Origin: Paenibacillus sp. UNC451MF
GTDB taxonomy: Bacteria > Bacillota > Bacilli > Paenibacillales > NBRC-103111
DNA length: 64,000 bases
NCBI RefSeq assembly: GCF_000686845.1
Contig: NZ_JMLS01000008.1
Span: 1-64,000, forward strand
Reading direction: 5' to 3'
Shown: piece after piece, positions 1-64,000 of the stretch
How the letters are laid out: each line of letters opens with the position of its first letter
Numbering within the stretch: the first letter of the stretch is position 1
Translations under genes and position numbers: made by a program
Notes under the pieces: model-generated
Database searches by the model: none
What the model was told of the DNA's origin: nothing
What the model saw: the letters and a program-made list of their open reading frames with translations, nothing else

Positions 1-107
1 TTTCCTTATCTCAAAGCTATACGTCGTGAGCTTTTGCCCCTTTTTTGCCATAACGAAAAGCACCCCCTACAGTTTTCATCGGTTATTAACACCAGGGTGT
101 TTTACCA

Positions 108-404
108 ATGTCCACTATAAGGGGTGCAGTTCAAGTCTGCGAGGGTCAGTTCCTCGAGTTGTTTTATGGAGGCTTGAACAAGCCTGAGCCGGTGCATCGT
201 CCAATCGGCTTCAACCATCTTTGTCTGGAAGTCGACAATATACATGAGATTGCCAATCATCTAAAAAGCCACGGTATCCTGCTGGATGTAGAACCCAAGC
301 AAGGAAAAGATACCAACTACCAGTGTTGGGCGAAGGATCCGGACGGTAACCGGATTGAATTTATGCAAATGATGCCTGGTTCCCCGCAATTGAATGTTCA
401 TTAA
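108..404 (+). pseudogene. Glyoxalase/VOC-fold protein, N-terminally truncated
   Basis: The C-terminal module of a vicinal-oxygen-chelate (glyoxalase/bleomycin-resistance fold) protein is intact. It has FNHLCLEVDN (first strand, with the family His), DPDGNR and IEFMQ (with the family Glu). From the N-terminal module only the last strand, GQFLELFYGG, is left. Full VOC proteins have about 120-130 residues; 98 are readable here. The frame is closed by TAA at 87-89 and no good Shine-Dalgarno precedes the ATG. Frame 1 just upstream reads LQFSSV, loosely like the FYxxVL segment that should come before, so a frameshifted or decayed 5' half is possible. The substrate cannot be told. Confidence 0.5.
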
Positions 405-445
405 TCCCAATAATCATGATCCTTTAAATCAGGAGGTTATATAAA

Positions 446-1414
446 ATGGAATATCGTACACTAGGAAAAACAGGAATTCAAGTGTCCAGTCTTTGTTTTG
501 GCACGATGTCGTTCGGAGGACCGGCCGATGAAGAAGAATCCAAAGCTATGTTTCGCCGATGCAGAGAAGCCGGCATTAATTTTTTCGATACAGCTAATGT
601 GTATAACCGGGGCTTGTCGGAAGAGATCTTAGGGCGCTGCATTGCAGATTGCCGCGACGAGATCGTATTGACATCCAAGGTGAATTTCTCGATGGGACAA
701 GATGTGAACGCCAAAGGCTTATCGCGCCGACACATCATGCTGGCCGTGGAGCAAAGCTTGAAACGGCTTGGAACCGATAGGCTTGATTTATATTTCGTCC
801 ATCATTTTGACTCGAAAACTCCGATGGAGGAAACGCTGCGTGCTCTGGACGACCTCCAACAGCAGGGGAAAATTGTGCACCCTGCGGTCAGCAATTGGGC
901 AGCCTGGCAAATCGCTAAAGCACAGGGGATTTCGTCCAAAGAGGGTTTGGCTAGGTTCGAATGCATACAGCCCATGTACAACTTGGCGAAGCGTCAGGCG
1001 GAGGTTGAAATTTTGCCAATGGCGGCTTCAGAGCAAATTGGCGTTATTTCCTACAGCCCACTCGGAGGCGGATTGCTCACAGGAAAGTATGGAAAAGACC
1101 GTAAGCCTGCACAAGGCCGGCTGGTCGATCAAAGAAATTACACCGAGCGCTACAGTGAATCCGTATATTATGATATTGCCGAGAAGTTTACAGACTACGC
1201 TATGGAGCGTGACGTGCATCCTGCTTCATTGGCTGTCGCATGGGTTATGAGTCATCCTGCCATTACTGCTCCCATTATCGGAGCGCGTAATATCGAACAG
1301 CTGGAGCCATCGCTTGCAGCACTCGACATCGCTATGACGCCTGAATGGCGCGAGGAAATCTCTGCATTATCGATGACCCCACCTCCAGCTACCGACCGAA
1401 GTGAAGAAAGATGA
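446..1414 (+). CDS. Aldo/keto reductase
   Basis: A 322-residue NAD(P)H-dependent oxidoreductase of the aldo/keto reductase superfamily (TIM barrel, cytosolic). The N-terminal signature YRTLGKTGIQVSSLCFGTMS is followed by the catalytic tetrad: Asp48 and Tyr53 (FFDTANVYNRG), Lys78 (LTSKVN) and His119 (LYFVHH). The C-terminal cofactor-binding part includes PIIGARNIEQL. AGGAGG sits 10 nt before the ATG, supporting this start. It lies 24 nt upstream of the Tet(M)-like gene and is probably co-transcribed with it. The substrate is unknown; by sequence style it resembles the potassium-channel-beta-like/YajO group. Confidence 0.9.
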   Translation: MEYRTLGKTGIQVSSLCFGTMSFGGPADEEESKAMFRRCREAGINFFDTANVYNRGLSEEILGRCIADCRDEIVLTSKVNFSMGQDVNAKGLSRRHIMLAVEQSLKRLGTDRLDLYFVHHFDSKTPMEETLRALDDLQQQGKIVHPAVSNWAAWQIAKAQGISSKEGLARFECIQPMYNLAKRQAEVEILPMAASEQIGVISYSPLGGGLLTGKYGKDRKPAQGRLVDQRNYTERYSESVYYDIAEKFTDYAMERDVHPASLAVAWVMSHPAITAPIIGARNIEQLEPSLAALDIAMTPEWREEISALSMTPPPATDRSEER

Positions 1415-1438
1415 GGTGAACGCTCGTAAAGCGACAAC

Positions 1439-3454
1439 ATGAACATACATAAAACAGCTTGTATTAGGAATGTCGGCATCGTCGCTCACGTCGACGCCGG
1501 TAAAACGACGACCACCGAGCATATGCTCTACGAAAGCGGCCGAATTCGCAGCTTGGGCCGGGTTGATGCCGGAACGGCAGTGACCGATTGGATGGACGTT
1601 GAACGGGAGCGGGGCATTTCGGTGCGTGCGGCAACAACGGTATTCCAGTGGAAGGATTGCACGATCAATTTAATTGATACGCCAGGCCACGTCGATTTTT
1701 CCTCAGAGGTTGAGCGTTCGCTTAGGGTACTAGATGGAGCTATCCTGATTGTTTCTGCTGTAGAGGGCGTTCAGGCGCATACGGAAACGTTGTGGAATGC
1801 ACTTCGGACATTGCGAATACCGACGATGATTCTGATTAATAAAATGGATCGTGTCGGTGCGGATGCGCAGCGCGTCCTAGATGAATTGAAGAAATATTTG
1901 TCACCGGATGTAATCCCCATTCAGCAGTATAACGGAATGGAGGAAGCTTTTCTCGGAGTGAAGGGACTGTGGGAGCGGCAGGAGAGTGGCACGGTTCACA
2001 GAACTGCCGATCTACAGGAGCTTTACGATGGAGTACTTGAGCGATTAGCAGAGCATGATGAGTCGCTGCTTGATGCCTATATTAGCGGTAATACAGTGCC
2101 GGATTCGGTATTGGTTGAGCGATTGTTTGAGCTTACCCGTCAAGCGGATGCTTATCCCGTATTATTCGGCGCGGCGAGCAAAGGAATAGGCATACAAGAG
2201 CTGATGAATGCGATAGTTGAGTATATGCCTGCCCCCTTGGGGAAATCGGAGGACCCTTTATCCGGAGTTGTGTTCAGGCTGGAACGCGACAAGGTCATGG
2301 GAAAAATCGCTATGGTGCGCCTTTATGGTGGGCGTATTCAGAATCGTGACGTCATCCACAACACCACATTGGAGCTGGATGAGAAAGTTACGCAAATCCG
2401 CAAAGTACATGCAGGCCACCACGAGGACGTAGGGGTGCTCGAAGCGGGAGACATTGCGGGAGTATGCGGATTAGGTCGTGTGCGAATCGGGGATGTCATC
2501 GGCAGCGCTGATGCCGTTCCTCCGGCCCACAGGCTGACGCTGCCTTTACTGACTGTACAGGTGAGTCCAGTTCAAACGGCGGATTACCCTCAGCTCGTTG
2601 CCGCACTGCAGGAGCTTTCCGATGAGGACCCGCTGCTAGATTTACAATGGCATCAGGAAGAGCGGGAGCTGCATATGAAGATCATGGGTCCTATTCAGCT
2701 GGAAGTTTTGACCCATGTGCTGCAATCCCGTTTTGGTCTGCAGGCTGAGTTCGGGCAGCCGACCATCATTTACAAGGAAACGCCTTCCCGCTCCGGGTTC
2801 GGTTTTGTCGCTTATACGATGCCCAAGCCATGTTGGGCCATACTGAAGTTTCACATAGAGCCCGGCCCAAGAGGAAGCGGTCTGACTTACCACTCAATCG
2901 TCAAACCGGAAAAGCTGCTGCCGGGCTACCAGAATGAAGTGGCCCGTAGGGTTCCCGAGGCGCTTCAGCAGGGACTCCGCGGATGGGAGGTCACAGATTT
3001 AAAGGTGACGCTTGTTGAGGGGGAACACCACGTATGGCATACGCATCCTCTGGATTTCGTATTGGCAACACCGATGGGGATCATGGACGGATTGGTGAAT
3101 ACGGAGACTACGCTTTTGGAACCCTACTTGCATTTTCGAATCACTGCTCCAGAAGAAGCTAATGGTAAAATTATGCATGAACTGATTCTGATGCGCGCGG
3201 TATTCGACTACCCGGTTATTGCGGGCGAGCGGTTTACGGTAGAAGGAACGATACCCGCGGCGACTTCTCTCGAGTTTCCTGTGAAGCTGAGTACATTAAC
3301 AGGGGGTAGAGGGACTTTCACGACCCGCTTTGACGGGTATAGAGAGTGTCCGCCTGGAGTAGACATAATGAGAGCGAGAAGAGGGATAAATCCTCTTGAT
3401 ACTTCGAAATATATTCTCAGCATGCGAAATGCGTTAGGATCTCAACGGTCTTAG
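1439..3454 (+). CDS. Tet(M)-family ribosomal protection GTPase (EF-G-like)
   Basis: A 671-residue translational GTPase with the domain plan of Tet(M)/Tet(O) ribosomal protection proteins. G1 AHVDAGKT is at 16-23, G3 DTPGH at 80-84 and G4 NKMD at 134-137. Domain II-V signatures include [28 protein letters not shown]-like QPTIIYKE, and SVVKP-like [13 protein letters not shown]. True members release tetracycline from the ribosome using GTP. The domain IV loop reads [10 protein letters not shown], whereas Tet(M) has a YSPVSTPADF-type loop, so drug resistance is not assured; it may be a chromosomal paralogue with another role. The SD (AGGTGA) is about 20 nt before the ATG, which is poor. The gene sits between two aldo/keto reductases. 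Confidence 0.82.
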
Positions 3455-3507
3455 GAAACACACAGAAGACGAGATTTATCTACCATTACAAAAGGAGGCT
3501 CTCAGTT

Positions 3508-4386
3508 ATGCTAACACGTCAAGTTGGACGTCTAGGTCACCAGAGCTCGGTTGTTATGTTTGGAGCTGCTAGCTTGGGCAGCGTGAAGCAGGAGGAAGCA
3601 GACGAATCCATCGCGTTCGCTTTGCAGCACGGGGTTAATCACTTTGATACGGCGGCGAGCTACGGTGAAGCTGAGCTTCGTATGGGTCCGTGGATGCCGA
3701 AGGTCCGCAGCGATATTTTTCTGGCGACCAAAACCGGAGAGAGAACGAAGGAACAGGCGAAGGCTCAAATCTACCGTTCCCTAGAGCGGCTTCAGACCGA
3801 TCATATCGATCTTCTGCAGCTTCATGCGGTAGGAACGCTGGAGGAGCTGGATAAGTGTACAGCTAAAGGAGGAGCCTTGGAAGCGGTTCTAGAAGCGAAA
3901 GCTGAAGGTATTGTGAAAGCCATCGGGATTACAGGACATGGACACTTAGCTCCTGCTACCCACTTGGAAGCACTGCGGCGGTTTCCGTTCGATACAATGT
4001 TACTGCCGCTGAATTATTACTTGTACTCTCTCCCAGACTACCGTACGGCATTCGACGCGCTGATGGAGGAAGCGGGTAAGCAGGATACTGCCGTTAGAGT
4101 GATTAAAGCGATTGCCAAAGGACCATGGGGAGAGCAGCAGGAACGTACTTACGCAACTTGGTATGAACCGTTCGATCGTCAGGACGTTATCGACGCCTGT
4201 GTTCATTTTGTACTGTCATTCCAAGGCATTGCCGGATTCGCAAGCGCTGGGGACATTCATTTGTTTCCCAAAATTGTCGACGCGGTGGAGCGTTATGGTT
4301 CCATGAGTAATGACGAGGCAACACGCATATTGAGTGCGATAAGCGGCTACAGCTCTCCGTTCGGAGCCTCGACCTCTATTGCTTAA
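3508..4386 (+). CDS. Aldo/keto reductase, short type
   Basis: A 292-residue aldo/keto reductase, clearly different in sequence from the one at 446-1414. The tetrad is Asp47 and Tyr52 ([12 protein letters not shown]), Lys75 (ATKTG) and His106 (LLQLHAV). The second half contains IGITGHGH and LNYYLYS instead of the usual GVSN/QxxYN motifs, as in the uncharacterised prokaryotic group that ends in a Gly/Ser-rich helix (here [16 protein letters not shown]). AAGGAGG lies 8 nt before the ATG. Substrate unknown. It closes the gene group that starts with the other reductase. Confidence 0.85.
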
Positions 4387-4463
4387 TGGTCTCATGCTTC
4401 GAGATGTTCTCCATATAAGCACCGGAAGGAATTTCTGACGCTCAACTGATCTTCACTCATCAT

Positions 4464-4508
4464 GCCTCCGATTTCCGCATTCAGCGGGGATTCGGGGGCT
4501 ATTGTTTT
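4464..4508 (+). terminator. Probable intrinsic terminator
   Basis: A 15-nt arm (4464-4478) pairs with 4484-4498 (GCGGGGATTCGGGGG) through mostly G-C and G-U pairs, followed by ATTGTTTTTG. It ends the aldo/keto reductase group. The remaining 4509-4717 gap shows no gene; it is AT-rich and must hold the promoter of the next gene, but no convincing -35/-10 pair with normal spacing was found. Confidence 0.5.
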
Positions 4509-4730
4509 TGTTGGCAGACATAACTAGCATCAGTGAAGCGTAAGGGATTTGTCAGTAAACGAGCATTACCATATGAAACTAAAATAGGGTAAAATAAGAT
4601 AGTACGCATGGATACGCCAGCTAGGCTACTTTTTTTATGAAGATATTGTAAAATCATGGGAATATAATAAAATGAATTTAGCAACTTTAATTAACTACTA
4701 GATTAACAGCATAAATCGGAGGGAATCCAG

Positions 4731-5417
4731 CTGGACACTTACGCTTGTCTATATATAATCCGGGGGGAACCTCATCGAGCGGGGACCTGTATTAATTTAA
4801 GTACGGATGAATGGATTGTTGGACGATCGTCCAATGACGAGGTACCGGACCTTGCATTTTCCAATGCATTCATCTCACGGAAACATTTGATGATTCGAAA
4901 AGAAGGGGAAAAAGCAGTTCTATATGACATGGGCAGCATGCACGGGACGGAGCTAAACGGGACACGTATCGAACCTCATACTCCACACCCTTTACAAGCT
5001 TTCGATATTATTAAGCTCGCCAAAGGAATGGTTGTCATCCATTTCTCGTATTTATTCGCCGATCAGACGCTGGAGTTCGAGCCTATCAGCTATACGCAGC
5101 AGTTTAATTTCCAAGAGCTTGGCTTTTCGATTAACTGGGAGAAGCGGGAATGCACGGTAGAAGGACAGCGCATTGTGATGTCGGAGAAGGAATATGGCCT
5201 TATCAAACTGCTTTATGATCAAGCTAACCAGCTCGTGCCGTTCGATGAGATTAAGAAAACGGTATGGCCAGAAAGAACGTCGGGTGCCGATGGCGTTCCA
5301 GATGTTAGTATGGATGAACTGAATGCTTTAATCTATCGGATCCGTAAAAAGTACGGAAAAGATACATTTACGATCAGCGCTGTCCGCGGAAGCGGATATG
5401 TTTTAGAGAAAGACTGA
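4731..5417 (+). CDS. FHA domain / OmpR-type winged-helix regulator, CTG start
   Basis: A predicted 228-residue protein. The N-terminal half is a forkhead-associated phosphothreonine-binding domain with WIVGRSSNDE, ISRKH and MGSMHGTELNG, matching the conserved Gly-Arg, Ser-x-x-His and x-Gly-Thr-x-x-Asn-Gly positions. The C-terminal half is a winged helix of the OmpR/PhoB type, ending ISAVRGSGYVLEKD. The first ATG in frame (4887) would delete half the FHA domain. The frame opens after TAA at 4704-4706, and the only sensible start is CTG at 4731, 7 nt after GGAGGG at 4718-4723. The domain order is the reverse of mycobacterial EmbR. It likely reads Ser/Thr-kinase phosphorylation and binds DNA. 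It lies directly upstream of the murA homologue, suggesting a link to cell-wall control. Confidence 0.85.
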   Translation: MDTYACLYIIRGEPHRAGTCINLSTDEWIVGRSSNDEVPDLAFSNAFISRKHLMIRKEGEKAVLYDMGSMHGTELNGTRIEPHTPHPLQAFDIIKLAKGMVVIHFSYLFADQTLEFEPISYTQQFNFQELGFSINWEKRECTVEGQRIVMSEKEYGLIKLLYDQANQLVPFDEIKKTVWPERTSGADGVPDVSMDELNALIYRIRKKYGKDTFTISAVRGSGYVLEKD

Positions 5418-5480
5418 TTCACCCTTTAGAAGAATGAACTGGGAATCCAAAAGTATCGTATGAGGAAAGAAGGAACGACT

Positions 5481-6776
5481 GTGAGATATATTCAAGTACA
5501 AACGTCCGGGCCGCTTCATGGATCGGTAACGATTCAAGGCTCCAAGAACAGCTCTCAAGCGCTGCTCGCCGCAACCTGTCTGGCGGATGCCGCAGTCGTA
5601 CTCGAGGGGATACCCAATAACAACGATTTTAAAACGATCCGTCAAATCGGCAAAGATATCGGACTTAAAATAGAACGTCAAGCTTCAGGGGAGATGCATA
5701 TCGATCCTCGGTATATCCACAGTGCTTCCATTGATCCAGGCAAGTCTTCCGCCTATCGGGCTTCGTATTACTTTGTTGGTGCGCTTCTGGCCAAATTCGG
5801 CAAAGTGACTGTCGGTTTTCCAGGTGGGGATAACTTTGTATCCCGTCCGATAGACCAGCATCTCAAAGGATTACGGGCGTTAGGCGCTCAAATAACGACT
5901 TATAACGATTATTACGTTGTAGAAGCTAAGGAGCTTCATGGAGCGGATATTTACTTCGATATGATTACGTCTGGGGCTACCATCAACTGTATGCTGGCTG
6001 CTGTTCGGGCTAAGGGGCGCACACGTTTGTTCAATGCGGCTTTGGACCCGGAAGTAGTGGACACCGCCAATTTCCTGAACCAGCTTGGAGCCAAAATTGT
6101 TGGAGCCGGGACCGAGCAAATTCGTATAGAGGGAGTACCTTATCTTGGCGGAGGAAAGTATTCGGTCATTCCAGACCGGTTGATCGCAGGATCTTTCCTG
6201 ATGGCTGCGGGGATGCAAGGCGGCAGCGTTACAGTGAACAATGTTATCCCAGAGCATATGGGATCATGTATCTCGAAGCTTAAGGAAATCGGATTGGAGA
6301 TCGAAATCGGGGACCAGAGCGTAACGGCCCATTCTTATGGAAGGCTGCACGCTACACGCGTGAGAACCGGCATGTATCCTGCTTTTGCTACCGATCTTCA
6401 GCAGCCTTTGACTGCGCTGCTTACGCAAGCTTCAGGAAAGAGCATTGTGACGGAAAAAATCTTCACCCAAAGATTTAACCACATTATGCAGCTGAAAAGA
6501 ATGGGTGCCGATGTGACGATCCGTAAGGAAAGCGCCTATATCAAGGGCGGAGTTCCTTTGAAAGGCGACTGGGTGCATGCGACAGATGTACGTGCAGGAA
6601 CCTGCCTCATTCTAGCTGGACTTGCTGCTGAAGGCAGCACGAAGATTACCGGTATCGAGCATATTGAGCGGGGCTATGAGGATGCTATCGGACTGTTCAG
6701 CTCCTTGGGCGCACGAATTTCATGGGAAGAGTTATCCGATCACACGGACACCACATTGGGATGGGGACGAATGTAA
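5481..6776 (+). CDS. murA: UDP-GlcNAc enolpyruvyl transferase, MurA homologue with Asp117
   Basis: Transfers enolpyruvate from PEP to UDP-N-acetylglucosamine, the first committed step of peptidoglycan synthesis. GTG at 5481 is preferred over ATG 5460 because AAGAAGGA lies 6 nt before it. It also puts the catalytic pair Lys22-Asn23 (IQGSKNSS) at the E. coli numbers. YRASYYFVGALL matches the Arg91 region, ATDLQQ carries the catalytic Asp (Asp305 in E. coli), and EHIERGYE is the C-terminal signature. In the catalytic loop the Cys115 position is Asp117 (PGGDNFVSRPID), as in mycobacterial and chlamydial MurA. Fosfomycin alkylates that Cys, so this form should be insensitive. The sequence is divergent, so it may be a second MurA beside a canonical one elsewhere. 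Confidence 0.9.
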   Translation: MRYIQVQTSGPLHGSVTIQGSKNSSQALLAATCLADAAVVLEGIPNNNDFKTIRQIGKDIGLKIERQASGEMHIDPRYIHSASIDPGKSSAYRASYYFVGALLAKFGKVTVGFPGGDNFVSRPIDQHLKGLRALGAQITTYNDYYVVEAKELHGADIYFDMITSGATINCMLAAVRAKGRTRLFNAALDPEVVDTANFLNQLGAKIVGAGTEQIRIEGVPYLGGGKYSVIPDRLIAGSFLMAAGMQGGSVTVNNVIPEHMGSCISKLKEIGLEIEIGDQSVTAHSYGRLHATRVRTGMYPAFATDLQQPLTALLTQASGKSIVTEKIFTQRFNHIMQLKRMGADVTIRKESAYIKGGVPLKGDWVHATDVRAGTCLILAGLAAEGSTKITGIEHIERGYEDAIGLFSSLGARISWEELSDHTDTTLGWGRM

Positions 6777-6812
6777 GCAGCAATCACTATAAATCTAGGG
6801 AGGATGTTGCTG

Positions 6813-7631
6813 ATGGATCCTATATTAACGCTCGCCGAGGAGATTGCGGTACAGGCCGCCAAAGCGGCGGGAGCCGTTGCGAGAAACCTGTTTCAACAAG
6901 GCTTCAAGGTCGAAGAGAAGGATGAGAGCGGAGATTTGCTGACGGAAGCGGATTTGTTGGCCGAGCAAATCATTATACATAGCATCAGAACGATTTTTCC
7001 TGATCATCAAATTCGCAGCGAAGAGTCGGGAGTGTCCGGGAACGAAGGGGATTGGCTGTGGATGGTGGATCCGCTGGACGGAACGAACAATTTTGCTATT
7101 GGGCTGCCTTTGTTTGGAGTATCTATTACATTGGTTTATCAGAATCAACCTGTCTTGGGTGTTATTTATGACACGATGCAGGACAAGGTCTATGTTGCAA
7201 AACACGAATTAGGAGCTACTTGCAATGAAGAGGAGCTTCGAATGCCGTGGAAACCGGAGTCGAAACGACTGACAGTCGGCTGGATTCAGGGCCATGCAGT
7301 GCAGCAGGATGTACATGCTCTTCGTTTGAGAAAGCATATTGAAGCGAATACGAAGCGGATGCTTCGACTCTGGGCCCCAACACTTCAGTGGGTAATGCTT
7401 GCCCGCGGTCAAATCGACGGAATCGTTCTTTACAATTCGGAAGGTGATGATCTATATTCCGGACTCCTGCTAGTACGGGAAGCCGGAGGGCTTGTAATGG
7501 ACTTTGACGGCCGACCTTTTGATGGCATGAATGCAGAGCCATATATTATCGCCTGTCCCCCGGAACGAAAAGAAGTGATGCTGCGATTGGTGCAGGAAGG
7601 CATGCTTTCAGCTGCAGGCAGCTTTAATTAA
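6813..7631 (+). CDS. Inositol monophosphatase family protein
   Basis: A 272-residue Mg2+-dependent sugar-phosphate/nucleotide phosphatase of the IMPase/FBPase superfamily. Metal-binding motifs are TEAD, SEESG with the conserved Glu, and MVDPLDGTNNFAIG. The C-terminal motif, normally WDxAAG, is degenerate (EGDDLYSGLLLVREAGG) but keeps an Asp and the AGG. An ATG at 6804 directly touches GGGAGG; the in-frame ATG at 6813, 9 nt after the SD, is the better start. It follows murA closely and may be in its operon. The substrate could be inositol phosphate, 3'-phosphoadenosine phosphate or a sugar phosphate; the sequence does not decide. Confidence 0.87.
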   Translation: MDPILTLAEEIAVQAAKAAGAVARNLFQQGFKVEEKDESGDLLTEADLLAEQIIIHSIRTIFPDHQIRSEESGVSGNEGDWLWMVDPLDGTNNFAIGLPLFGVSITLVYQNQPVLGVIYDTMQDKVYVAKHELGATCNEEELRMPWKPESKRLTVGWIQGHAVQQDVHALRLRKHIEANTKRMLRLWAPTLQWVMLARGQIDGIVLYNSEGDDLYSGLLLVREAGGLVMDFDGRPFDGMNAEPYIIACPPERKEVMLRLVQEGMLSAAGSFN

Positions 7632-7744
7632 TTTATTTAACGGCTTTTTTTCACTCTTGCCTTCATAAATATGTCATAATTTATCGTTACAATGTCCCTA
7701 TCACCTGGAATATCTAATATGAAATCAGGCGGAGGGAAAAACAA

Positions 7745-8311
7745 ATGTTCATGAAAAAAATAGCTGCTATCAGTATTGCAGGAAGTTTGCTGTTAAGCTG
7801 TGGCATTGCCAGTGCAGCAGATCAATCGGGTACTGAAGCTGTTAGCCCAAGTGCAGACAGCATCCAGAAGGGTGATCATGCCAAGAAAAAGCTTACTGCA
7901 GAAGAACGTAAGCAGAAAGTGCTGGAAGCGGCAAACAAGCTAGGCATCAACACGGAAGGCAAGACGGATAAGGAGCTGCGGGAGCTTGTAAGGCAGCAAT
8001 TGGAAGAGGCTGCCAAGCAAAAGCAAGCGGATAAGCTGAAGAAGCTTCAGGATGAAACCGTCAAGCTGGGGATCGAGCTGGGACAAAAATCGGCGAAGGA
8101 GCTATCGACCGAAGTCCGCGAGAAGCAAAAGCAAATCCACGAGCAAAAAAAGCAAGCTCTCCTTCAAAAGCTTCAGGATGAAGCCGTTAAGCTGGGGGTC
8201 GATCCGGCGGATAAAACAGCGAAAGAGCTCGGGCAGGCTATTAAAGCAAAGCATAAGGAGCTTGCTGCTCAAAAGCACAACGGCAAGAAAAAGAAAGCAG
8301 CCGAACAATAA
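7745..8311 (+). CDS. Secreted Lys-rich helical repeat protein
   Basis: A 188-residue protein of unrecognised family. A signal peptide is evident (KKIAAISIAGSLLLSCGIASA, cut probably after ASA; SCG is not a convincing lipobox). The mature part is very rich in Lys, Gln, Glu and Ala and made of three roughly 40-residue repeats. Each has a KLG(I/V) core and a later KEL before a charged helix (KLGINTEGKTDKELRELV, KLGIELGQKSAKELSTEV, KLGVDPADKTAKELGQAI), and the tail is KKKKAAEQ. The last two copies are also nearly identical in DNA, 126 nt apart. This looks like exported helical hairpins that may bind anionic wall polymer or DNA, but that is a guess. GGAGGG precedes the ATG. Confidence 0.75.
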   Translation: MFMKKIAAISIAGSLLLSCGIASAADQSGTEAVSPSADSIQKGDHAKKKLTAEERKQKVLEAANKLGINTEGKTDKELRELVRQQLEEAAKQKQADKLKKLQDETVKLGIELGQKSAKELSTEVREKQKQIHEQKKQALLQKLQDEAVKLGVDPADKTAKELGQAIKAKHKELAAQKHNGKKKKAAEQ

Positions 8312-8332
8312 CCGGTTGCAGAATACATAGAG

Positions 8333-8368
8333 AAACGGCAGCGCTTGAGAGAGCGCTGCCGTTTTGTT
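8333..8368 (+). terminator. Intrinsic terminator
   Basis: A perfect 12-bp stem, AAACGGCAGCGC (8333-8344) with GCGCTGCCGTTT (8353-8364), 8-nt loop, followed by TGTTGTTT. It ends the secreted repeat-protein gene and, being A-rich on the 5' side, could also serve the convergent araC-type gene. Confidence 0.85.
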
Positions 8369-8392
8369 GTTTAAACCAGTGACGCCAGTCGA

Positions 8393-9250
8393 CTACATCC
8401 TTTTCACAATGCGATAGTGGCTTGGCGGAGAGCCGAAGTACAAGCTGAATGAGCGGGAAAACGAGGCCGCATCAGAATAATGCAGTGTGAACGCAATCTC
8501 TGCGACAGTGAGCGATGTTTCTTTTAGCAGCTGCATTGCTTTATTCATGCGAAGCTTTATTAAATATTTAATAGGTGTCAAACCTAGATGCTCGGTAAAC
8601 ACTTTGGAGAAATAGGATCGATGAATTCCGACATGTTCAGCGATATGATGAACGTCAATGGGCTCGCAATAATGCGTGTTCATATAATCAAGGCTTTTTT
8701 GAATCCATTCTTTCTGGCTGTCTCTTTGTGGTTCCGCTGTCGTGTCCGTTTGACGTTGCATAAGATCGAATAATTGATACAGCAGACTAAGGAACAAGAA
8801 ACGCGTGCGCCCCGGTTGAAGAGCACCCACAGACCAGAAATGCTGCAGCGTCAATTCGACCTCTGTAGAAATAACCCCTTTTACATAGGGCTTGCTGGGC
8901 AGGATTCCCACTAAGGAAAGCAATATCGGAGCTTGTTCTCCGTGGATACCGATCCAGGTCATTTCGAGAACGACATCCAGATCGGCCGGACGGTATTTGT
9001 AGGAAAGGTCGGGAAATAAGCAAAACATATCCCCTTTGTTCAGCAGCACCGTCGTATCCTCATATTGAAAACGCACAGTCCCCGACCTGACAAAATGCAT
9101 GCTGTAATGCCCTATGGCACGCGGACCTGCGTTATAGTTCGGCTTCGCTTTATTGCGTCCAGACCGAACTAACCATAGCCCCAAGGACTTATCTGTCTCG
9201 TCTGGAGTAAAGTACATCGTGTCCGCATATTCCTGAGCGAATTCCTGCAT
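8393..9250 (-). CDS. AraC family transcriptional regulator
   Basis: A 285-residue one-component regulator. The N-terminal half is a cupin-like sensing domain (HFVRSGTVRFQYEDTTVLLNKGDMFCLFP). The last about 100 residues are two AraC helix-turn-helix units (IAEHVGIHRSYFSKVFTEHLGLTP and VAEIAFTLHYSDAASFSRSFSLYFG). It is divergent from the sulfatase operon and probably senses a sugar released from the substrate glycan. Its own promoter appears as TTGCAT-16-TATACT on this strand (9307-9302 and 9285-9280). That -35 lies inside one of the two operator-like repeats, so autoregulation is likely. Confidence 0.9.
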   Translation of the reverse strand: MQEFAQEYADTMYFTPDETDKSLGLWLVRSGRNKAKPNYNAGPRAIGHYSMHFVRSGTVRFQYEDTTVLLNKGDMFCLFPDLSYKYRPADLDVVLEMTWIGIHGEQAPILLSLVGILPSKPYVKGVISTEVELTLQHFWSVGALQPGRTRFLFLSLLYQLFDLMQRQTDTTAEPQRDSQKEWIQKSLDYMNTHYCEPIDVHHIAEHVGIHRSYFSKVFTEHLGLTPIKYLIKLRMNKAMQLLKETSLTVAEIAFTLHYSDAASFSRSFSLYFGSPPSHYRIVKRM

Positions 9251-9279
9251 TCTTATCCCTACTTTTGCTGTTTCTTTTC

Positions 9280-9357
9280 AGTATACTCACTACCTGACAA
9301 AATGCAAAGTCTTTAGGACATTATGCAATTGTCCCATACCCGGGATGACGATATATT
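9280..9357. promoter_or_regulatory. Divergent promoters with paired AraC-type operator repeats
   Basis: Two related sites, GACAAAATGCAAAGTC (9296-9311) and GACATTATGCAATTGTC (9317-9333), share GACAnnATGCAAnnGTC-like positions and start exactly 21 bp apart, two helical turns. This is the usual geometry of tandem AraC half-sites. The rightward promoter TTGTCC (9329-9334), 17 bp, TATATT (9352-9357) has its -35 overlapping the second site. The leftward promoter TTGCAT/TATACT overlaps the first. Confidence 0.6.
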
Positions 9358-9403
9358 GATGCTAGGACTGAAACCATAACGTACATGAGAGGATTTTCTG
9401 CCA

Positions 9404-10792
9404 ATGACTCGCACGAATGTCTTATTTATTCTATCAGATGACCAAGGAGCTTGGGCTATGGGGTGCGCGGGCAACGACGAGATCCGTACGCCGAACCTGG
9501 ATCGGCTCGCGGCTGCGGGCATCCGCTTTGACAATTTTTTCTGCACATCACCTGTTTGCTCTCCGGCAAGAGCGACCTTGCTAACGGGACGCATTCCGTC
9601 ACAGCATGGTGTGCACGACTGGATTAAAGAAGGCAGCATGGGGGAGAAGGCACTAGCCTATCTTGAAGGTCAGACAGCATACACGGATATTTTAGCTGAA
9701 GCAGGCTACTATTGCGGGATAAGCGGTAAGTGGCACTTAGGCGATAGCATGACACCGCAGCACGGTTTTTCCCACTGGTTTGTTCATCAATCCGGTGGGA
9801 GCCCTTACTACGATGCGCCTATGATTCGAGATGGTAAGCCTGGTAAAGAACCCGGGTATGTAACGGATGTCATTACAGAAGATGCCTTGCAGTTCTTGGA
9901 TGGGCAGACAGGAGAACAACCATTTTATTTGAGTGTTCACTATACGGCACCGCATAGTCCGTGGATTAATAACCACCCGGAGGAGATTGTGGCGCTCTAT
10001 GATGATTGCAAGTTCGAATCTTGTCCTCAAGAACCCGAGCATCCATGGACGATACCTGACGCACCGTGGGGCAACGATTGGAAGGCTAATTTGAAAGGGT
10101 ATTTCGCCGCTGTCACTGCGATGGATATTCAGATCGGACGCTTGATCGATAAGTTAGAAGCAAAGGGCTTGAGGGAAAATACGTTAATCGTATTTATGGG
10201 TGATAACGGATTTAACTGTGGTCATCACGGTTTTTGGGGCAAAGGAAATGGCACATTTCCACAAAATATGTATGACACCTCCGTGAAAGTTCCAGCTCTT
10301 TTCAGCCAACCAGGAACAGTTCCACAAGGTGAGGTCTGCTCTTCCATGCTGAGCGGATATGATTTTATGCCGACCTTATTGGAATATCTTGAGGTGAGTA
10401 ATTCAACTGCGGCTTCGGATCATATCAAACTGCCCGGACAAAGCTTTGCTCCCCTGCTCCTAGGTAAGCCAGTAGAGGAACGCGAGCATATATTCGTATT
10501 CGATGAATACGGTCCAGTACGCATGATCCGAAGCAACGAATGGAAATACATTCATCGTTATCCGTATGGACCTCACGAGCTGTATGACCTAAGGAATGAC
10601 CCTGACGAACGTAATAATCTGATGCTTGCCGGAGAGGATCACGAACATGCGGTTCATCTGAAGGCAGAGCTTGACGAATGGTTCGTACGCTATGTAAACC
10701 CAGAGTTGGATGGCGTTCGCGAACCTGTAACAGGGGGAGGACAGCTAACGCTGGCGGGTACTGCTAGCAAAGGCAAGAAAGCATTTTCCTAG
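9404..10792 (+). CDS. Sulfatase (Cys-type, CSPAR)
   Basis: A 462-residue sulfatase of the alkaline-phosphatase-like superfamily (S1-type), hydrolysing sulfate esters. The N-terminus FILSDDQG carries the calcium-binding aspartates. The active-site signature is Cys52-Ser-Pro-Ala-Arg followed by LLTGRIPSQHG, where Cys52 must be converted to formylglycine. FMGDNGFNCGHHGFWGKGNG is the second metal-binding region. No signal peptide, so probably cytosolic and acting on imported oligosaccharides. It is the first gene of the AraC-linked operon. The C-terminus has the common YDLRNDPDERNNL segment. Confidence 0.92.
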   Translation: MTRTNVLFILSDDQGAWAMGCAGNDEIRTPNLDRLAAAGIRFDNFFCTSPVCSPARATLLTGRIPSQHGVHDWIKEGSMGEKALAYLEGQTAYTDILAEAGYYCGISGKWHLGDSMTPQHGFSHWFVHQSGGSPYYDAPMIRDGKPGKEPGYVTDVITEDALQFLDGQTGEQPFYLSVHYTAPHSPWINNHPEEIVALYDDCKFESCPQEPEHPWTIPDAPWGNDWKANLKGYFAAVTAMDIQIGRLIDKLEAKGLRENTLIVFMGDNGFNCGHHGFWGKGNGTFPQNMYDTSVKVPALFSQPGTVPQGEVCSSMLSGYDFMPTLLEYLEVSNSTAASDHIKLPGQSFAPLLLGKPVEEREHIFVFDEYGPVRMIRSNEWKYIHRYPYGPHELYDLRNDPDERNNLMLAGEDHEHAVHLKAELDEWFVRYVNPELDGVREPVTGGGQLTLAGTASKGKKAFS

Positions 10793-10858
10793 AACCCTGT
10801 CAAAAACGATCGTATTGCGAGATGCCACAAGACAACAAGCATCGGAGGTAGCGGCAGC

Positions 10859-12379
10859 ATGAACCATAAAAAACCGAACATCCTTTTAATTACAAGTGAT
10901 CAGCAGCATTGGAATACGATTGGCGCCTTTAACAAGGAGCTCCATACACCGAATTTGGACCGGCTTGTTCGTGAAGGGACTACATTTGACAGAGCCTACT
11001 GCCCTAACCCGACGTGTACTCCAACAAGAGCATCTATTGTCACCGGGATGTATCCTAGTCAGCATGGGGCATGGACTTTGGGCACCAAGCTGTTGGAAGA
11101 CAGGGAAACCGTAGGTGAATTGCTAAGCAGCGGCGCTGGCTATAAGACGGCATTGATTGGTAAAGCGCACTTTCAGCCCATCGGCTCGACCGAGCAGTAC
11201 TCCTCTCTGGAAGGCAGGGAGAAGCTGCATGATTTTGAATTCTGGAAATCATTCACTGGTCCATATTATGGCTTTGAACGAGCCGAAATGCTTAGAAACC
11301 ATACGAACGAATGGCTGGTGGGACAGCATTACGCCTTATGGATGGAGGAAAAGGGCTGCAAGAATTGGCGTGATTATTTCACCCCACCTATCGGGACGAT
11401 GGATGCGAATGAACAGTTTAGCTGGCCGATTCCAGAGAAATACCATTATAATACTTGGATTGCAGAAAGAACGAACGATCTTCTGGAGCAGTATCAGCAA
11501 GCAGACGATGCATTCTTTTTGTGGGCCAGCTTTCCGGACCCTCATCCTCCGTACTTGGTTCCTGAACCATGGGCGAGCATGTATGAACCGAAGAAGCTTA
11601 CGATTCCTAGCTTGATACCTGGCGAGCATGATAGCAATCCGCCTCATTTCGGTAAGACGCAAGAGCCCGAGCCGGACTTTTCAGACTATAAGGAAACGGG
11701 CTTTGGCATTCACGGGTATCATTCCCACGTCAAACTCACAGAAGAAGAGCATAAGAAATCGGTGGCTGTCTATTATGGAATGATCAGCTTTATGGATAAG
11801 TATATAGGCTCTATCCTGGACAAATTGGAGGAGCTCGGGCTGAAAGAAGACACCATCGTCATTTTTACGACCGATCACGGTCATTTCTTCGGCCATCACG
11901 GGCTGCAAGCCAAGGGGGGATTTCATTACGAGGATTTGATCCGGGTTCCGTTCATCGTCAGGTATCCGGGCGAGGTTCCCGCAGGCAAGGTGTCCGACTC
12001 AATGCAGTCCTTGGTGGATTTGGCTCCAACATTTCTTTCCTATGCAGGTGTGACAGTGCCTCCGACTATGACCGGGGTGAATCAGACTCAGGTTTGGAAA
12101 GATCCGCAAAGTAAAGCAAGAGATCATATCATTTGTGAATTTCATCATGAACCGAACACGATTCACCAGAAAACGTATGTAGATTCTAGGTATAAAATAA
12201 CCGTGTACTATAACCAGACCTATGGCGAATTATTTGATCTGGAAGAGGACCCGGGAGAACTCAGAAATCTGTGGCATGAAGAAAGGTACAAGGAGCTTAA
12301 GCTGGAGCTCTTAATGAAATATATTTGGGCGGAGCTGGGCAAAGAACCGATGCCTATGCCGAGGGTTTCCCACGCGTAG
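10859..12379 (+). CDS. Sulfatase (Cys-type, CTPTR)
   Basis: A 506-residue sulfatase paralogue. Metal-binding ITSDQQ is near the N-terminus, the formylglycine signature is Cys53-Thr-Pro-Thr-Arg then SIVTGMYPSQHG, and TTDHGHFFGHHGLQAKGG forms the second metal site. FDLEEDPGELRNLW near the end is typical. No signal peptide, so cytosolic. CGGAGG is close to the ATG. The motif and length differ from both other sulfatases here, so each probably removes a different sulfate (position or sugar) from one glycan. Confidence 0.92.
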   Translation: MNHKKPNILLITSDQQHWNTIGAFNKELHTPNLDRLVREGTTFDRAYCPNPTCTPTRASIVTGMYPSQHGAWTLGTKLLEDRETVGELLSSGAGYKTALIGKAHFQPIGSTEQYSSLEGREKLHDFEFWKSFTGPYYGFERAEMLRNHTNEWLVGQHYALWMEEKGCKNWRDYFTPPIGTMDANEQFSWPIPEKYHYNTWIAERTNDLLEQYQQADDAFFLWASFPDPHPPYLVPEPWASMYEPKKLTIPSLIPGEHDSNPPHFGKTQEPEPDFSDYKETGFGIHGYHSHVKLTEEEHKKSVAVYYGMISFMDKYIGSILDKLEELGLKEDTIVIFTTDHGHFFGHHGLQAKGGFHYEDLIRVPFIVRYPGEVPAGKVSDSMQSLVDLAPTFLSYAGVTVPPTMTGVNQTQVWKDPQSKARDHIICEFHHEPNTIHQKTYVDSRYKITVYYNQTYGELFDLEEDPGELRNLWHEERYKELKLELLMKYIWAELGKEPMPMPRVSHA

Positions 12380-12530
12380 AAGGCTTCTGGGGCCTATGTG
12401 CAAATTTGGCATATGCCGTAAAAAATGACTTATATACAAGTGGAATTCAAATTTATTAATCTGGCAGTAAGCCGACTGGACGTTATTAGGGAAGGTCGGC
12501 GCTCGCCGGGTACTATGGGAGGTAAGTCCA

Positions 12531-14183
12531 TTGACAATCGTATTGAACACCCAAGTGTTAAGTTCATTATCCAAGGTGTTTGCAGATGAAGCTCTAACAG
12601 AGCCCCTGCTGAAAAAAGCAAGCGCATTCATGAACGAGACGTTCTCCTTTCAAGTGGCCCTTCACTCACCCATGCTTCTCAAGTCCGTTCAAGTAAAAGT
12701 ACGCGGAGAGCTTGCTGGAGTTACAACTGTAAGAACGGTCGGGCTTGTACCTTCTGAGCTACCCTGGATGCATGATGCCGATTTGCATGTACTTCGCACC
12801 ACGCCGGGACTTTACCCGGACCCGCTGTATACGGTGGATGAGCAAGAGGGGCTTACTTTATTTCCCGAACAATGGAGAGCCTTGTGGTTCACGGTTGCAT
12901 TAGACAGAACGGTGAAGCCTGGGGAGTACGACATCGAGGTTGCTTTCGAAAATGCGCAGGGCGTAGAGCTCAACTCCGAGAAACTGAAGCTTGAAGTTAT
13001 TGCGGCTGAGCTACCTGAGCAAAAGCTCATCCACACCGAATGGTTCCATACGGATTGCCTGGCTGTACATTATGGGGTAGAAGTATTCTCGGAGCGCCAT
13101 TGGGAGCTGATCGATAAGTATGTCCATACGGCGGTTCGGCATGGTATCAACATGATTTTGACTCCAATCTTCACTCCACCGCTAGATACGGCTGTCGGTG
13201 CTGAGAGGCCTACAGTTCAACTCGTCGATGTGCAGAAATCGGGGGATACGTACGAGTTCGCTTTCGATAAGCTGAAACGTTGGGTTGATCTTTGTACGGA
13301 GCGGGGAATCCGTTACTTCGAGTTCTCGCATTTATTCACTCAGTGGGGTGCCAAGCATGCGCCCAAAATCATGGCTGTAGAAAATGGGGAGTACACGAAG
13401 ATTTTCGGTTGGGAAACGGATGCCAATAGTGATGAATATCGCAGCTTCCTAACGCAGTTTTTGCAAAAGCTTGTTAGCTTTATTCAAACGAACGAATTAG
13501 AAGAAAGAAGCTATTTCCATAATTCCGATGAACCAAGAATGGAAGACATGGAGCAGTACAAGCGAATCAGTGAATTTACGAAACAGCATTTGGGTGATTA
13601 TCCAATTATCGATGCCTTATCAGATTATGCCTTTTATGAGAAGGGCGTTGTAGAGAGACCGATCCCGGCGAACAATCATATCGAACCGTTCATCGAGAAC
13701 GGGGTTAAGCCTTTGTGGACCTATTATTGCGTCTCGCAAAGAAAGCTCGTTTCCAATCGTTTTTTCAATATGCCGTCAGCCAGAAACAGGATTATTGGCA
13801 TGCAGCTGTATAAATTTGGGGCGGAAGGGTTCTTGCATTGGGGCTATAATTTCTGGTTCTCCCAATATTCCAAGAAACCGATCAACCCATTCCTGAATAC
13901 GGACGCCAATCATTCGTTCCCTTCGGGGGATGCCTTTCTTGTGTACCCAGGCCCAGACGGACCTATCGAATCAATCCGAATGGAAGTTTTTTATGAAGCA
14001 TTGCAGGATTTACGCGCTCTTCAGCTGTTGGAAACCTTCTTAGGCAAAGAGCAAGTTGTTGCTCTGCTGGAAGAGGGGTTGGAGCAGCCGCTAACATTTA
14101 ATGAGTATCCCCGGTCTGCGGAATGGCTGTTAGCCAAGAGAGAGCAGATTAATCAAAATATTCAGCAGTATGTATCAAAGTAA
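12531..14183 (+). CDS. GH123-type glycoside hydrolase (DUF4091 catalytic domain)
   Basis: A 550-residue protein starting at TTG, 8 nt after GGGAGG (12517-12522). The N-terminal roughly 160 residues are a beta-sandwich. The rest looks like the TIM-barrel catalytic domain of family GH123 (formerly DUF4091), known for exo-beta-N-acetylgalactosaminidase acting through a neighbouring-group mechanism. The Asp333-Glu334 pair in FHNSDEPRM fits the catalytic Asp-Glu pair of that family, and LHWGYNFW plus the C-terminal helix RMEVFYEALQDLRAL are typical. No signal peptide. Flanked by sulfatases, it probably removes GalNAc after desulfation. Exact specificity is inference. Confidence 0.8.
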   Translation: MTIVLNTQVLSSLSKVFADEALTEPLLKKASAFMNETFSFQVALHSPMLLKSVQVKVRGELAGVTTVRTVGLVPSELPWMHDADLHVLRTTPGLYPDPLYTVDEQEGLTLFPEQWRALWFTVALDRTVKPGEYDIEVAFENAQGVELNSEKLKLEVIAAELPEQKLIHTEWFHTDCLAVHYGVEVFSERHWELIDKYVHTAVRHGINMILTPIFTPPLDTAVGAERPTVQLVDVQKSGDTYEFAFDKLKRWVDLCTERGIRYFEFSHLFTQWGAKHAPKIMAVENGEYTKIFGWETDANSDEYRSFLTQFLQKLVSFIQTNELEERSYFHNSDEPRMEDMEQYKRISEFTKQHLGDYPIIDALSDYAFYEKGVVERPIPANNHIEPFIENGVKPLWTYYCVSQRKLVSNRFFNMPSARNRIIGMQLYKFGAEGFLHWGYNFWFSQYSKKPINPFLNTDANHSFPSGDAFLVYPGPDGPIESIRMEVFYEALQDLRALQLLETFLGKEQVVALLEEGLEQPLTFNEYPRSAEWLLAKREQINQNIQQYVSK

Positions 14184-14214
14184 AACCATCATGAAGCCGC
14201 TGGGAGAAGATAAA

Positions 14215-15591
14215 ATGAGTCGTAAGAAACCAAACCTGCTGTTTGTTTTCCCAGATCAATGGCGAAGACAGGCCGTCGGTTACCGAAAAGAAGATGAAGT
14301 GATCACTCCGCATATCGACCGCTTTGCACAGGAGAGTCTGATTATGAATAATGCGATCAGCTGCTTTCCGCTGTGCTCACCTAACCGCTCGGTTATGCTG
14401 ACGGGAAGATACCCGCTATCGACGGGTGTTACTACGAATTGCAAGCTGGGACTTCCTGTGAAAATGAACGATGATGAGCTAACGATAGGTAACATTTTGA
14501 AGAAGGAAGGGTATCAAACCGGCTACATCGGAAAATGGCATCTTGATTTGCCGGAGCAGTCAGCGGTGGAGGAGCCAGAGTCAGGCGCTAGACACTGGGA
14601 TGCCTACATACCTTCTGGTCCAAGAAGATTCGGATTCGATTTCTGGTATTCGTATAATGCCTACGATCAGCACTTAAGACCGCATTATTGGCGGGATACG
14701 CCACAAATGATCGAGCCTAACGAATGGTCGACCAAGCATGAGACGGACGTTGCTATCGAGTTCATCCGCAACCGGAACCAAGAGCAGCCGTTTTGCTTAT
14801 ATGTGTCTTGGAATCCACCTCACCAGCCTTTCGAGCAGGTTCCGGATACATACAAACAGATGTATGCCGATAAGCCTGTTAGCTACCGTCCGAATGTCCA
14901 GGGAAAAGGGCTCGCGCAGGCAGAACAGCATCTTCGTAACTATTACGCTGCGGTGTCGGCAACGGATGATCAGTTCGCTCGCTTGCTTCAAGCTCTGGAG
15001 GATGAGGGGCTGTCCGACGATACGATTGTCGTGCTTACTTCGGATCACGGTGAGATGATGGGCTCCCATGGCTGGCTGGAGCATAAAAACATTTGGTATG
15101 AAGAATCCATCGGCGTTCCTTGCTTCATACGATATCCAGGCCATGTTGCCACAGGCACCGAAGAATGTCTGTTCAACAGCTCAGACCTTGTTCCTACGCT
15201 GCTAGGCTTAATGGACATCCCGGCCCCGGCACAGGTTCAAGGAAGCAACCTTTCGTCTCTTCTTCGCGGAGAGGGTGGGGATCGTCCTTCATCCACCTTC
15301 ATCTGTCATTATCCTGGAGCTATTGGAGAGCACGAACAAGCGCGTGCGCAGGGTCTGGACATTAACGCTTATGGCTGGCGTGGAGTTCGCACGAATCGAT
15401 ACACCTACGTAGCCAAACGTAATTTTGGAGATGAAACGGTCGTAAGAATGTGCTATGACAACGAGAATGACCCGTATCAAATGAATCCAGTTAAGTTGGA
15501 AAGCGCCCCGCTGGAAGGACCTGAGGTTGAGTTAGAGCAGGAATTGAAAGCTTGGCTGGAGCAGCTGCGAGATCCTTTTAGCTTGGAGTAG
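14215..15591 (+). CDS. Sulfatase (Cys-type, CSPNR)
   Basis: A 458-residue sulfatase. The ATG at 14215 is chosen over in-frame ATGs at 14170 and 14191: GGGAGA lies just before it, and the product then starts MSRKKPNLLFVFPDQWRR like the other sulfatases. The formylglycine signature is Cys54-Ser-Pro-Asn-Arg then SVMLTGRYPLSTG. LTSDHGEMMGSHGWLEHK is the second metal site. No signal peptide. The frame could reach back to overlap the GH123 stop, so translational coupling is possible. As with the other two sulfatases, a formylglycine-generating enzyme or anaerobic maturase must be encoded outside this window. Confidence 0.92.
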   Translation: MSRKKPNLLFVFPDQWRRQAVGYRKEDEVITPHIDRFAQESLIMNNAISCFPLCSPNRSVMLTGRYPLSTGVTTNCKLGLPVKMNDDELTIGNILKKEGYQTGYIGKWHLDLPEQSAVEEPESGARHWDAYIPSGPRRFGFDFWYSYNAYDQHLRPHYWRDTPQMIEPNEWSTKHETDVAIEFIRNRNQEQPFCLYVSWNPPHQPFEQVPDTYKQMYADKPVSYRPNVQGKGLAQAEQHLRNYYAAVSATDDQFARLLQALEDEGLSDDTIVVLTSDHGEMMGSHGWLEHKNIWYEESIGVPCFIRYPGHVATGTEECLFNSSDLVPTLLGLMDIPAPAQVQGSNLSSLLRGEGGDRPSSTFICHYPGAIGEHEQARAQGLDINAYGWRGVRTNRYTYVAKRNFGDETVVRMCYDNENDPYQMNPVKLESAPLEGPEVELEQELKAWLEQLRDPFSLE

Positions 15592-15629
15592 TAAAATCGA
15601 TTGGGTTAGAGAAAATTTTGATTATAAGC

Positions 15630-15690
15630 TAGGACTATTGCTGGAGGGCTGATGACAGTCCTTCAGCAAATCCCTCAGCTATACATAGTC
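15630..15690 (+). other. Hairpin between sulfatase and binding-protein genes
   Basis: GCTG plus AGGG (from about 15640) pairs with CCCT plus AGC (to about 15678) and encloses a smaller CTGA/TCAG hairpin. There is no T-run, so it is not a clean terminator. It may be an mRNA-stabilising structure before the solute-binding-protein gene, whose transcript is often made in excess. Confidence 0.35.
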
Positions 15691-15714
15691 GATAAAAATT
15701 AGGGGGATTACACA

Positions 15715-17019
15715 ATGAAAAGAAAACGCTTTCAAAAAATGGGAACAGCATCACTTGCCGCAGCGCTCTTAGCTACTTTTGTAACCGCTTGCAACTCTGG
15801 GGCAGACAGTACAGCAACGACTCCTAAAGAAACTCCGACGGTGAAGGACAGCAAGAAGCCAGTTGAGCTGGTCGTCTATAATGCTTCGAATTCCACGGCT
15901 ACCGCGGAAGCTTTTATGGATAGCGATATCGGCAAAGAAATTAAGGCCAAATTTCCGCAGGTGACCATCAAGTTCATTGCTACGGGCAAAGGTACGACGC
16001 CTAACGAGCTAATCGTTTCCGGGCAAGCGGTGGATTTGGTTCTATGCTCGGTGTTTTCGTTTCCGTCTCTTGCTGACACCCAGCTGTTGTTCGACATGAG
16101 TGAGTTAATAAAGAAAAATCGTTATGATCTTAATCGTCTAGGGCCTAATACGGTTGAGTTTCAAAAGCAGTTCGGCGGGGGAATCTACGGCTTCCCTGTA
16201 GCGAGTGCTCCCACAGCCCTTTTCTACAATAAAGACATCTTTGATAAATTCGGGGTTCCTTATCCAAAGGACGGGATGACCTGGGACGAAACCTATGAAT
16301 TAGCCAAAAAGATGACGCGAACCGATGCCGGGACGACTTATTACGGCTTTGCGACCCGCTATCCATTTATGTATAACACCAATCAGTTATCGCTTTCATA
16401 CTATAACCCTACAACGCAAAACGTTCAGGTTACGGATGATAAGTTTAAGCTGTTTATGGAAAACTTTACGCGGTTCAGTCAAATTCCAGGTAATGACAAA
16501 GCGAATACGGATATGTTCGGCAAAGATAAGAACGTCGCGATGATGGCTTATCAGATTGGACGCTGGGATTTCGATAGCTGGGATATGGTGAGCATGCCTA
16601 CTTTCAAAGAAGCGCCGGGTATCGGACCGCAGGATTACGCTACATATATGAATATTTCCAGCACTAGTAAAAATAAAGACCTCGCGTTTGAAATTTTGAC
16701 GGCGCTGACGTCCGATGAGTACCAAATGAAAATTTCTAAGGCCGGTACTCTGCCGGTTGTTACGACTCCTGAGGTTATCAAGGCTTTCGGCCAGTCCGCA
16801 GATGGGTCTAACGGAAGAAACTTTAAAGGGAAAAATGTCAGTGCCTTCTTCGCAAAAGAAAGAGCAAAGCCGTCCTTCGTGACCAAATATGACGATATCG
16901 TTGCCAAACGGATGACCACGGCTTTCAATGCTATTGTAGCAGGAGAGAAAGACTCAATAAGCGCTTTGCGTGAAGCGCAGGAGGGTGCTACGAAAGATAT
17001 TGCATCCGTTAAAAAGTAA
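15715..17019 (+). CDS. ABC sugar-type solute-binding lipoprotein
   Basis: A 434-residue extracellular solute-binding protein, family 1 (carbohydrate type). The leader MKRKRFQKMG...ALLATFVTAC ends in a lipobox with Cys26, so it is a membrane-anchored lipoprotein. A Thr/Pro/Lys linker follows, then the two-lobed domain with FYNKDIFDKFGVPYPKDGMTWDE, the usual signature near one third of the mature length. GGGGG precedes the ATG. It follows the sulfatase/GH123 genes, so the ligand is probably a sugar of the same pathway. No permease genes follow, so it must borrow permeases from elsewhere or act as a sensor. Confidence 0.9.
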   Translation: MKRKRFQKMGTASLAAALLATFVTACNSGADSTATTPKETPTVKDSKKPVELVVYNASNSTATAEAFMDSDIGKEIKAKFPQVTIKFIATGKGTTPNELIVSGQAVDLVLCSVFSFPSLADTQLLFDMSELIKKNRYDLNRLGPNTVEFQKQFGGGIYGFPVASAPTALFYNKDIFDKFGVPYPKDGMTWDETYELAKKMTRTDAGTTYYGFATRYPFMYNTNQLSLSYYNPTTQNVQVTDDKFKLFMENFTRFSQIPGNDKANTDMFGKDKNVAMMAYQIGRWDFDSWDMVSMPTFKEAPGIGPQDYATYMNISSTSKNKDLAFEILTALTSDEYQMKISKAGTLPVVTTPEVIKAFGQSADGSNGRNFKGKNVSAFFAKERAKPSFVTKYDDIVAKRMTTAFNAIVAGEKDSISALREAQEGATKDIASVKK

Positions 17020-17032
17020 AAGGTTCAGATTC

Positions 17033-17150
17033 ATGCTCGTTAGGAGTTACCTTGACTCTAGGTAATTGATCAGGCATGATACTGTTAAACGGCTTGCTGA
17101 CGTTCGGAAGGACGGTCCCGCTTCAGGACTTATCTTCATAGGACGAGCAT
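17033..17150 (+). other. Possible structured RNA element upstream of yidD
   Basis: ATGCTCGT (17033-17040) and ACGAGCAT (17143-17150) are perfectly complementary and enclose about 100 nt. An inner hairpin, TTACCT/AGGTAA (17047-17065), lies within. No known riboswitch core was recognised. It fills the gap between the binding-protein gene and yidD. Confidence 0.25.
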
Positions 17151-17178
17151 AGGCTGCTGACAGTCAGGAGGCGCATCA

Positions 17179-17409
17179 ATGAAAAAACTGCTGCAGGGCG
17201 GGGTCAAATTTTATCGAAAATTCATTTCGCCGCTGAAGCCGCCGACATGCCGATTTTATCCTTCTTGCTCCCAATATGCGCTGGATGCGCTGGAAATACA
17301 CGGTCCCGCCAAAGGAACCTGGTTAGCTGTGAAAAGAATATGTAAGTGCCATCCGTTTCATCCTGGGGGGATTGATTATGTTCCTCCAGCGACGGAAAAG
17401 CAAAAATAA
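17179..17409 (+). CDS. yidD: Membrane protein insertion efficiency factor YidD
   Basis: A 76-residue protein with the complete YidD signature: [20 protein letters not shown], then [22 protein letters not shown] and [15 protein letters not shown]. The cysteine positions and the HPGG(I/Y)D end are diagnostic. It is thought to help the YidC/Sec insertion pathway from the cytosolic face through an amphipathic N-terminal helix. AGGAGG precedes the ATG. Here it stands alone, not next to rnpA/yidC/oxaA. Confidence 0.95.
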
Positions 17410-17463
17410 ATGAAATTAGAAAGGGTGCCGAATCGGGTTGTTAGACACCGCAGGCTCCCTCAC

Positions 17464-17492
17464 TTGACACAGGTCGGCTTTATCGCTATATT
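17464..17492 (+). promoter_or_regulatory. SigA-type promoter of the metG T-box transcript
   Basis: TTGACA (17464-17469), 17-bp spacer, TATATT (17487-17492). It lies just upstream of the T-box leader and would start the leader near 17500. Confidence 0.75.
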
Positions 17493-17499
17493 TGCCTTA

Positions 17500-19824
<2,325 letters not shown>

Positions 19825-19887
19825 GGATTGTTCACGTTAACAATAATAATGAATAATCCATGACTCTTACCAGGAGGCCTAACCATT

Positions 19888-20961
19888 ATGCAAACCAAAG
19901 ACGGAATGAATTACGCGCCGCAAGGCAAACCGAATCCGGTCGTAGCTAAGGGAGAGTTTGCTTTCGCTGCAATCGCATTGGACCACGGCCATATTTATGG
20001 CATGTGCAACGGCTTGATCGAAGCGGGAGCCGATCTTGTTGCCGTGTATGATCCGGACCCTGCCAAAGTAGAAGCATTCGTCAAAAAATTTCCGCAAGCT
20101 AAAGCAGCTTCTTCCGAAGCTGAAATTTTGAACGATCCATCGATCAAGCTGATTGCCGGTGCTGCTGTACCGTCAGAGCGCTGCGCTCTAGGTCTTCGCG
20201 CGATGGATCACGGAAAAGACTACTTTACGGATAAAACGCCCTTCACTACTTTGGAACAGGTAGAGCAAGCTAGAGCCAAAGCTAAAGAAACCGGCAAAAA
20301 GTACATGGTTTATTACAGCGAGCGTCTGCACGTTGAGAGTGCTGTATTTGCAGGACAATTGATTGAGCAGGGCGCCATCGGCCGCGTAGTACAAGTAATC
20401 GGCTTTGGTCCTCATCGCTTGAATGCACCGTCCAGACCGGAATGGTTCTTCCAGCATGAAAAATATGGCGGCATCCTGTGCGATATCGGCAGCCATCAAA
20501 TCGAACAGTTCCTGTTCTTCACCGGTGCGAAGGATGCACAAGTGCTTCATAGTAAAATTGCTAACTACAATAACAAGGATTATCCGGAGCTCGAAGATTT
20601 CGGCGATGCTACGCTTGTTGCCGATAACGGTGCGACCAACTACTTCCGTGTTGACTGGTTGACTCCGGACGGCTTAGGCACTTGGGGTGACGGACGTATG
20701 ACGATTCTCGGTACGGAAGGATACATTGAAATCCGTAAGTACATCGACATCGCACGTGATCCGAAAGGCGACCACCTGTACCTGGTCAACAAAGAAGGCG
20801 AGAAGCACTACTCGCTGAAGGGCCAAGTCGGCTATCCATTCTTCGGACAGCTGATCCTCGATTGCATTAACCGCACGGAAAATGCAATGACACAGGAGCA
20901 CGCCTTCAAGGCAGGCGAGCTGTGCATCAAAGCGCAAATGCAGGCTGTGCGCGTAGAGTAG
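19888..20961 (+). CDS. Gfo/Idh/MocA family oxidoreductase
   Basis: A 357-residue NAD(P)-dependent sugar or cyclitol dehydrogenase of the Gfo/Idh/MocA superfamily. The C-terminal substrate domain is well conserved (GGILCDIGSHQIEQFLFFTGA). The Rossmann part is less canonical: IALDHGHIYGMCNGL replaces GxGxxG, and DKTPFTT stands where EKP(L/M) is usual, so cofactor use may differ. AGGAGG precedes the ATG. It is monocistronic, with its own terminator. The substrate is unknown. Confidence 0.88.
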   Translation: MQTKDGMNYAPQGKPNPVVAKGEFAFAAIALDHGHIYGMCNGLIEAGADLVAVYDPDPAKVEAFVKKFPQAKAASSEAEILNDPSIKLIAGAAVPSERCALGLRAMDHGKDYFTDKTPFTTLEQVEQARAKAKETGKKYMVYYSERLHVESAVFAGQLIEQGAIGRVVQVIGFGPHRLNAPSRPEWFFQHEKYGGILCDIGSHQIEQFLFFTGAKDAQVLHSKIANYNNKDYPELEDFGDATLVADNGATNYFRVDWLTPDGLGTWGDGRMTILGTEGYIEIRKYIDIARDPKGDHLYLVNKEGEKHYSLKGQVGYPFFGQLILDCINRTENAMTQEHAFKAGELCIKAQMQAVRVE

Positions 20962-21001
20962 TTCGCCGCGTTTGATGCCGCGGTGCATCAAACGAGGTAT
21001 G

Positions 21002-21047
21002 AAACCACCATCTCACCGATTTGGGTCGGGGAGATGGTGGTTTTTTT
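21002..21047 (+). terminator. Intrinsic terminator after the oxidoreductase gene
   Basis: AAACCACCATCTC (21002-21014) pairs perfectly with GAGATGGTGGTTT (21031-21043), followed by a T-run. Just upstream a second hairpin without T-run, TTTGATGC/GCATCAAA (20971-20992), may stabilise the 3' end. Confidence 0.93.
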
Positions 21048-21070
21048 GCTGCTTCGGGAGAAGGGCTGAG

Positions 21071-21143
21071 TTAGCGCTGAAAAACAGCGCTAAAGTAGCC
21101 TGCGGTGGCAGTGAGGGTCATATAACTTTGAAAAACAGCGTTA
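21071..21143. repeat. Two copies of a short palindromic repeat
   Basis: TTAGCGCTG AAAAA CAGCGCTAA (21071-21093) is a perfect 9-bp inverted repeat. A second, worn copy, TAACTTTG AAAAA CAGCGTTA (21123-21143), follows 52 nt later and shares GAAAAACAGCG and the trailing AAGT. This looks like a REP/MITE-like interspersed element next to a decayed gene. Confidence 0.5.
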
Positions 21144-21186
21144 AAGTGTCGATCGGCTCGCCCACGCTATCCCTCAACGAACGGCG

Positions 21187-21634
21187 CTACATATGTATCG
21201 AATCTACGTGCACTTCCTGAGCCAGTTTGTAGCTTCGGATGCGCTCAGCACCTCGTCCATCCGATAACAGCATGTTCTTTTGCAAGAGATTACGCAGCAG
21301 CTTGCGCGCCTTTTCTTGTTTTATATTTAGCAGAGAACAGCCATCCGCTGGACTGAAGCTGCGATTAAGTCTCACAGCCATCCTAATAATCTCTTTTTCC
21401 TCGGAAGATAGAAGCCCTGCTTTCTCTGTGGTTCTGTAAACTTTCCATCCATCAATAATAAGATGGTTCTGTCGCATCCATTGATATGGAAAATTGAGTC
21501 CTGCTCATCTTTTGATAATGGGGACCAAAGCCATCGATCTCTGTCGCGAGCCTTAGCGGCCCCCTTACATAAGCAAAGTCCAAGAAACGGACTCCGTCGC
21601 GGAAATCAATAGATATTCTTAATCTCTCATTTTA
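21187..21634 (-). pseudogene. Decayed nuclease-like (DUF559-type) gene, frameshifted
   Basis: Reading this strand from 21631 gives an open stretch with ISIDFRDGVRFLDFAYVRGP and LRLATEIDGFGPHYQKMSR. After about 21480-21500 the sense moves to another frame: WMRQNHLIIDGWKVYRTTEK, then a helical C-terminus (KARKLLRNLLQKNMLL). Joined, the pieces resemble DUF559/Vsr-like endonuclease-fold proteins seen in Paenibacillus: a conserved acidic LDFAY segment, an E-I-DGFGPH segment, and RQNHLIIDGWKV. There is no start codon (TAA at 21634-21632), so the 5' end is also lost. The frame in which only 96 residues are open (21477-21187) is just the 3' part. The family assignment is from memory. Confidence 0.6.
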
Positions 21635-21773
21635 GTTCGAAAAGATTCTCTCTTCGTAAAATACAAACATATGGCAGGTAAGTCCCTAATCATATATCCC
21701 AGTAAAAGGCTCCTTAGAGAAAACTATTTATCTTGAGAATCTAGCGCCCTACTATATTTATGAACTCCGTTAA

Positions 21774-21788
21774 TCGTAAATATTATTA
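21774..21788. promoter_or_regulatory. Possible Zur operator
   Basis: TCGTAAA-T-ATTATTA resembles the Bacillus Zur box (7-1-7 inverted repeat TCGTAAT-n-ATTACGA), with 6 of 7 and 5 of 7 positions matching. A further perfect half-site, TCGTAAT, is at 21821-21827, overlapping the -10 end. Zur control of a zinc importer is expected, but the match is weak. Confidence 0.35.
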
Positions 21789-21792
21789 ACTG

Positions 21793-21821
21793 TTGACATG
21801 GGCGAGAGCCGGACGTATAAT
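21793..21821 (+). promoter_or_regulatory. Consensus SigA promoter of the zinc importer operon
   Basis: TTGACA (21793-21798), 17 bp, TATAAT (21816-21821): a perfect consensus, implying strong expression unless repressed. TCGTAAT half-sites around it would suit repression. Confidence 0.85.
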
Positions 21822-21876
21822 CGTAATCGTCTAATAAAAAAGTTTACGATTTACATTTCAGGGGGAGCGTTTTTAC

Positions 21877-22839
21877 ATGTCGCTGCGCAATAAAACCATC
21901 ATCATTCCTATTTTGCTGGTATTGATAGTTTCTGCTATTTTAACAGGCTGCGGTAAGTCGCAGGCAACGCTGATCAACGGCAAAGTGAATGTCGTAGCCA
22001 GTTTTTATCCTTTATATGATTTTACGAAAAAAATAGGCGGGGATCATGTCAACGTAATTAACCTGGTACCGACTGGCGTAGAGCCCCATGATTGGACGCC
22101 AAAAAGCCGGGATATGCAAAATTTGTCCAAGGCTCAAATGTTTGTGTACTTGGGAGCCGGTTTTGAGGGCTGGGTGAAAGATACACTCGACAGCTTGCCG
22201 AAGGATTCCAAGGTAGCTATTGTGGAAGGAAGCAAAGGAGTTCAGCTTCTGGCTTCCACTGGCGACGAACATGAGCAGCAAGGCAAGAAAGACGATCACG
22301 ATCATACTAATGATGCTCACTATGATCCACATGTGTGGCTGAGCCCGGTCAATGCCAAAATCATTGCCCAAAACATTAAGGACCAGCTTGTCAAAGTCGA
22401 CCCTGCTAACCAAGCCGATTACGAAGCTAACTTTAAGCAGTTGGCGGCAAATCTGGATCAGCTAAACAACAAGTACAAAGATGCGCTATCCAAAACGACG
22501 AAAAAAGAAATTGTCGTTACGCACCAGTCATTCGCTTATTTGGCGAAAGAATATGGTTTGACACAGAAAGCCATTATGGGCTTGTCTCCGGATTCAGAGC
22601 CGACATCTAAGGATTTGAAAGAAATTAATGAATTTATCCGTTCTAATAACATCAAATATATTTTCTTCGAGGAGCTGGTTTCAGACCGTCTGGCCAAAAC
22701 GTTAGCTAAAGACGCCAAAGTCGAGACGATGGTGCTGAATCCCCTTGAAGGACTAACGGATGCGCAGCTGAAATCCGGAGCCGATTATATATCGTTGATG
22801 GAAGCGAATTTGAATAATTTATTAAAAGCATTACAATAG
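21877..22839 (+). CDS. znuA: Zinc ABC transporter substrate-binding lipoprotein
   Basis: A 320-residue cluster A-I metal-binding lipoprotein. A signal sequence ends in the lipobox ILTGC (Cys25). Metal-site and family segments are PTGVEPHDWTP, DPHVWLSP, VTHQSFAYLAKEYGL and FFEEL. The His/Asp-rich loop DEHEQQGKKDDHDHTNDAHY before DPHVW is typical of zinc-specific proteins (ZnuA/AdcA) rather than manganese ones. GGGGG precedes the ATG. First gene of a binding protein-ATPase-permease operon. Confidence 0.92.
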   Translation: MSLRNKTIIIPILLVLIVSAILTGCGKSQATLINGKVNVVASFYPLYDFTKKIGGDHVNVINLVPTGVEPHDWTPKSRDMQNLSKAQMFVYLGAGFEGWVKDTLDSLPKDSKVAIVEGSKGVQLLASTGDEHEQQGKKDDHDHTNDAHYDPHVWLSPVNAKIIAQNIKDQLVKVDPANQADYEANFKQLAANLDQLNNKYKDALSKTTKKEIVVTHQSFAYLAKEYGLTQKAIMGLSPDSEPTSKDLKEINEFIRSNNIKYIFFEELVSDRLAKTLAKDAKVETMVLNPLEGLTDAQLKSGADYISLMEANLNNLLKALQ

Positions 22840-22872
22840 AAGTAGGAACCTGCGAAAAAGGAGCTTGCAGCT

Positions 22873-23652
22873 ATGAAGCCAGTGAATGCAGGATGTCATC
22901 GGAGCATCGTCTCAATTGATGACGTCTTTTTTTTCTACGAAAATAAAAAAGTAATTGAAAATCTCAACTTTACCGTACTTGAGCGCGATTTTATCGGCTT
23001 GATCGGGTCTAACGGGGCAGGTAAAACGACACTGCTCAAAATGATTGTGGGATTGCTGAAGCCGTCCCAAGGGGAGATTCGGTTGTTTGGGGAGCCGATT
23101 TCAACATTCCGCGATTGGGAACGAATCGGGTACGTGCCGCAAAAAAATGCGTTCAATCCTTTGTTTCCAGCAACTGTACGTGAGGTAGTGCTGTCTGGGC
23201 TGTATGGCAAGAAAAAGATGTTTCGGCGCATGACCAAAGAGGATCACCAAAAATGCGAGGATGCGCTTTATGTCATGCGGATCGAGGATTTGGCAGATCG
23301 CCGGATCGGCCAGCTTTCTGGCGGTCAACAGCAGCGTGTGTTTTTGGCGCGTGCACTTATTAACAACCCGGAGCTGCTCATCTTGGACGAGCCTACGGTG
23401 GGCATTGATGCGGAGACTCAAGCGGGCTTCTTCAGAATGATCAGGCATATGCATCAGCATCATCACATTACGTTTATTATGGTATCTCATGACATGGATA
23501 TGGTACAATCGTATATTGGAAATGAGCCTATTCAGAAGAGCGGTTCGCTCTCGTTTTATGTTAAGCACACCCATGAGCCTGAGAACTGCCAGGAAACGAA
23601 TTTGACTCACTCCATCCAGCAGTTGCGGGAACAAATTGAGGTCTTATCGTAA
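22873..23652 (+). CDS. znuC: Zinc ABC transporter ATP-binding protein
   Basis: A 259-residue ATPase. Walker A is GSNGAGKTT, the Q-loop is VPQKNAF, the ABC signature is LSGGQQQRVFLARAL, Walker B is LLILDEPTVGID, and the switch His is in MVSHDMD. The C-terminus carries a His/Cys-containing tail (YVKHTHEPENCQE), common in zinc-type ATPases. It is 33 nt downstream of the binding-protein gene and couples to the next permease gene. Confidence 0.93.
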   Translation: MKPVNAGCHRSIVSIDDVFFFYENKKVIENLNFTVLERDFIGLIGSNGAGKTTLLKMIVGLLKPSQGEIRLFGEPISTFRDWERIGYVPQKNAFNPLFPATVREVVLSGLYGKKKMFRRMTKEDHQKCEDALYVMRIEDLADRRIGQLSGGQQQRVFLARALINNPELLILDEPTVGIDAETQAGFFRMIRHMHQHHHITFIMVSHDMDMVQSYIGNEPIQKSGSLSFYVKHTHEPENCQETNLTHSIQQLREQIEVLS

Positions 23653-23691
23653 GAACGATAGGCAAGGAAGCTGAAGCTAGGAGAGAAACAG

Positions 23692-24495
23692 GTGGATATT
23701 TTTTCGGAATATTTTTTTCAACGAGCCTTGTTGGGTGGCTTGCTCATTGGGCTTGCAGCTCCTATGATGGGAGTATTTCTAGTCTTAAGAAGGCTCTCCA
23801 TGATCGGAGATACACTTGCGCATGTGTCGATCGCAGGGATCGCCCTCGGTTTTTTAATCAATGTGTACCCGATCGGGGTAGGTTTATTATTCGCTGTGTT
23901 GGCTTCATTTGCAATTGAAAAGCTGCGCAAAGCATACAAGACGTATGCCGAGCTCTCTATTGCCATTATTATGTCCGGCGGCGTCGCTTTGGCTACCTTA
24001 TTGTTTACATTGGGAAAAGGCTTCAATATCAATGTGATGAGTTATTTTTTCGGGAGCATTTATACCTTGGACTCCATAGATTTATGGGTCGTGCTGGGGG
24101 TGACTGTGATAGTTGTGGGAGTTATTTTGGTGAATTACAAAGAGCTGTTTCTGATGTTTTTTGACGAGGATGCGGCTGGGGTTAGTGGTTTGCCGCTTCG
24201 CTTCTATAATATGATGATCACGATACTGACCGCACTGGTGATCACAGTAGCTATTAAGATCGTTGGAGCCCTTTTGGTTTCATCGCTGTTAACAATACCT
24301 GTTGCATGCAGTCTTCTTGTAGCTAAGAGCTTTCGGAATTCATTGTTTTGGTCTGTTTTGTTTTCCGAAATCGCTGTTGTCGGCGGCTTGGTTGCCGCGG
24401 GAGTGTGGGGCACAGCTCCGGGTGCGACTATCGTGTTATGCCTCATCGCGCTTTTAATTATAAGTATGTTCATTAAACGAGGCTTTCGGTTATAG
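23692..24495 (+). CDS. znuB: Zinc ABC transporter permease
   Basis: A 267-residue ABC-3 family permease with about seven to eight hydrophobic segments (GGLLIGLAAPMMGVFLVLRR, IGDTLAHVSIAGIALGF and AIKIVGALLVSSLLTIPVAC are family landmarks). It starts at GTG, 6 nt after AGGAGAG. It forms the membrane channel of the zinc importer with the two genes upstream. Confidence 0.93.
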   Translation: MDIFSEYFFQRALLGGLLIGLAAPMMGVFLVLRRLSMIGDTLAHVSIAGIALGFLINVYPIGVGLLFAVLASFAIEKLRKAYKTYAELSIAIIMSGGVALATLLFTLGKGFNINVMSYFFGSIYTLDSIDLWVVLGVTVIVVGVILVNYKELFLMFFDEDAAGVSGLPLRFYNMMITILTALVITVAIKIVGALLVSSLLTIPVACSLLVAKSFRNSLFWSVLFSEIAVVGGLVAAGVWGTAPGATIVLCLIALLIISMFIKRGFRL

Positions 24496-24548
24496 CCGTC
24501 GAGTAGCAAGTTTTCTAAAGTAAAGAAAACTTTTAGAAAGGAGTCACC

Positions 24549-25256
24549 ATGGAAGTTAACTTATGGATCGCGCTATGGGCAGGTGTAGCATCGTTTATCT
24601 CACCCTGCTGTTTACCCTTGTATCCATCCTATTTATCTTACATAACAGGGATCTCCGTTAGCCAATTAAAAGAAGGCTCTGCTTCCGGTGTCCGCAAAAG
24701 AACGGTGCTTCATACATTATGCTTTATCTTAGGCTTTTCTATTATATTTTACAGCCTAGGCTGGGGCGCTGGACTGGTATCCAACATCTTTATTGATTAT
24801 AAAGATCTGCTGCGGCAGGTTGCCGCTATCTTAATTTTTGCTATGGGTTTGTTCTTGCTAGGCATTTTTCAGCCGCAGTGGCTAATGAGAGAACGGAAGA
24901 TGCAGTGGAAATTTAAGCCTGCGGGATATCTGGGTTCCATATTGATCGGCATGGGATTTGCAGCGGGCTGGAGTCCTTGTATCGGACCTATTTTATCGGC
25001 TATATTGGCTTTGGCTGCAACAAACCCGGATTCATGGCTGCCTTTGATTACGGCATACTCGCTCGGATTTGCGATTCCGTTTTTCATTTTGGCTTTTTTC
25101 ATCGGAAGTACCAAATGGATTCTTCGGTATTCATCAACCATTATGAAGATAGGCGGGGGCTTGATGATTGTCATGGCTGTCCTGCTGTACACAGATCAAA
25201 TGACTCGAATCACCATCTGGTTGAATTCCATTACCCCCGACTACCTGAAGTTTTAG
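24549..25256 (+). CDS. ccdA: Cytochrome c biogenesis protein CcdA
   Basis: A 235-residue integral membrane thiol-disulfide transporter (CcdA/DsbD-beta family) that passes electrons from cytosolic thioredoxin outward. In Bacilli it serves cytochrome c maturation and spore synthesis. The paired redox cysteines lie in FISPCCLPLYPSYLSYITG and GWSPCIGPILSAILALA, the two pseudo-repeats of the family. Six hydrophobic helices are readable. AAAGGAG lies 7 nt before the ATG. The last 4 nt overlap the end of the convergent splB gene. Confidence 0.94.
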   Translation: MEVNLWIALWAGVASFISPCCLPLYPSYLSYITGISVSQLKEGSASGVRKRTVLHTLCFILGFSIIFYSLGWGAGLVSNIFIDYKDLLRQVAAILIFAMGLFLLGIFQPQWLMRERKMQWKFKPAGYLGSILIGMGFAAGWSPCIGPILSAILALAATNPDSWLPLITAYSLGFAIPFFILAFFIGSTKWILRYSSTIMKIGGGLMIVMAVLLYTDQMTRITIWLNSITPDYLKF

Positions 25257-26314
25257 GTGAAATAGTCGATGCTTGAATTAGGGAACTTGTCGAATATTTG
25301 GTCGGTTATGAATTCACGCAGAGCCGTAGCCTGTTCATCGGGATAAACATACTTGCCTTGGCCCCAGCGGCCCCATTTATATTTACGTTTTGTTTCATCC
25401 AATTCCAGCTTGGTTTTAGGATATCGCTGCTGAATGACGGTTTTGGCAGTCTTCGTAAAACGATGTTGAATAAGTTCAAAGGTCATATCAGAGGTGGCTT
25501 CTTCAGGAAGCGCCTCTTTTAGTTTTTCCAGCAGCTCACGATATCCATCCTCCCAGCCTTCATGCCATATGATGGGGGCGATTATAAAGCCTAGAGGATA
25601 TCCTGCTTTAGCCACTTTTCCAGCCGCTTGAATTCGTTCATAGAAGCTCGAAGTGGCAGGCTCGAAATTTTTGATAACGTAATCCGCATTGACGCTGAAT
25701 CTGAAACGTGTGTGCTTGTTATGCTTGACGTCTAGCAGCGGCTCCACGTGGTGAAATTTTGTTACGAATCGAAGTCGGCCGAGAGGTTCTTTACCCATAA
25801 ACTCGATCAGTTCTTTCAACGAACCGCTAATATGCTCCAGACCGACCGGATCCGATGTACATGCGGCTTCGAACCGGGTAATCTCAGGTGCTCTTTCCTC
25901 AATATATTGCTTGGCCGCCTTCAAAATATCATCGGTATTGACATATACCCTAATATACGGCTTAGCGCCGAGTGTAGTTTGCAAGTAACAATAATGGCAG
26001 TGGGCCATACAACCAGTAGCAATAGGTATCGCATATTCGGCCGATGGCTTGGACGTATCAAATTTTAATGTTTTACGGATTCCAACAACAAGTGTCCGCT
26101 TTGCAATTCGGTATTTCTCCAAGTCGCTATCCCCGGGCAAATTCGTGATTCGGTTATGGGATGTCGTCATATGGATAGGCAAGCCTTGTTTTTGGGCCCA
26201 CTCCATAATTTTTTGACCCTTTGGGTAATTTAGCGCGTCAGGCTCAAAGTATACGAGCTCAGGGACGAATACTTCCGTCTGCCGGAGTGGAGGAGTTAAG
26301 GTTTCTAGTGTCAT
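25253..26314 (-). CDS. splB: Spore photoproduct lyase
   Basis: A 353-residue radical SAM enzyme that reverses the thymine dimer of UV-irradiated spores (spore photoproduct) during germination. The cluster motif is CMAHCHYCYLQ (CxxxCxxC). Neighbouring family segments are EYAIPIATG, RFRFSVNADYVIKNFEP and WHEGWEDGY. The C-terminus (KLELDETKRKYKWGRWGQGKYVY) is the expected family end. Length equals known SplB (about 340-350). AAAGGAG is 7 nt before the start. Expression in other spore formers is in the forespore under SigG; no promoter was confidently assigned here. Confidence 0.95.
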   Translation of the reverse strand: MTLETLTPPLRQTEVFVPELVYFEPDALNYPKGQKIMEWAQKQGLPIHMTTSHNRITNLPGDSDLEKYRIAKRTLVVGIRKTLKFDTSKPSAEYAIPIATGCMAHCHYCYLQTTLGAKPYIRVYVNTDDILKAAKQYIEERAPEITRFEAACTSDPVGLEHISGSLKELIEFMGKEPLGRLRFVTKFHHVEPLLDVKHNKHTRFRFSVNADYVIKNFEPATSSFYERIQAAGKVAKAGYPLGFIIAPIIWHEGWEDGYRELLEKLKEALPEEATSDMTFELIQHRFTKTAKTVIQQRYPKTKLELDETKRKYKWGRWGQGKYVYPDEQATALREFITDQIFDKFPNSSIDYFT

Positions 26315-26363
26315 AAAATGTCTCCTTTTGGGTACCGTATCTGCTCCATTTTGTTGACTTAAC

Positions 26364-26475
26364 TTGCTTCGCTCATTCGGCTGTGATATAGTAAAAGGCG
26401 CTTATAATGACCATAGTTTGAACCTGAACGCTTACGCTCACTCGTGGGAAATAACTGATCGATGGGCGCTTTTTC
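26364..26475 (+). promoter_or_regulatory. Promoter and structured leader of mntR
   Basis: TTGCTT (26364-26369), 17 bp, TATAGT (26387-26392) is a plausible SigA promoter. The leader opens with a GGCGC stretch (about 26396) that can pair with GGGCGC before TTTTT (about 26464-26475), giving an attenuator-like end about 60 nt before the mntR start. No known riboswitch core was recognised. Confidence 0.4.
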
Positions 26476-26535
26476 AATGTTCATCCAGGTTTTTACGACT
26501 TACGTATGGTTTAAGATGTACGGGAGGAAAGCAAA

Positions 26536-26958
26536 ATGGCTACACCTAGTATGGAGGACTATCTGGAGAGGATCTACAAGCTGATCGATGAGAAGGGATA
26601 TGCTCGTGTGTCCGATATCGCCGAAGGGTTGGAAGTGCATCCTTCTTCCGTTACGAAAATGATCCAAAAATTGGATAAAGACAATTATTTGGTATATGAG
26701 AAGTACCGCGGTCTTGTTCTGACTTCCAAGGGACAAAAGATGGGGAAAAGACTCGTTGACCGTCATCAACTATTAGAAGAATTTTTAACCTTGATTGGCG
26801 TTTCGGAAGATACGATTTATAAAGATGTTGAAGGCATTGAGCATCATTTGAGCTGGGATTCCATTACATGCATCGAAACGTTGATTGAATATTTCAGAAA
26901 AGATCCTTCTCGAACGGAAGAACTGATGAAGCTGAAAAAGGAAATGGACGAATCGTAA
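26536..26958 (+). CDS. mntR: Manganese transport regulator MntR
   Basis: A 140-residue DtxR-family repressor. The N-terminal winged helix ([21 protein letters not shown]) binds DNA and the helical domain dimerises. All six manganese ligands of B. subtilis MntR are at identical positions: Asp8, Glu11, His77, Glu99, Glu102 and His103 (SMEDYLE, VDRHQ, VEGIEHH). With Mn2+ it represses manganese uptake genes. GGAGG precedes the ATG. Confidence 0.97.
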
Positions 26959-26964
26959 AAGCGG

Positions 26965-26995
26965 GCATCCGACGACTGAATCGGGTGCTTTTTTT
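26965..26995 (+). terminator. Intrinsic terminator after mntR
   Basis: GCATCCGA (26965-26972) pairs with TCGGGTGC (26981-26988), one G-U pair, followed by seven T. Confidence 0.85.
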
Positions 26996-27092
26996 GTTCA
27001 AGAGAACCAGGCACATTGCCTTATTTTTTTGCAACAAAAAGGCCAATTATGGTATAGTTTGCGTATATATGCTTGTTTTGAGGTGAATATTT

Positions 27093-27590
27093 TTGCTAAA
27101 AAAGCTTGTTCCACGGATGCAAGTAAATACCATTTACGATATTGACTTGAATGAATTATGGAAGCAAGGCAAACGCGGCATTATCACGGATCTAGACAAC
27201 ACGTTGGTCGGAGCGAAAGCGCCGCTGGCAACACCGGAATTGATTGACTGGCTTAAGGTGGTTGGGCAGATCGGATTTCAAGTCGTGATCGTCTCGAACA
27301 ACAACAAGCCGCGTGTGAGTAGGTTCGCTGAACCGCTTTCGTTACCGTTTATTTATCGTGCCAAGAAACCGACAAGCGCCGCTTTTCAAAAAGCAATGCA
27401 CCTGATGAAGCTTGGTCCCGAGGAAACGGTTGTTATTGGAGACCAGATGATGACGGATGTGCTTGGCGGTAACCGGATGGGATTGTACACGATACTGGTA
27501 CTTCCGATCGAGCGACGGGACGAAGGCTTTTTTACTAAAGTGGTGAACCGCTCCTTGGAGAAAGCCGCTTTAACTTGGATGAGAAAGTAG
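27093..27590 (+). CDS. yqeG: YqeG family HAD phosphatase
   Basis: A 165-residue HAD superfamily IIIA phosphatase. It begins at TTG, 6 nt after GAGGTGA. The HAD motif I is GIITDLDNTLVG, motif II VIVSNNN, motif III KPTSAAFQKA, and motif IV VVIGDQMMTDVLGGNRMGL. It heads the conserved yqeG-yqeH-aroE-yhbY-nadD block of Firmicutes. The natural substrate is not known; related plant and yeast proteins dephosphorylate phosphatidylglycerol-phosphate. Confidence 0.95.
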   Translation: MLKKLVPRMQVNTIYDIDLNELWKQGKRGIITDLDNTLVGAKAPLATPELIDWLKVVGQIGFQVVIVSNNNKPRVSRFAEPLSLPFIYRAKKPTSAAFQKAMHLMKLGPEETVVIGDQMMTDVLGGNRMGLYTILVLPIERRDEGFFTKVVNRSLEKAALTWMRK

Positions 27591-27603
27591 GTACACAAAC
27601 AAT

Positions 27604-28725
27604 ATGACACAAATGCAACATGCAGATGGGGCCTGTGCGGGCTGCGGAGTAAAGCTGCAAACCGAGAATGTTGATAGACTGGGCTATGTTCCTCAGCAGG
27701 CTTTGAATCGTACGCCGGTCATATGCCAGCGCTGCTTCAGAATTAAAAATTACAATGATATGTCAGGAATTACGTTGAACCAGGATGATTTCTTAAAGCT
27801 GCTGGGTCATGTAGGGAGCACGAAATCACTGGTCGTGAACATTGTCGATATTTTTGATTTCGAGGGAACCCTGATCAGCGGTCTTGCCCGTTTCGTCGGA
27901 AACAATCCGGTAGTGCTTGCCGTTAATAAAATCGATCTGCTGCCTAAAGTGACTAATTACAATAGAATTGTCAACTGGGTTCAAAGACAGGCGAAGGAAT
28001 TCGGTCTGAAGGTCGTTGATGTCGTCTTGTGTTCGGCTAAGCAAAATATGGGATTCGAACGGGTTATTGAAGCGCTGGACAAGCATCGGGATGGTCGTGA
28101 TATATACGTTGTCGGGGCGACGAATGTGGGTAAATCCACGTTGATTAACCGCTTAATTCGCGATTACAGCGACCTCGACGCGGAGCTTACAACTTCGCAG
28201 TATCCGGGCACCACGCTAGATTTGGTGAAAATTCCGCTTGATGACGGAACATTTATTATCGATACTCCGGGAATCGTGTATACACACCGGTTGACTGAAT
28301 TGGTAAGCAAGCAGGATCTTCACAAGGTCATGCCAGAGAAGCCAATAAAACCGTTAGTATTTCAATTAAATGAGCAGCAAACGATTTTCTTCGGCGGCTT
28401 TGTTCGATTTGATTTTGTTCAAGGTCAGCGTCAATCGTTTACCTTTTATGTGTCCAACGCACTGTCCCCGCATCGAACCAAGCTGGAGCGAGCGGATGAG
28501 CTGTATGAAGAGCATAAGGGAGATCTTTTGTCTCCTCCTAACCGTGAAGCGTTGGAGCTGCTGCCTAAGCTGACCAAGCATCCTGTCAGGATTGCTAAAG
28601 GCAAGCAGTACGACGTATCAATTTCCGGACTTGGATGGGTGAAAGTGAACAGCGATACGGGAGCTGATTTAATGATTCATGCGCCTAAAGGCGTTAAGGT
28701 AGCCGTACGCGAATCGATGATCTAA
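27604..28725 (+). CDS. yqeH: Ribosome biogenesis GTPase YqeH
   Basis: A 373-residue circularly permuted GTPase needed for 30S subunit assembly. The N-terminal treble-clef zinc finger (CAGCG...CQRCFRIKNYN) is followed by permuted G motifs in the order G4 (AVNKIDLLPK), G5 (CSAK), G1 (GATNVGKST), G2 region (TTSQYPGTT) and G3 (DTPG). The C-terminal RNA-binding domain follows. It starts 14 nt after yqeG and is surely co-transcribed. Confidence 0.96.
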   Translation: MTQMQHADGACAGCGVKLQTENVDRLGYVPQQALNRTPVICQRCFRIKNYNDMSGITLNQDDFLKLLGHVGSTKSLVVNIVDIFDFEGTLISGLARFVGNNPVVLAVNKIDLLPKVTNYNRIVNWVQRQAKEFGLKVVDVVLCSAKQNMGFERVIEALDKHRDGRDIYVVGATNVGKSTLINRLIRDYSDLDAELTTSQYPGTTLDLVKIPLDDGTFIIDTPGIVYTHRLTELVSKQDLHKVMPEKPIKPLVFQLNEQQTIFFGGFVRFDFVQGQRQSFTFYVSNALSPHRTKLERADELYEEHKGDLLSPPNREALELLPKLTKHPVRIAKGKQYDVSISGLGWVKVNSDTGADLMIHAPKGVKVAVRESMI

Positions 28726-28748
28726 TGGGGAACGGGGAGAACTAAAGC

Positions 28749-29600
28749 ATGGGGAACTATAAGCTGGACAGCCACACAATCATGTATGGGGTTTTCGGTG
28801 ATCCAATCCGTCATTCCAAATCGCCGATAATGTTGAACCGCGCGTTTGAAGAAGCAGGCATTAATGCTGCCTATGCGGCATTTCATATATTACCGGGCCA
28901 ATTAAAGGATGCGGTAGCCGGAATTAGAGCCTTGCAATTTCGTGGTATCAACGTTACAATTCCGCATAAAGTGGAAGTCATGGATTATATGGACGAGATT
29001 GATGAAGGGGCACGTGTTATCGGTGCAGTCAATACGATTGTTAATGATAACGGCCGCTTGACGGGGTATAACACCGACGGAATCGGTTACGTCCGATCGC
29101 TAAAGGAAGAGACGGGCATCGATCTGCGCGGTAAAAAAGTGCTTATGCTAGGAGCAGGCGGCGCCGCTCGTGGTGTAGGCTATGCGCTGGCCAAGGAAGG
29201 CGCTTCCCATATCTACATTTCCAACAGGAATCCTGAAAAGGCCGTTGATTTGGCTCGCTCGCTATCTCAGTTTACCCAAACTACCGGAATGGGTACTGAT
29301 GCGATTCCAGAGGTTATCGGTGATGTCAGCCTGGTCGTTAATATTACACCGGCAGGTATGCATCCTAATGTGGATACCGTTCCTATGGATACGTCCCTTA
29401 TTCATGACAAACTAGTCGTAAGCGATACGGTATATACTCCTTTGGTAACCAAGTTTCTGCGTGAATCTGAAGCCAGAGGCGCCAAGATCCATTGCGGACT
29501 CGGAATGTTCATTTATCAGGGCGCATATGCCTTTGAATATTGGACTGGTGTCCCTGCTCCTATCACTGCTATGCGCCAAGTTGTAGAAAAATCTTTTTAA
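28749..29600 (+). CDS. aroE: Shikimate dehydrogenase
   Basis: A 283-residue NADPH-dependent enzyme reducing 3-dehydroshikimate to shikimate in aromatic amino acid synthesis. The substrate site has GDPIRHSKSP, NVTIPHK (catalytic Lys) and NTDGIGY. The Rossmann fold carries LMLGAGGAARGVGYAL and ISNRNPEKA, and the C-terminus has GLGMFIYQGAYAFEYWTG. Position after yqeH is as in B. subtilis. Confidence 0.96.
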   Translation: MGNYKLDSHTIMYGVFGDPIRHSKSPIMLNRAFEEAGINAAYAAFHILPGQLKDAVAGIRALQFRGINVTIPHKVEVMDYMDEIDEGARVIGAVNTIVNDNGRLTGYNTDGIGYVRSLKEETGIDLRGKKVLMLGAGGAARGVGYALAKEGASHIYISNRNPEKAVDLARSLSQFTQTTGMGTDAIPEVIGDVSLVVNITPAGMHPNVDTVPMDTSLIHDKLVVSDTVYTPLVTKFLRESEARGAKIHCGLGMFIYQGAYAFEYWTGVPAPITAMRQVVEKSF

Positions 29601-29851
29601 TAACACACACGTGTTGAACGATTGTTTTGATCTTTTCCCAGAGAAAATGTAAGATGGAGAGCTTAGCAAGTACCGTAGAAACGATAGTGTTCGCCTTTGT
29701 TTACGGATTTCATCCATGAACGATATATAATAAGAAATCCGGAAACAACAGCGATCGGAGGAACTTGCTGAAGCTTGTAATCTGATTTATTTTCTCATTT
29801 TGGTTTCAAACTATCGCCCAACACGCATCACACTAGAATTGAGGCAACCAC

Positions 29852-30145
29852 ATGTTAACAGGCAAACAAAAAAGATATTTGCGCTCCCTAGCGCATAACT
29901 TGAACCCGATTTTCCAAGTTGGAAAAGGTGGCGTCAACGATCATTTGATACGCCACATTGAAGAAGCTCTTGAGGTTCGTGAGCTTATTAAAGTGACGGT
30001 ATTGAATAACTGCATGGAAGACCGCAATGAAGTAGGTCAACAGTTAGCTGACGGAGCAGGTGCAGAGCTAGTACAGGTCATCGGTAAAATCATCGTTCTT
30101 TATAAGGAATCCCGTGACAAGAAAACGATCGAGCTCCCGGTATAA
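29852..30145 (+). CDS. yhbY: RNA-binding protein YhbY (CRM domain)
   Basis: A 97-residue single CRM-domain protein associated with pre-50S/ribosome assembly. It shows LTGKQKRYLRSLAHNLNP, the GxxG loop FQVGKGGVN, and the ending VQVIGKIIVLYK. Full family length. The 250-nt gap between aroE and this gene holds no readable gene; it probably contains a promoter. Confidence 0.95.
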   Translation: MLTGKQKRYLRSLAHNLNPIFQVGKGGVNDHLIRHIEEALEVRELIKVTVLNNCMEDRNEVGQQLADGAGAELVQVIGKIIVLYKESRDKKTIELPV

Positions 30146-30158
30146 GTCAAGATAGACA

Positions 30159-30187
30159 AGAAGCCTCACCATCGGGGCTTTCTTTTG
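30159..30187 (+). terminator. Weak intrinsic terminator between yhbY and nadD
   Basis: GAAGCCTC/GGGGCTTTC-type hairpin with loop ACCATC, followed by TTTTG. Short stem, so probably partial termination only. Confidence 0.5.
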
Positions 30188-30226
30188 TTCAGGTGAAAAA
30201 TAACTGGAGTATAATGAGGTGGGAGC

Positions 30227-30814
30227 ATGAAGGTTGGCATCATGGGAGGCACCTTTGATCCGATTCATATCGGCCACTTAATCGCGGCTCAATGCGCATT
30301 CGAACAATCGGAGCTGGACGAGGTATGGTTCATGCCGACCAACGTCCCGCCACATAAGCAGCAAGCTCCGGGGGCGACACCAGAGCAGCGCTGGGAGATG
30401 GTGTGCAGGGCGGTGGATGGTCATCCTTATTTTCGCCCCATCGACATAGAGCTGCAAAAAGGCGGTGTTTCATATAGCATCGATACGGTGAAGCTGTTGA
30501 AACAGCAGTATAATGGCATTCATTTTTCATATATTATCGGTGCCGATATGGTACAATATTTGCCTAAATGGTACAAATTCGACGAATTGGTTCAGTTGAT
30601 CTCGTTTATTGGACTTCAGCGACCTGGGTACGAACTGGATGTTGAGCAGCTCCCGGAGCAAGTGAAGCAAGCAGTTTCAATAGCCTCTATGCCGCTTATG
30701 GAATTGTCCTCAACGTACATTCGTGAACGGGTAGCCGCAGGCAAATCGATTAGGTATATGGTTCCAGACCATGTACACGACTATATTGAGGAGAGCGGGA
30801 TTTATGGATCGTAA
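30227..30814 (+). CDS. nadD: Nicotinate-nucleotide adenylyltransferase
   Basis: A 195-residue enzyme making nicotinic acid adenine dinucleotide from NaMN and ATP in NAD synthesis. The nucleotidyltransferase motif GGTFDPIHIGHL is near the N-terminus and the LSSTYIRERVAAG motif near the C-terminus. FMPTNVPPHK is a further family site. GGTGGGAG precedes the ATG. Its 3' end overlaps yqeK by 11 nt. Confidence 0.96.
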   Translation: MKVGIMGGTFDPIHIGHLIAAQCAFEQSELDEVWFMPTNVPPHKQQAPGATPEQRWEMVCRAVDGHPYFRPIDIELQKGGVSYSIDTVKLLKQQYNGIHFSYIIGADMVQYLPKWYKFDELVQLISFIGLQRPGYELDVEQLPEQVKQAVSIASMPLMELSSTYIRERVAAGKSIRYMVPDHVHDYIEESGIYGS

Positions 30815-31406
30815 ACAGCTGATGGATTCGGTTAAAGCTCAAATGCCAGCCAAACGGTGGGAGCATACGCTTGGCGTGATGGAATCGGCCGTCATGTTGG
30901 CACGTCAATACGGATGTGATCCCGAGAAGGCTTACTTGGCCGCGATTCTTCACGATGTGTGCAAATACTGGCCAGTCAAGGATCAGGAAAGCATTATAAG
31001 GGAAAACGGCTTGCCTGCTGATTTGCTGGATTATGATAAAGAGCTGTGGCATTCCTTTGCTGGAGCCTTTGTCGCTCAAAGAGATTACGGCGTTGAAGAT
31101 GAAGAGGTGCTGGATGCCATTCGCTATCATACCTCTGGCAGAGCAGACATGACGCTGTTGGAAAAAGTAGTCTGTCTGGCGGATTATATCGAACCAGGGC
31201 GTGATTTCCCGGGAGTGAATAATATCCGTGAAATCGCCGAACATAGTGTAGAGAAGGCATTAGTTGCCGGGTTTGACGGAACGATACGGTTTTTATTGGA
31301 GAAGGGGAAGAAGGTTTACCCTTTAACTATGCATTCACGTAATAGTCTCATTGATGAGATCAAAAGGCAGGAGCAAACTGCCTTAAACATGGATAATGTA
31401 CAATAG
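30804..31406 (+). CDS. yqeK: HD-domain hydrolase YqeK
   Basis: A 200-residue HD-superfamily metal phosphohydrolase. YqeK proteins split diadenosine tetraphosphate symmetrically. The ATG at 30804, 9 nt after GAGGAG and inside the end of nadD, gives MDRKQLMDSVKAQMP; an upstream in-frame extension has no SD. HD motifs: WEHTLGVMESA, ILHDVCKYW, SFAGAFVA, and IRYHTSGRADMTLLEKVVCLADYIEPGR. Confidence 0.93.
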   Translation: MDRKQLMDSVKAQMPAKRWEHTLGVMESAVMLARQYGCDPEKAYLAAILHDVCKYWPVKDQESIIRENGLPADLLDYDKELWHSFAGAFVAQRDYGVEDEEVLDAIRYHTSGRADMTLLEKVVCLADYIEPGRDFPGVNNIREIAEHSVEKALVAGFDGTIRFLLEKGKKVYPLTMHSRNSLIDEIKRQEQTALNMDNVQ

Positions 31407-31441
31407 GATGATAATTGGTTAAATATAGAGGAGGAAAATGA

Positions 31442-31789
31442 ATGAGTATAACCCCGGATAAATTGATGGCCCTTGTAGTAGATGCGGCTGATGATAAGAA
31501 AGCGATGAATGTAGTTACGTTGGATCTGCAGGGAATCTCCCTGATCGCCGACTATTTCGTGATTTGCCACGGGAATTCGGAGACGCAAGTGCAGGCCATT
31601 GCTACAGAGATTCGTAAGCGGGCTGAAGAGAAGGGCGCACGAGTACGCGGTATGGAAGGAATGGATACGGCACGTTGGGTTCTTGTAGACTTAGGCGATG
31701 TCGTTATTCATGTATTCCACCGCGACGACCGGGAGTATTACAATATCGAGAGACTCTGGTCTGACGCGAAAGTGGTTGAGAGGGTATGA
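31442..31789 (+). CDS. rsfS: Ribosome silencing factor RsfS
   Basis: A 115-residue RsfS/YbeB/Iojap protein that binds L14 on the 50S subunit and blocks subunit joining when nutrients run low. Family landmarks: ADYFVICHGNSETQVQAIA, GMEGMDTARWVLVDLGDVVIHVF and YYNIERLW. AGAGGAGG precedes the start. The stop overlaps the next start as ATGA. Confidence 0.96.
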   Translation: MSITPDKLMALVVDAADDKKAMNVVTLDLQGISLIADYFVICHGNSETQVQAIATEIRKRAEEKGARVRGMEGMDTARWVLVDLGDVVIHVFHRDDREYYNIERLWSDAKVVERV

Positions 31790-32691
31790 GGCTTGAAGCC
31801 GGAATCCGTATGAACCTGGAGGTGGCGAGAGAAGTCTCGCCCAATGGCTACTTTCTCACAGATGGCGATCAAGATGTTCTGCTTCATTATAGTGAAGTGA
31901 TTGGTGAGATTGAGGTAGGCGACCGGGTGGACGTATTTTTGTTCTACGACACAGAGGATCGTTTGGCCGCTACGATGCGTGAACCATTAATTCAGCTAGG
32001 TGAGGTGGCCTTGCTGGAAGTGGTCGATATTCATAGACGCTTCGGCTGCTTTCTGGAAATGGGGCTCGGACGTAACCTGCTGCTTCCATTTCGTGAATTG
32101 CCCGAGCTTCCTGAGCTTCGGCCGCAAATAGGAGATAAAGTATTCGTCTCGCTTGCACATGACCGTCAGGGACGTTTGGTGGCCAAGCTTGCAGGTGAAT
32201 TGGACCTGCTGCCGTTGTGCTTTGATGCTCCGGTAACTTGGAAAAACAAATGGGTTAAGGGTAGGGTCTACAAGACACTGCAAATGGGAACATTCGTAGT
32301 TTGTGATGGCGGTGTAGTAGGCTTTGGCGTTATTGGCATGGTTCATGCTTCCGAACGGACAAGGCTGCTCCGGCTCGGTGAAGAAATCGACGTTCGAATC
32401 AGCTTTATCCGGGAAGATGGTAAAGTTAATTTGACGATGCGGGCTCCTAAAGAAATTGGACGCGATGAGGATGCGGAGAAGCTGCTGCAGTTTTTACGTG
32501 AAAGACCTAACGGTTCGATGCCTTATTCGGATGAAACGCCGGCAGATGTTATTTTACAACGTTTCAAAATAAGCAAATCTGCCTTTAAACGTGCCGTCGG
32601 CAAGCTGATGAAAGAAGGCATTGTTTACCAAGAAGGAAGCTGGACTCATTTAAAGGAAGAACATAAAGAGCAGAGTGCAGAGCAGAATTAG
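31786..32691 (+). CDS. cvfB: CvfB-family S1 RNA-binding protein
   Basis: A 301-residue protein of the CvfB/YitL family, with three S1-like domains and a C-terminal winged helix. The start at 31786 overlaps rsfS by 4 nt and keeps the family opening AGIRMNLEVAREVSPNGYFL. VLLHYSEV, GCFLEMGLGRNLLLPFRELPE, GVIGMVHASE and LTMRAPKEIGRDEDA mark the S1 parts. YSDETPADVILQRFKISKSA is the winged helix. Staphylococcal CvfB binds RNA and affects virulence-factor expression. It is not in this operon in B. subtilis, so it is an insertion in the block. Confidence 0.88.
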   Translation: MRLEAGIRMNLEVAREVSPNGYFLTDGDQDVLLHYSEVIGEIEVGDRVDVFLFYDTEDRLAATMREPLIQLGEVALLEVVDIHRRFGCFLEMGLGRNLLLPFRELPELPELRPQIGDKVFVSLAHDRQGRLVAKLAGELDLLPLCFDAPVTWKNKWVKGRVYKTLQMGTFVVCDGGVVGFGVIGMVHASERTRLLRLGEEIDVRISFIREDGKVNLTMRAPKEIGRDEDAEKLLQFLRERPNGSMPYSDETPADVILQRFKISKSAFKRAVGKLMKEGIVYQEGSWTHLKEEHKEQSAEQN

Positions 32692-32705
32692 CCTCCTCGG
32701 CTTAT

Positions 32706-32786
32706 ACCGGCAGCAGACTAGTCAACCCGTTGCGATTCAATAGGAATCTCCACCGATGGCAGGCTGCAGAAATGCCGGTTTTTTTG
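32706..32786 (+). terminator. Long structured terminator after cvfB
   Basis: ACCGGCA (32706-32712) pairs with TGCCGGT (32773-32779) before a T-run. Inside, GCAG/CTGC and a small GATTC/GAATC hairpin (32734-32748) extend the structure. At 74 nt it is much longer than a normal terminator and could be a small regulatory RNA fold. Confidence 0.5.
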
Positions 32787-32815
32787 TTGTTACTTAATTA
32801 TTGGAGGTGAACTTC

Positions 32816-33601
32816 ATGGCGTACGAGCTGTTCGCGTATCACTACGATCGGTTGATGGAAGAAATGCCCTATGCAGAATGGCTTGATTTCTTGAGTCAAT
32901 GCTGGGATAAATACGGTCAACCAAGAACGATCGCCGATTTGGGCTGCGGTACCGGAAATATCGCGATTCCTTTAGCACAACAGGGATATGAAGTATACGG
33001 AATCGATTTGTCAGAGGATATGCTGGCTGTTGCTCAACAAAAAGCTTATGAAGCCGAGCGCGCTCACGCTTTTCCAGGTAAGGGGTCCATTACATGGCTG
33101 CAGCAGGACTTACGAGATTGGAGCTTGCTTCAGCCGGTAGATGCAGTCATCTCACTTTGCGATTGCATGAACTATCTTCTAGAAGAGGAAGAGGTAGTGG
33201 AAGCTTTAGGACAAGCACATGCCGCTCTAAAAGACGGAGGTGTGTTCGTATTCGATGTCCATACTCCACATCAGCTGGAAACGTATGCAGAAGAGCAGCC
33301 GTTTTTCTTGAACGAGGATGATATAGCATACATCTGGACTAGCGAGCTGGATACTAGCCGCTGTGAGATTGAGCATGCATTAACCATTTTTGTGCGTGAG
33401 AATGGGCGGGACCAGGACTATGATGCGCCAGAACGGTTTCAAAGGGTAGATGAAGTTCATGTACAGCGCGCTTATCCGTTGGCATGGTTAAAACAGCAGG
33501 CATTGGCTGCTGGCTTTAGTGAAGTGGACTGTTATGCTGATTTCATGTGGAAATCGGTTACAGATACGACGCAGCGAGCTTTTTTTGTCGCACGAAAGTA
33601 A
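32816..33601 (+). CDS. yqeM: Class I SAM-dependent methyltransferase YqeM
   Basis: A 261-residue methyltransferase. The ATG at 32816 follows GGAGGTGA by 5 nt. Motif I is IADLGCGTGNIAIPLA, followed by VYGIDLSEDMLAVAQQKA and ISLCDCMNYLLEEEEV. The N-terminal FAYHYDRLMEEMPYAEWLDF is characteristic of YqeM-type proteins. In B. subtilis the gene follows rsfS and precedes comER. The methyl acceptor is unknown. Confidence 0.9.
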   Translation: MAYELFAYHYDRLMEEMPYAEWLDFLSQCWDKYGQPRTIADLGCGTGNIAIPLAQQGYEVYGIDLSEDMLAVAQQKAYEAERAHAFPGKGSITWLQQDLRDWSLLQPVDAVISLCDCMNYLLEEEEVVEALGQAHAALKDGGVFVFDVHTPHQLETYAEEQPFFLNEDDIAYIWTSELDTSRCEIEHALTIFVRENGRDQDYDAPERFQRVDEVHVQRAYPLAWLKQQALAAGFSEVDCYADFMWKSVTDTTQRAFFVARK

Positions 33602-33614
33602 AGCAATGATTCCA

Positions 33615-33698
33615 TTATTGAAGGAAAAAGTGAATAACGCTTAGAATAATTCCCCATAATGGAAGGGAAAGAGCGATACCGTTAACGAGTCCGGACAT
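33615..33698 (-). CDS. 27-residue single-span membrane peptide (candidate)
   Basis: An open frame on this strand reads MSGLVNGIALSLPL then WGIILSVIHFFLQ: one hydrophobic span, no charged residue. AAGGTGATCCCT before the ATG gives a strong SD at 6-nt spacing. The reading continues upstream without other starts that have an SD, so the short form is preferred. It lies between the convergent yqeM end and the leuS T-box region. No function is known; start strength and composition are the only evidence. Confidence 0.5.
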   Translation of the reverse strand: MSGLVNGIALSLPLWGIILSVIHFFLQ

Positions 33699-33814
33699 AG
33701 GGATCACCTTCTTGCTAGATTTGGAGATGCTTATGAAATCTAGTTTTCCCAGCTTTGGTGATGTATAATCACAGCATATTCGAAGGATTCGACGGTTGTG
33801 TAGGGGATGTACAC

Positions 33815-33844
33815 TTGACACAGCTGCCGTTTTTTACATATAAT
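33815..33844 (+). promoter_or_regulatory. SigA promoter of the leuS T-box transcript
   Basis: TTGACA (33815-33820), 18-bp spacer, TATAAT (33839-33844), directly upstream of the leuS T-box leader. Confidence 0.8.
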
Positions 33845-33849
33845 CGCTT

Positions 33850-34155
33850 TATATGCTGTTAACGGCTGGGATAAGAAGTAGTAACTCCACATCCTATTTG
33901 CAGAGAATCGGCGGTTGGTGAGAGCCGGTATTGGGAATGAGTGAACTCGTCTTGGAGCCAGAAGGTGATGTTTTAGCTTACTTGGGAAAGGATCCACATA
34001 TCCATTCTGAAGGCGGCTGGACTTAGCCCGATCGTCGCCCCCGCGTTAAGGGGAAGAGTGAACACTAGGCAAAGAATGCCTGTGTTAACTAGGGTGGTAC
34101 CACGGGAATCATGCCTCTCGTCCCTAGCGTTGCGCTAGCGATGAGGGGCTTTTAT
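33850..34155 (+). promoter_or_regulatory. T-box leader, Leu-specific, controlling leuS
   Basis: A tRNA-binding leader. Stem I includes GCAGAGAATCGGCGGTTGGT followed by GAGAGCCGG. The specifier region GTGAACTCGTCTTGG gives CUC (33946-33948) for Leu. The antiterminator motif AGGGTGGTACCACGGG is at 34091-34106. The terminator stem joins GCCTCTCGTC plus CTAGCG with CGCTAG plus CGATGAGGGGC (about 34113-34150) before TTTTAT. Uncharged tRNA-Leu should allow leuS transcription. Confidence 0.93.
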
Positions 34156-34191
34156 ATTTAGAAGTTGAACTTTCGAAGGGGGCACAATCGA

Positions 34192-36642
<2,451 letters not shown>

Positions 36643-36648
36643 ACAAAT

Positions 36649-36673
36649 AACCGCTCTGCTGCGGCAGGCGGTT
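36649..36673. terminator. Hairpin between convergent leuS and comER
   Basis: AACCGC (36649-36654) with GCGGTT (36668-36673), extended inside by CTGC/GCAG. There is no good T-run on either strand, so termination efficiency is uncertain. Confidence 0.5.
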
Positions 36674-36704
36674 CATATTGGGAAAAGCGTGAAAGCATCA
36701 CGTT

Positions 36705-37538
36705 CTAATCGTCCTTCGATTCATGAAACAGGGCTTCCACCTTTTCCAAATCTTCTTCATATTTAGAATGAGTTGTACGGATGAGGCTATTGAACATCCC
36801 GTGCAGCTCTTTTTCCATTATACGGAGTCCTTCTGCGGTAATGCCTCCAGGAACAGATACTCTTTTTTGCAGAGATGCAGGAGTGAAACCGCCCGTTGTA
36901 AGCAGCTTGCCGGTACCAAGAGTCATTTCGCTTGCCAATTGGGTCGCTTCTTCTTCTGAAATGCCGGTTTCCTCAACGGAGGCTTGAATGAATCTTTGAA
37001 TAAAGTAGGCGAGGAACGCGGGCCCGCAGCTTGATAGATCGGAAGAGATGCGGGTATGATTTTCTGAGACGCGTATGGGTGCGCTAATATGGGACAGCAG
37101 ATTTTCCAGCAGATCTTTGTCTTCGACCTCTAACCGGTTGCCGAAAATACATAAGGTGGCACCGCTAAACACGTAGTTAGTAATACTCGGTATAATTTTG
37201 GCCACTTTGCAGCGAAGCTGCTCCTCCAATAGGCGAATTTGAACAGGACTAGTAATCGAAACCAGCAATTTATCCGGTTCCGCCTCATCCTTGATTTCTG
37301 TAATGACGACCTTATAGTCAGCAGGTTTTACACATAAAAAAACAAGCGAACAATTCCTAACGACTTCTATATTCGAACGGGCTACCTGGAGACCCGGATA
37401 TGCTGCAGCCAGCTGCTCCACTTTGCTAAGGGTCCGGTTTGTTGCCACTATTTGATCCGGATTCAACGCCCCGGACTGTATAAAAGCTTCTACCAGTATG
37501 CTGCCCATGCTGCCTGTGCCTATGAATCCTACTTTCAT
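36705..37538 (-). CDS. comER: Late competence protein ComER
   Basis: A 277-residue pyrroline-5-carboxylate reductase homologue. The N-terminal Rossmann motif is MKVGFIGTGSMGSIL; ITSPVQIRLLEEQL and the C-terminal helices (SSCGPAFLAYFIQRF, TLGTGKLLTTGG, SVPGGITAEGL) follow the P5CR plan. An ATG two codons upstream touches the SD directly, so the ATG at 37538 with 6-nt spacing is preferred. As in B. subtilis it is divergent from comEA. Its role in competence or biofilm/sporulation timing is poorly defined. Confidence 0.93.
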   Translation of the reverse strand: MKVGFIGTGSMGSILVEAFIQSGALNPDQIVATNRTLSKVEQLAAAYPGLQVARSNIEVVRNCSLVFLCVKPADYKVVITEIKDEAEPDKLLVSITSPVQIRLLEEQLRCKVAKIIPSITNYVFSGATLCIFGNRLEVEDKDLLENLLSHISAPIRVSENHTRISSDLSSCGPAFLAYFIQRFIQASVEETGISEEEATQLASEMTLGTGKLLTTGGFTPASLQKRVSVPGGITAEGLRIMEKELHGMFNSLIRTTHSKYEEDLEKVEALFHESKDD

Positions 37539-37686
37539 GACCATCCCCCCTGAAAAGTGCAGCCTTCTTAATCCTTATGCATCATAGTTTATATATATGA
37601 TGGTTGAGGTTGTTGTGACAATAAGTAATTTTGAGTAAAGCTATAATGTTTGTATCTAATTAGGAAGTGAAGGAGGAGACGAAAGA

Positions 37687-38319
37687 TTGGCTTTGTCATT
37701 TGTGAACAAAAAGAAATCAGGGACAGTTCTTCTTGTTGTGATGTTGACGGTCGCGTTGGGAGGCTGGTTCGGTTATACGGCATGGAAGGAAGCCATTCGC
37801 GAATCGACCGAATGGCGCTTGGCCAATGACGATATGCAGCGTTTGCTTACTGAGCAAGCGGAGCAGAAGGCAGGCCAGAAAGGGACATCTGGACGGGGCG
37901 ACGCGAATAATTCACAAGCAGCTCCAAAAAATAGTTCGGGCAGTGCGGCGACTAAGGAGGCGAGTGCTAAGTCCCAAGAATCCGAAGCCAAAGAGCAAGC
38001 CGTCACCAGTGCTCCTGCCGATAAAGAGGCTAGTTCAAACGGTCTACAGCCTAGTGCGGATGCCGCGACAGAGCCTGTATCTTCGGCCTCAAATAGCCTT
38101 TCCACCTCATCTCAAGATAGCAAGCTGAATATAAACAAAGCTACGGAGAAGGAGCTTGACGCGCTTCCAGGCATTGGAGAGAGCAAGGCCAAGGCTATAG
38201 TGGCTTATCGTGAAAAACTGGGAGGCCGATTTAAATCAGTAGATCAGCTGCTTGATGTTAAAGGAATTGGGGATAAGCTATTAGCCAAAATGAAGCCTTA
38301 TATTACGGTAGAACCATAG
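37687..38319 (+). CDS. comEA: Competence DNA receptor ComEA
   Basis: A 210-residue membrane-anchored double-stranded-DNA receptor of the transformation machine. It starts at TTG, 8 nt after AGGAGGAG. One N-terminal membrane span (TVLLVVMLTVALGGWFGYTA) is followed by a long Ser/Ala/Glu-rich spacer. The C-terminal tandem helix-hairpin-helix domain has LNINKATEKELDALPGIGES and FKSVDQLLDVKGIGDKLLAK. Upstream lies the divergent comER gene. Confidence 0.95.
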   Translation: MALSFVNKKKSGTVLLVVMLTVALGGWFGYTAWKEAIRESTEWRLANDDMQRLLTEQAEQKAGQKGTSGRGDANNSQAAPKNSSGSAATKEASAKSQESEAKEQAVTSAPADKEASSNGLQPSADAATEPVSSASNSLSTSSQDSKLNINKATEKELDALPGIGESKAKAIVAYREKLGGRFKSVDQLLDVKGIGDKLLAKMKPYITVEP

Positions 38320-38367
38320 TCCTAGAATCGCCCTTTTGTTTTCTTACAATATATGAGAAAATAGTAG

Positions 38368-39699
<1,332 letters not shown>

Positions 39700-39714
39700 A
39701 CGGAGCTAAAAAAC

Positions 39715-40230
39715 ATGACGACGACTCGCAAAGATTGGGATACTTACTTCTTGGATATGGCGTACATGGCATCAACACGATCCCAATGCAGCCGCAGGCA
39801 TGTTGGAGCGGTACTTGTGCAAGGGAAGAAACTGCTAGGTGCCGCATATAACGGAGCTCCTATGGGAGTTCCGGACTGCTCTGAGGCCGGATGCATGCTG
39901 GTTGAAGAGTATGAAATGGTAGAGCAAGGCGGCACGGAGCAGGTTGTCAAAAAGCAGCGTTGTATCCGCACGATTCATGCCGAACAGAACTTACTTTTAT
40001 TTACAGACCCGAAAGATAGGGAGCGTTCTGTGGTTTACGTAACTGATCAGCCGTGTTGGACCTGCGCGAATATGCTGGCTAATAGCGGTATTAGTGAAAT
40101 TGTATACCATCGCTCCTATCCGAAGGACAGTGATAAGGTAAAGGCATTGATGGTACAAAAAGGTATTACGCTACGCCATTTGGAAACCTATGAGCCTCCG
40201 TCAGGCACAATGACCGAAGTACAGCATTAA
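39715..40230 (+). CDS. comEB: dCMP deaminase family protein ComEB
   Basis: A 171-residue cytidine/deoxycytidylate deaminase. The zinc site is HAEQN plus PCWTCANML. A second Cys/His set (CSRRHVGA, CSEAGC) is usual for dCMP deaminases. It starts 15 nt after metY with a CGGAG SD, so the two are probably co-transcribed. In B. subtilis it follows comEA directly and is dispensable for transformation; it also has a role in localising competence proteins. Confidence 0.95.
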   Translation: MTTTRKDWDTYFLDMAYMASTRSQCSRRHVGAVLVQGKKLLGAAYNGAPMGVPDCSEAGCMLVEEYEMVEQGGTEQVVKKQRCIRTIHAEQNLLLFTDPKDRERSVVYVTDQPCWTCANMLANSGISEIVYHRSYPKDSDKVKALMVQKGITLRHLETYEPPSGTMTEVQH

Positions 40231-40236
40231 TGAGGA

Positions 40237-40274
40237 AGAACCTCTTTCGTTTATCGAAGGAGGTTCTTTTTTTT
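40237..40274 (+). terminator. Intrinsic terminator between comEB and comEC
   Basis: AGAACCTCTTTCG (40237-40249) with CGAAGGAGGTTCT (to 40267), one mismatch, 4-nt loop and eight T. This separates comEC from comEB unless read-through occurs. Confidence 0.9.
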
Positions 40275-40295
40275 GTATTTTAAAGGAGGAGCGAA

Positions 40296-42869
40296 GTGAA
40301 TCGGCCTATTGTTCTCTTTACATTGCTTTGGACTTTCGGCTATATATTGGCTTATACAGCAGAATTATCTTGGCTATCTCTCTACACCAGTCTCGCTGGG
40401 GGTATTGCTGTAATATGGTTATGGATGCTTCGACAACCGTGGTCCCAAGCAGTATGCTTGCTTCTTATCATATTTATAGCTGCTGGATACTATGAAGATT
40501 ATGATCGCCACAATCAAAGCGGGATTGTTGAAGGCACTTCCGAGGCAGCAAATTTTAGCCTGAATGGGGTCATCGTAAACCAGGTTGAGGTTGATGGTGA
40601 TAAGGCTGCTTTTATTATTCGATCCAATGATTACGATGGGGAACGCTTCGCGGTTTCCGTTAGATTGTTATCCAAACAAGAGCAGCAAGAAGCCATGAGC
40701 TGGCAGCGTGGTGACCAAGTGAAGCTGGAGGGTTCTCTTCAGGTACCAGGTGAATCACGTAACTTTGGGGGCTTTGACTATCGCCATTATTTGCGATTCC
40801 AGCATATCCATTGGCAAATCACTGTAAAAGGCATCTCTAGCGTTTACAGAGCAGCCCCAGATTCATGGACTTTTGGACATGTGCTTCGATGGAACGATTC
40901 GTTTCGCTCGATGCTGGGTGAGGGTGTTGAACGCTTGTTTCCAAAGGAGCAGGCAGGTTTCATGAAAGGAATGCTGATCGGATTGACGGACGATATTGAT
41001 CCACAGCAGTTCCAGCAATTTTCTCAGCTAGGTCTTACACATATTATTGCGATATCAGGTTTAAATGTTGCTGTATTTTTAGCATGCTTGCTATGGATCA
41101 TGCGCAGGTTGGGATTCACTCGCGAGACGTATTTGATTACGGCGATGCTGATGATGCCCGTCTACATCGCAGTGACAGGAGCCTCTCCTTCCATTATCAG
41201 AGCGGGCTTGATGGCTATGCTCGGTTTGTATGCCGCTTACCGCCATACTCTAAAGGATGGGCTTCATACGGTCCTGATCGTCGGATGTGTAATGCTGCTG
41301 TGGGAGCCTTATTATTTGCTGGATGTTAGCTTCCAGCTTTCCTTCCTAGTCACGATTGGTTTAATTCTTGGAGTTCCCTCTGCGAACAAGCTTATGCCAA
41401 TTCGCTCAAAATCCTGGAGAGATGCGCTATCTATTACGATCGTCGCTCAGTGTATTTCTTTCCCGGTATCGATTTACTATTTCAATCAGTTCTCACTGCT
41501 TTCTTTAGCGGCCAACTTTGCATTGGTACCGGTATTCAGCATGTTTACCATGCCTGCCGGTACAGCTGCACTATTAATAAGCTTCGCCTCGAATCCGGTT
41601 GGGCAAGCTTTGGCATGGCTTGTTGCCAAAGTGAACGATTGGATCTTTGCGCTCGTATCGGCAGTAAGCAAATGGCATTTGTTTCAAACGATCTGGCCGA
41701 CCCCTGGTCTTGTATGGATCATCGGTTATTATGCGGCATGGAGCCTTCTTATTTATGGCTTGCTTAACAGAAAAGGCAAGGGAGAAGCTCTTCAGGGTGA
41801 TGAGCTTAACGGTCCCATGCTTAACGGATTATCTACCAAGAAAAAATTTACAGGCTTTAAGGTGCAAGTGCCTGTGAAAGCCATGCTTCTTCCCGTGTCT
41901 TCTGTCAGTCTCATAGCTATGCTGCTGTTCGCCTACCAGCCGGCACTGTGGAGCCAGGAGGGGCAGGTATTCTTTATGGATGTTGGACAAGGTGACAGCA
42001 TGTTAATTCGTTCTCCACAGAGTCGCAGCATCATATTAGTCGATGGGGGAGGTACGGTTACTTTTCGCAAGTCGGGTGAAGAATGGAAGCAGCGATCTGA
42101 TCCTTATGAAGTAGGGCGCAAGCTCCTCGTACCTTTGTTGAAAAAGCGAGGGGTACAGCAAATTGATTATTTAATCGTTACTCATCAGGATGCTGACCAT
42201 ATTGGGGGACTGCAATCGGTGCTGGAGCAAATTCCTGTCAAGCAGCTCATATTCAATGGAACGGCGAAACCGACAGCGGGGGCGGAGGAGTTGTTTCAAA
42301 CAGCATTAAATTATGGGGTCAAGCTGGTAAAAGCTTATGCTGGTGACGTATTGCAGGTCGATCAAGACACACTCCTTCGGTTCCTCTATCCATTGCCTGC
42401 GAAGCAAGGTGAGACAGGTATCCGTCTTGAGAAGGAACAAAATGCGGAGTCGGTTGTCTTTTTGATGGAGATGCAAGGAACCAGGTGGCTGTTTACGGGG
42501 GATATGGAACAAGCCTCTGAAGCAGCTGTACTCCGTATGATCAACGGGGCTCCTGCAACGGATGTTTCTTCTGATGTTTTGATTAGAGGACAGCAGCCCC
42601 TGCCTTCAGGACAAATTGATGTTCTAAAGGTCGCTCATCATGGCAGTAAAACGTCCACCACGGCCGCTTGGCTGGATGCATGGCAGCCGAAATATGCAGT
42701 GATATCCGTTGGCCAGCACAATGTGTACGGACACCCCCATCCAACGGTAGTTGGCAGGCTTGAAGAGAGGAACGTCCATATTTTACGTACGGACAACCAG
42801 GGGGAGATACAAATGATTATCCGGGATGGAACAATCCGAATGCGCACCAGGTTTGCTGAAACGCGTTAA
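40296..42869 (+). CDS. comEC: DNA internalization channel ComEC/Rec2
   Basis: An 857-residue polytopic membrane protein that moves single-stranded DNA across the membrane during transformation. It starts at GTG after AGGAGG. The N-terminal OB-like domain (about 60-190) is followed by the competence membrane domain (GLTHIIAISGLNVAVFLACL, GASPSIIRAGLM, LDVSFQLSFLVTIGLI). The C-terminal metallo-beta-lactamase-like domain has FFMDVGQGDSMLIRSP, VTHQDADHIGGLQSV and KVAHHGSKTSTT, the proposed nuclease that degrades one strand. All metal ligands appear intact. Confidence 0.96.
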   Translation: MNRPIVLFTLLWTFGYILAYTAELSWLSLYTSLAGGIAVIWLWMLRQPWSQAVCLLLIIFIAAGYYEDYDRHNQSGIVEGTSEAANFSLNGVIVNQVEVDGDKAAFIIRSNDYDGERFAVSVRLLSKQEQQEAMSWQRGDQVKLEGSLQVPGESRNFGGFDYRHYLRFQHIHWQITVKGISSVYRAAPDSWTFGHVLRWNDSFRSMLGEGVERLFPKEQAGFMKGMLIGLTDDIDPQQFQQFSQLGLTHIIAISGLNVAVFLACLLWIMRRLGFTRETYLITAMLMMPVYIAVTGASPSIIRAGLMAMLGLYAAYRHTLKDGLHTVLIVGCVMLLWEPYYLLDVSFQLSFLVTIGLILGVPSANKLMPIRSKSWRDALSITIVAQCISFPVSIYYFNQFSLLSLAANFALVPVFSMFTMPAGTAALLISFASNPVGQALAWLVAKVNDWIFALVSAVSKWHLFQTIWPTPGLVWIIGYYAAWSLLIYGLLNRKGKGEALQGDELNGPMLNGLSTKKKFTGFKVQVPVKAMLLPVSSVSLIAMLLFAYQPALWSQEGQVFFMDVGQGDSMLIRSPQSRSIILVDGGGTVTFRKSGEEWKQRSDPYEVGRKLLVPLLKKRGVQQIDYLIVTHQDADHIGGLQSVLEQIPVKQLIFNGTAKPTAGAEELFQTALNYGVKLVKAYAGDVLQVDQDTLLRFLYPLPAKQGETGIRLEKEQNAESVVFLMEMQGTRWLFTGDMEQASEAAVLRMINGAPATDVSSDVLIRGQQPLPSGQIDVLKVAHHGSKTSTTAAWLDAWQPKYAVISVGQHNVYGHPHPTVVGRLEERNVHILRTDNQGEIQMIIRDGTIRMRTRFAETR

Positions 42870-42948
42870 TGAAGTTTTACTTATTCATTTTGTCGTATTG
42901 ATTCTGTCATAAAAAACAAAGAAATGGCAAGATATTAAACCGTGAGGA

Positions 42949-43196
42949 TTAGCCTCCACGTGTATATTTTATTTTTTTGATGAGATGCTTGTCTTTATCA
43001 TCTCCTTGATCGTCCCGTTCTTCTTTTTCCTGTTTTTCCTCATGAATTTCAATAGGGGTCTGTCCAGTAATGCTATCGAAGGGAGTATAATCGTTGTTTG
43101 GAATGCCTTTCCGGAAATGATTTTGACGCTTATGATTCCCAGTAAAACTAGAATAGGTACGATGAGCGACAAGGTAGCATACAGAGCAAAGTCCAT
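42949..43196 (-). pseudogene. DUF3951-like small membrane protein gene, frameshifted
   Basis: From the ATG at 43196 (AAAGGA SD upstream) the product reads MDFALYATLSLIVPILVLLG, IISVKIISGKAF, then loses sense. Another frame on the same strand supplies IPNNDYTPFDSITGQTPIEI and a charged tail (HEEKQEKEERDDQGDDKDK). Joined, this is the plan of a DUF3951-type protein: one membrane span, a YTPFD-ITGQ motif and an acidic/basic tail. The switch falls near 43100-43110. So it is either a one-base frameshift pseudogene or a sequencing error. It lies between comEC and the transporter gene. Confidence 0.65.
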
Positions 43197-43454
43197 AGAG
43201 ATTAGTCCTTTCGATAGAAAATAGGAATGCTTTAGATTCCATTATAGGCTTCCGATGCAATTACATATACTACGAATAGAGTTCAGGTTTGTTTCGATTT
43301 TTCTTCCCATAAAGCTGCTCCAATATATGGGGGACGTGATAAAAGAGAAACGATTGCTTGAATATTTCTGTCGGTTCCCTTATAGTGTTAGATTGTGTGA
43401 GTCTTTAACGAGACTTCATGGGTGGGTGAGGGAATTTATAAAGAAGGAAAAGAC

Positions 43455-44357
43455 ATGACATCTAAGAACCGTTGGAAGGCCATTTGGTTCGTCTTGTTGG
43501 GCGCCGCCTCTTATGGCGTGTTGTCTACATTCGTTAAGCTTGGTTATCAAAGCGGATTTACGGCATCGGAAATTACGGGCAGCCAAGTTCTGTTCGGGTT
43601 GATTGTGCTGTGGCTGTTAAGCTTACCGAAGCTTCGTCAAATGAAGGGAATATCGCGCGGCATTATTGTGAAGCTTATTGCGGGCGGTACGTTTACAGGT
43701 CTAACAGGATATTTTTATTACCAATCATTGCAGGTGCTGGACGCATCGTTTGCGGTATTACTTCTGTTCCAGTTTACATGGATGGGGATGCTGTTCGATT
43801 GGTTCGTGGCAAGAAGAGTGCCGACGCTTTTCCAATGGATAGCTATGGTGCTGACACTTATTGGTACAGTACTGGCTTCCGGTATTTTATCGGGTACGAT
43901 AGACCGTCCAAGTGCAAGTGGGATTGGACTCGGTTTGTTAGCCGCTTGCTGCTATACGATGTTTATCTTCTTCAGCGGTAGAGTAGCCACTCATTTGCCT
44001 GCATTGGTCCGCAGCACATGGATGATTACGGGGGCTGCCTTGATCGTATTGATCTTGATGCCGCCGCAGTTTCTCTGGAACGGATCGCTCAGCCAAGGGT
44101 TATGGAAATGGGGGATATTATTAAGCGTATTCGGCATGATTCTACCTCCATTCCTGTATGCTAAGGGAGCACCTTTTATCGAGACCGGTCTTGCTGCTGT
44201 GTTAGGCTCTGTGGAACTGCCGGTCGTCATTATTTGTTCCGCACTGCTGCTTCACGAAACGACTTATGTGCTTCAGTGGATCGGTATCGCCGTCATACTT
44301 CTAGGCGTGTTTGTGTCAGAACGGAAGACAGGTGTTCCATCCGACAGCAGTGCTTGA
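43455..44357 (+). CDS. DMT-superfamily (EamA) transporter
   Basis: A 300-residue inner-membrane drug/metabolite transporter with ten predicted spans in two EamA repeats. The ATG at 43455 follows AAGAAGGA; the GTG 11 codons upstream lacks an SD. Opening AIWFVLLGAASYGVLSTFVK and the repeat end AAVLGSVELPVVIICSALLL are typical. The substrate is unknown; amino acids or metabolites are usual. Confidence 0.92.
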   Translation: MTSKNRWKAIWFVLLGAASYGVLSTFVKLGYQSGFTASEITGSQVLFGLIVLWLLSLPKLRQMKGISRGIIVKLIAGGTFTGLTGYFYYQSLQVLDASFAVLLLFQFTWMGMLFDWFVARRVPTLFQWIAMVLTLIGTVLASGILSGTIDRPSASGIGLGLLAACCYTMFIFFSGRVATHLPALVRSTWMITGAALIVLILMPPQFLWNGSLSQGLWKWGILLSVFGMILPPFLYAKGAPFIETGLAAVLGSVELPVVIICSALLLHETTYVLQWIGIAVILLGVFVSERKTGVPSDSSA

Positions 44358-44401
44358 ACGCTTATTGGGAGTTTAAAGAGAAAGGCTATACTATAAACGT
44401 T

Positions 44402-44438
44402 AAAAGCAGCGCCTGTCTAAACAGGTCGCTGCTTTTTT
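44402..44438. terminator. Bidirectional terminator between transporter and DUF2264 gene
   Basis: AAAAGCAGCGCCTGT (44402-44416) with ACAGGTCGCTGCTTTT (44421-44436), one bulge, 4-nt loop, T-run on both strands. It serves both convergent genes. Confidence 0.9.
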
Positions 44439-44464
44439 CACTAATTCATAAAAGTGCTGATTTA

Positions 44465-45607
44465 TTAATAAAGTGCTTTGTCTATAGAGAAGCTCTGAGA
44501 GCTCCATGCTTTCTTGTTGGTCCAATCCGCCTCGCCTTGCCAGAACGGGTCTTCGGCAGGTAAGCCAAGAGGCAGGAATACGGCAGAGCATAAGTAGAGA
44601 CTTCCTGTAGAAATATAGGTTTCACCAATTTCGGGTTGATGACCGCAAAAACCGATCGTAAGCCAGCCATTATCGTCGAAAGTCCCCGGTGCGTTGATCA
44701 TGCGCTGCATTACGGCGGTTAAGGCGCATCGTACTTGAGCAGGCTCAAGGCTTGCGTCCAGTTGATGCTGAAGAGCCATCTGGCTGAGCAGTTGGAAGGC
44801 TCCGAATCGGTATGCCAACGATCGTCCAACCGCAGGGAAGGTTCCTTCAGGAGAGATGGATCTTTCCTGTTGAACGGCGTACCTGCGGGCACGGCAGACA
44901 ACTTTCTCTTCCATATCTGCCCACGCAGGATCTTCTCCCTTAAGCGTGCTGATAATGTCTACCAGCATAGGTTGGATAACGAAGCTGTTATAATAATCGG
45001 CGTGGAAATCCGGTCCGTCTCCATAGATGCCATCGCCTTTATACCACTGTTCGTGCTGCCTAAGAGCATAGTCGACGCGCATTCTGTCCCAATCAGCACC
45101 TGCACGGTACAGTGCCGTTTCGATCATGGCCGAGAACAACAGCCAGTTGTTATAGTAAGGCTTGCGGGTACGGGTAGACTTCAATGCTTCAATAACATTC
45201 TTCTTAACATTCTCCCCAAGCTTGTTCCATAATTCTTCTGGTGCACGTACCAGAGCATGCGATAAGAAAGCAGCATCGACAATGGGCTGGTAGCCTTCGG
45301 AAAAATTCATAAAATCAGGTGACGAAGGATCAGTAGCCGCATCAATAGCACCTCTGGCCTGATCGGCATAGCGCTCACGCAGTCTGCCTTCTTCTCCATC
45401 ACGGCTGCCGTTTTCAAGCCACGGAGCCATACCGGTCAATAAGCGGCCTAGTGCTTCCAAATACGTGTACATATGTCGATCATCCATCTTACGTTCGATC
45501 GGCATTTTTTCTTTTAACTGACGGTGGTTTAAATGATGAAGCACGGGCTGAGCAATTCTGCTCATCGTATCAATCCAAAAAATGCGATCCTCTCGACCAA
45601 GAGACAT
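44465..45607 (-). CDS. DUF2264 domain protein
   Basis: A 380-residue protein whose whole length matches the DUF2264 plan: RHMYTYLEALGRLLTGMAPWL near the N-terminus, YADQARGAIDAATDPSSPDF, NNWLLFSAMIETAL, YGDGPDFHADYYNSFVIQPM, SPEGTFPAVGRSLAYRFGAF and WLTIGFCGHQPEIGETYIST. It is probably an alpha/alpha-barrel protein found with polysaccharide-degrading genes, perhaps a lyase or hydrolase, but no activity is established to my knowledge. No signal peptide. AGGGAGGG lies 7 nt before the ATG. Confidence 0.85.
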   Translation of the reverse strand: MSLGREDRIFWIDTMSRIAQPVLHHLNHRQLKEKMPIERKMDDRHMYTYLEALGRLLTGMAPWLENGSRDGEEGRLRERYADQARGAIDAATDPSSPDFMNFSEGYQPIVDAAFLSHALVRAPEELWNKLGENVKKNVIEALKSTRTRKPYYNNWLLFSAMIETALYRAGADWDRMRVDYALRQHEQWYKGDGIYGDGPDFHADYYNSFVIQPMLVDIISTLKGEDPAWADMEEKVVCRARRYAVQQERSISPEGTFPAVGRSLAYRFGAFQLLSQMALQHQLDASLEPAQVRCALTAVMQRMINAPGTFDDNGWLTIGFCGHQPEIGETYISTGSLYLCSAVFLPLGLPAEDPFWQGEADWTNKKAWSSQSFSIDKALY

Positions 45608-45846
45608 TTATAAACCCTCCCTATAAATAAGACAAAGCAACTGGTTCATTTGCTCATCATTTTACAACAATTTACGACAAGGGTCATTGGTGAACATGAC
45701 AATAATCTTTGTGGAAAAAAGCTGTAAAAATATAATTGATTATTACATATACAATTTTTGGATTATCATGCAATATTCAACAAACATCTGTGAGCTATAT
45801 GATATGTTCTTATTTTTAATAGAAATATACTCTTATTTGTGAACGC

Positions 45847-45962
45847 TTGCAATAAAAGTTCCGACAAATATACGATTTATCGAACGGTCTGCTGTTCATC
45901 CGAAATCTATTATTGGTCTTTCCCGTTCCCGTCATGCTGCTGCAGGCATGCGGGATTTTTTT
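45847..45962 (+). ncRNA. Candidate small RNA (orphan promoter and terminator)
   Basis: In the 486-nt gap between the DUF2264 gene and the sigma factor, TTGCAA (45847-45852), 16 bp, TATACG (45869-45874) could be a promoter. About 80 nt of downstream sequence has a GAAC/GTTC hairpin. It ends in a strong terminator: CCCGTCATGC (45928-45937) with GCATGCGGG (45946-45954), then ATTTTTTT. No protein is readable in this unit. The rest of the gap is AT-rich with no gene seen. Confidence 0.4.
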
Positions 45963-46059
45963 ATGTAAGATAAGATAGTCATTCTTCATGCGGAGAAGCA
46001 TATCGAACTCAGGTATACCTGCACGCCAAAATTTGATATTCTTAGTAGAGTTCATTGAG

Positions 46060-46088
46060 TGCAACATTTTATTCGTTACGTTCGTTTA
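46060..46088 (+). promoter_or_regulatory. Possible ECF-type autoregulatory promoter
   Basis: TGCAAC (46060-46065), 17 bp, CGTTTA (46083-46088) resembles the SigW-type pattern TGAAAC-16-CGTA. It lies just upstream of the ECF sigma gene, where autoregulation is usual. Confidence 0.4.
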
Positions 46089-46114
46089 TATAGTTGCAAG
46101 AGAGGGGGATCCCA

Positions 46115-46672
46115 GTGGTAGCGCCAGAACTGATAAAGGCTGCCCAATCGGGCGATCGCGACGCTCTAATTACCCTACTGCGTGAAATAGAAAATCATGT
46201 ATATCGAACTGCTTATTACATTCTGGGGAATGAGCAGGACGCTATGGATGCCGCACAGGAAGCGTTAATACGTATTTATACCAAAATTAATTCTTATGAA
46301 GAAAAAGCTCAGTTCAAAACGTGGGTACAACGAATTGTCACTAACTTATGCATAGACAAATTCAGAAGGTCCAAGCCTACCGTTTCCATCGACGAGCATG
46401 AGCTTAACTTTACTGCAAACAAGACGGTAGAAGATGAGGTTATGTCCGCATATATTGCCCAAGATATTAAAGAGGCAATTGATAAGCTGCCGGAACATCA
46501 TCGATCGGTTGTTGTACTGCGATATTTGCAGGATTTTTCCTACAACGAAATTGCCGAATCTTTGGATTTGCCCATCAACACGGTGAAGTCCTATTTATTC
46601 AGGGCAAGGCAGCAGTTACAAACATTGTTGCAGGATTACAAAAAAACCAAGAGTGATGCTATCAGAGGCTAA
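46115..46672 (+). CDS. ECF RNA polymerase sigma factor, SigW-like
   Basis: A 185-residue group 4 sigma factor. GTG at 46115 after GAGAGGGGG gives the start MVAPELIKAAQSGDRDAL, matching the family. Region 2 reads ILGNEQDAMDAAQEALIRIY and FKTWVQRIVTNLCIDKFRR. Region 4 reads LPEHHRSVVVLRYLQDFSYN and EIAESLDLPINTVKSYLFRA. It is paired with the downstream anti-sigma gene. Such factors answer cell-envelope stress. Confidence 0.92.
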   Translation: MVAPELIKAAQSGDRDALITLLREIENHVYRTAYYILGNEQDAMDAAQEALIRIYTKINSYEEKAQFKTWVQRIVTNLCIDKFRRSKPTVSIDEHELNFTANKTVEDEVMSAYIAQDIKEAIDKLPEHHRSVVVLRYLQDFSYNEIAESLDLPINTVKSYLFRARQQLQTLLQDYKKTKSDAIRG

Positions 46673-46771
46673 TTCACTTCGTCGGTTTGCGTGAGTTCAT
46701 CTGGGTCTTATTTATTCTGCTTCGTATTTGTAAATATCAATTGTGAATTGTTCAGAAAGGTAGTGTGCGGG

Positions 46772-48118
46772 ATGATGTGTCAAGAGGTGATCGAACTCAT
46801 GCAGAGATACCTCGATCAGGATCTCGATGAATTAGAATATGAACAAATGCTGGGGCATTTGCAGCAGTGCTCGGAATGTACGGAACTGTTCCAGCGTTTG
46901 GCAGCTTTGTCTCAGGAACTGGAGCAATTACCTAAAGTAACTCCAGCTTACAGCTTAGTGGATGCTATTATGCCGAAGCTGCAGAGAATTGATGAAGGCT
47001 TCCCTGCAGTGGAATACCCGATTGCACCTGTCGCTCCTCTACCTGATAAGTATAAGGAGACACCACTTACGGAAGAAGCTAGGGCTCAAGTCGAGCATGC
47101 AGTAGGATGGCGAAAAAGAATTCGGGGACTTGTCTCCATGCGGATTGTGGGCGGTGTGGTTGCAGCTGGTCTGGTACTTGGGTTTTTCGTGTTTGAGCAG
47201 CAGGAGCAGCGCGGCGGGATGAATGATGCGGGATCCATGCTGATGTCCTCTACCACTCAAAACAAGGCTGAGAGTACAGCAAAGCAGGACCCTGCTTCAG
47301 GAGCAAACAGCAAACGGGTTGCAGAATCGTCCAGTGCGGCCAACCCGTCGGATCAGCAGGCAGCAATGGATACAGTCAAGCCGGATTCCACTGCAAAAGC
47401 TCCTTTGGGGGCCCCTGCCCAAAGTCAAGAAAATAAGGTTCAGCCGCCAAGTGCTGATACTCCGTTAAAGAAAAGCGTAAGTACTGGATTAGGGCAGCAG
47501 GAACCTTCTAAGGAACCGGTGCAGCGTTCTGCCGATCAAGGTACAGTTAATGATCAAATTCCAACTTCAACACCATCTACTAAGTCGCAGCCGCAGGATG
47601 CACCTGTTAATGAGGAATTAGCTCCTCCGCCAGTAGAATCGCCCGCAGGTCGAAGCGGTGCTCCAGTTAATAAAATGACGGTTCCGAATCCGGCCCAATC
47701 ATTTGTAAATCCGGACTCAACGTTATCGGATGGCACGGGTGGCAATGCTTCCGCTTTTGCGGGTAATCAGAATGATGCTGCGCCCGGAGCCCAGTCGAAT
47801 GGCGATGCTGCCAACAAGACGAAACCGGAGGAAATGGGAATTAACCAACAGTATTCGGTGTCTTCGTCTGGCAATCCAAGTACGCTAACCTCTCCGGATA
47901 AAGGCTATGTGGCTGCTATCAATGATAAGCGTCAGGTTGTTATTACAGACAATCAGCAGAAGGTACTGTTTACTTCCAGTAACACATGGACGGTGAAAGA
48001 CAAGATGGAACTGGTTGAATGGACAGAGGGGCAGATGCTTACTTATCGTGTAAGTAATGAATCGGGAACAAATACCTATGTCATTAATGTAAAAGACAAA
48101 ACAGAAATAAAAAAATAA
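46772..48118 (+). CDS. Membrane anti-sigma factor with zinc finger and long ectodomain
   Basis: A 448-residue transmembrane anti-sigma factor. The start at ATG 46772 (or 46775) is preferred; upstream in-frame residues look non-coding. The N-terminal zinc-finger domain has the HLQQCSEC (HxxxCxxC) site that binds the sigma factor. A single span (GGVVAAGLVLGFFVF) is near residue 130. The outer part is about 210 residues rich in Ser, Pro, Gln, Asn and Ala, then a compact C-terminal domain of about 80 residues (GYVAAINDKRQVVITDNQQK to the end). RsiW-type proteins are released by intramembrane proteolysis; here the outer part is far longer than in RsiW (about 208 residues in all). Confidence 0.88.
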   Translation: MMCQEVIELMQRYLDQDLDELEYEQMLGHLQQCSECTELFQRLAALSQELEQLPKVTPAYSLVDAIMPKLQRIDEGFPAVEYPIAPVAPLPDKYKETPLTEEARAQVEHAVGWRKRIRGLVSMRIVGGVVAAGLVLGFFVFEQQEQRGGMNDAGSMLMSSTTQNKAESTAKQDPASGANSKRVAESSSAANPSDQQAAMDTVKPDSTAKAPLGAPAQSQENKVQPPSADTPLKKSVSTGLGQQEPSKEPVQRSADQGTVNDQIPTSTPSTKSQPQDAPVNEELAPPPVESPAGRSGAPVNKMTVPNPAQSFVNPDSTLSDGTGGNASAFAGNQNDAAPGAQSNGDAANKTKPEEMGINQQYSVSSSGNPSTLTSPDKGYVAAINDKRQVVITDNQQKVLFTSSNTWTVKDKMELVEWTEGQMLTYRVSNESGTNTYVINVKDKTEIKK

Positions 48119-48260
48119 TGGTTTATGCCGCGGCCAGTCACCAATCGGGCGCGGCGTAATATAATATGGTGTAGCATCACACTACGAGCGCGTCGTATGA
48201 TCACCACGGGGAAGGTTTCTAGAGCTTTCCTCATAGTGTTTATATAGATGGGGTTTCGTG

Positions 48261-48307
48261 CAAAGGGATTATGTTCAAAACCTGCAGGTTTTGACGTAAT
48301 CCCTTTG
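48261..48307. repeat. 47-nt near-perfect palindrome upstream of holA
   Basis: CAAAGGGATTA (48261-48271) pairs with TAATCCCTTTG (48297-48307). Between them CAAAACCTG/CAGGTTTTG (48276-48293) is a perfect 18-nt palindrome, and only TGTT and ACG are unpaired. It could be a hairpin of the preceding transcript (weak TTGTTG tail) or a protein-binding site or mobile relic. The whole 231-nt gap also holds a GC hairpin TGCCGCG/CGCGGC near 48125-48160. Confidence 0.6.
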
Positions 48308-48349
48308 TTGTTGCTACAATGTCAAAAGAAGAAAGTAGGGGGAGCGGAG

Positions 48350-49369
48350 ATGGATTATAAAACGGCGTTGAAACAAATTCAACAGGGGAAGTTTGCCCCG
48401 GTCTACGTGTGCTATGGTGCTGAATCGTACCTGATCCACGCATTAATTGAGAAGCTGACGGATCGTCTTGTAGATCCGGAACAAAGGCCGTTCGCGGTAA
48501 CCAAATATGACTTGTCGGAAACGTCATTGGATACGGTAATTGAGGAAGCGGAGACGCTCCCTTTTATGGTGCCTCGCAAGCTGGTTATTGCAACGAACGC
48601 ATTATTCCTTACCGGTGCAAAGGAAAGCACCAAAGTAGAGCATAAACCTGAACGTTTGACTGAATATATGAAGGCGCCGACCGATTTTTCCGTTGTCGTG
48701 CTTACAGTAGATGCGGACAAGCTCGATGAAAGAAAGAAGCTGGTCAAAGCATTGAAGGAAGCAGATTGCTTGGTTTCTTGTGCATCGCTATCTGCTGACG
48801 ATTTGTCGCATTGGGTAAAGCAAGAGGCGGACAAAGCCGGATTCACATTTGCACCGGGAGTAGCAGAGCAGTTCATCTTGTATACCGGAACCAGCCTACA
48901 GGCTTTATCCAGTGAATTGGAAAAGTGTGCGCTGTTCGTAGGTCGCGGCGGGACGCTTACAGAGGATGCGTTAGAGCAGCTGGTAACACGTTCGATAGAA
49001 CAAAATATTTTTATATTGATAGAACATATTGTTCAGCTTCAATTGGAGAAAGCGTTCACGATGCTGTCGGAGCTGCTTCGCAGAAAGGAAGAACCGATTA
49101 AGATTATGGCTCTGATCGCCCGCCAGTTCCGAATCATGTTTCAAGTGAAGGATCTACAGCAGCAAGGGTATTCTCAGCAGCAAATGGCTTCCCAGCTAGG
49201 GCTCCATCCTTACGCTGTAAAGATTGCCTCAGGGCAAAGCAACCGGTTTGAATTGAAGCAGCTCGCGGATATTTTAAACCAACTATCTGATTTGGATTAT
49301 CAAATGAAGAGCGGAAAAATCGATAAGGTATTGGGGCTAGAAATGTTTCTTCTTAAGCTCATAGCTTGA
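48350..49369 (+). CDS. holA: DNA polymerase III subunit delta
   Basis: A 339-residue clamp-loader subunit that opens the beta sliding clamp. ATG 48350 follows AGGGGGAG. Landmarks: PVYVCYGAESYLIHALIEKL near the N-terminus, FMVPRKLVIATNA, the AAA+-like middle without a functional Walker A, and the C-terminal RQFRIMFQVKDLQQQGYSQQ and GLHPYAVKIASGQS collar. The position between comEC and rpsT is conserved (yqeN in B. subtilis). Confidence 0.95.
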   Translation: MDYKTALKQIQQGKFAPVYVCYGAESYLIHALIEKLTDRLVDPEQRPFAVTKYDLSETSLDTVIEEAETLPFMVPRKLVIATNALFLTGAKESTKVEHKPERLTEYMKAPTDFSVVVLTVDADKLDERKKLVKALKEADCLVSCASLSADDLSHWVKQEADKAGFTFAPGVAEQFILYTGTSLQALSSELEKCALFVGRGGTLTEDALEQLVTRSIEQNIFILIEHIVQLQLEKAFTMLSELLRRKEEPIKIMALIARQFRIMFQVKDLQQQGYSQQQMASQLGLHPYAVKIASGQSNRFELKQLADILNQLSDLDYQMKSGKIDKVLGLEMFLLKLIA

Positions 49370-49388
49370 AGCAATAAACGAGGGTATA

Positions 49389-49424
49389 AAAAACGACCGA
49401 TTCCCATGGGAATCGGTCGTTTTT
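49389..49424. terminator. Bidirectional terminator between holA and rpsT
   Basis: The palindrome AAAAACGACCGATTC / GAATCGGTCGTTTTT with loop CCATGG is symmetric with A- and T-runs. It ends both convergent genes. Confidence 0.95.
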
Positions 49425-49428
49425 GGTA

Positions 49429-49701
49429 TTAAGCCTGAGCAGAAATCGCGTTCAGTTTTTTCGCTAAACGGGATTTTTTGCGGGCAGCGGCATTTTTATG
49501 GATTAAACCTTTAGTTGCTGCTTTGTCCAGTTTTTTGCTGGCAGCAATCAAGGCTGCTTTTGCAGTGTCCACATTGTTGCTGGCTGCAGCAGTTTCAAAG
49601 CTCTTAACTGCAGTGCGAAGAGCGGATTTGTGAGATGCGTTACGAAGACGACGCTTTTCACTTACTTTTACTCTTTTAATCGCGGATTTAATGTTCGGCA
49701 T
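49429..49701 (-). CDS. rpsT: 30S ribosomal protein S20
   Basis: A 90-residue basic helical protein of the small subunit. [20 protein letters not shown] is the family N-terminus, and [19 protein letters not shown] is the conserved C-terminal part. AGGAGGTGA lies 7 nt upstream. It is divergent from gpr, as in B. subtilis. Confidence 0.97.
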
Positions 49702-49892
49702 TGACGTTCACCTCCTAATACGACTTGCATAAAATCATTCGGTGCCTATTTGTTGACAACTCTAGATATTCTAACATGACCCATATTAAAATGCAATAGA
49801 GTCATTGGGCAGGTCTGACAATTGTTTGAATAGCGTCATTCCCTTTGTCACACACTAATTACGCATGCTTACGTTGAAAGGAGAAATGCCCA

Positions 49893-50885
49893 ATGGATTT
49901 GAGCGCCTATTCGGTTCGTACCGATTTAGCACTAGAAGCGCATGACTTGGCTTCCGCAACCGGTCAAACGATTCCAGGAGTACATAGGTCAGTTGAAAAC
50001 CAAGAAGGAATACGAATCAGTACGATTGATATTACCTCTGATGAAGGCTCTCGCGCTATCGGTAAGCTCCCTGGTCATTACATTACTATTGAAGTTCCTG
50101 AGCTTCGTCAAAAAGACAGCGATCTGCAGGATCGTGTCGCTATGGTTATCGCAAAGGAATTCGAAGGTTTTTTGGCAAAGCTCAATATAAATCCCATGGC
50201 TAAAGTATTGGTGATAGGTCTCGGCAACTGGAACGTCACTCCTGATGCGTTAGGACCCATTGTCGTCGAAAATATTATGGTTACCCGCCATTACTTCGAA
50301 CTGATGCCTGGTCAGGTCAGTCCTGGATATCGCCCCGTCAGCGCAGTTGCTCCGGGTGTTCTAGGTACTACGGGGATTGAGACAGGAGAAATCGTTCAGG
50401 GGATCGTGGAAAAGTCCAAGCCCGATTTGGTCATCGCGATTGATGCCTTGGCTTCCCGTTCATTAGAAAGAGTGAACACGACGATTCAAATTGCCGATAC
50501 CGGTATTCACCCCGGGTCTGGGATAGGCAATAAGCGTAAAGGATTGACGCTGGAAACTTTGGGAGTGCCAGTTATAGCTATCGGTGTGCCTACGGTTGTT
50601 TTTGCCTCCACGATCGTCAACAATGCATTCGATATGATGCATAACCATTTTCAAAAACAGACCGACAATACAGGCAAAATCTTAGGTCTCTTGGATAATA
50701 TGCAGGAAAATGAACGACTTGAGCTGGTGAAGGAAGTATTGAATCCTCTTGGCCATGATTTGCTCGTTACACCTAAAGAGATCGATCAGTTTATTGAGGA
50801 CATTGCTAACATTATTGCAAGCGGCTTGAATGCTGCCCTTCACGAAGCAGTCGATGCGGACAACGTTTCGGCTTATACACATTAA
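49893..50885 (+). CDS. gpr: Germination protease GPR
   Basis: A 330-residue endopeptidase that degrades small acid-soluble spore proteins during germination. The N-terminus SVRTDLALEAHDL is the conserved propeptide region where autoprocessing occurs. VLVIGLGNWNVTPDALGPIV, VSAVAPGVLGTTGIETGEIV, VIAIDALASRSLERV and TIQIADTGIHPGSGIGNKRK are strongly conserved blocks of this protease. In Bacillus it is made in the forespore (SigF/SigG); no promoter is confidently assigned here. Confidence 0.96.
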   Translation: MDLSAYSVRTDLALEAHDLASATGQTIPGVHRSVENQEGIRISTIDITSDEGSRAIGKLPGHYITIEVPELRQKDSDLQDRVAMVIAKEFEGFLAKLNINPMAKVLVIGLGNWNVTPDALGPIVVENIMVTRHYFELMPGQVSPGYRPVSAVAPGVLGTTGIETGEIVQGIVEKSKPDLVIAIDALASRSLERVNTTIQIADTGIHPGSGIGNKRKGLTLETLGVPVIAIGVPTVVFASTIVNNAFDMMHNHFQKQTDNTGKILGLLDNMQENERLELVKEVLNPLGHDLLVTPKEIDQFIEDIANIIASGLNAALHEAVDADNVSAYTH

Positions 50886-50907
50886 TTAATGATCACAAAA
50901 GTCCATT

Positions 50908-50958
50908 AAAAACGCCAGGCGAGGCTGCAAATTTGCGGCGGAAGCTTGGCGTTTTTTT
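50908..50958 (+). terminator. Intrinsic terminator after gpr
   Basis: AAAACGCCAGGC pairs with GCTTGGCGTTTT across a GC-containing loop, followed by a T-run ending at 50958. The 50959-51090 stretch that follows shows no gene. Confidence 0.85.
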
Positions 50959-51091
50959 ATGTACTTGAACTCTTCTAAATAGAATCAACGGACTTCTATG
51001 ACTATGAAATTGTAGTTCTATCTTCTAGCAAACGTTCATAGATTTGAATTAGAAGGCTGGACGACGCTGGAAGGTAGTGTGATAGCTTGCT

Positions 51092-51160
51092 AGGAAGCTT
51101 TCCTATGGAAGCTCAAAAGCTCAGCAATGCTTACGAAGAAAGCTTTCCTACGGAAAGCTC
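51092..51160 (+). repeat. Two tandem hairpins in the spoIIP leader, 45-nt period
   Basis: AGCTTTCC-TAT-GGAAGCT (51096-51113) and AGCTTTCC-TAC-GGAAAGCT (51141-51159) are near-identical hairpins exactly 45 nt apart. The second ends just before the spoIIP SD (51162-51170), so it could affect translation. Confidence 0.55.
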
Positions 51161-51176
51161 TAAGGAGGGAACCAAA

Positions 51177-52430
51177 TTGAAATGGACTGCAGTAACGGTG
51201 AATTTAAACAAATATCGTAAAGCGGGACAAGAACTAGGTGTGTATATCCGAATAGTTAGCTTTTTAACAGTAGGCTGCCTGTTTTTTTTCATAGCATTAG
51301 GATTGCTAGGCTACGCTCAAGCGAGATGGACAAGCACGACACCATCCTCTTCCATGAAAGGGTTGGCAGCGGCCGTATCGAGTCAATTCTTTATGGATAT
51401 GATGGGGATGGAAATGCCTCATTTGCAAAAAGACCGTCAATCGTTTACCTTTTCGCAGGCTAACGTCTCCGGATTTTTATTCTCGTTGGTTACAGACCTC
51501 AATGTAAAGGATCCCAAGACATTCATCGCTAGGGAGATGCCAGGCTTGACGGAGGATCGCTCAGTGGTTCTTCGCAAAAGCAGCACGACGGGGGACGATG
51601 GCCCGGAGGATTACAGTCCCAAAGCGGATGCGCTCCCGAAAAATGGCGAAGGAGCAGAGGGCTCTATTACTGCAAATCCTACAGCACCCAAAGAAGGAGA
51701 TGCTGTAGCAGGACCTGCTATACCAACCCCGGCAGCACAGCCTCCCAAGACAGCCGGGAAAAATGTTGCCTTCATCTATCAAACGCATAACACAGAATCG
51801 TATTTACCAGAGCTTCCCGGAGTTACAGATCCTGATAAAGCGTACGATTCCAAGAAGAATGTAACGCTGGTTGGACTGAGGCTTGCGCAGAAGCTGGAAC
51901 AAGACGGCATAGGAGCGGTTCACTCCGACCTCAACTATCCGGCCATCGAGAAAAAGTTCTATTACCCTTATTCCTATAAGTATTCGTTGAAAACTTTGCA
52001 AGAAGCAACCACATCCCATCCTGATTTGAAGTTTTACTTTGATATTCACCGCGATTCTCAACGCCGCGAGAAAACCACTGTGACACTGAACGGAAAAGAC
52101 TATGCCCAGCTGTATTTCATTATCGGGGGTAAAAATCCGGATTGGAAAGAAAACGAACAGTTCGCCTCCCAAATCCATCAAGCGATGGAAGCCAAGTATC
52201 CCGGGTTATCGAAAGGGATGTTCGCGAAGGCAGCAGAAGGCAACGGAGTATACAATCAAAATTTCTCTACAAATAGTGTGCTTATTGAAGTTGGCGGCGT
52301 AGACAATTCTCTTGAAGAATGCTACCGGACCGTAGATCTGCTCGCACAAGCCATTACTGAGGTCGTCCTGAATGTCCAAAAAGTAGATGGCAGCTTACAA
52401 AACGATGGTAAGGACGTTAAGAAAAATTAG
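51177..52430 (+). CDS. spoIIP: Stage II sporulation protein P
   Basis: A 417-residue membrane-anchored amidase/endopeptidase that thins septal peptidoglycan during engulfment with SpoIID and SpoIIM. TTG at 51177 with AAGGAGGGA at good spacing is preferred to the upstream ATG at 51087, which lies in a repeat. One membrane span (SFLTVGCLFFFIALGLLGYA) is near the N-terminus. The C-terminal amidase-3-like domain has FIYQTHNTESYLPEL, GAVHSDLNYPAIEK, FYFDIHRDSQRREKT and NSVLIEVGGVDNSLEE with the zinc ligands. Between gpr and yqxA as in B. subtilis. Confidence 0.94.
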   Translation: MKWTAVTVNLNKYRKAGQELGVYIRIVSFLTVGCLFFFIALGLLGYAQARWTSTTPSSSMKGLAAAVSSQFFMDMMGMEMPHLQKDRQSFTFSQANVSGFLFSLVTDLNVKDPKTFIAREMPGLTEDRSVVLRKSSTTGDDGPEDYSPKADALPKNGEGAEGSITANPTAPKEGDAVAGPAIPTPAAQPPKTAGKNVAFIYQTHNTESYLPELPGVTDPDKAYDSKKNVTLVGLRLAQKLEQDGIGAVHSDLNYPAIEKKFYYPYSYKYSLKTLQEATTSHPDLKFYFDIHRDSQRREKTTVTLNGKDYAQLYFIIGGKNPDWKENEQFASQIHQAMEAKYPGLSKGMFAKAAEGNGVYNQNFSTNSVLIEVGGVDNSLEECYRTVDLLAQAITEVVLNVQKVDGSLQNDGKDVKKN

Positions 52431-52462
52431 ATTAAAGCTGGGAGCAACGGGGGCGGATATCG

Positions 52463-52840
52463 ATGAAAAAGTTTTATATCAGGCTGCTGATTGTCATTCT
52501 TTGTATCGGGTTCTGTATCTTTTTTGGAGTGGATTTGGCGACACGGGGTGTCGAGAGAATCCAGGGTCCGATGGCCTCAGACGCAGCTATAGTCAGACCT
52601 TGGCAGCCAGCCGTCAAACAGCAGGATACAAAGACGAATGTCCCCACCCCCAAGCCGACAGCTCCGTCTACAATGAAAGAAGAGAAAGCCAAGGAACAGG
52701 TGGAGCCTCCTGAGCCTAAAGCAGAGATATCCAAAGCATCAGGCATCAACAGACTTGGCAACAAAATAGGCGAGCTGCTGCAAATATTGGCTTTTCATAC
52801 TATCAAGCTGTTTGTTGCTCTGTTCGATACCATCACTTAA
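52463..52840 (+). CDS. yqxA: YqxA-like (DUF3679) membrane protein
   Basis: A 125-residue protein with one N-terminal span (FYIRLLIVILCIGFCIFFG), VDLATRGVERIQGP as the conserved part, a Pro/Lys/Glu-rich middle and a hydrophobic end (ILAFHTIKLFVALFDTI). B. subtilis yqxA occupies the same place between spoIIP and lepA. Function unknown; a role in sporulation is inferred from position only. The middle segment is longer than in Bacillus. GGGGG precedes the ATG. Confidence 0.82.
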   Translation: MKKFYIRLLIVILCIGFCIFFGVDLATRGVERIQGPMASDAAIVRPWQPAVKQQDTKTNVPTPKPTAPSTMKEEKAKEQVEPPEPKAEISKASGINRLGNKIGELLQILAFHTIKLFVALFDTIT

Positions 52841-52933
52841 AAAGCTTTCCGTCAAGCATCCATTGCTGAGCAACCACACAACTGCTATAATTAGAGGTAT
52901 TGTAAATTTGTAGGTTAGTGAGGGTCTCCGTAG

Positions 52934-54745
52934 ATGGATATTCAAGCAAGACAGAAGAAGATAAGAAACTTTTCGATTATTGCCCATATTGACCATGGGA
53001 AGTCGACCTTGGCCGACCGGATCCTTGAGTTCACTGGAGCGCTCTCCTCGCGTGAGATGCAGGAGCAGGTTCTGGACCAAATGGATCTGGAGCGGGAGCG
53101 GGGCATTACGATTAAGCTGCAGGCCGTACGTTTAAACTACCGTGCGGATGACGGAGAAGAATATATTTTAAATTTGATCGATACGCCGGGACACGTCGAT
53201 TTCACTTATGAAGTATCACGAAGCTTGGCAGCCTGTGAAGGCGCACTGTTAGTTGTGGATGCAGCCCAAGGGATTGAGGCGCAAACATTGGCTAACGTAT
53301 ATCTGGCGCTGGATAATAATTTGGAGATTTTGCCGGTCATTAATAAAATCGATTTGCCGAGTGCTGATCCTGAACGGGTTAAGCAGGAAGTCGAGGATGT
53401 CATTGGACTTGATGCAAGCGACGCAGTTCTGGCTTCGGCTAAAGCTGGTATCGGCATAAAGGAAATACTGGAGCAGGTTGTACAGCGCGTTCCTGCACCT
53501 ACGGGAAGTCCTGACCAACCGCTGAAGGCGCTTATCTTTGACTCACACTATGACCCTTATAAAGGGGTTATCGTATACGTTAGGGTAATTGACGGATCGA
53601 TTCGAGCAGGCTCCAAAATCAAGTTTATGGCAACGGAAAAAGTGTTTGAAGTTATTGAGGTAGGGGCATTTAAGCCGCGCATGTCCATTGTCGATTCGTT
53701 GGATATCGGGGATGTAGGCTTTATTGTAGCCGGAATTAAAAATGTTGGAGACACGCGTGTCGGGGATACAGTGACTGATGCGAAAAATCCAGCTCCAGAA
53801 GCACTGCCAGGTTACCGCAAAATTAACCCAATGGTATTCTGCGGTTTGTATCCGATTGAGACTAGCGACTACAACGATTTGCGTGAAGCGCTGGAGAAGC
53901 TGCAGCTCAACGATGCTTCACTCAGCTTTGAGCCTGAAACCTCCACTGCACTGGGGTTTGGTTTCCGTTGCGGCTTCCTTGGATTGCTCCACATGGATGT
54001 TATTCAAGAGCGGATTGAGCGGGAATTCAATATCCCGCTTATTACGACAGCGCCAAGCGTTGTGTTCAAGGTCACTTTAACCAACGGCGAAGTCATCAGC
54101 ATTGAGAATCCATCGTTATTCCCTGAGGTCGGCAAGATCGATTTCGTTGAAGAGCCTTACGTCAAAGCGGCTGTCATCGTGCCTAACGACTATGTCGGAG
54201 CGATTATGGAGCTGTGCCAAGGCAAACGCGGCGAGTTCGTGAACATGGAATACCTGGATACGACACGTGTTACTCTAACGTATCAAATTCCGTTGGCCGA
54301 AATCGTCTACGATTTCTTCGATCAATTGAAATCGAGCACGAAAGGCTATGCATCCTTCGATTACGAGCTATCGGGTTACAGAAGATCCAATCTGGTGAAG
54401 ATGGATATTATGCTGAACGGGGAGCAGGTGGATGCCTTGTCATTCATCGTTCACCGTGACCGTGCTTACAACCGCGGACGGATTATTTGCGAAAAGCTGA
54501 AAGATTTGATTCCGCGTCAAATGTTCGAAGTACCTATTCAGGCTGCGATCGGACAAAAAATTATTTCCCGGGAAACCGTCAAAGCGATGCGCAAAAACGT
54601 ATTGGCAAAATGTTACGGTGGCGATATTTCACGTAAACGGAAGCTGCTGGAGAAGCAGAAGGAAGGTAAGAAACGGATGAAGCAGGTCGGAAGCGTAGAG
54701 GTTCCGCAGGAAGCGTTCATGGCCGTATTAAGAATAGACGAGTAA
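52934..54745 (+). CDS. lepA: Translation elongation factor 4 (LepA)
   Basis: A 603-residue translational GTPase that acts on the ribosome late in initiation or by back-translocation. G1 is AHIDHGKS, G3 DTPGH and G4 [49 protein letters not shown] and the LepA-specific C-terminus ([19 protein letters not shown]-like, [17 protein letters not shown]) identify it against EF-G. Position before hemW is conserved. Confidence 0.97.
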
Positions 54746-54815
54746 AACTTAAGGAGGCAGGTGCGCCCAGCAAGCGCATCTGCTTTTCCATTAGAAGGGG
54801 AGGGAGGAGCTTAAG

Positions 54816-55973
54816 ATGATGTATCAACGGCAAGAAACGCCTCAGGCTGTCTATATCCATATCCCTTTTTGCACGAATAAATGCCATTACTGCGATTTTA
54901 ATTCGTTCGTGTTAAAGGGCCAACCGGTAATGGATTATTTGGACGCACTGGAGCGTGAGATGGAACAGACGGTTGCCGCGGTGCCGCCAGGGGAAATCGA
55001 AACGATCTTTGTAGGTGGTGGAACTCCAACTGTATTGCTGCCGGACCAGATGGAGAGCTTTTTGAAGAGAGTGAAGACCTATTTCCCTAACCCATCACCA
55101 AATATCGAATTTTCGATGGAAGCTAATCCAGGCACAACGGACTTGGAAAAGCTGCAGGCGATGAAAGAAGGAGGCGTTAACCGAATCAGCTTCGGCGTAC
55201 AATCCTTTGATAATGCGCTTTTAGAAGGGATCGGAAGAATTCATAATACGGACGATGTATATCGTAGTCTCGAGAATGCTCGTAAAGTCGGCTTTACTAA
55301 TTTGTCTATCGATTTAATGTTCGGTCTACCTAAGCAGACAGTAGCGATCATGAACGATACAATAGACAAGGCATTAGCGTTAAATCTGCCTCATTACTCC
55401 ATTTACAGCTTGAAAGTGGAAGAGAATACGCTGTTCCATACCTTGTATCAGAAAAATCAGCTTCCTCTGCCAGAGGAAGACGAAGAACTGAATATGTTTT
55501 TGCTTATTATGGATAGGTTGAAGCAAGCCGGCTATTCACAGTATGAGATCAGCAATTTCGCTAAACCCGGCTTCGAAAGCCGACATAATAGCATGTACTG
55601 GTTGAACCGCAGCTACTACGGAATGGGTGCTGGCGCACATGGCTATACGTACGGAAATCGCCATATCAATATCAAGGGCGTTCAGCCTTATATTGATGCC
55701 ACCCGTGAGGGGCTGCCTATTCTTGAAAAGTATGAGATCAGCGAGCAGGATGCTATGGAAGATTTCATGATGGTCGGATTGCGTTTGCTGCGTGGTGTCG
55801 ATAGAGCGGACTTCTCCAAGCAGTTTGGGCGGGAATTAGAGACGGTATTCGGAAGCGAACTAAACAAGCTTCTTGGGCTGCAGCTGCTGGAGAGCACAGA
55901 CATAGGCTATCGCTTATCGTCTCAAGGAGTTCTCCTGGGGAATGAAGTGTTCGGTGAATTTTTGAGCGAATAG
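54816..55973 (+). CDS. hemW: Radical SAM heme chaperone HemW
   Basis: A 385-residue radical SAM protein. CTNKCHYCDF is the CxxxCxxC cluster site and GGGTPTVL is the SAM-binding GGGTP motif. Like HemW, and unlike true coproporphyrinogen dehydrogenase HemN, it lacks the extended N-terminal region with the fourth Cys, so it is called a heme chaperone. The ATG pair is preceded by GGGAGGAG. It follows lepA as in B. subtilis (there hemN/hemW). Confidence 0.94.
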   Translation: MMYQRQETPQAVYIHIPFCTNKCHYCDFNSFVLKGQPVMDYLDALEREMEQTVAAVPPGEIETIFVGGGTPTVLLPDQMESFLKRVKTYFPNPSPNIEFSMEANPGTTDLEKLQAMKEGGVNRISFGVQSFDNALLEGIGRIHNTDDVYRSLENARKVGFTNLSIDLMFGLPKQTVAIMNDTIDKALALNLPHYSIYSLKVEENTLFHTLYQKNQLPLPEEDEELNMFLLIMDRLKQAGYSQYEISNFAKPGFESRHNSMYWLNRSYYGMGAGAHGYTYGNRHINIKGVQPYIDATREGLPILEKYEISEQDAMEDFMMVGLRLLRGVDRADFSKQFGRELETVFGSELNKLLGLQLLESTDIGYRLSSQGVLLGNEVFGEFLSE

Positions 55974-55987
55974 TTAGGATGGGAAAG

Positions 55988-56010
55988 ACCTGGCCTTGGC
56001 CAGGTTTTTT
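55988..56010 (+). terminator. Intrinsic terminator after hemW
   Basis: ACCTGGCC/GGCCAGGT with a 2-nt center and a T-run. Strong stem. Confidence 0.85.
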
Positions 56011-56126
56011 CTTATATGTCCATTCCCTGAAATTAACAAGGTTGTGCATATTTCTTATTGAATTTTTTATGCGTCTTGTTGTATATTTATTCATATCTAA
56101 TTTTTACTATGAATGGTGGGTTTTCT

Positions 56127-56588
56127 ATGGCAGTCACATGCAGAAAAGCAACAGAACAGGACATCGATACATTATATGAAATTATACAAGGATATGCAGA
56201 GCAAGGGATTATGCTGCCGAGATCAAGGGAAACCTTGATGGATCAGCTGGATACCTTTGTCGTGGCTGTTATAGAAGACCGTCTGGTCGGCTGTGGTTCC
56301 TTAACGAGGTTAGGTCAGGATCTTGTAGAGATTCGTTCCCTAGGTGTAACAGGAGGCTACAAGGGTCAAGGAATCGGAAGATCTCTTGTCGATGCTCTAG
56401 TAGAGGAAGCAAGACACCAGGAAATACCTAAGGTTATGGCATTAACCTATGAAGTGGCCTTTTTTGAGAAAAACGGCTTCACGGTCGTGCAAAAAGAGAT
56501 TTTTCCTGAGAAGGTATGGCGCGACTGTATTCACTGCAAAAAGCAGCATTGCTGCGATGAAATAGCCGTTTTGAAGCGGTTGGATTGA
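56127..56588 (+). CDS. GNAT N-acetyltransferase, ArgA-like
   Basis: A 153-residue GNAT acetyltransferase; ATG 56127 follows GGTGGG. The acetyl-CoA motif is LGVTGGYKGQGIGRSLVDAL. The C-terminal segment VWRDCIHCKKQHCCDEIAVL, with four Cys, is typical of N-acetylglutamate-synthase-like proteins of Gram-positives, so arginine synthesis is possible. It is not in the B. subtilis block at this place. It has its own terminator downstream, overlapping the hrcA promoter region. Confidence 0.85.
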   Translation: MAVTCRKATEQDIDTLYEIIQGYAEQGIMLPRSRETLMDQLDTFVVAVIEDRLVGCGSLTRLGQDLVEIRSLGVTGGYKGQGIGRSLVDALVEEARHQEIPKVMALTYEVAFFEKNGFTVVQKEIFPEKVWRDCIHCKKQHCCDEIAVLKRLD

Positions 56589-56589
56589 C

Positions 56590-56619
56590 TTGACACAGAC
56601 CTTCGGGTCTGTTATTTTT
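56590..56619 (+). promoter_or_regulatory. Putative hrcA promoter overlapped by GNAT terminator
   Basis: TTGACA (56590-56595), 17 bp, TATTTT (56613-56618) fits a SigA promoter whose start would fall near the CIRCE. The spacer also forms ACAGACC-TTCG-GGTCTGT (56594-56611) before TATTTTTG, a good terminator for the upstream gene. Confidence 0.55.
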
Positions 56620-56629
56620 GTATTATGAA

Positions 56630-56656
56630 TTAGCACTCAACAGTTCGGAGTGCTAA
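56630..56656. promoter_or_regulatory. CIRCE operator (HrcA binding site)
   Basis: TTAGCACTC-N9-GAGTGCTAA, a perfect match to the CIRCE consensus. HrcA binds here and represses the whole hrcA operon until heat shock titrates GroEL. The operator lies about 86 nt before the hrcA start. Confidence 0.98.
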
Positions 56657-56741
56657 CGGTGAAGTAAAAAATGGTATTTCAAGAAAAAGTCTAATTAAGT
56701 AAAAACAAATACAATTGTTAAATATTTTGGGAGGGTTGAAT

Positions 56742-57767
56742 ATGTTGACCGAACGCCAGCGGCATATATTGAGTGCTATCGTAGATGATTATATTCGTTC
56801 AGCAGAGCCGGTAGGCTCCCGCAGTATATCTAAGCGCGGCAATGTGGGATTCAGCCCTGCCACCATACGCAATGAAATGTCCGACTTGGAAGAGATGGGC
56901 TATTTGGAACAGCCGCACACGTCCGCAGGACGTATCCCGTCTCATAAAGGCTACCGTTATTATGTCGATCACCTGGTCACATTCGGCAGTCTGGCGGAGC
57001 ATGAAGTTGAAGCGCTCAAATGTTTTTTCTCGGAAAAAATGCAGGAGATGGAGCAAGTCATTCAGCATGTAGCTATGATGTTGTCCAATCTTACTAACTA
57101 TACATCGATTGTCATGGGACCGGAAATGTTCAGCACAACGCTGCGTCATCTGCAGATCGTGCCGCTGAATGAACGAACGGCGGTTGCTATTGTTGTGACG
57201 AACACGGGACATGTTGAGAACAAGACAGTAACGATTCCGGAAGGAATTCCTGTCTCGGAAATTGAAAAGTTCGTCAATTTGCTTAATGCTCGGCTTCAGA
57301 ATGTGCCGCTGCTGCATTTTAAATCCAAGCTGTTCAGTGAAATTGGCGAGGAGATGCGCAGCTACGTATCAGGATATGAGGAACTGATGGCGATGCTTAA
57401 TAACGTTGTTGATCAGGACGAAGAAAACCGGATTTTCCTGGGCGGAACAACCAATATGCTGACGCAGCCCGAGTTTCAGGATATGGAGAAGGTAAAGAAC
57501 ATTCTCGATTTACTGGCAGAGGCGCCAATGCTTGCAAAGCTGATCACGGGTATGCATTCAGGTATTCAAGTCAAGATCGGGAGCGAAAACTCTGTTGCAG
57601 CGATCAATGATTGCAGCCTTATAACCGCTTCATATTCGTTTGACGGCAAGCACCTTGGAACCATCGGTATTCTTGGGCCTACACGGATGGATTACGGTAA
57701 AGTGATTAATTTGCTGGACCACTTGTCTAAAGATATGACGCTGATGCTGGAGCGATGGTATAAATGA
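56742..57767 (+). CDS. hrcA: Heat-inducible transcription repressor HrcA
   Basis: A 341-residue repressor. ATG 56742 follows GGGAGGG and gives MLTERQRHILSAIVDDYIRS. The winged helix reads SKRGNVGFSPATIRNEMSDL and GYLEQPHTSAGRIPSHKGYR. The C-terminal part (GSENSVAAINDCSLITASYS, IGILGPTRMDYGKVINLLDH) is the effector/dimerisation domain. It binds the CIRCE upstream and so regulates itself, grpE, dnaK, dnaJ and the chaperonin gene that overlaps its stop codon. Confidence 0.97.
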   Translation: MLTERQRHILSAIVDDYIRSAEPVGSRSISKRGNVGFSPATIRNEMSDLEEMGYLEQPHTSAGRIPSHKGYRYYVDHLVTFGSLAEHEVEALKCFFSEKMQEMEQVIQHVAMMLSNLTNYTSIVMGPEMFSTTLRHLQIVPLNERTAVAIVVTNTGHVENKTVTIPEGIPVSEIEKFVNLLNARLQNVPLLHFKSKLFSEIGEEMRSYVSGYEELMAMLNNVVDQDEENRIFLGGTTNMLTQPEFQDMEKVKNILDLLAEAPMLAKLITGMHSGIQVKIGSENSVAAINDCSLITASYSFDGKHLGTIGILGPTRMDYGKVINLLDHLSKDMTLMLERWYK

Positions 57768-59305
57768 GCCAAATTAAGCCTGTCACACACGAAGGCGATG
57801 ATACGTATGCAACGCTGTTGAATAATGCGGGAGCCATCCGCGCAATTTGTTCGGCTGTTGAAGGTACGCTCGGGCCTAAGGGTCTGGATACGATGCTGGT
57901 CGGCGGACAGGGCGAAGTCATTATAACGAATGACGGTGTGACCATTTTGGAAAAGATGGACGTTACCCATCCTGCGGCACGCCTCTTGATTCAAGTAGCG
58001 CGTTCCCAACAACAGCAAGTAGGAGATGGAACAACGACTGCTACGGTATTAGCGGGAGCACTGGTAGCCGAAGGCGTGGCACAGGTTACTCGTGGTGTTC
58101 CCGTAGCCAAGGTAGTCAGAGGGATTCAGCAAGGAGTTGCCGCGGCCTTGGCATCGCTTGCTAAGCGAAGTCGGCGCATTGAAGGCTTAAAAGATCCGCT
58201 TCTGTATCGTATAGGATATATAGCCGGTCGTGAGCATTCCGACTTGGCAGAGCTTGTGCTTAATGGAGCTCAGCGATTAGGAGTTCATAAGCTGCAGGAG
58301 GAAAACTTCCGATTTGCGGATGTGGTCGTATCACACAGCCGAGCCGTTAGTGAAGTGTGGCCCGGACTTCTCATTCAGAAGAAGCCGGTCAATTCACAGC
58401 TTGAGTTTCCGCCTGATGCGGCATCGGTTCTTGTTTTTCAGGATGCTTTCGAGCCTGAGACCATCGACGAGGAAGCTCTTATGACCGAGGCTGGCTTTCA
58501 GAAGCAAATGCAGCTGAAGGAGCAATTCCGTAAGTCGCTTGAGAAGCTCGTAGAGCTGCAGGTTGGGCTTATCATCGCGGATCGGGGCGTGAATGCGGAG
58601 GCGGAGCAGTTTTGTACCGATCATGGGATCATGGTCGTACAGCGTGTACCGCGCTCCGATCTTAGGCTCGTGTGCGAGTATACCGGAGCAAGGCCAATCC
58701 GTCGCAGCGGGCTTCGTAAGCCGTCCTCTGAGCTTGCAGGCTACCTGGGCTTCGCCGGACGCGTTTCGTACGACGAGCGTCTCGAGTGCGTACGAATGGC
58801 TGAGGGCAAGGGCAGGACGCAGGTGACCATCGTCGTTGGTGCCAGCACAAGCGAGGTTGTAGGAGAGCGGCTGCGCATCGCAAGGGATGCGGCCTCCGCC
58901 GTACAGGCAGCACTGCGAGGCGGGTGTTTGCCAGGCGGTGGCGCTGCCGAAATGGCGGCTGCCTACGAGCTGGATCGTCTGAGAGAGACGATCCAAGGCA
59001 TGGAGGGCTTCGGCGTAGCAGCAGTAGCCCAAGCGCTTCGCAAGCCGCTTGCACAGATCGTCGTCAATGCGGGCTACAATCCGCTTGAGAAGGTCGAAGA
59101 AGTGAAGGCGGCGCAAATAAACGCGGGCACTGATGCACTTGGCGTCGATTGCGATACCGGTGCCGTCATCGATATGCTGGAGCATGGTGTTGTCGATCCT
59201 GCTCATGTGAAGCTGCATGCACTTCAAGCAGCAGGAGAGGTGGCTGCTGCTGTGCTTAGGATTCATACCGTCATTAAGATGAAGCAGCCACGAGCTGAAG
59301 AATAA
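57764..59305 (+). CDS. Group III (archaeal/thermosome-like) chaperonin
   Basis: A 513-residue chaperonin of the TCP-1/thermosome lineage, not GroEL. LGPKGLDTMLV is at 36-45, ITNDGVTILEKMDVTHPAA with catalytic Asp57, VGDGTTTATVLAG with Asp88, and RDAASAV with Asp375 placed exactly 16 residues before GGGA (as GroEL Asp398). A roughly 50-residue segment (223-274) corresponds to the apical helical protrusion that serves as a lid instead of GroES. The end, VDCDTGAVIDMLEHGVVDP and LHALQAAGEVAAAVLRIHTV, is thermosome-like. The ATG overlaps the hrcA stop by 4 nt (ATGA). Carboxydothermus hydrogenoformans has such a gene in its dnaK operon. Confidence 0.9.
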   Translation: MSQIKPVTHEGDDTYATLLNNAGAIRAICSAVEGTLGPKGLDTMLVGGQGEVIITNDGVTILEKMDVTHPAARLLIQVARSQQQQVGDGTTTATVLAGALVAEGVAQVTRGVPVAKVVRGIQQGVAAALASLAKRSRRIEGLKDPLLYRIGYIAGREHSDLAELVLNGAQRLGVHKLQEENFRFADVVVSHSRAVSEVWPGLLIQKKPVNSQLEFPPDAASVLVFQDAFEPETIDEEALMTEAGFQKQMQLKEQFRKSLEKLVELQVGLIIADRGVNAEAEQFCTDHGIMVVQRVPRSDLRLVCEYTGARPIRRSGLRKPSSELAGYLGFAGRVSYDERLECVRMAEGKGRTQVTIVVGASTSEVVGERLRIARDAASAVQAALRGGCLPGGGAAEMAAAYELDRLRETIQGMEGFGVAAVAQALRKPLAQIVVNAGYNPLEKVEEVKAAQINAGTDALGVDCDTGAVIDMLEHGVVDPAHVKLHALQAAGEVAAAVLRIHTVIKMKQPRAEE

Positions 59306-59427
59306 CAATTTTTATCCGGTCATCCGCAGATTCCTTCAACTAAATTTGCTTACATCAGGGATGGTCTGGTTAAAATAAATAAATAACAACTATAACAATC
59401 GGATTCGGATCAAGGAGGTGACAGATA

Positions 59428-60000
59428 TTGAGTACTGAACAAAAAAACCAATTCGAAAACCAAGCGGACAACGGGCAAGAGGTTGACGCTACATATAACG
59501 AAGATACCGATACTGCAGCAGATCAACAACAAGAGGCAGCAAATGAGCAGTCCGGTGAGCTGGAGCAGCTTCGTCAGCTGGCGGAGGAAAATTACCAACG
59601 CTCCCTTCGGGCCCAAGCGGATTTCGATAACTTTAGAAGACGTACGCGTCAAGAAAAAGAAGAGTTCGCTAAATATGCTTCCTTGAAGGTGGTTGAGCAG
59701 CTTCTTCCGGTAGTGGATAACTTCGAAAGAGCCTTAGCCGCAAGTAAAGATAGCAAAGATTATGATTCATTGTTGAAGGGAGTCGATATGATTTTCCGTC
59801 AATTGGATCAAGTTCTTGGTAACGAAGGCTTGAAAGCAATGGATGCTGTAGGACAACCGTTTAATCCAGAGTTCCACCAAGCGATTATGCAGGTAGAGTC
59901 CGACGAGCATGAGGAAGGCATCGTAGTGGAAGAAGTTCAAAAAGGTTACATGCTCAAGGATAAAGTGCTGCGTCCTGCAATGGTGAAAGTGAGTTCCTAG
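59428..60000 (+). CDS. grpE: Nucleotide exchange factor GrpE
   Basis: A 190-residue co-chaperone that releases ADP from DnaK. It starts at TTG after an exceptionally strong SD, AAGGAGGTGA (59412-59421), which supports the non-ATG start. The acidic N-terminus is followed by the long dimer coiled coil and FDNFRRRTRQEKEEFAKYAS, then the C-terminal beta domain with GLKAMDAVGQPFNPEFHQAI and KGYMLKDKVLRPAMVKVS. Third gene downstream of hrcA; a weak internal promoter may lie in the 122-nt gap. Confidence 0.97.
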   Translation: MSTEQKNQFENQADNGQEVDATYNEDTDTAADQQQEAANEQSGELEQLRQLAEENYQRSLRAQADFDNFRRRTRQEKEEFAKYASLKVVEQLLPVVDNFERALAASKDSKDYDSLLKGVDMIFRQLDQVLGNEGLKAMDAVGQPFNPEFHQAIMQVESDEHEEGIVVEEVQKGYMLKDKVLRPAMVKVSS

Positions 60001-60095
60001 TTCCTCTTTCAGCATTTTCATTGCCATCTATCATGACATTCTTAATCATATAATCAATGATTCAAGCGATCGTTTGTAAATTAAAGGAGGTTTAA

Positions 60096-61943
<1,848 letters not shown>

Positions 61944-61972
61944 TTTCCCGGTAGTTATACCCTATAGTGTAT

Positions 61973-62008
61973 GGAAAGGTCAAAGCCGCTTGCCGGCTTT
62001 GACTTTCC
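61973..62008 (+). terminator. Hairpin between dnaK and dnaJ
   Basis: GGAAA-GTCAAAGCCG (about 61973-61988) pairs with CGGCTTTGAC-TTTCC (61994-62008). There is no long T-run, so it more likely gives partial termination or protects the dnaK message, which is often more abundant than dnaJ. Confidence 0.6.
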
Positions 62009-62150
62009 CTATGTAGAATAGGAATTTGGCTATTGGCGATAAAACCTACTTGCTTACGAAGCGATTTTTGCTAGAGCAAAACTTTAGGTCGTTCATCTTG
62101 GGATGCGTCGGCAGACGTTTTCTCATGGCTTTAAGAATGGGAGTGGAAGA

Positions 62151-63266
62151 ATGAGTAAACGCGATTTTTACGAGGTACTTGGGGTAGGCAAGGAAGCTTC
62201 GCAAGATGAAATTAAAAAGGCTTATCGCCAAATGGCCCGGCAATTCCATCCGGACGTTAACAAAGCTCCAGACGCGGAACAAAAGTTTAAGGAAGCAAAG
62301 GAAGCTTATGACGTTCTGAGCGATGACCAGAAAAAAGCGCAATATGACCGATTTGGTCATGTCGATCCGAATCAAGGCATGGGTGGCGCCGGCGGTGCCG
62401 ATTTTGGTGGCTTTGGCGATTTGTTCGATATGTTTTTTGGCGGCGGGGGCCAACGTCGTAACCCGAATGCTCCGCAGCGAGGCAACGATTTGCAGTACAC
62501 GCTGACTATCGAATTTAAAGAAGCGGTATTCGGTAAAGAAACGGATATTCATATTCCGCGCACTGAAACCTGCGAAACATGTCATGGCAATGGCGCGAAA
62601 CCGGGAACGAAGCCCGAAACTTGTACCGTGTGTAAAGGTAGCGGTCAGCAGGAAGTCGTTCAGAACACAGCTTTTGGCCGGATCGTTAATCGCCGGGTAT
62701 GTTCGGCCTGCGGTGGCCAGGGCGTAACGATCAAGGAAAAATGCGGCACTTGTCATGGATCCGGAAAAGTGAAAAAGCAGCGCACTATTCATCTGAATAT
62801 CCCTGCGGGCGTAGATGACGGAGCACAGCTTCGTGTTTCCGGTGAAGGTGAATCGGGTACACGCGGAGGTCCAGCTGGTGATTTGTACGTTGTTATTCGC
62901 GTGAAGTCGCATGATTTCTTCGAGCGCGAAGGCGACGATATTTATTGCGAAATCCCTCTAACCTTTGCGCAAGCGGCGCTTGGTGACGAGATTGAAATTC
63001 CTACGCTAACGGAAAAGGTTAAGCTGAAAATTCCGGCGGGGACACAAACCGATACGTACTTCCGCTTGAAAGGCAAAGGCGTACCTCGTTTAAGAGGATA
63101 CGGTCAAGGGGATCAGCACGTGAAGGTCGTTGTCGTCACGCCGACGAATATGAATGACGAGCAAAAAGAATTGCTGCGAGAGTTTTCACGCCTCAGCGGA
63201 GAAAATACGCATGAACAGCAGCAATCTATCTTTGAGCGCATGAAAAAGGCGTTTTTAGGGGACTAA
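62151..63266 (+). CDS. dnaJ: Chaperone protein DnaJ (Hsp40)
   Basis: A 371-residue type I J-protein. ATG 62151 ([12 protein letters not shown]) is the family start and follows GGGAGTGG. The J-domain has [10 protein letters not shown] (HPD). A Gly/Phe-rich linker ([15 protein letters not shown]) and four zinc-finger repeats ([32 protein letters not shown]) follow, then the C-terminal substrate domain. Last gene of the CIRCE operon. Confidence 0.97.
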
Positions 63267-63273
63267 GAAGAAG

Positions 63274-63308
63274 CACACTTGCGGGGAAACCAGCAAGTGT
63301 GTTTTTTT
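63274..63308 (+). terminator. Intrinsic terminator after dnaJ
   Basis: CACACTTGC (63274-63282) with GCAAGTGTG (63293-63301), loop GGGGAAACCA, seven T. It ends the heat-shock operon. The next 63309-63440 contains no readable gene. Confidence 0.92.
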
Positions 63309-63461
63309 ACATAATTTAAATTTAGGGGTTCCCCGCAACTTGAATTCACTTCGAAGCTGAAGGCTCCACTTTGTGGGGGTATTTTGTTGTGCATATTAAC
63401 ATCGGTTTTGCGGACAATAGGAGGAGGTTTTTTAACTTACTCAGAAGGAGTGTTGTTACTC

Positions 63462-63611
63462 ATGCCTAAGAAACAACAATCGAATCAACAAAATCAGAAG
63501 CTGCCCGTAGCGAAGAATGAAGATGTTGAATATAATGCTGAATTTGCGGATGAAGAGGATCTGGAGGCTTTGGAACGTGCCGAGCAAGCAGATTCAAGAC
63601 AGCAATTCTAG
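63462..63611 (+). CDS. YfhD-type small protein
   Basis: A 49-residue acidic and Gln-rich protein: MPKKQQSNQQNQKLPVAKNE then DVEYNAEFADEEDLEALERA and EQADSRQQF. The DVE(Y/F)xxExAD..DLEAxxRAxxAD pattern matches the YfhD family of spore formers. AGAAGGAG lies 11 nt before the ATG, a little far; upstream in-frame residues are not family-like. Function unknown. Confidence 0.75.
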   Translation: MPKKQQSNQQNQKLPVAKNEDVEYNAEFADEEDLEALERAEQADSRQQF

Positions 63612-63637
63612 ACGAAGCTGTAGGAGGCGAACTAGTT

Positions 63638-64000
63638 GTGGCTGAAAAAAGCATCATGGCCTTTTTCCAATCTCCCGATCAAGCCGAACGGATCGTACCT
63701 AAGCTGAAGGCATTGCGAGTGGTCGATGTTTCGGTAGACTCCATTCATCATAATGGTGCAGCAGGTGTCAGCGAATCCATGAACCCGGCAACGGGGACTT
63801 TTCCCGGACTTTCCTTTTTAACCTATGGTACAGAAGGTCAGGGAATCGATGAACGGATTCTCTCAGCGGCAAGTGTCGATGCAAGCGGCATGAGTGCACC
63901 TATGGAGGAAGTGTTTCAAGGGGATTTTAACGGAATGGACCGGATGGATACCCTACTTACCGTCGTCGTCAATGAGCCTTATTATGAGCAAGCGGTTCGG
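63638..64000 (+). CDS. Unrecognised protein, 5' part (runs off the window)
   Basis: An open frame of 121 codons with no stop reaches the right edge. GTG at 63638 after AGGAGG (63622-63627) is the likely start: VAEKSIMAFFQSPDQAERIV. The opening FFQSPDQAERIVPKLKALRV recalls the ferredoxin-like start of YflT/general-stress-17M proteins. The rest (SIHHNGAAGVSESMNPATGT, TYGTEGQGIDERILSAASVD) was not recognised. Small Gly/Ser/Met-rich loops suggest a stress or spore protein, but that is a guess. It is 26 nt after the YfhD-type gene and probably in its operon. Confidence 0.7.
   Translation, partial: MAEKSIMAFFQSPDQAERIVPKLKALRVVDVSVDSIHHNGAAGVSESMNPATGTFPGLSFLTYGTEGQGIDERILSAASVDASGMSAPMEEVFQGDFNGMDRMDTLLTVVVNEPYYEQAVR

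Follow-up and report, generated by a model that had tools for sequence, protein, structure and literature searches.

The prototype of the Group III chaperonins is Ch-CPN from Carboxydothermus hydrogenoformans (PDB 5x9u/5x9v), an extreme thermophile according to the partial text of PMC5635000. In the same portion of that work, members of the group come mostly from extreme environments and, a single exception aside, their genes belong to the DnaK operon. DnaK has been proposed to deliver clients to the chaperonin (PMC5220055 and PMC5635000, in the parts available), a reconstructed Group III ancestor called ACIII corresponds to PDB entry 9RWQ (PMC12696368, partial text), and Firmicutes harboring both chaperonin types are described as having both under HrcA (PMC5904260, partial text, with reference to Techtmann and Robb 2010). 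The family, its operon place and its control by HrcA are already published for Group III chaperonins. PMC5220055, PMC12696368 and PMC5635000 make no mention of Paenibacillus in their main texts, though the genus may already be present in the supplementary list of 195 sequences of the last of these; papers retrieved for Paenibacillus together with this family deal, by title and opening of the abstract, with other subjects. The Paenibacillus gene considered here is a real, canonical Group III chaperonin gene of known kind in its usual operon place, and it adds this genus and its relatives to the group. The new detail is the conservation of the overlap with hrcA, descent with the operon, absence from some relatives, a variable residue of the lid tip and natural members with an Asp-to-Ala change.

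The window (the whole stretch of DNA that was analysed, 64,000 nucleotides) contains, in this order, a CIRCE operator, hrcA, the chaperonin gene, grpE, dnaK and dnaJ:

56590..56618, + strand: promoter-like site, TTGACA-17-TATTTT with TG before the second hexamer (10/12 consensus bases)
56630..56656, + strand: CIRCE operator (HrcA binding site), exact TTAGCACTC-N9-GAGTGCTAA, found by motif match
56742..57767, + strand: hrcA (repressor), ATG start preceded by GGGAGG; TIGR00331 at 360.9 bits, cut-off 197.2
57764..57767, + strand: ATGA overlap of the hrcA stop and the chaperonin start, read from the sequence (hrcA stop codon 57765-57767)
57764..59305, + strand: Group III chaperonin gene, ATG start, 513 aa, open and complete reading frame
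59428..60000, + strand: grpE, TTG start with AAGGAGG 5' of it (Pfam)
60102..61943, + strand: dnaK (Pfam and NCBIfam)
62151..63266, + strand: dnaJ (Pfam and NCBIfam), ATG start used; the open reading frame list begins it at 62103

The window protein matches the Pfam family Cpn60_TCP1 over residues 30-507 (1.8e-106), a family that it shares with GroEL (Group I), and it falls below the cut-offs of all NCBIfam models for thermosome, CCT and GroEL (270.4 against 671.1 for thermosome TIGR02339). The first-pass annotation had called it an archaeal-type Group III protein and proposed a phylogeny as a check; in the resulting tree, made by a quick method and lacking a CCT row, the window protein groups with Ch-CPN and lies outside GroEL. 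The window and 82 of the 87 loci fetched went into this tree, together with three PDB chains, three haloarchaeal thermosomes and two GroELs, for a total of 91 rows. All 84 Group III rows, the window and Ch-CPN included, stood on one side of a branch with a support of 91, a value under the tool's starred level of 95, and the Group II and Group I branches received 99 and 100, with a warning from the tool about long branches at the joins between groups. The best sequence matches in the PDB were 9rwq (596 bits over window residues 9-509), followed by Ch-CPN 5x9u; the PDB gives the molecule name of 9rwq as ACII, unlike the ACIII of PMC12696368 (partial text). A structural model built with AlphaFold2 from 28 sequences (mean pLDDT 82.7, pTM 0.79; confidence low in parts of the equatorial domain at residues 1-10, 33-43, 45-48 and 55-62) had the closed and open Ch-CPN crystals as its top two Foldseek matches, both with a TM of 0.84, which makes Ch-CPN the closest solved structure by fold, with 43% identity over the Foldseek alignment. 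The Group III identity is upheld by the tree, the marker residues described below and Foldseek; the gene also lies inside the dnaK (hsp70) operon, as expected of Group III.

The features that distinguish Group III were taken from PMC5635000 (partial text) and checked on an alignment in which Group III had 83 rows (81 distinct sequences). The positions concerned in the window gene are the following:

57932..57934, + strand: Asp57 codon (Ch-CPN Asp56, catalytic), by alignment
58025..58027, + strand: Asp88 codon, in GDGTT, by alignment; kept in 141/141 distinct Group III rows
58229..58231, + strand: Arg156 codon (Ch-CPN Arg155, ATP gamma-phosphate contact), by alignment; 141/141 distinct rows
58430..58585, + strand: apical lid region, residues 223-274, by alignment and model (Gln248 codon 58505-58507)
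58886..58888, + strand: Asp375 codon (Ch-CPN Asp373, catalytic), by alignment; 141/141 distinct rows

The first-pass naming of Asp57, Asp88 and Asp375 as catalytic agrees with the alignment, where all three are family positions, Asp57 being kept in 132 of the 141 distinct Group III rows. The window protein lacks the six-residue nucleotide-sensing loop that Group II has; the region counts 15 residues in 83/83 Group III rows and in Ch-CPN, against 21 in 5/5 Group II rows. The apical insertion at residues 223-274, noted earlier as being of the size of a protrusion, was likewise confirmed: it measures 52 residues in all 83 Group III rows, the five rows of Group II having 56-58 (4-6 more than in the window), and the model predicts a lid helix at residues 242-264, with ten-residue block means of 83-95 across residues 221 to 280. 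Group II chaperonins (thermosome and CCT, the latter compared by NCBIfam models, PDB sequence and fold) share with the window protein the three-domain fold with a built-in lid, the GDGTTT and NDG motifs and the catalytic Asp positions; the GroEL rows, conversely, show a gap across the lid helix and form a separate branch. Ch-CPN and the window protein have in common the absence of the nucleotide-sensing loop, the arginine at 155/156, the catalytic Asp pair and the 52-residue lid region, and ACIII, an artificial sequence, also lacks the loop in the printed alignment. At the lid tip, Leu237, Phe243 and Phe253 of Ch-CPN correspond to L239, F245 and F255 of the window, whereas Tyr246 is replaced by Gln248. 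These four residues are termed strictly conserved in Group III in the available text of PMC5635000; over the 83 Group III rows, however, the Tyr246 position holds Y in 45, Q in 28, F in 6 and H in 4, so that it is not Tyr in 38 rows and does not define Group III. An antisense open reading frame at 58394-59308 (304 aa) gave no Pfam match and was discarded as a gene candidate. How far it stays open is not conserved, ranging from 47 to 513 codons across 64 rows, and hrcA and dnaK avoid the three relevant codons in the same way.

The place of the gene in a CIRCE-controlled operon was also supported, with an exact operator and an hrcA identified by TIGR00331 and Pfam. The operator at 56630-56656 is the sole match in the window when three mismatches are allowed (0 expected in shuffles), and the two marks of a CIRCE/HrcA regulon, an operator at the start of the operon and hrcA itself, are both present. 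Of 160 fetched loci, a set that contains some overlapping and some unrelated regions, 136 have an exact CIRCE, among them 68/68 of the related loci L003-L070. The promoter-like site lies directly upstream of CIRCE and is weak on its own, seven such sites having been found where 4.1 were expected; it overlaps a terminator-like hairpin at 56595-56612, 3' of the preceding gene. No second CIRCE was found before grpE at up to three mismatches, and the + strand has nothing resembling a terminator between the chaperonin gene and grpE; the search for an internal promoter in this gap returned one site with 9/12 bases (59349-59376, + strand), which is at chance level, and Rfam gave no match at gathering level over 52-64 kb. 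The genome additionally encodes GroEL and GroES (Cpn10, 3.7e-36), and about 45 nt upstream of groES lies a CIRCE with one mismatch. The presence of CIRCE at both loci indicates that GroEL/GroES and the Group III chaperonin are likely both in the HrcA regulon.

The 4-nt overlap with the hrcA stop and the position before grpE, reported in the first pass, were verified by direct reading. The same ATGA overlap occurs in 54 of 68 related loci, and judging from its sequence it is a likely case of translational coupling. The chaperonin ATG is preceded only by a weak GGAG-type ribosome-binding site; those of grpE and dnaK are strong (AAGGAGG and AAAGGAGG, respectively). Gene-wide third-position GC (GC3) is 0.542 in the chaperonin gene, 0.540 in hrcA, 0.526 in lepA and 0.396 in dnaK, a difference that makes expression equal to that of dnaK unlikely; together, the weak ribosome-binding site, the overlap and the GC3 gap suggest coupled synthesis of the chaperonin at a level below DnaK.

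The favored reading, to which we assign a probability of about 0.88, is that of a canonical Group III chaperonin that closes its own lid, is controlled by HrcA and coupled to HrcA in translation, plays a minor part beside GroEL/GroES and descends with its operon. Under this reading, HrcA bound at CIRCE would repress the whole operon, and heat or misfolding would relieve the repression, releasing the chaperonin together with DnaK; co-induction of the two, as proposed from the first inspection, fits the operon, the anatomy of the protein and the published work on Ch-CPN. The chaperonin would owe its synthesis to translational coupling with HrcA and stay at a level below GrpE and DnaK, as a low-abundance minor partner of GroEL/GroES. 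Its subunits are expected, by analogy with Ch-CPN, to form a double eight-membered ring in which ATP binding would make the apical lid close its own chamber without GroES, and clients, either handed on by DnaK or captured directly, would be refolded inside. Folding independent of GroES is consistent with the anatomy and with the published Ch-CPN work, and the window chaperonin is probably active.

The coupled chaperonin might instead have HrcA itself as its main client, the coupling setting the ring beside newly made HrcA as part of a heat sensor. In Bacillus subtilis, a 1997 study reportedly showed that GroEL acts on HrcA as part of such a sensor, and both the overlap in 54/68 loci and the location of the chaperonin gene after hrcA in every carrier locus read agree with this idea. 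Neighboring genes of an operon, however, often overlap without any functional link, and in the eight loci read that are devoid of the chaperonin grpE comes after hrcA, its first matched part lying 195-309 nt away, and hrcA and an exact CIRCE are retained in 8/8, so that the chaperonin cannot be generally required by HrcA; we consider this explanation improbable. A broader conjecture, which we hold to be doubtful, would treat the gene as an ancestral part of the Bacillota operon that was often lost, in which the low-level, HrcA-coupled ring of the window's kin folds HrcA as a second heat sensor beside GroEL and the maintained GC-rich middle of the gene serves slow, low-level expression. The reading of a canonical, minor and self-lidded chaperonin remains the preferred one, and its last element, descent with the operon, can be followed in the distribution of the gene.

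A contig scan returned 68 loci, 65 of which were titled Paenibacillus, and the order hrcA-chaperonin-grpE-dnaK was found in 68/68 of them and likewise in 19/19 further Bacillota loci. In other families of the order and class, the chaperonin gene lay between hrcA and grpE in 20/20 loci, picked among the carriers found in the order and class draws. Within the window's own family, 91 of 104 genomes carry the chaperonin and 13 gave no match, among them one genome that is 70% complete (G017) and whose contig ends inside hrcA, so that it may still carry the gene; the wider draws contained carriers in 127/392 genomes of the order, 61/398 of the class and 128/398 of the phylum. Having close relatives with and without the gene makes the need for a Group III chaperonin beside GroEL/GroES testable. 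Distances among the chaperonins follow those of their operon neighbors, with Spearman coefficients of 0.851 (chaperonin-HrcA), 0.849 (chaperonin-DnaK) and 0.863 (HrcA-DnaK) over 105 rows, which include partial DnaK for L083-L101 and a few near-identical rows (the chaperonins of L061 and L150 are identical). Mean distances were 0.338 for the chaperonin, 0.299 for HrcA and 0.116 for DnaK. The same place together with matched divergence argues that, in Bacillota, gene and operon travel together. The distribution and the distances are most simply read as vertical descent accompanied by repeated loss; the chaperonin would then be dispensable enough to be lost many times. As an alternative to vertical descent, the operon segment could have passed as a whole from one Bacillota lineage to another.

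In a different history, Paenibacillus would have acquired the chaperonin gene alone by recent or ancient transfer, either from archaea or from other bacteria, with a chance landing in the dnaK operon. The patchy occurrence in the order and class is in line with it, and G and C are more frequent in the middle of the gene than in dnaK or grpE, from which the first-pass annotation had derived a hint of an older transfer. The enrichment itself is real, with a GC of 0.61 at 58.5-59.25 kb, and is best described by the following segment:

58484..59113, + strand: segment of raised third-position GC, codons 241-450 (GC3)

In steps of 60 codons, GC3 of the window gene reaches 0.62-0.70 in codons 241-450 versus 0.40-0.53 in codons 1-240. 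Among 112 open reading frames of at least 250 aa in a sample of the genome, 24 (the chaperonin counted) equal or exceed its gene-wide value, and only the peak of 0.673 over 150 codons is unusual, being reached by 5/112 with the chaperonin counted; given the low GC3 of dnaK, the contrast between dnaK and the chaperonin is exaggerated. The pattern is shared by the related loci, the later part of the gene exceeding the earlier part in 63 of 68 and the chaperonin exceeding hrcA in 66 and dnaK in 67, and the GC-rich segment is kept among species with widely varying silent sites. Counting fourfold sites alone, codons 301-400 are richer in GC than codons 1-100 in 26/32 and 29/32 loci of two Paenibacillus sets, compared to 3/9 in other families of the order, 1/10 in the rest of the class and 5/21 in other Bacillota; the Paenibacillus sets follow NCBI naming and do not coincide with the window's family f1 (L061, for example, belongs to these sets and has the same chaperonin as G224 of family f10). 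The hint of transfer was not sustained, as the GC hump is limited to the window's wider kin and most carriers of the sister families are without it, so that it arose after the gene was in place. A transferred gene would, moreover, be unusual throughout and lose its signature with time, whereas here a segment only is affected, and it has persisted. Transfer on the grounds of GC was rejected. The constant position between hrcA and grpE from the window's own genus to other Bacillota families, and the distances that track HrcA and DnaK, also speak against it, and we regard transfer into Paenibacillus as quite improbable. The window gene looks inherited with its operon and not recently transferred, in agreement with the preferred reading.

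As for the integrity of the gene, one uninterrupted match was obtained in 89 of the 91 family carriers. The chaperonin of G015 is broken into two pieces in different frames with its middle missing and that of G189 has one frame break; in G091 the chaperonin and hrcA are both broken, which suggests sequence errors. Reading the loci of G033, G224 and G934 did not bear out, in the matched frames, the internal stops that the searches had flagged there. That the gene is a decaying, non-functional relic kept only through its place in an essential operon is highly improbable: relatives without a match and the few broken copies exist and the chaperonin evolves about three times faster than DnaK, but HrcA evolves at a similar rate, the window copy has an intact reading frame as nearly all family copies do, and Asp88, Arg156 and Asp375 are invariant over the distinct rows.

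The first catalytic Asp is itself replaced by Ala in some members of the group. The change, from NDGVT to NAG(V/A)T, was seen in 10 of 147 Group III rows (9 of 141 distinct), a share that is not an unbiased frequency because some of the 40 added loci were fetched to seek it. The rows belong to f72 (3/3), f137 (2/2, one identical to L070), f35, the unplaced assembly L068 and f163 (1/10), the tree needs at least two changes to explain them, and the residues corresponding to Asp88, Arg156 and Asp375 are kept in all. In GroEL, an Asp-to-Ala change at this position slows ATP turnover, so these members may be natural slow-cycle chaperonins.

The first catalytic Asp (Asp57 in the window, equivalent to Asp56 of Ch-CPN) is replaced by Ala in nine of 141 distinct Group III chaperonins, a share that is not an unbiased frequency since some loci were fetched in search of such members. 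They occur at the relatives' loci L068, L070 (identical to L163), L091, L092, L160, L161, L162, L185 and L186; all nine retain the equivalents of Asp88, Arg156 and Asp375, and a minimum of two separate changes is required to explain how the replacement is spread over the tree. These proteins could possibly be natural slow-ATPase chaperonins.

The lid-tip Tyr (Tyr246 of Ch-CPN) is termed strictly conserved across Group III in PMC5635000; this position is Gln in the window's clade (28/83 aligned Group III rows; 45/141 distinct rows). Two features are located as follows:

58505-58507, forward strand, codon of lid-tip Gln248, placed by the alignment of Group III rows
56590-56618, operon promoter-like site, overlapping a terminator-like hairpin

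The hairpin lies immediately 3' of the upstream acetyltransferase gene and is followed by a T-rich stretch.

A hump in silent-site GC occupies the middle of the chaperonin gene (58484-59113 in the window) and the corresponding codons in most of the loci L003-L067; it is common to most Paenibacillus loci, and the majority of sister-family loci carrying this gene lack it.

The gene is broken in the relatives G015 (L105/L202), G189 (L149) and G091 (L112 and L114), and absent from L102-L104 and L106-L110. In G091 hrcA is also broken, so that a sequence error is likely there. In a close relative, a second, fragmentary GroEL-like stretch (G009:C1:674187-675399) lies directly downstream of groEL.

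PDB entry 9rwq carries the molecule name ACII but is the Group III ancestor ACIII according to PMC12696368; its sequence lacks the Group II loop.
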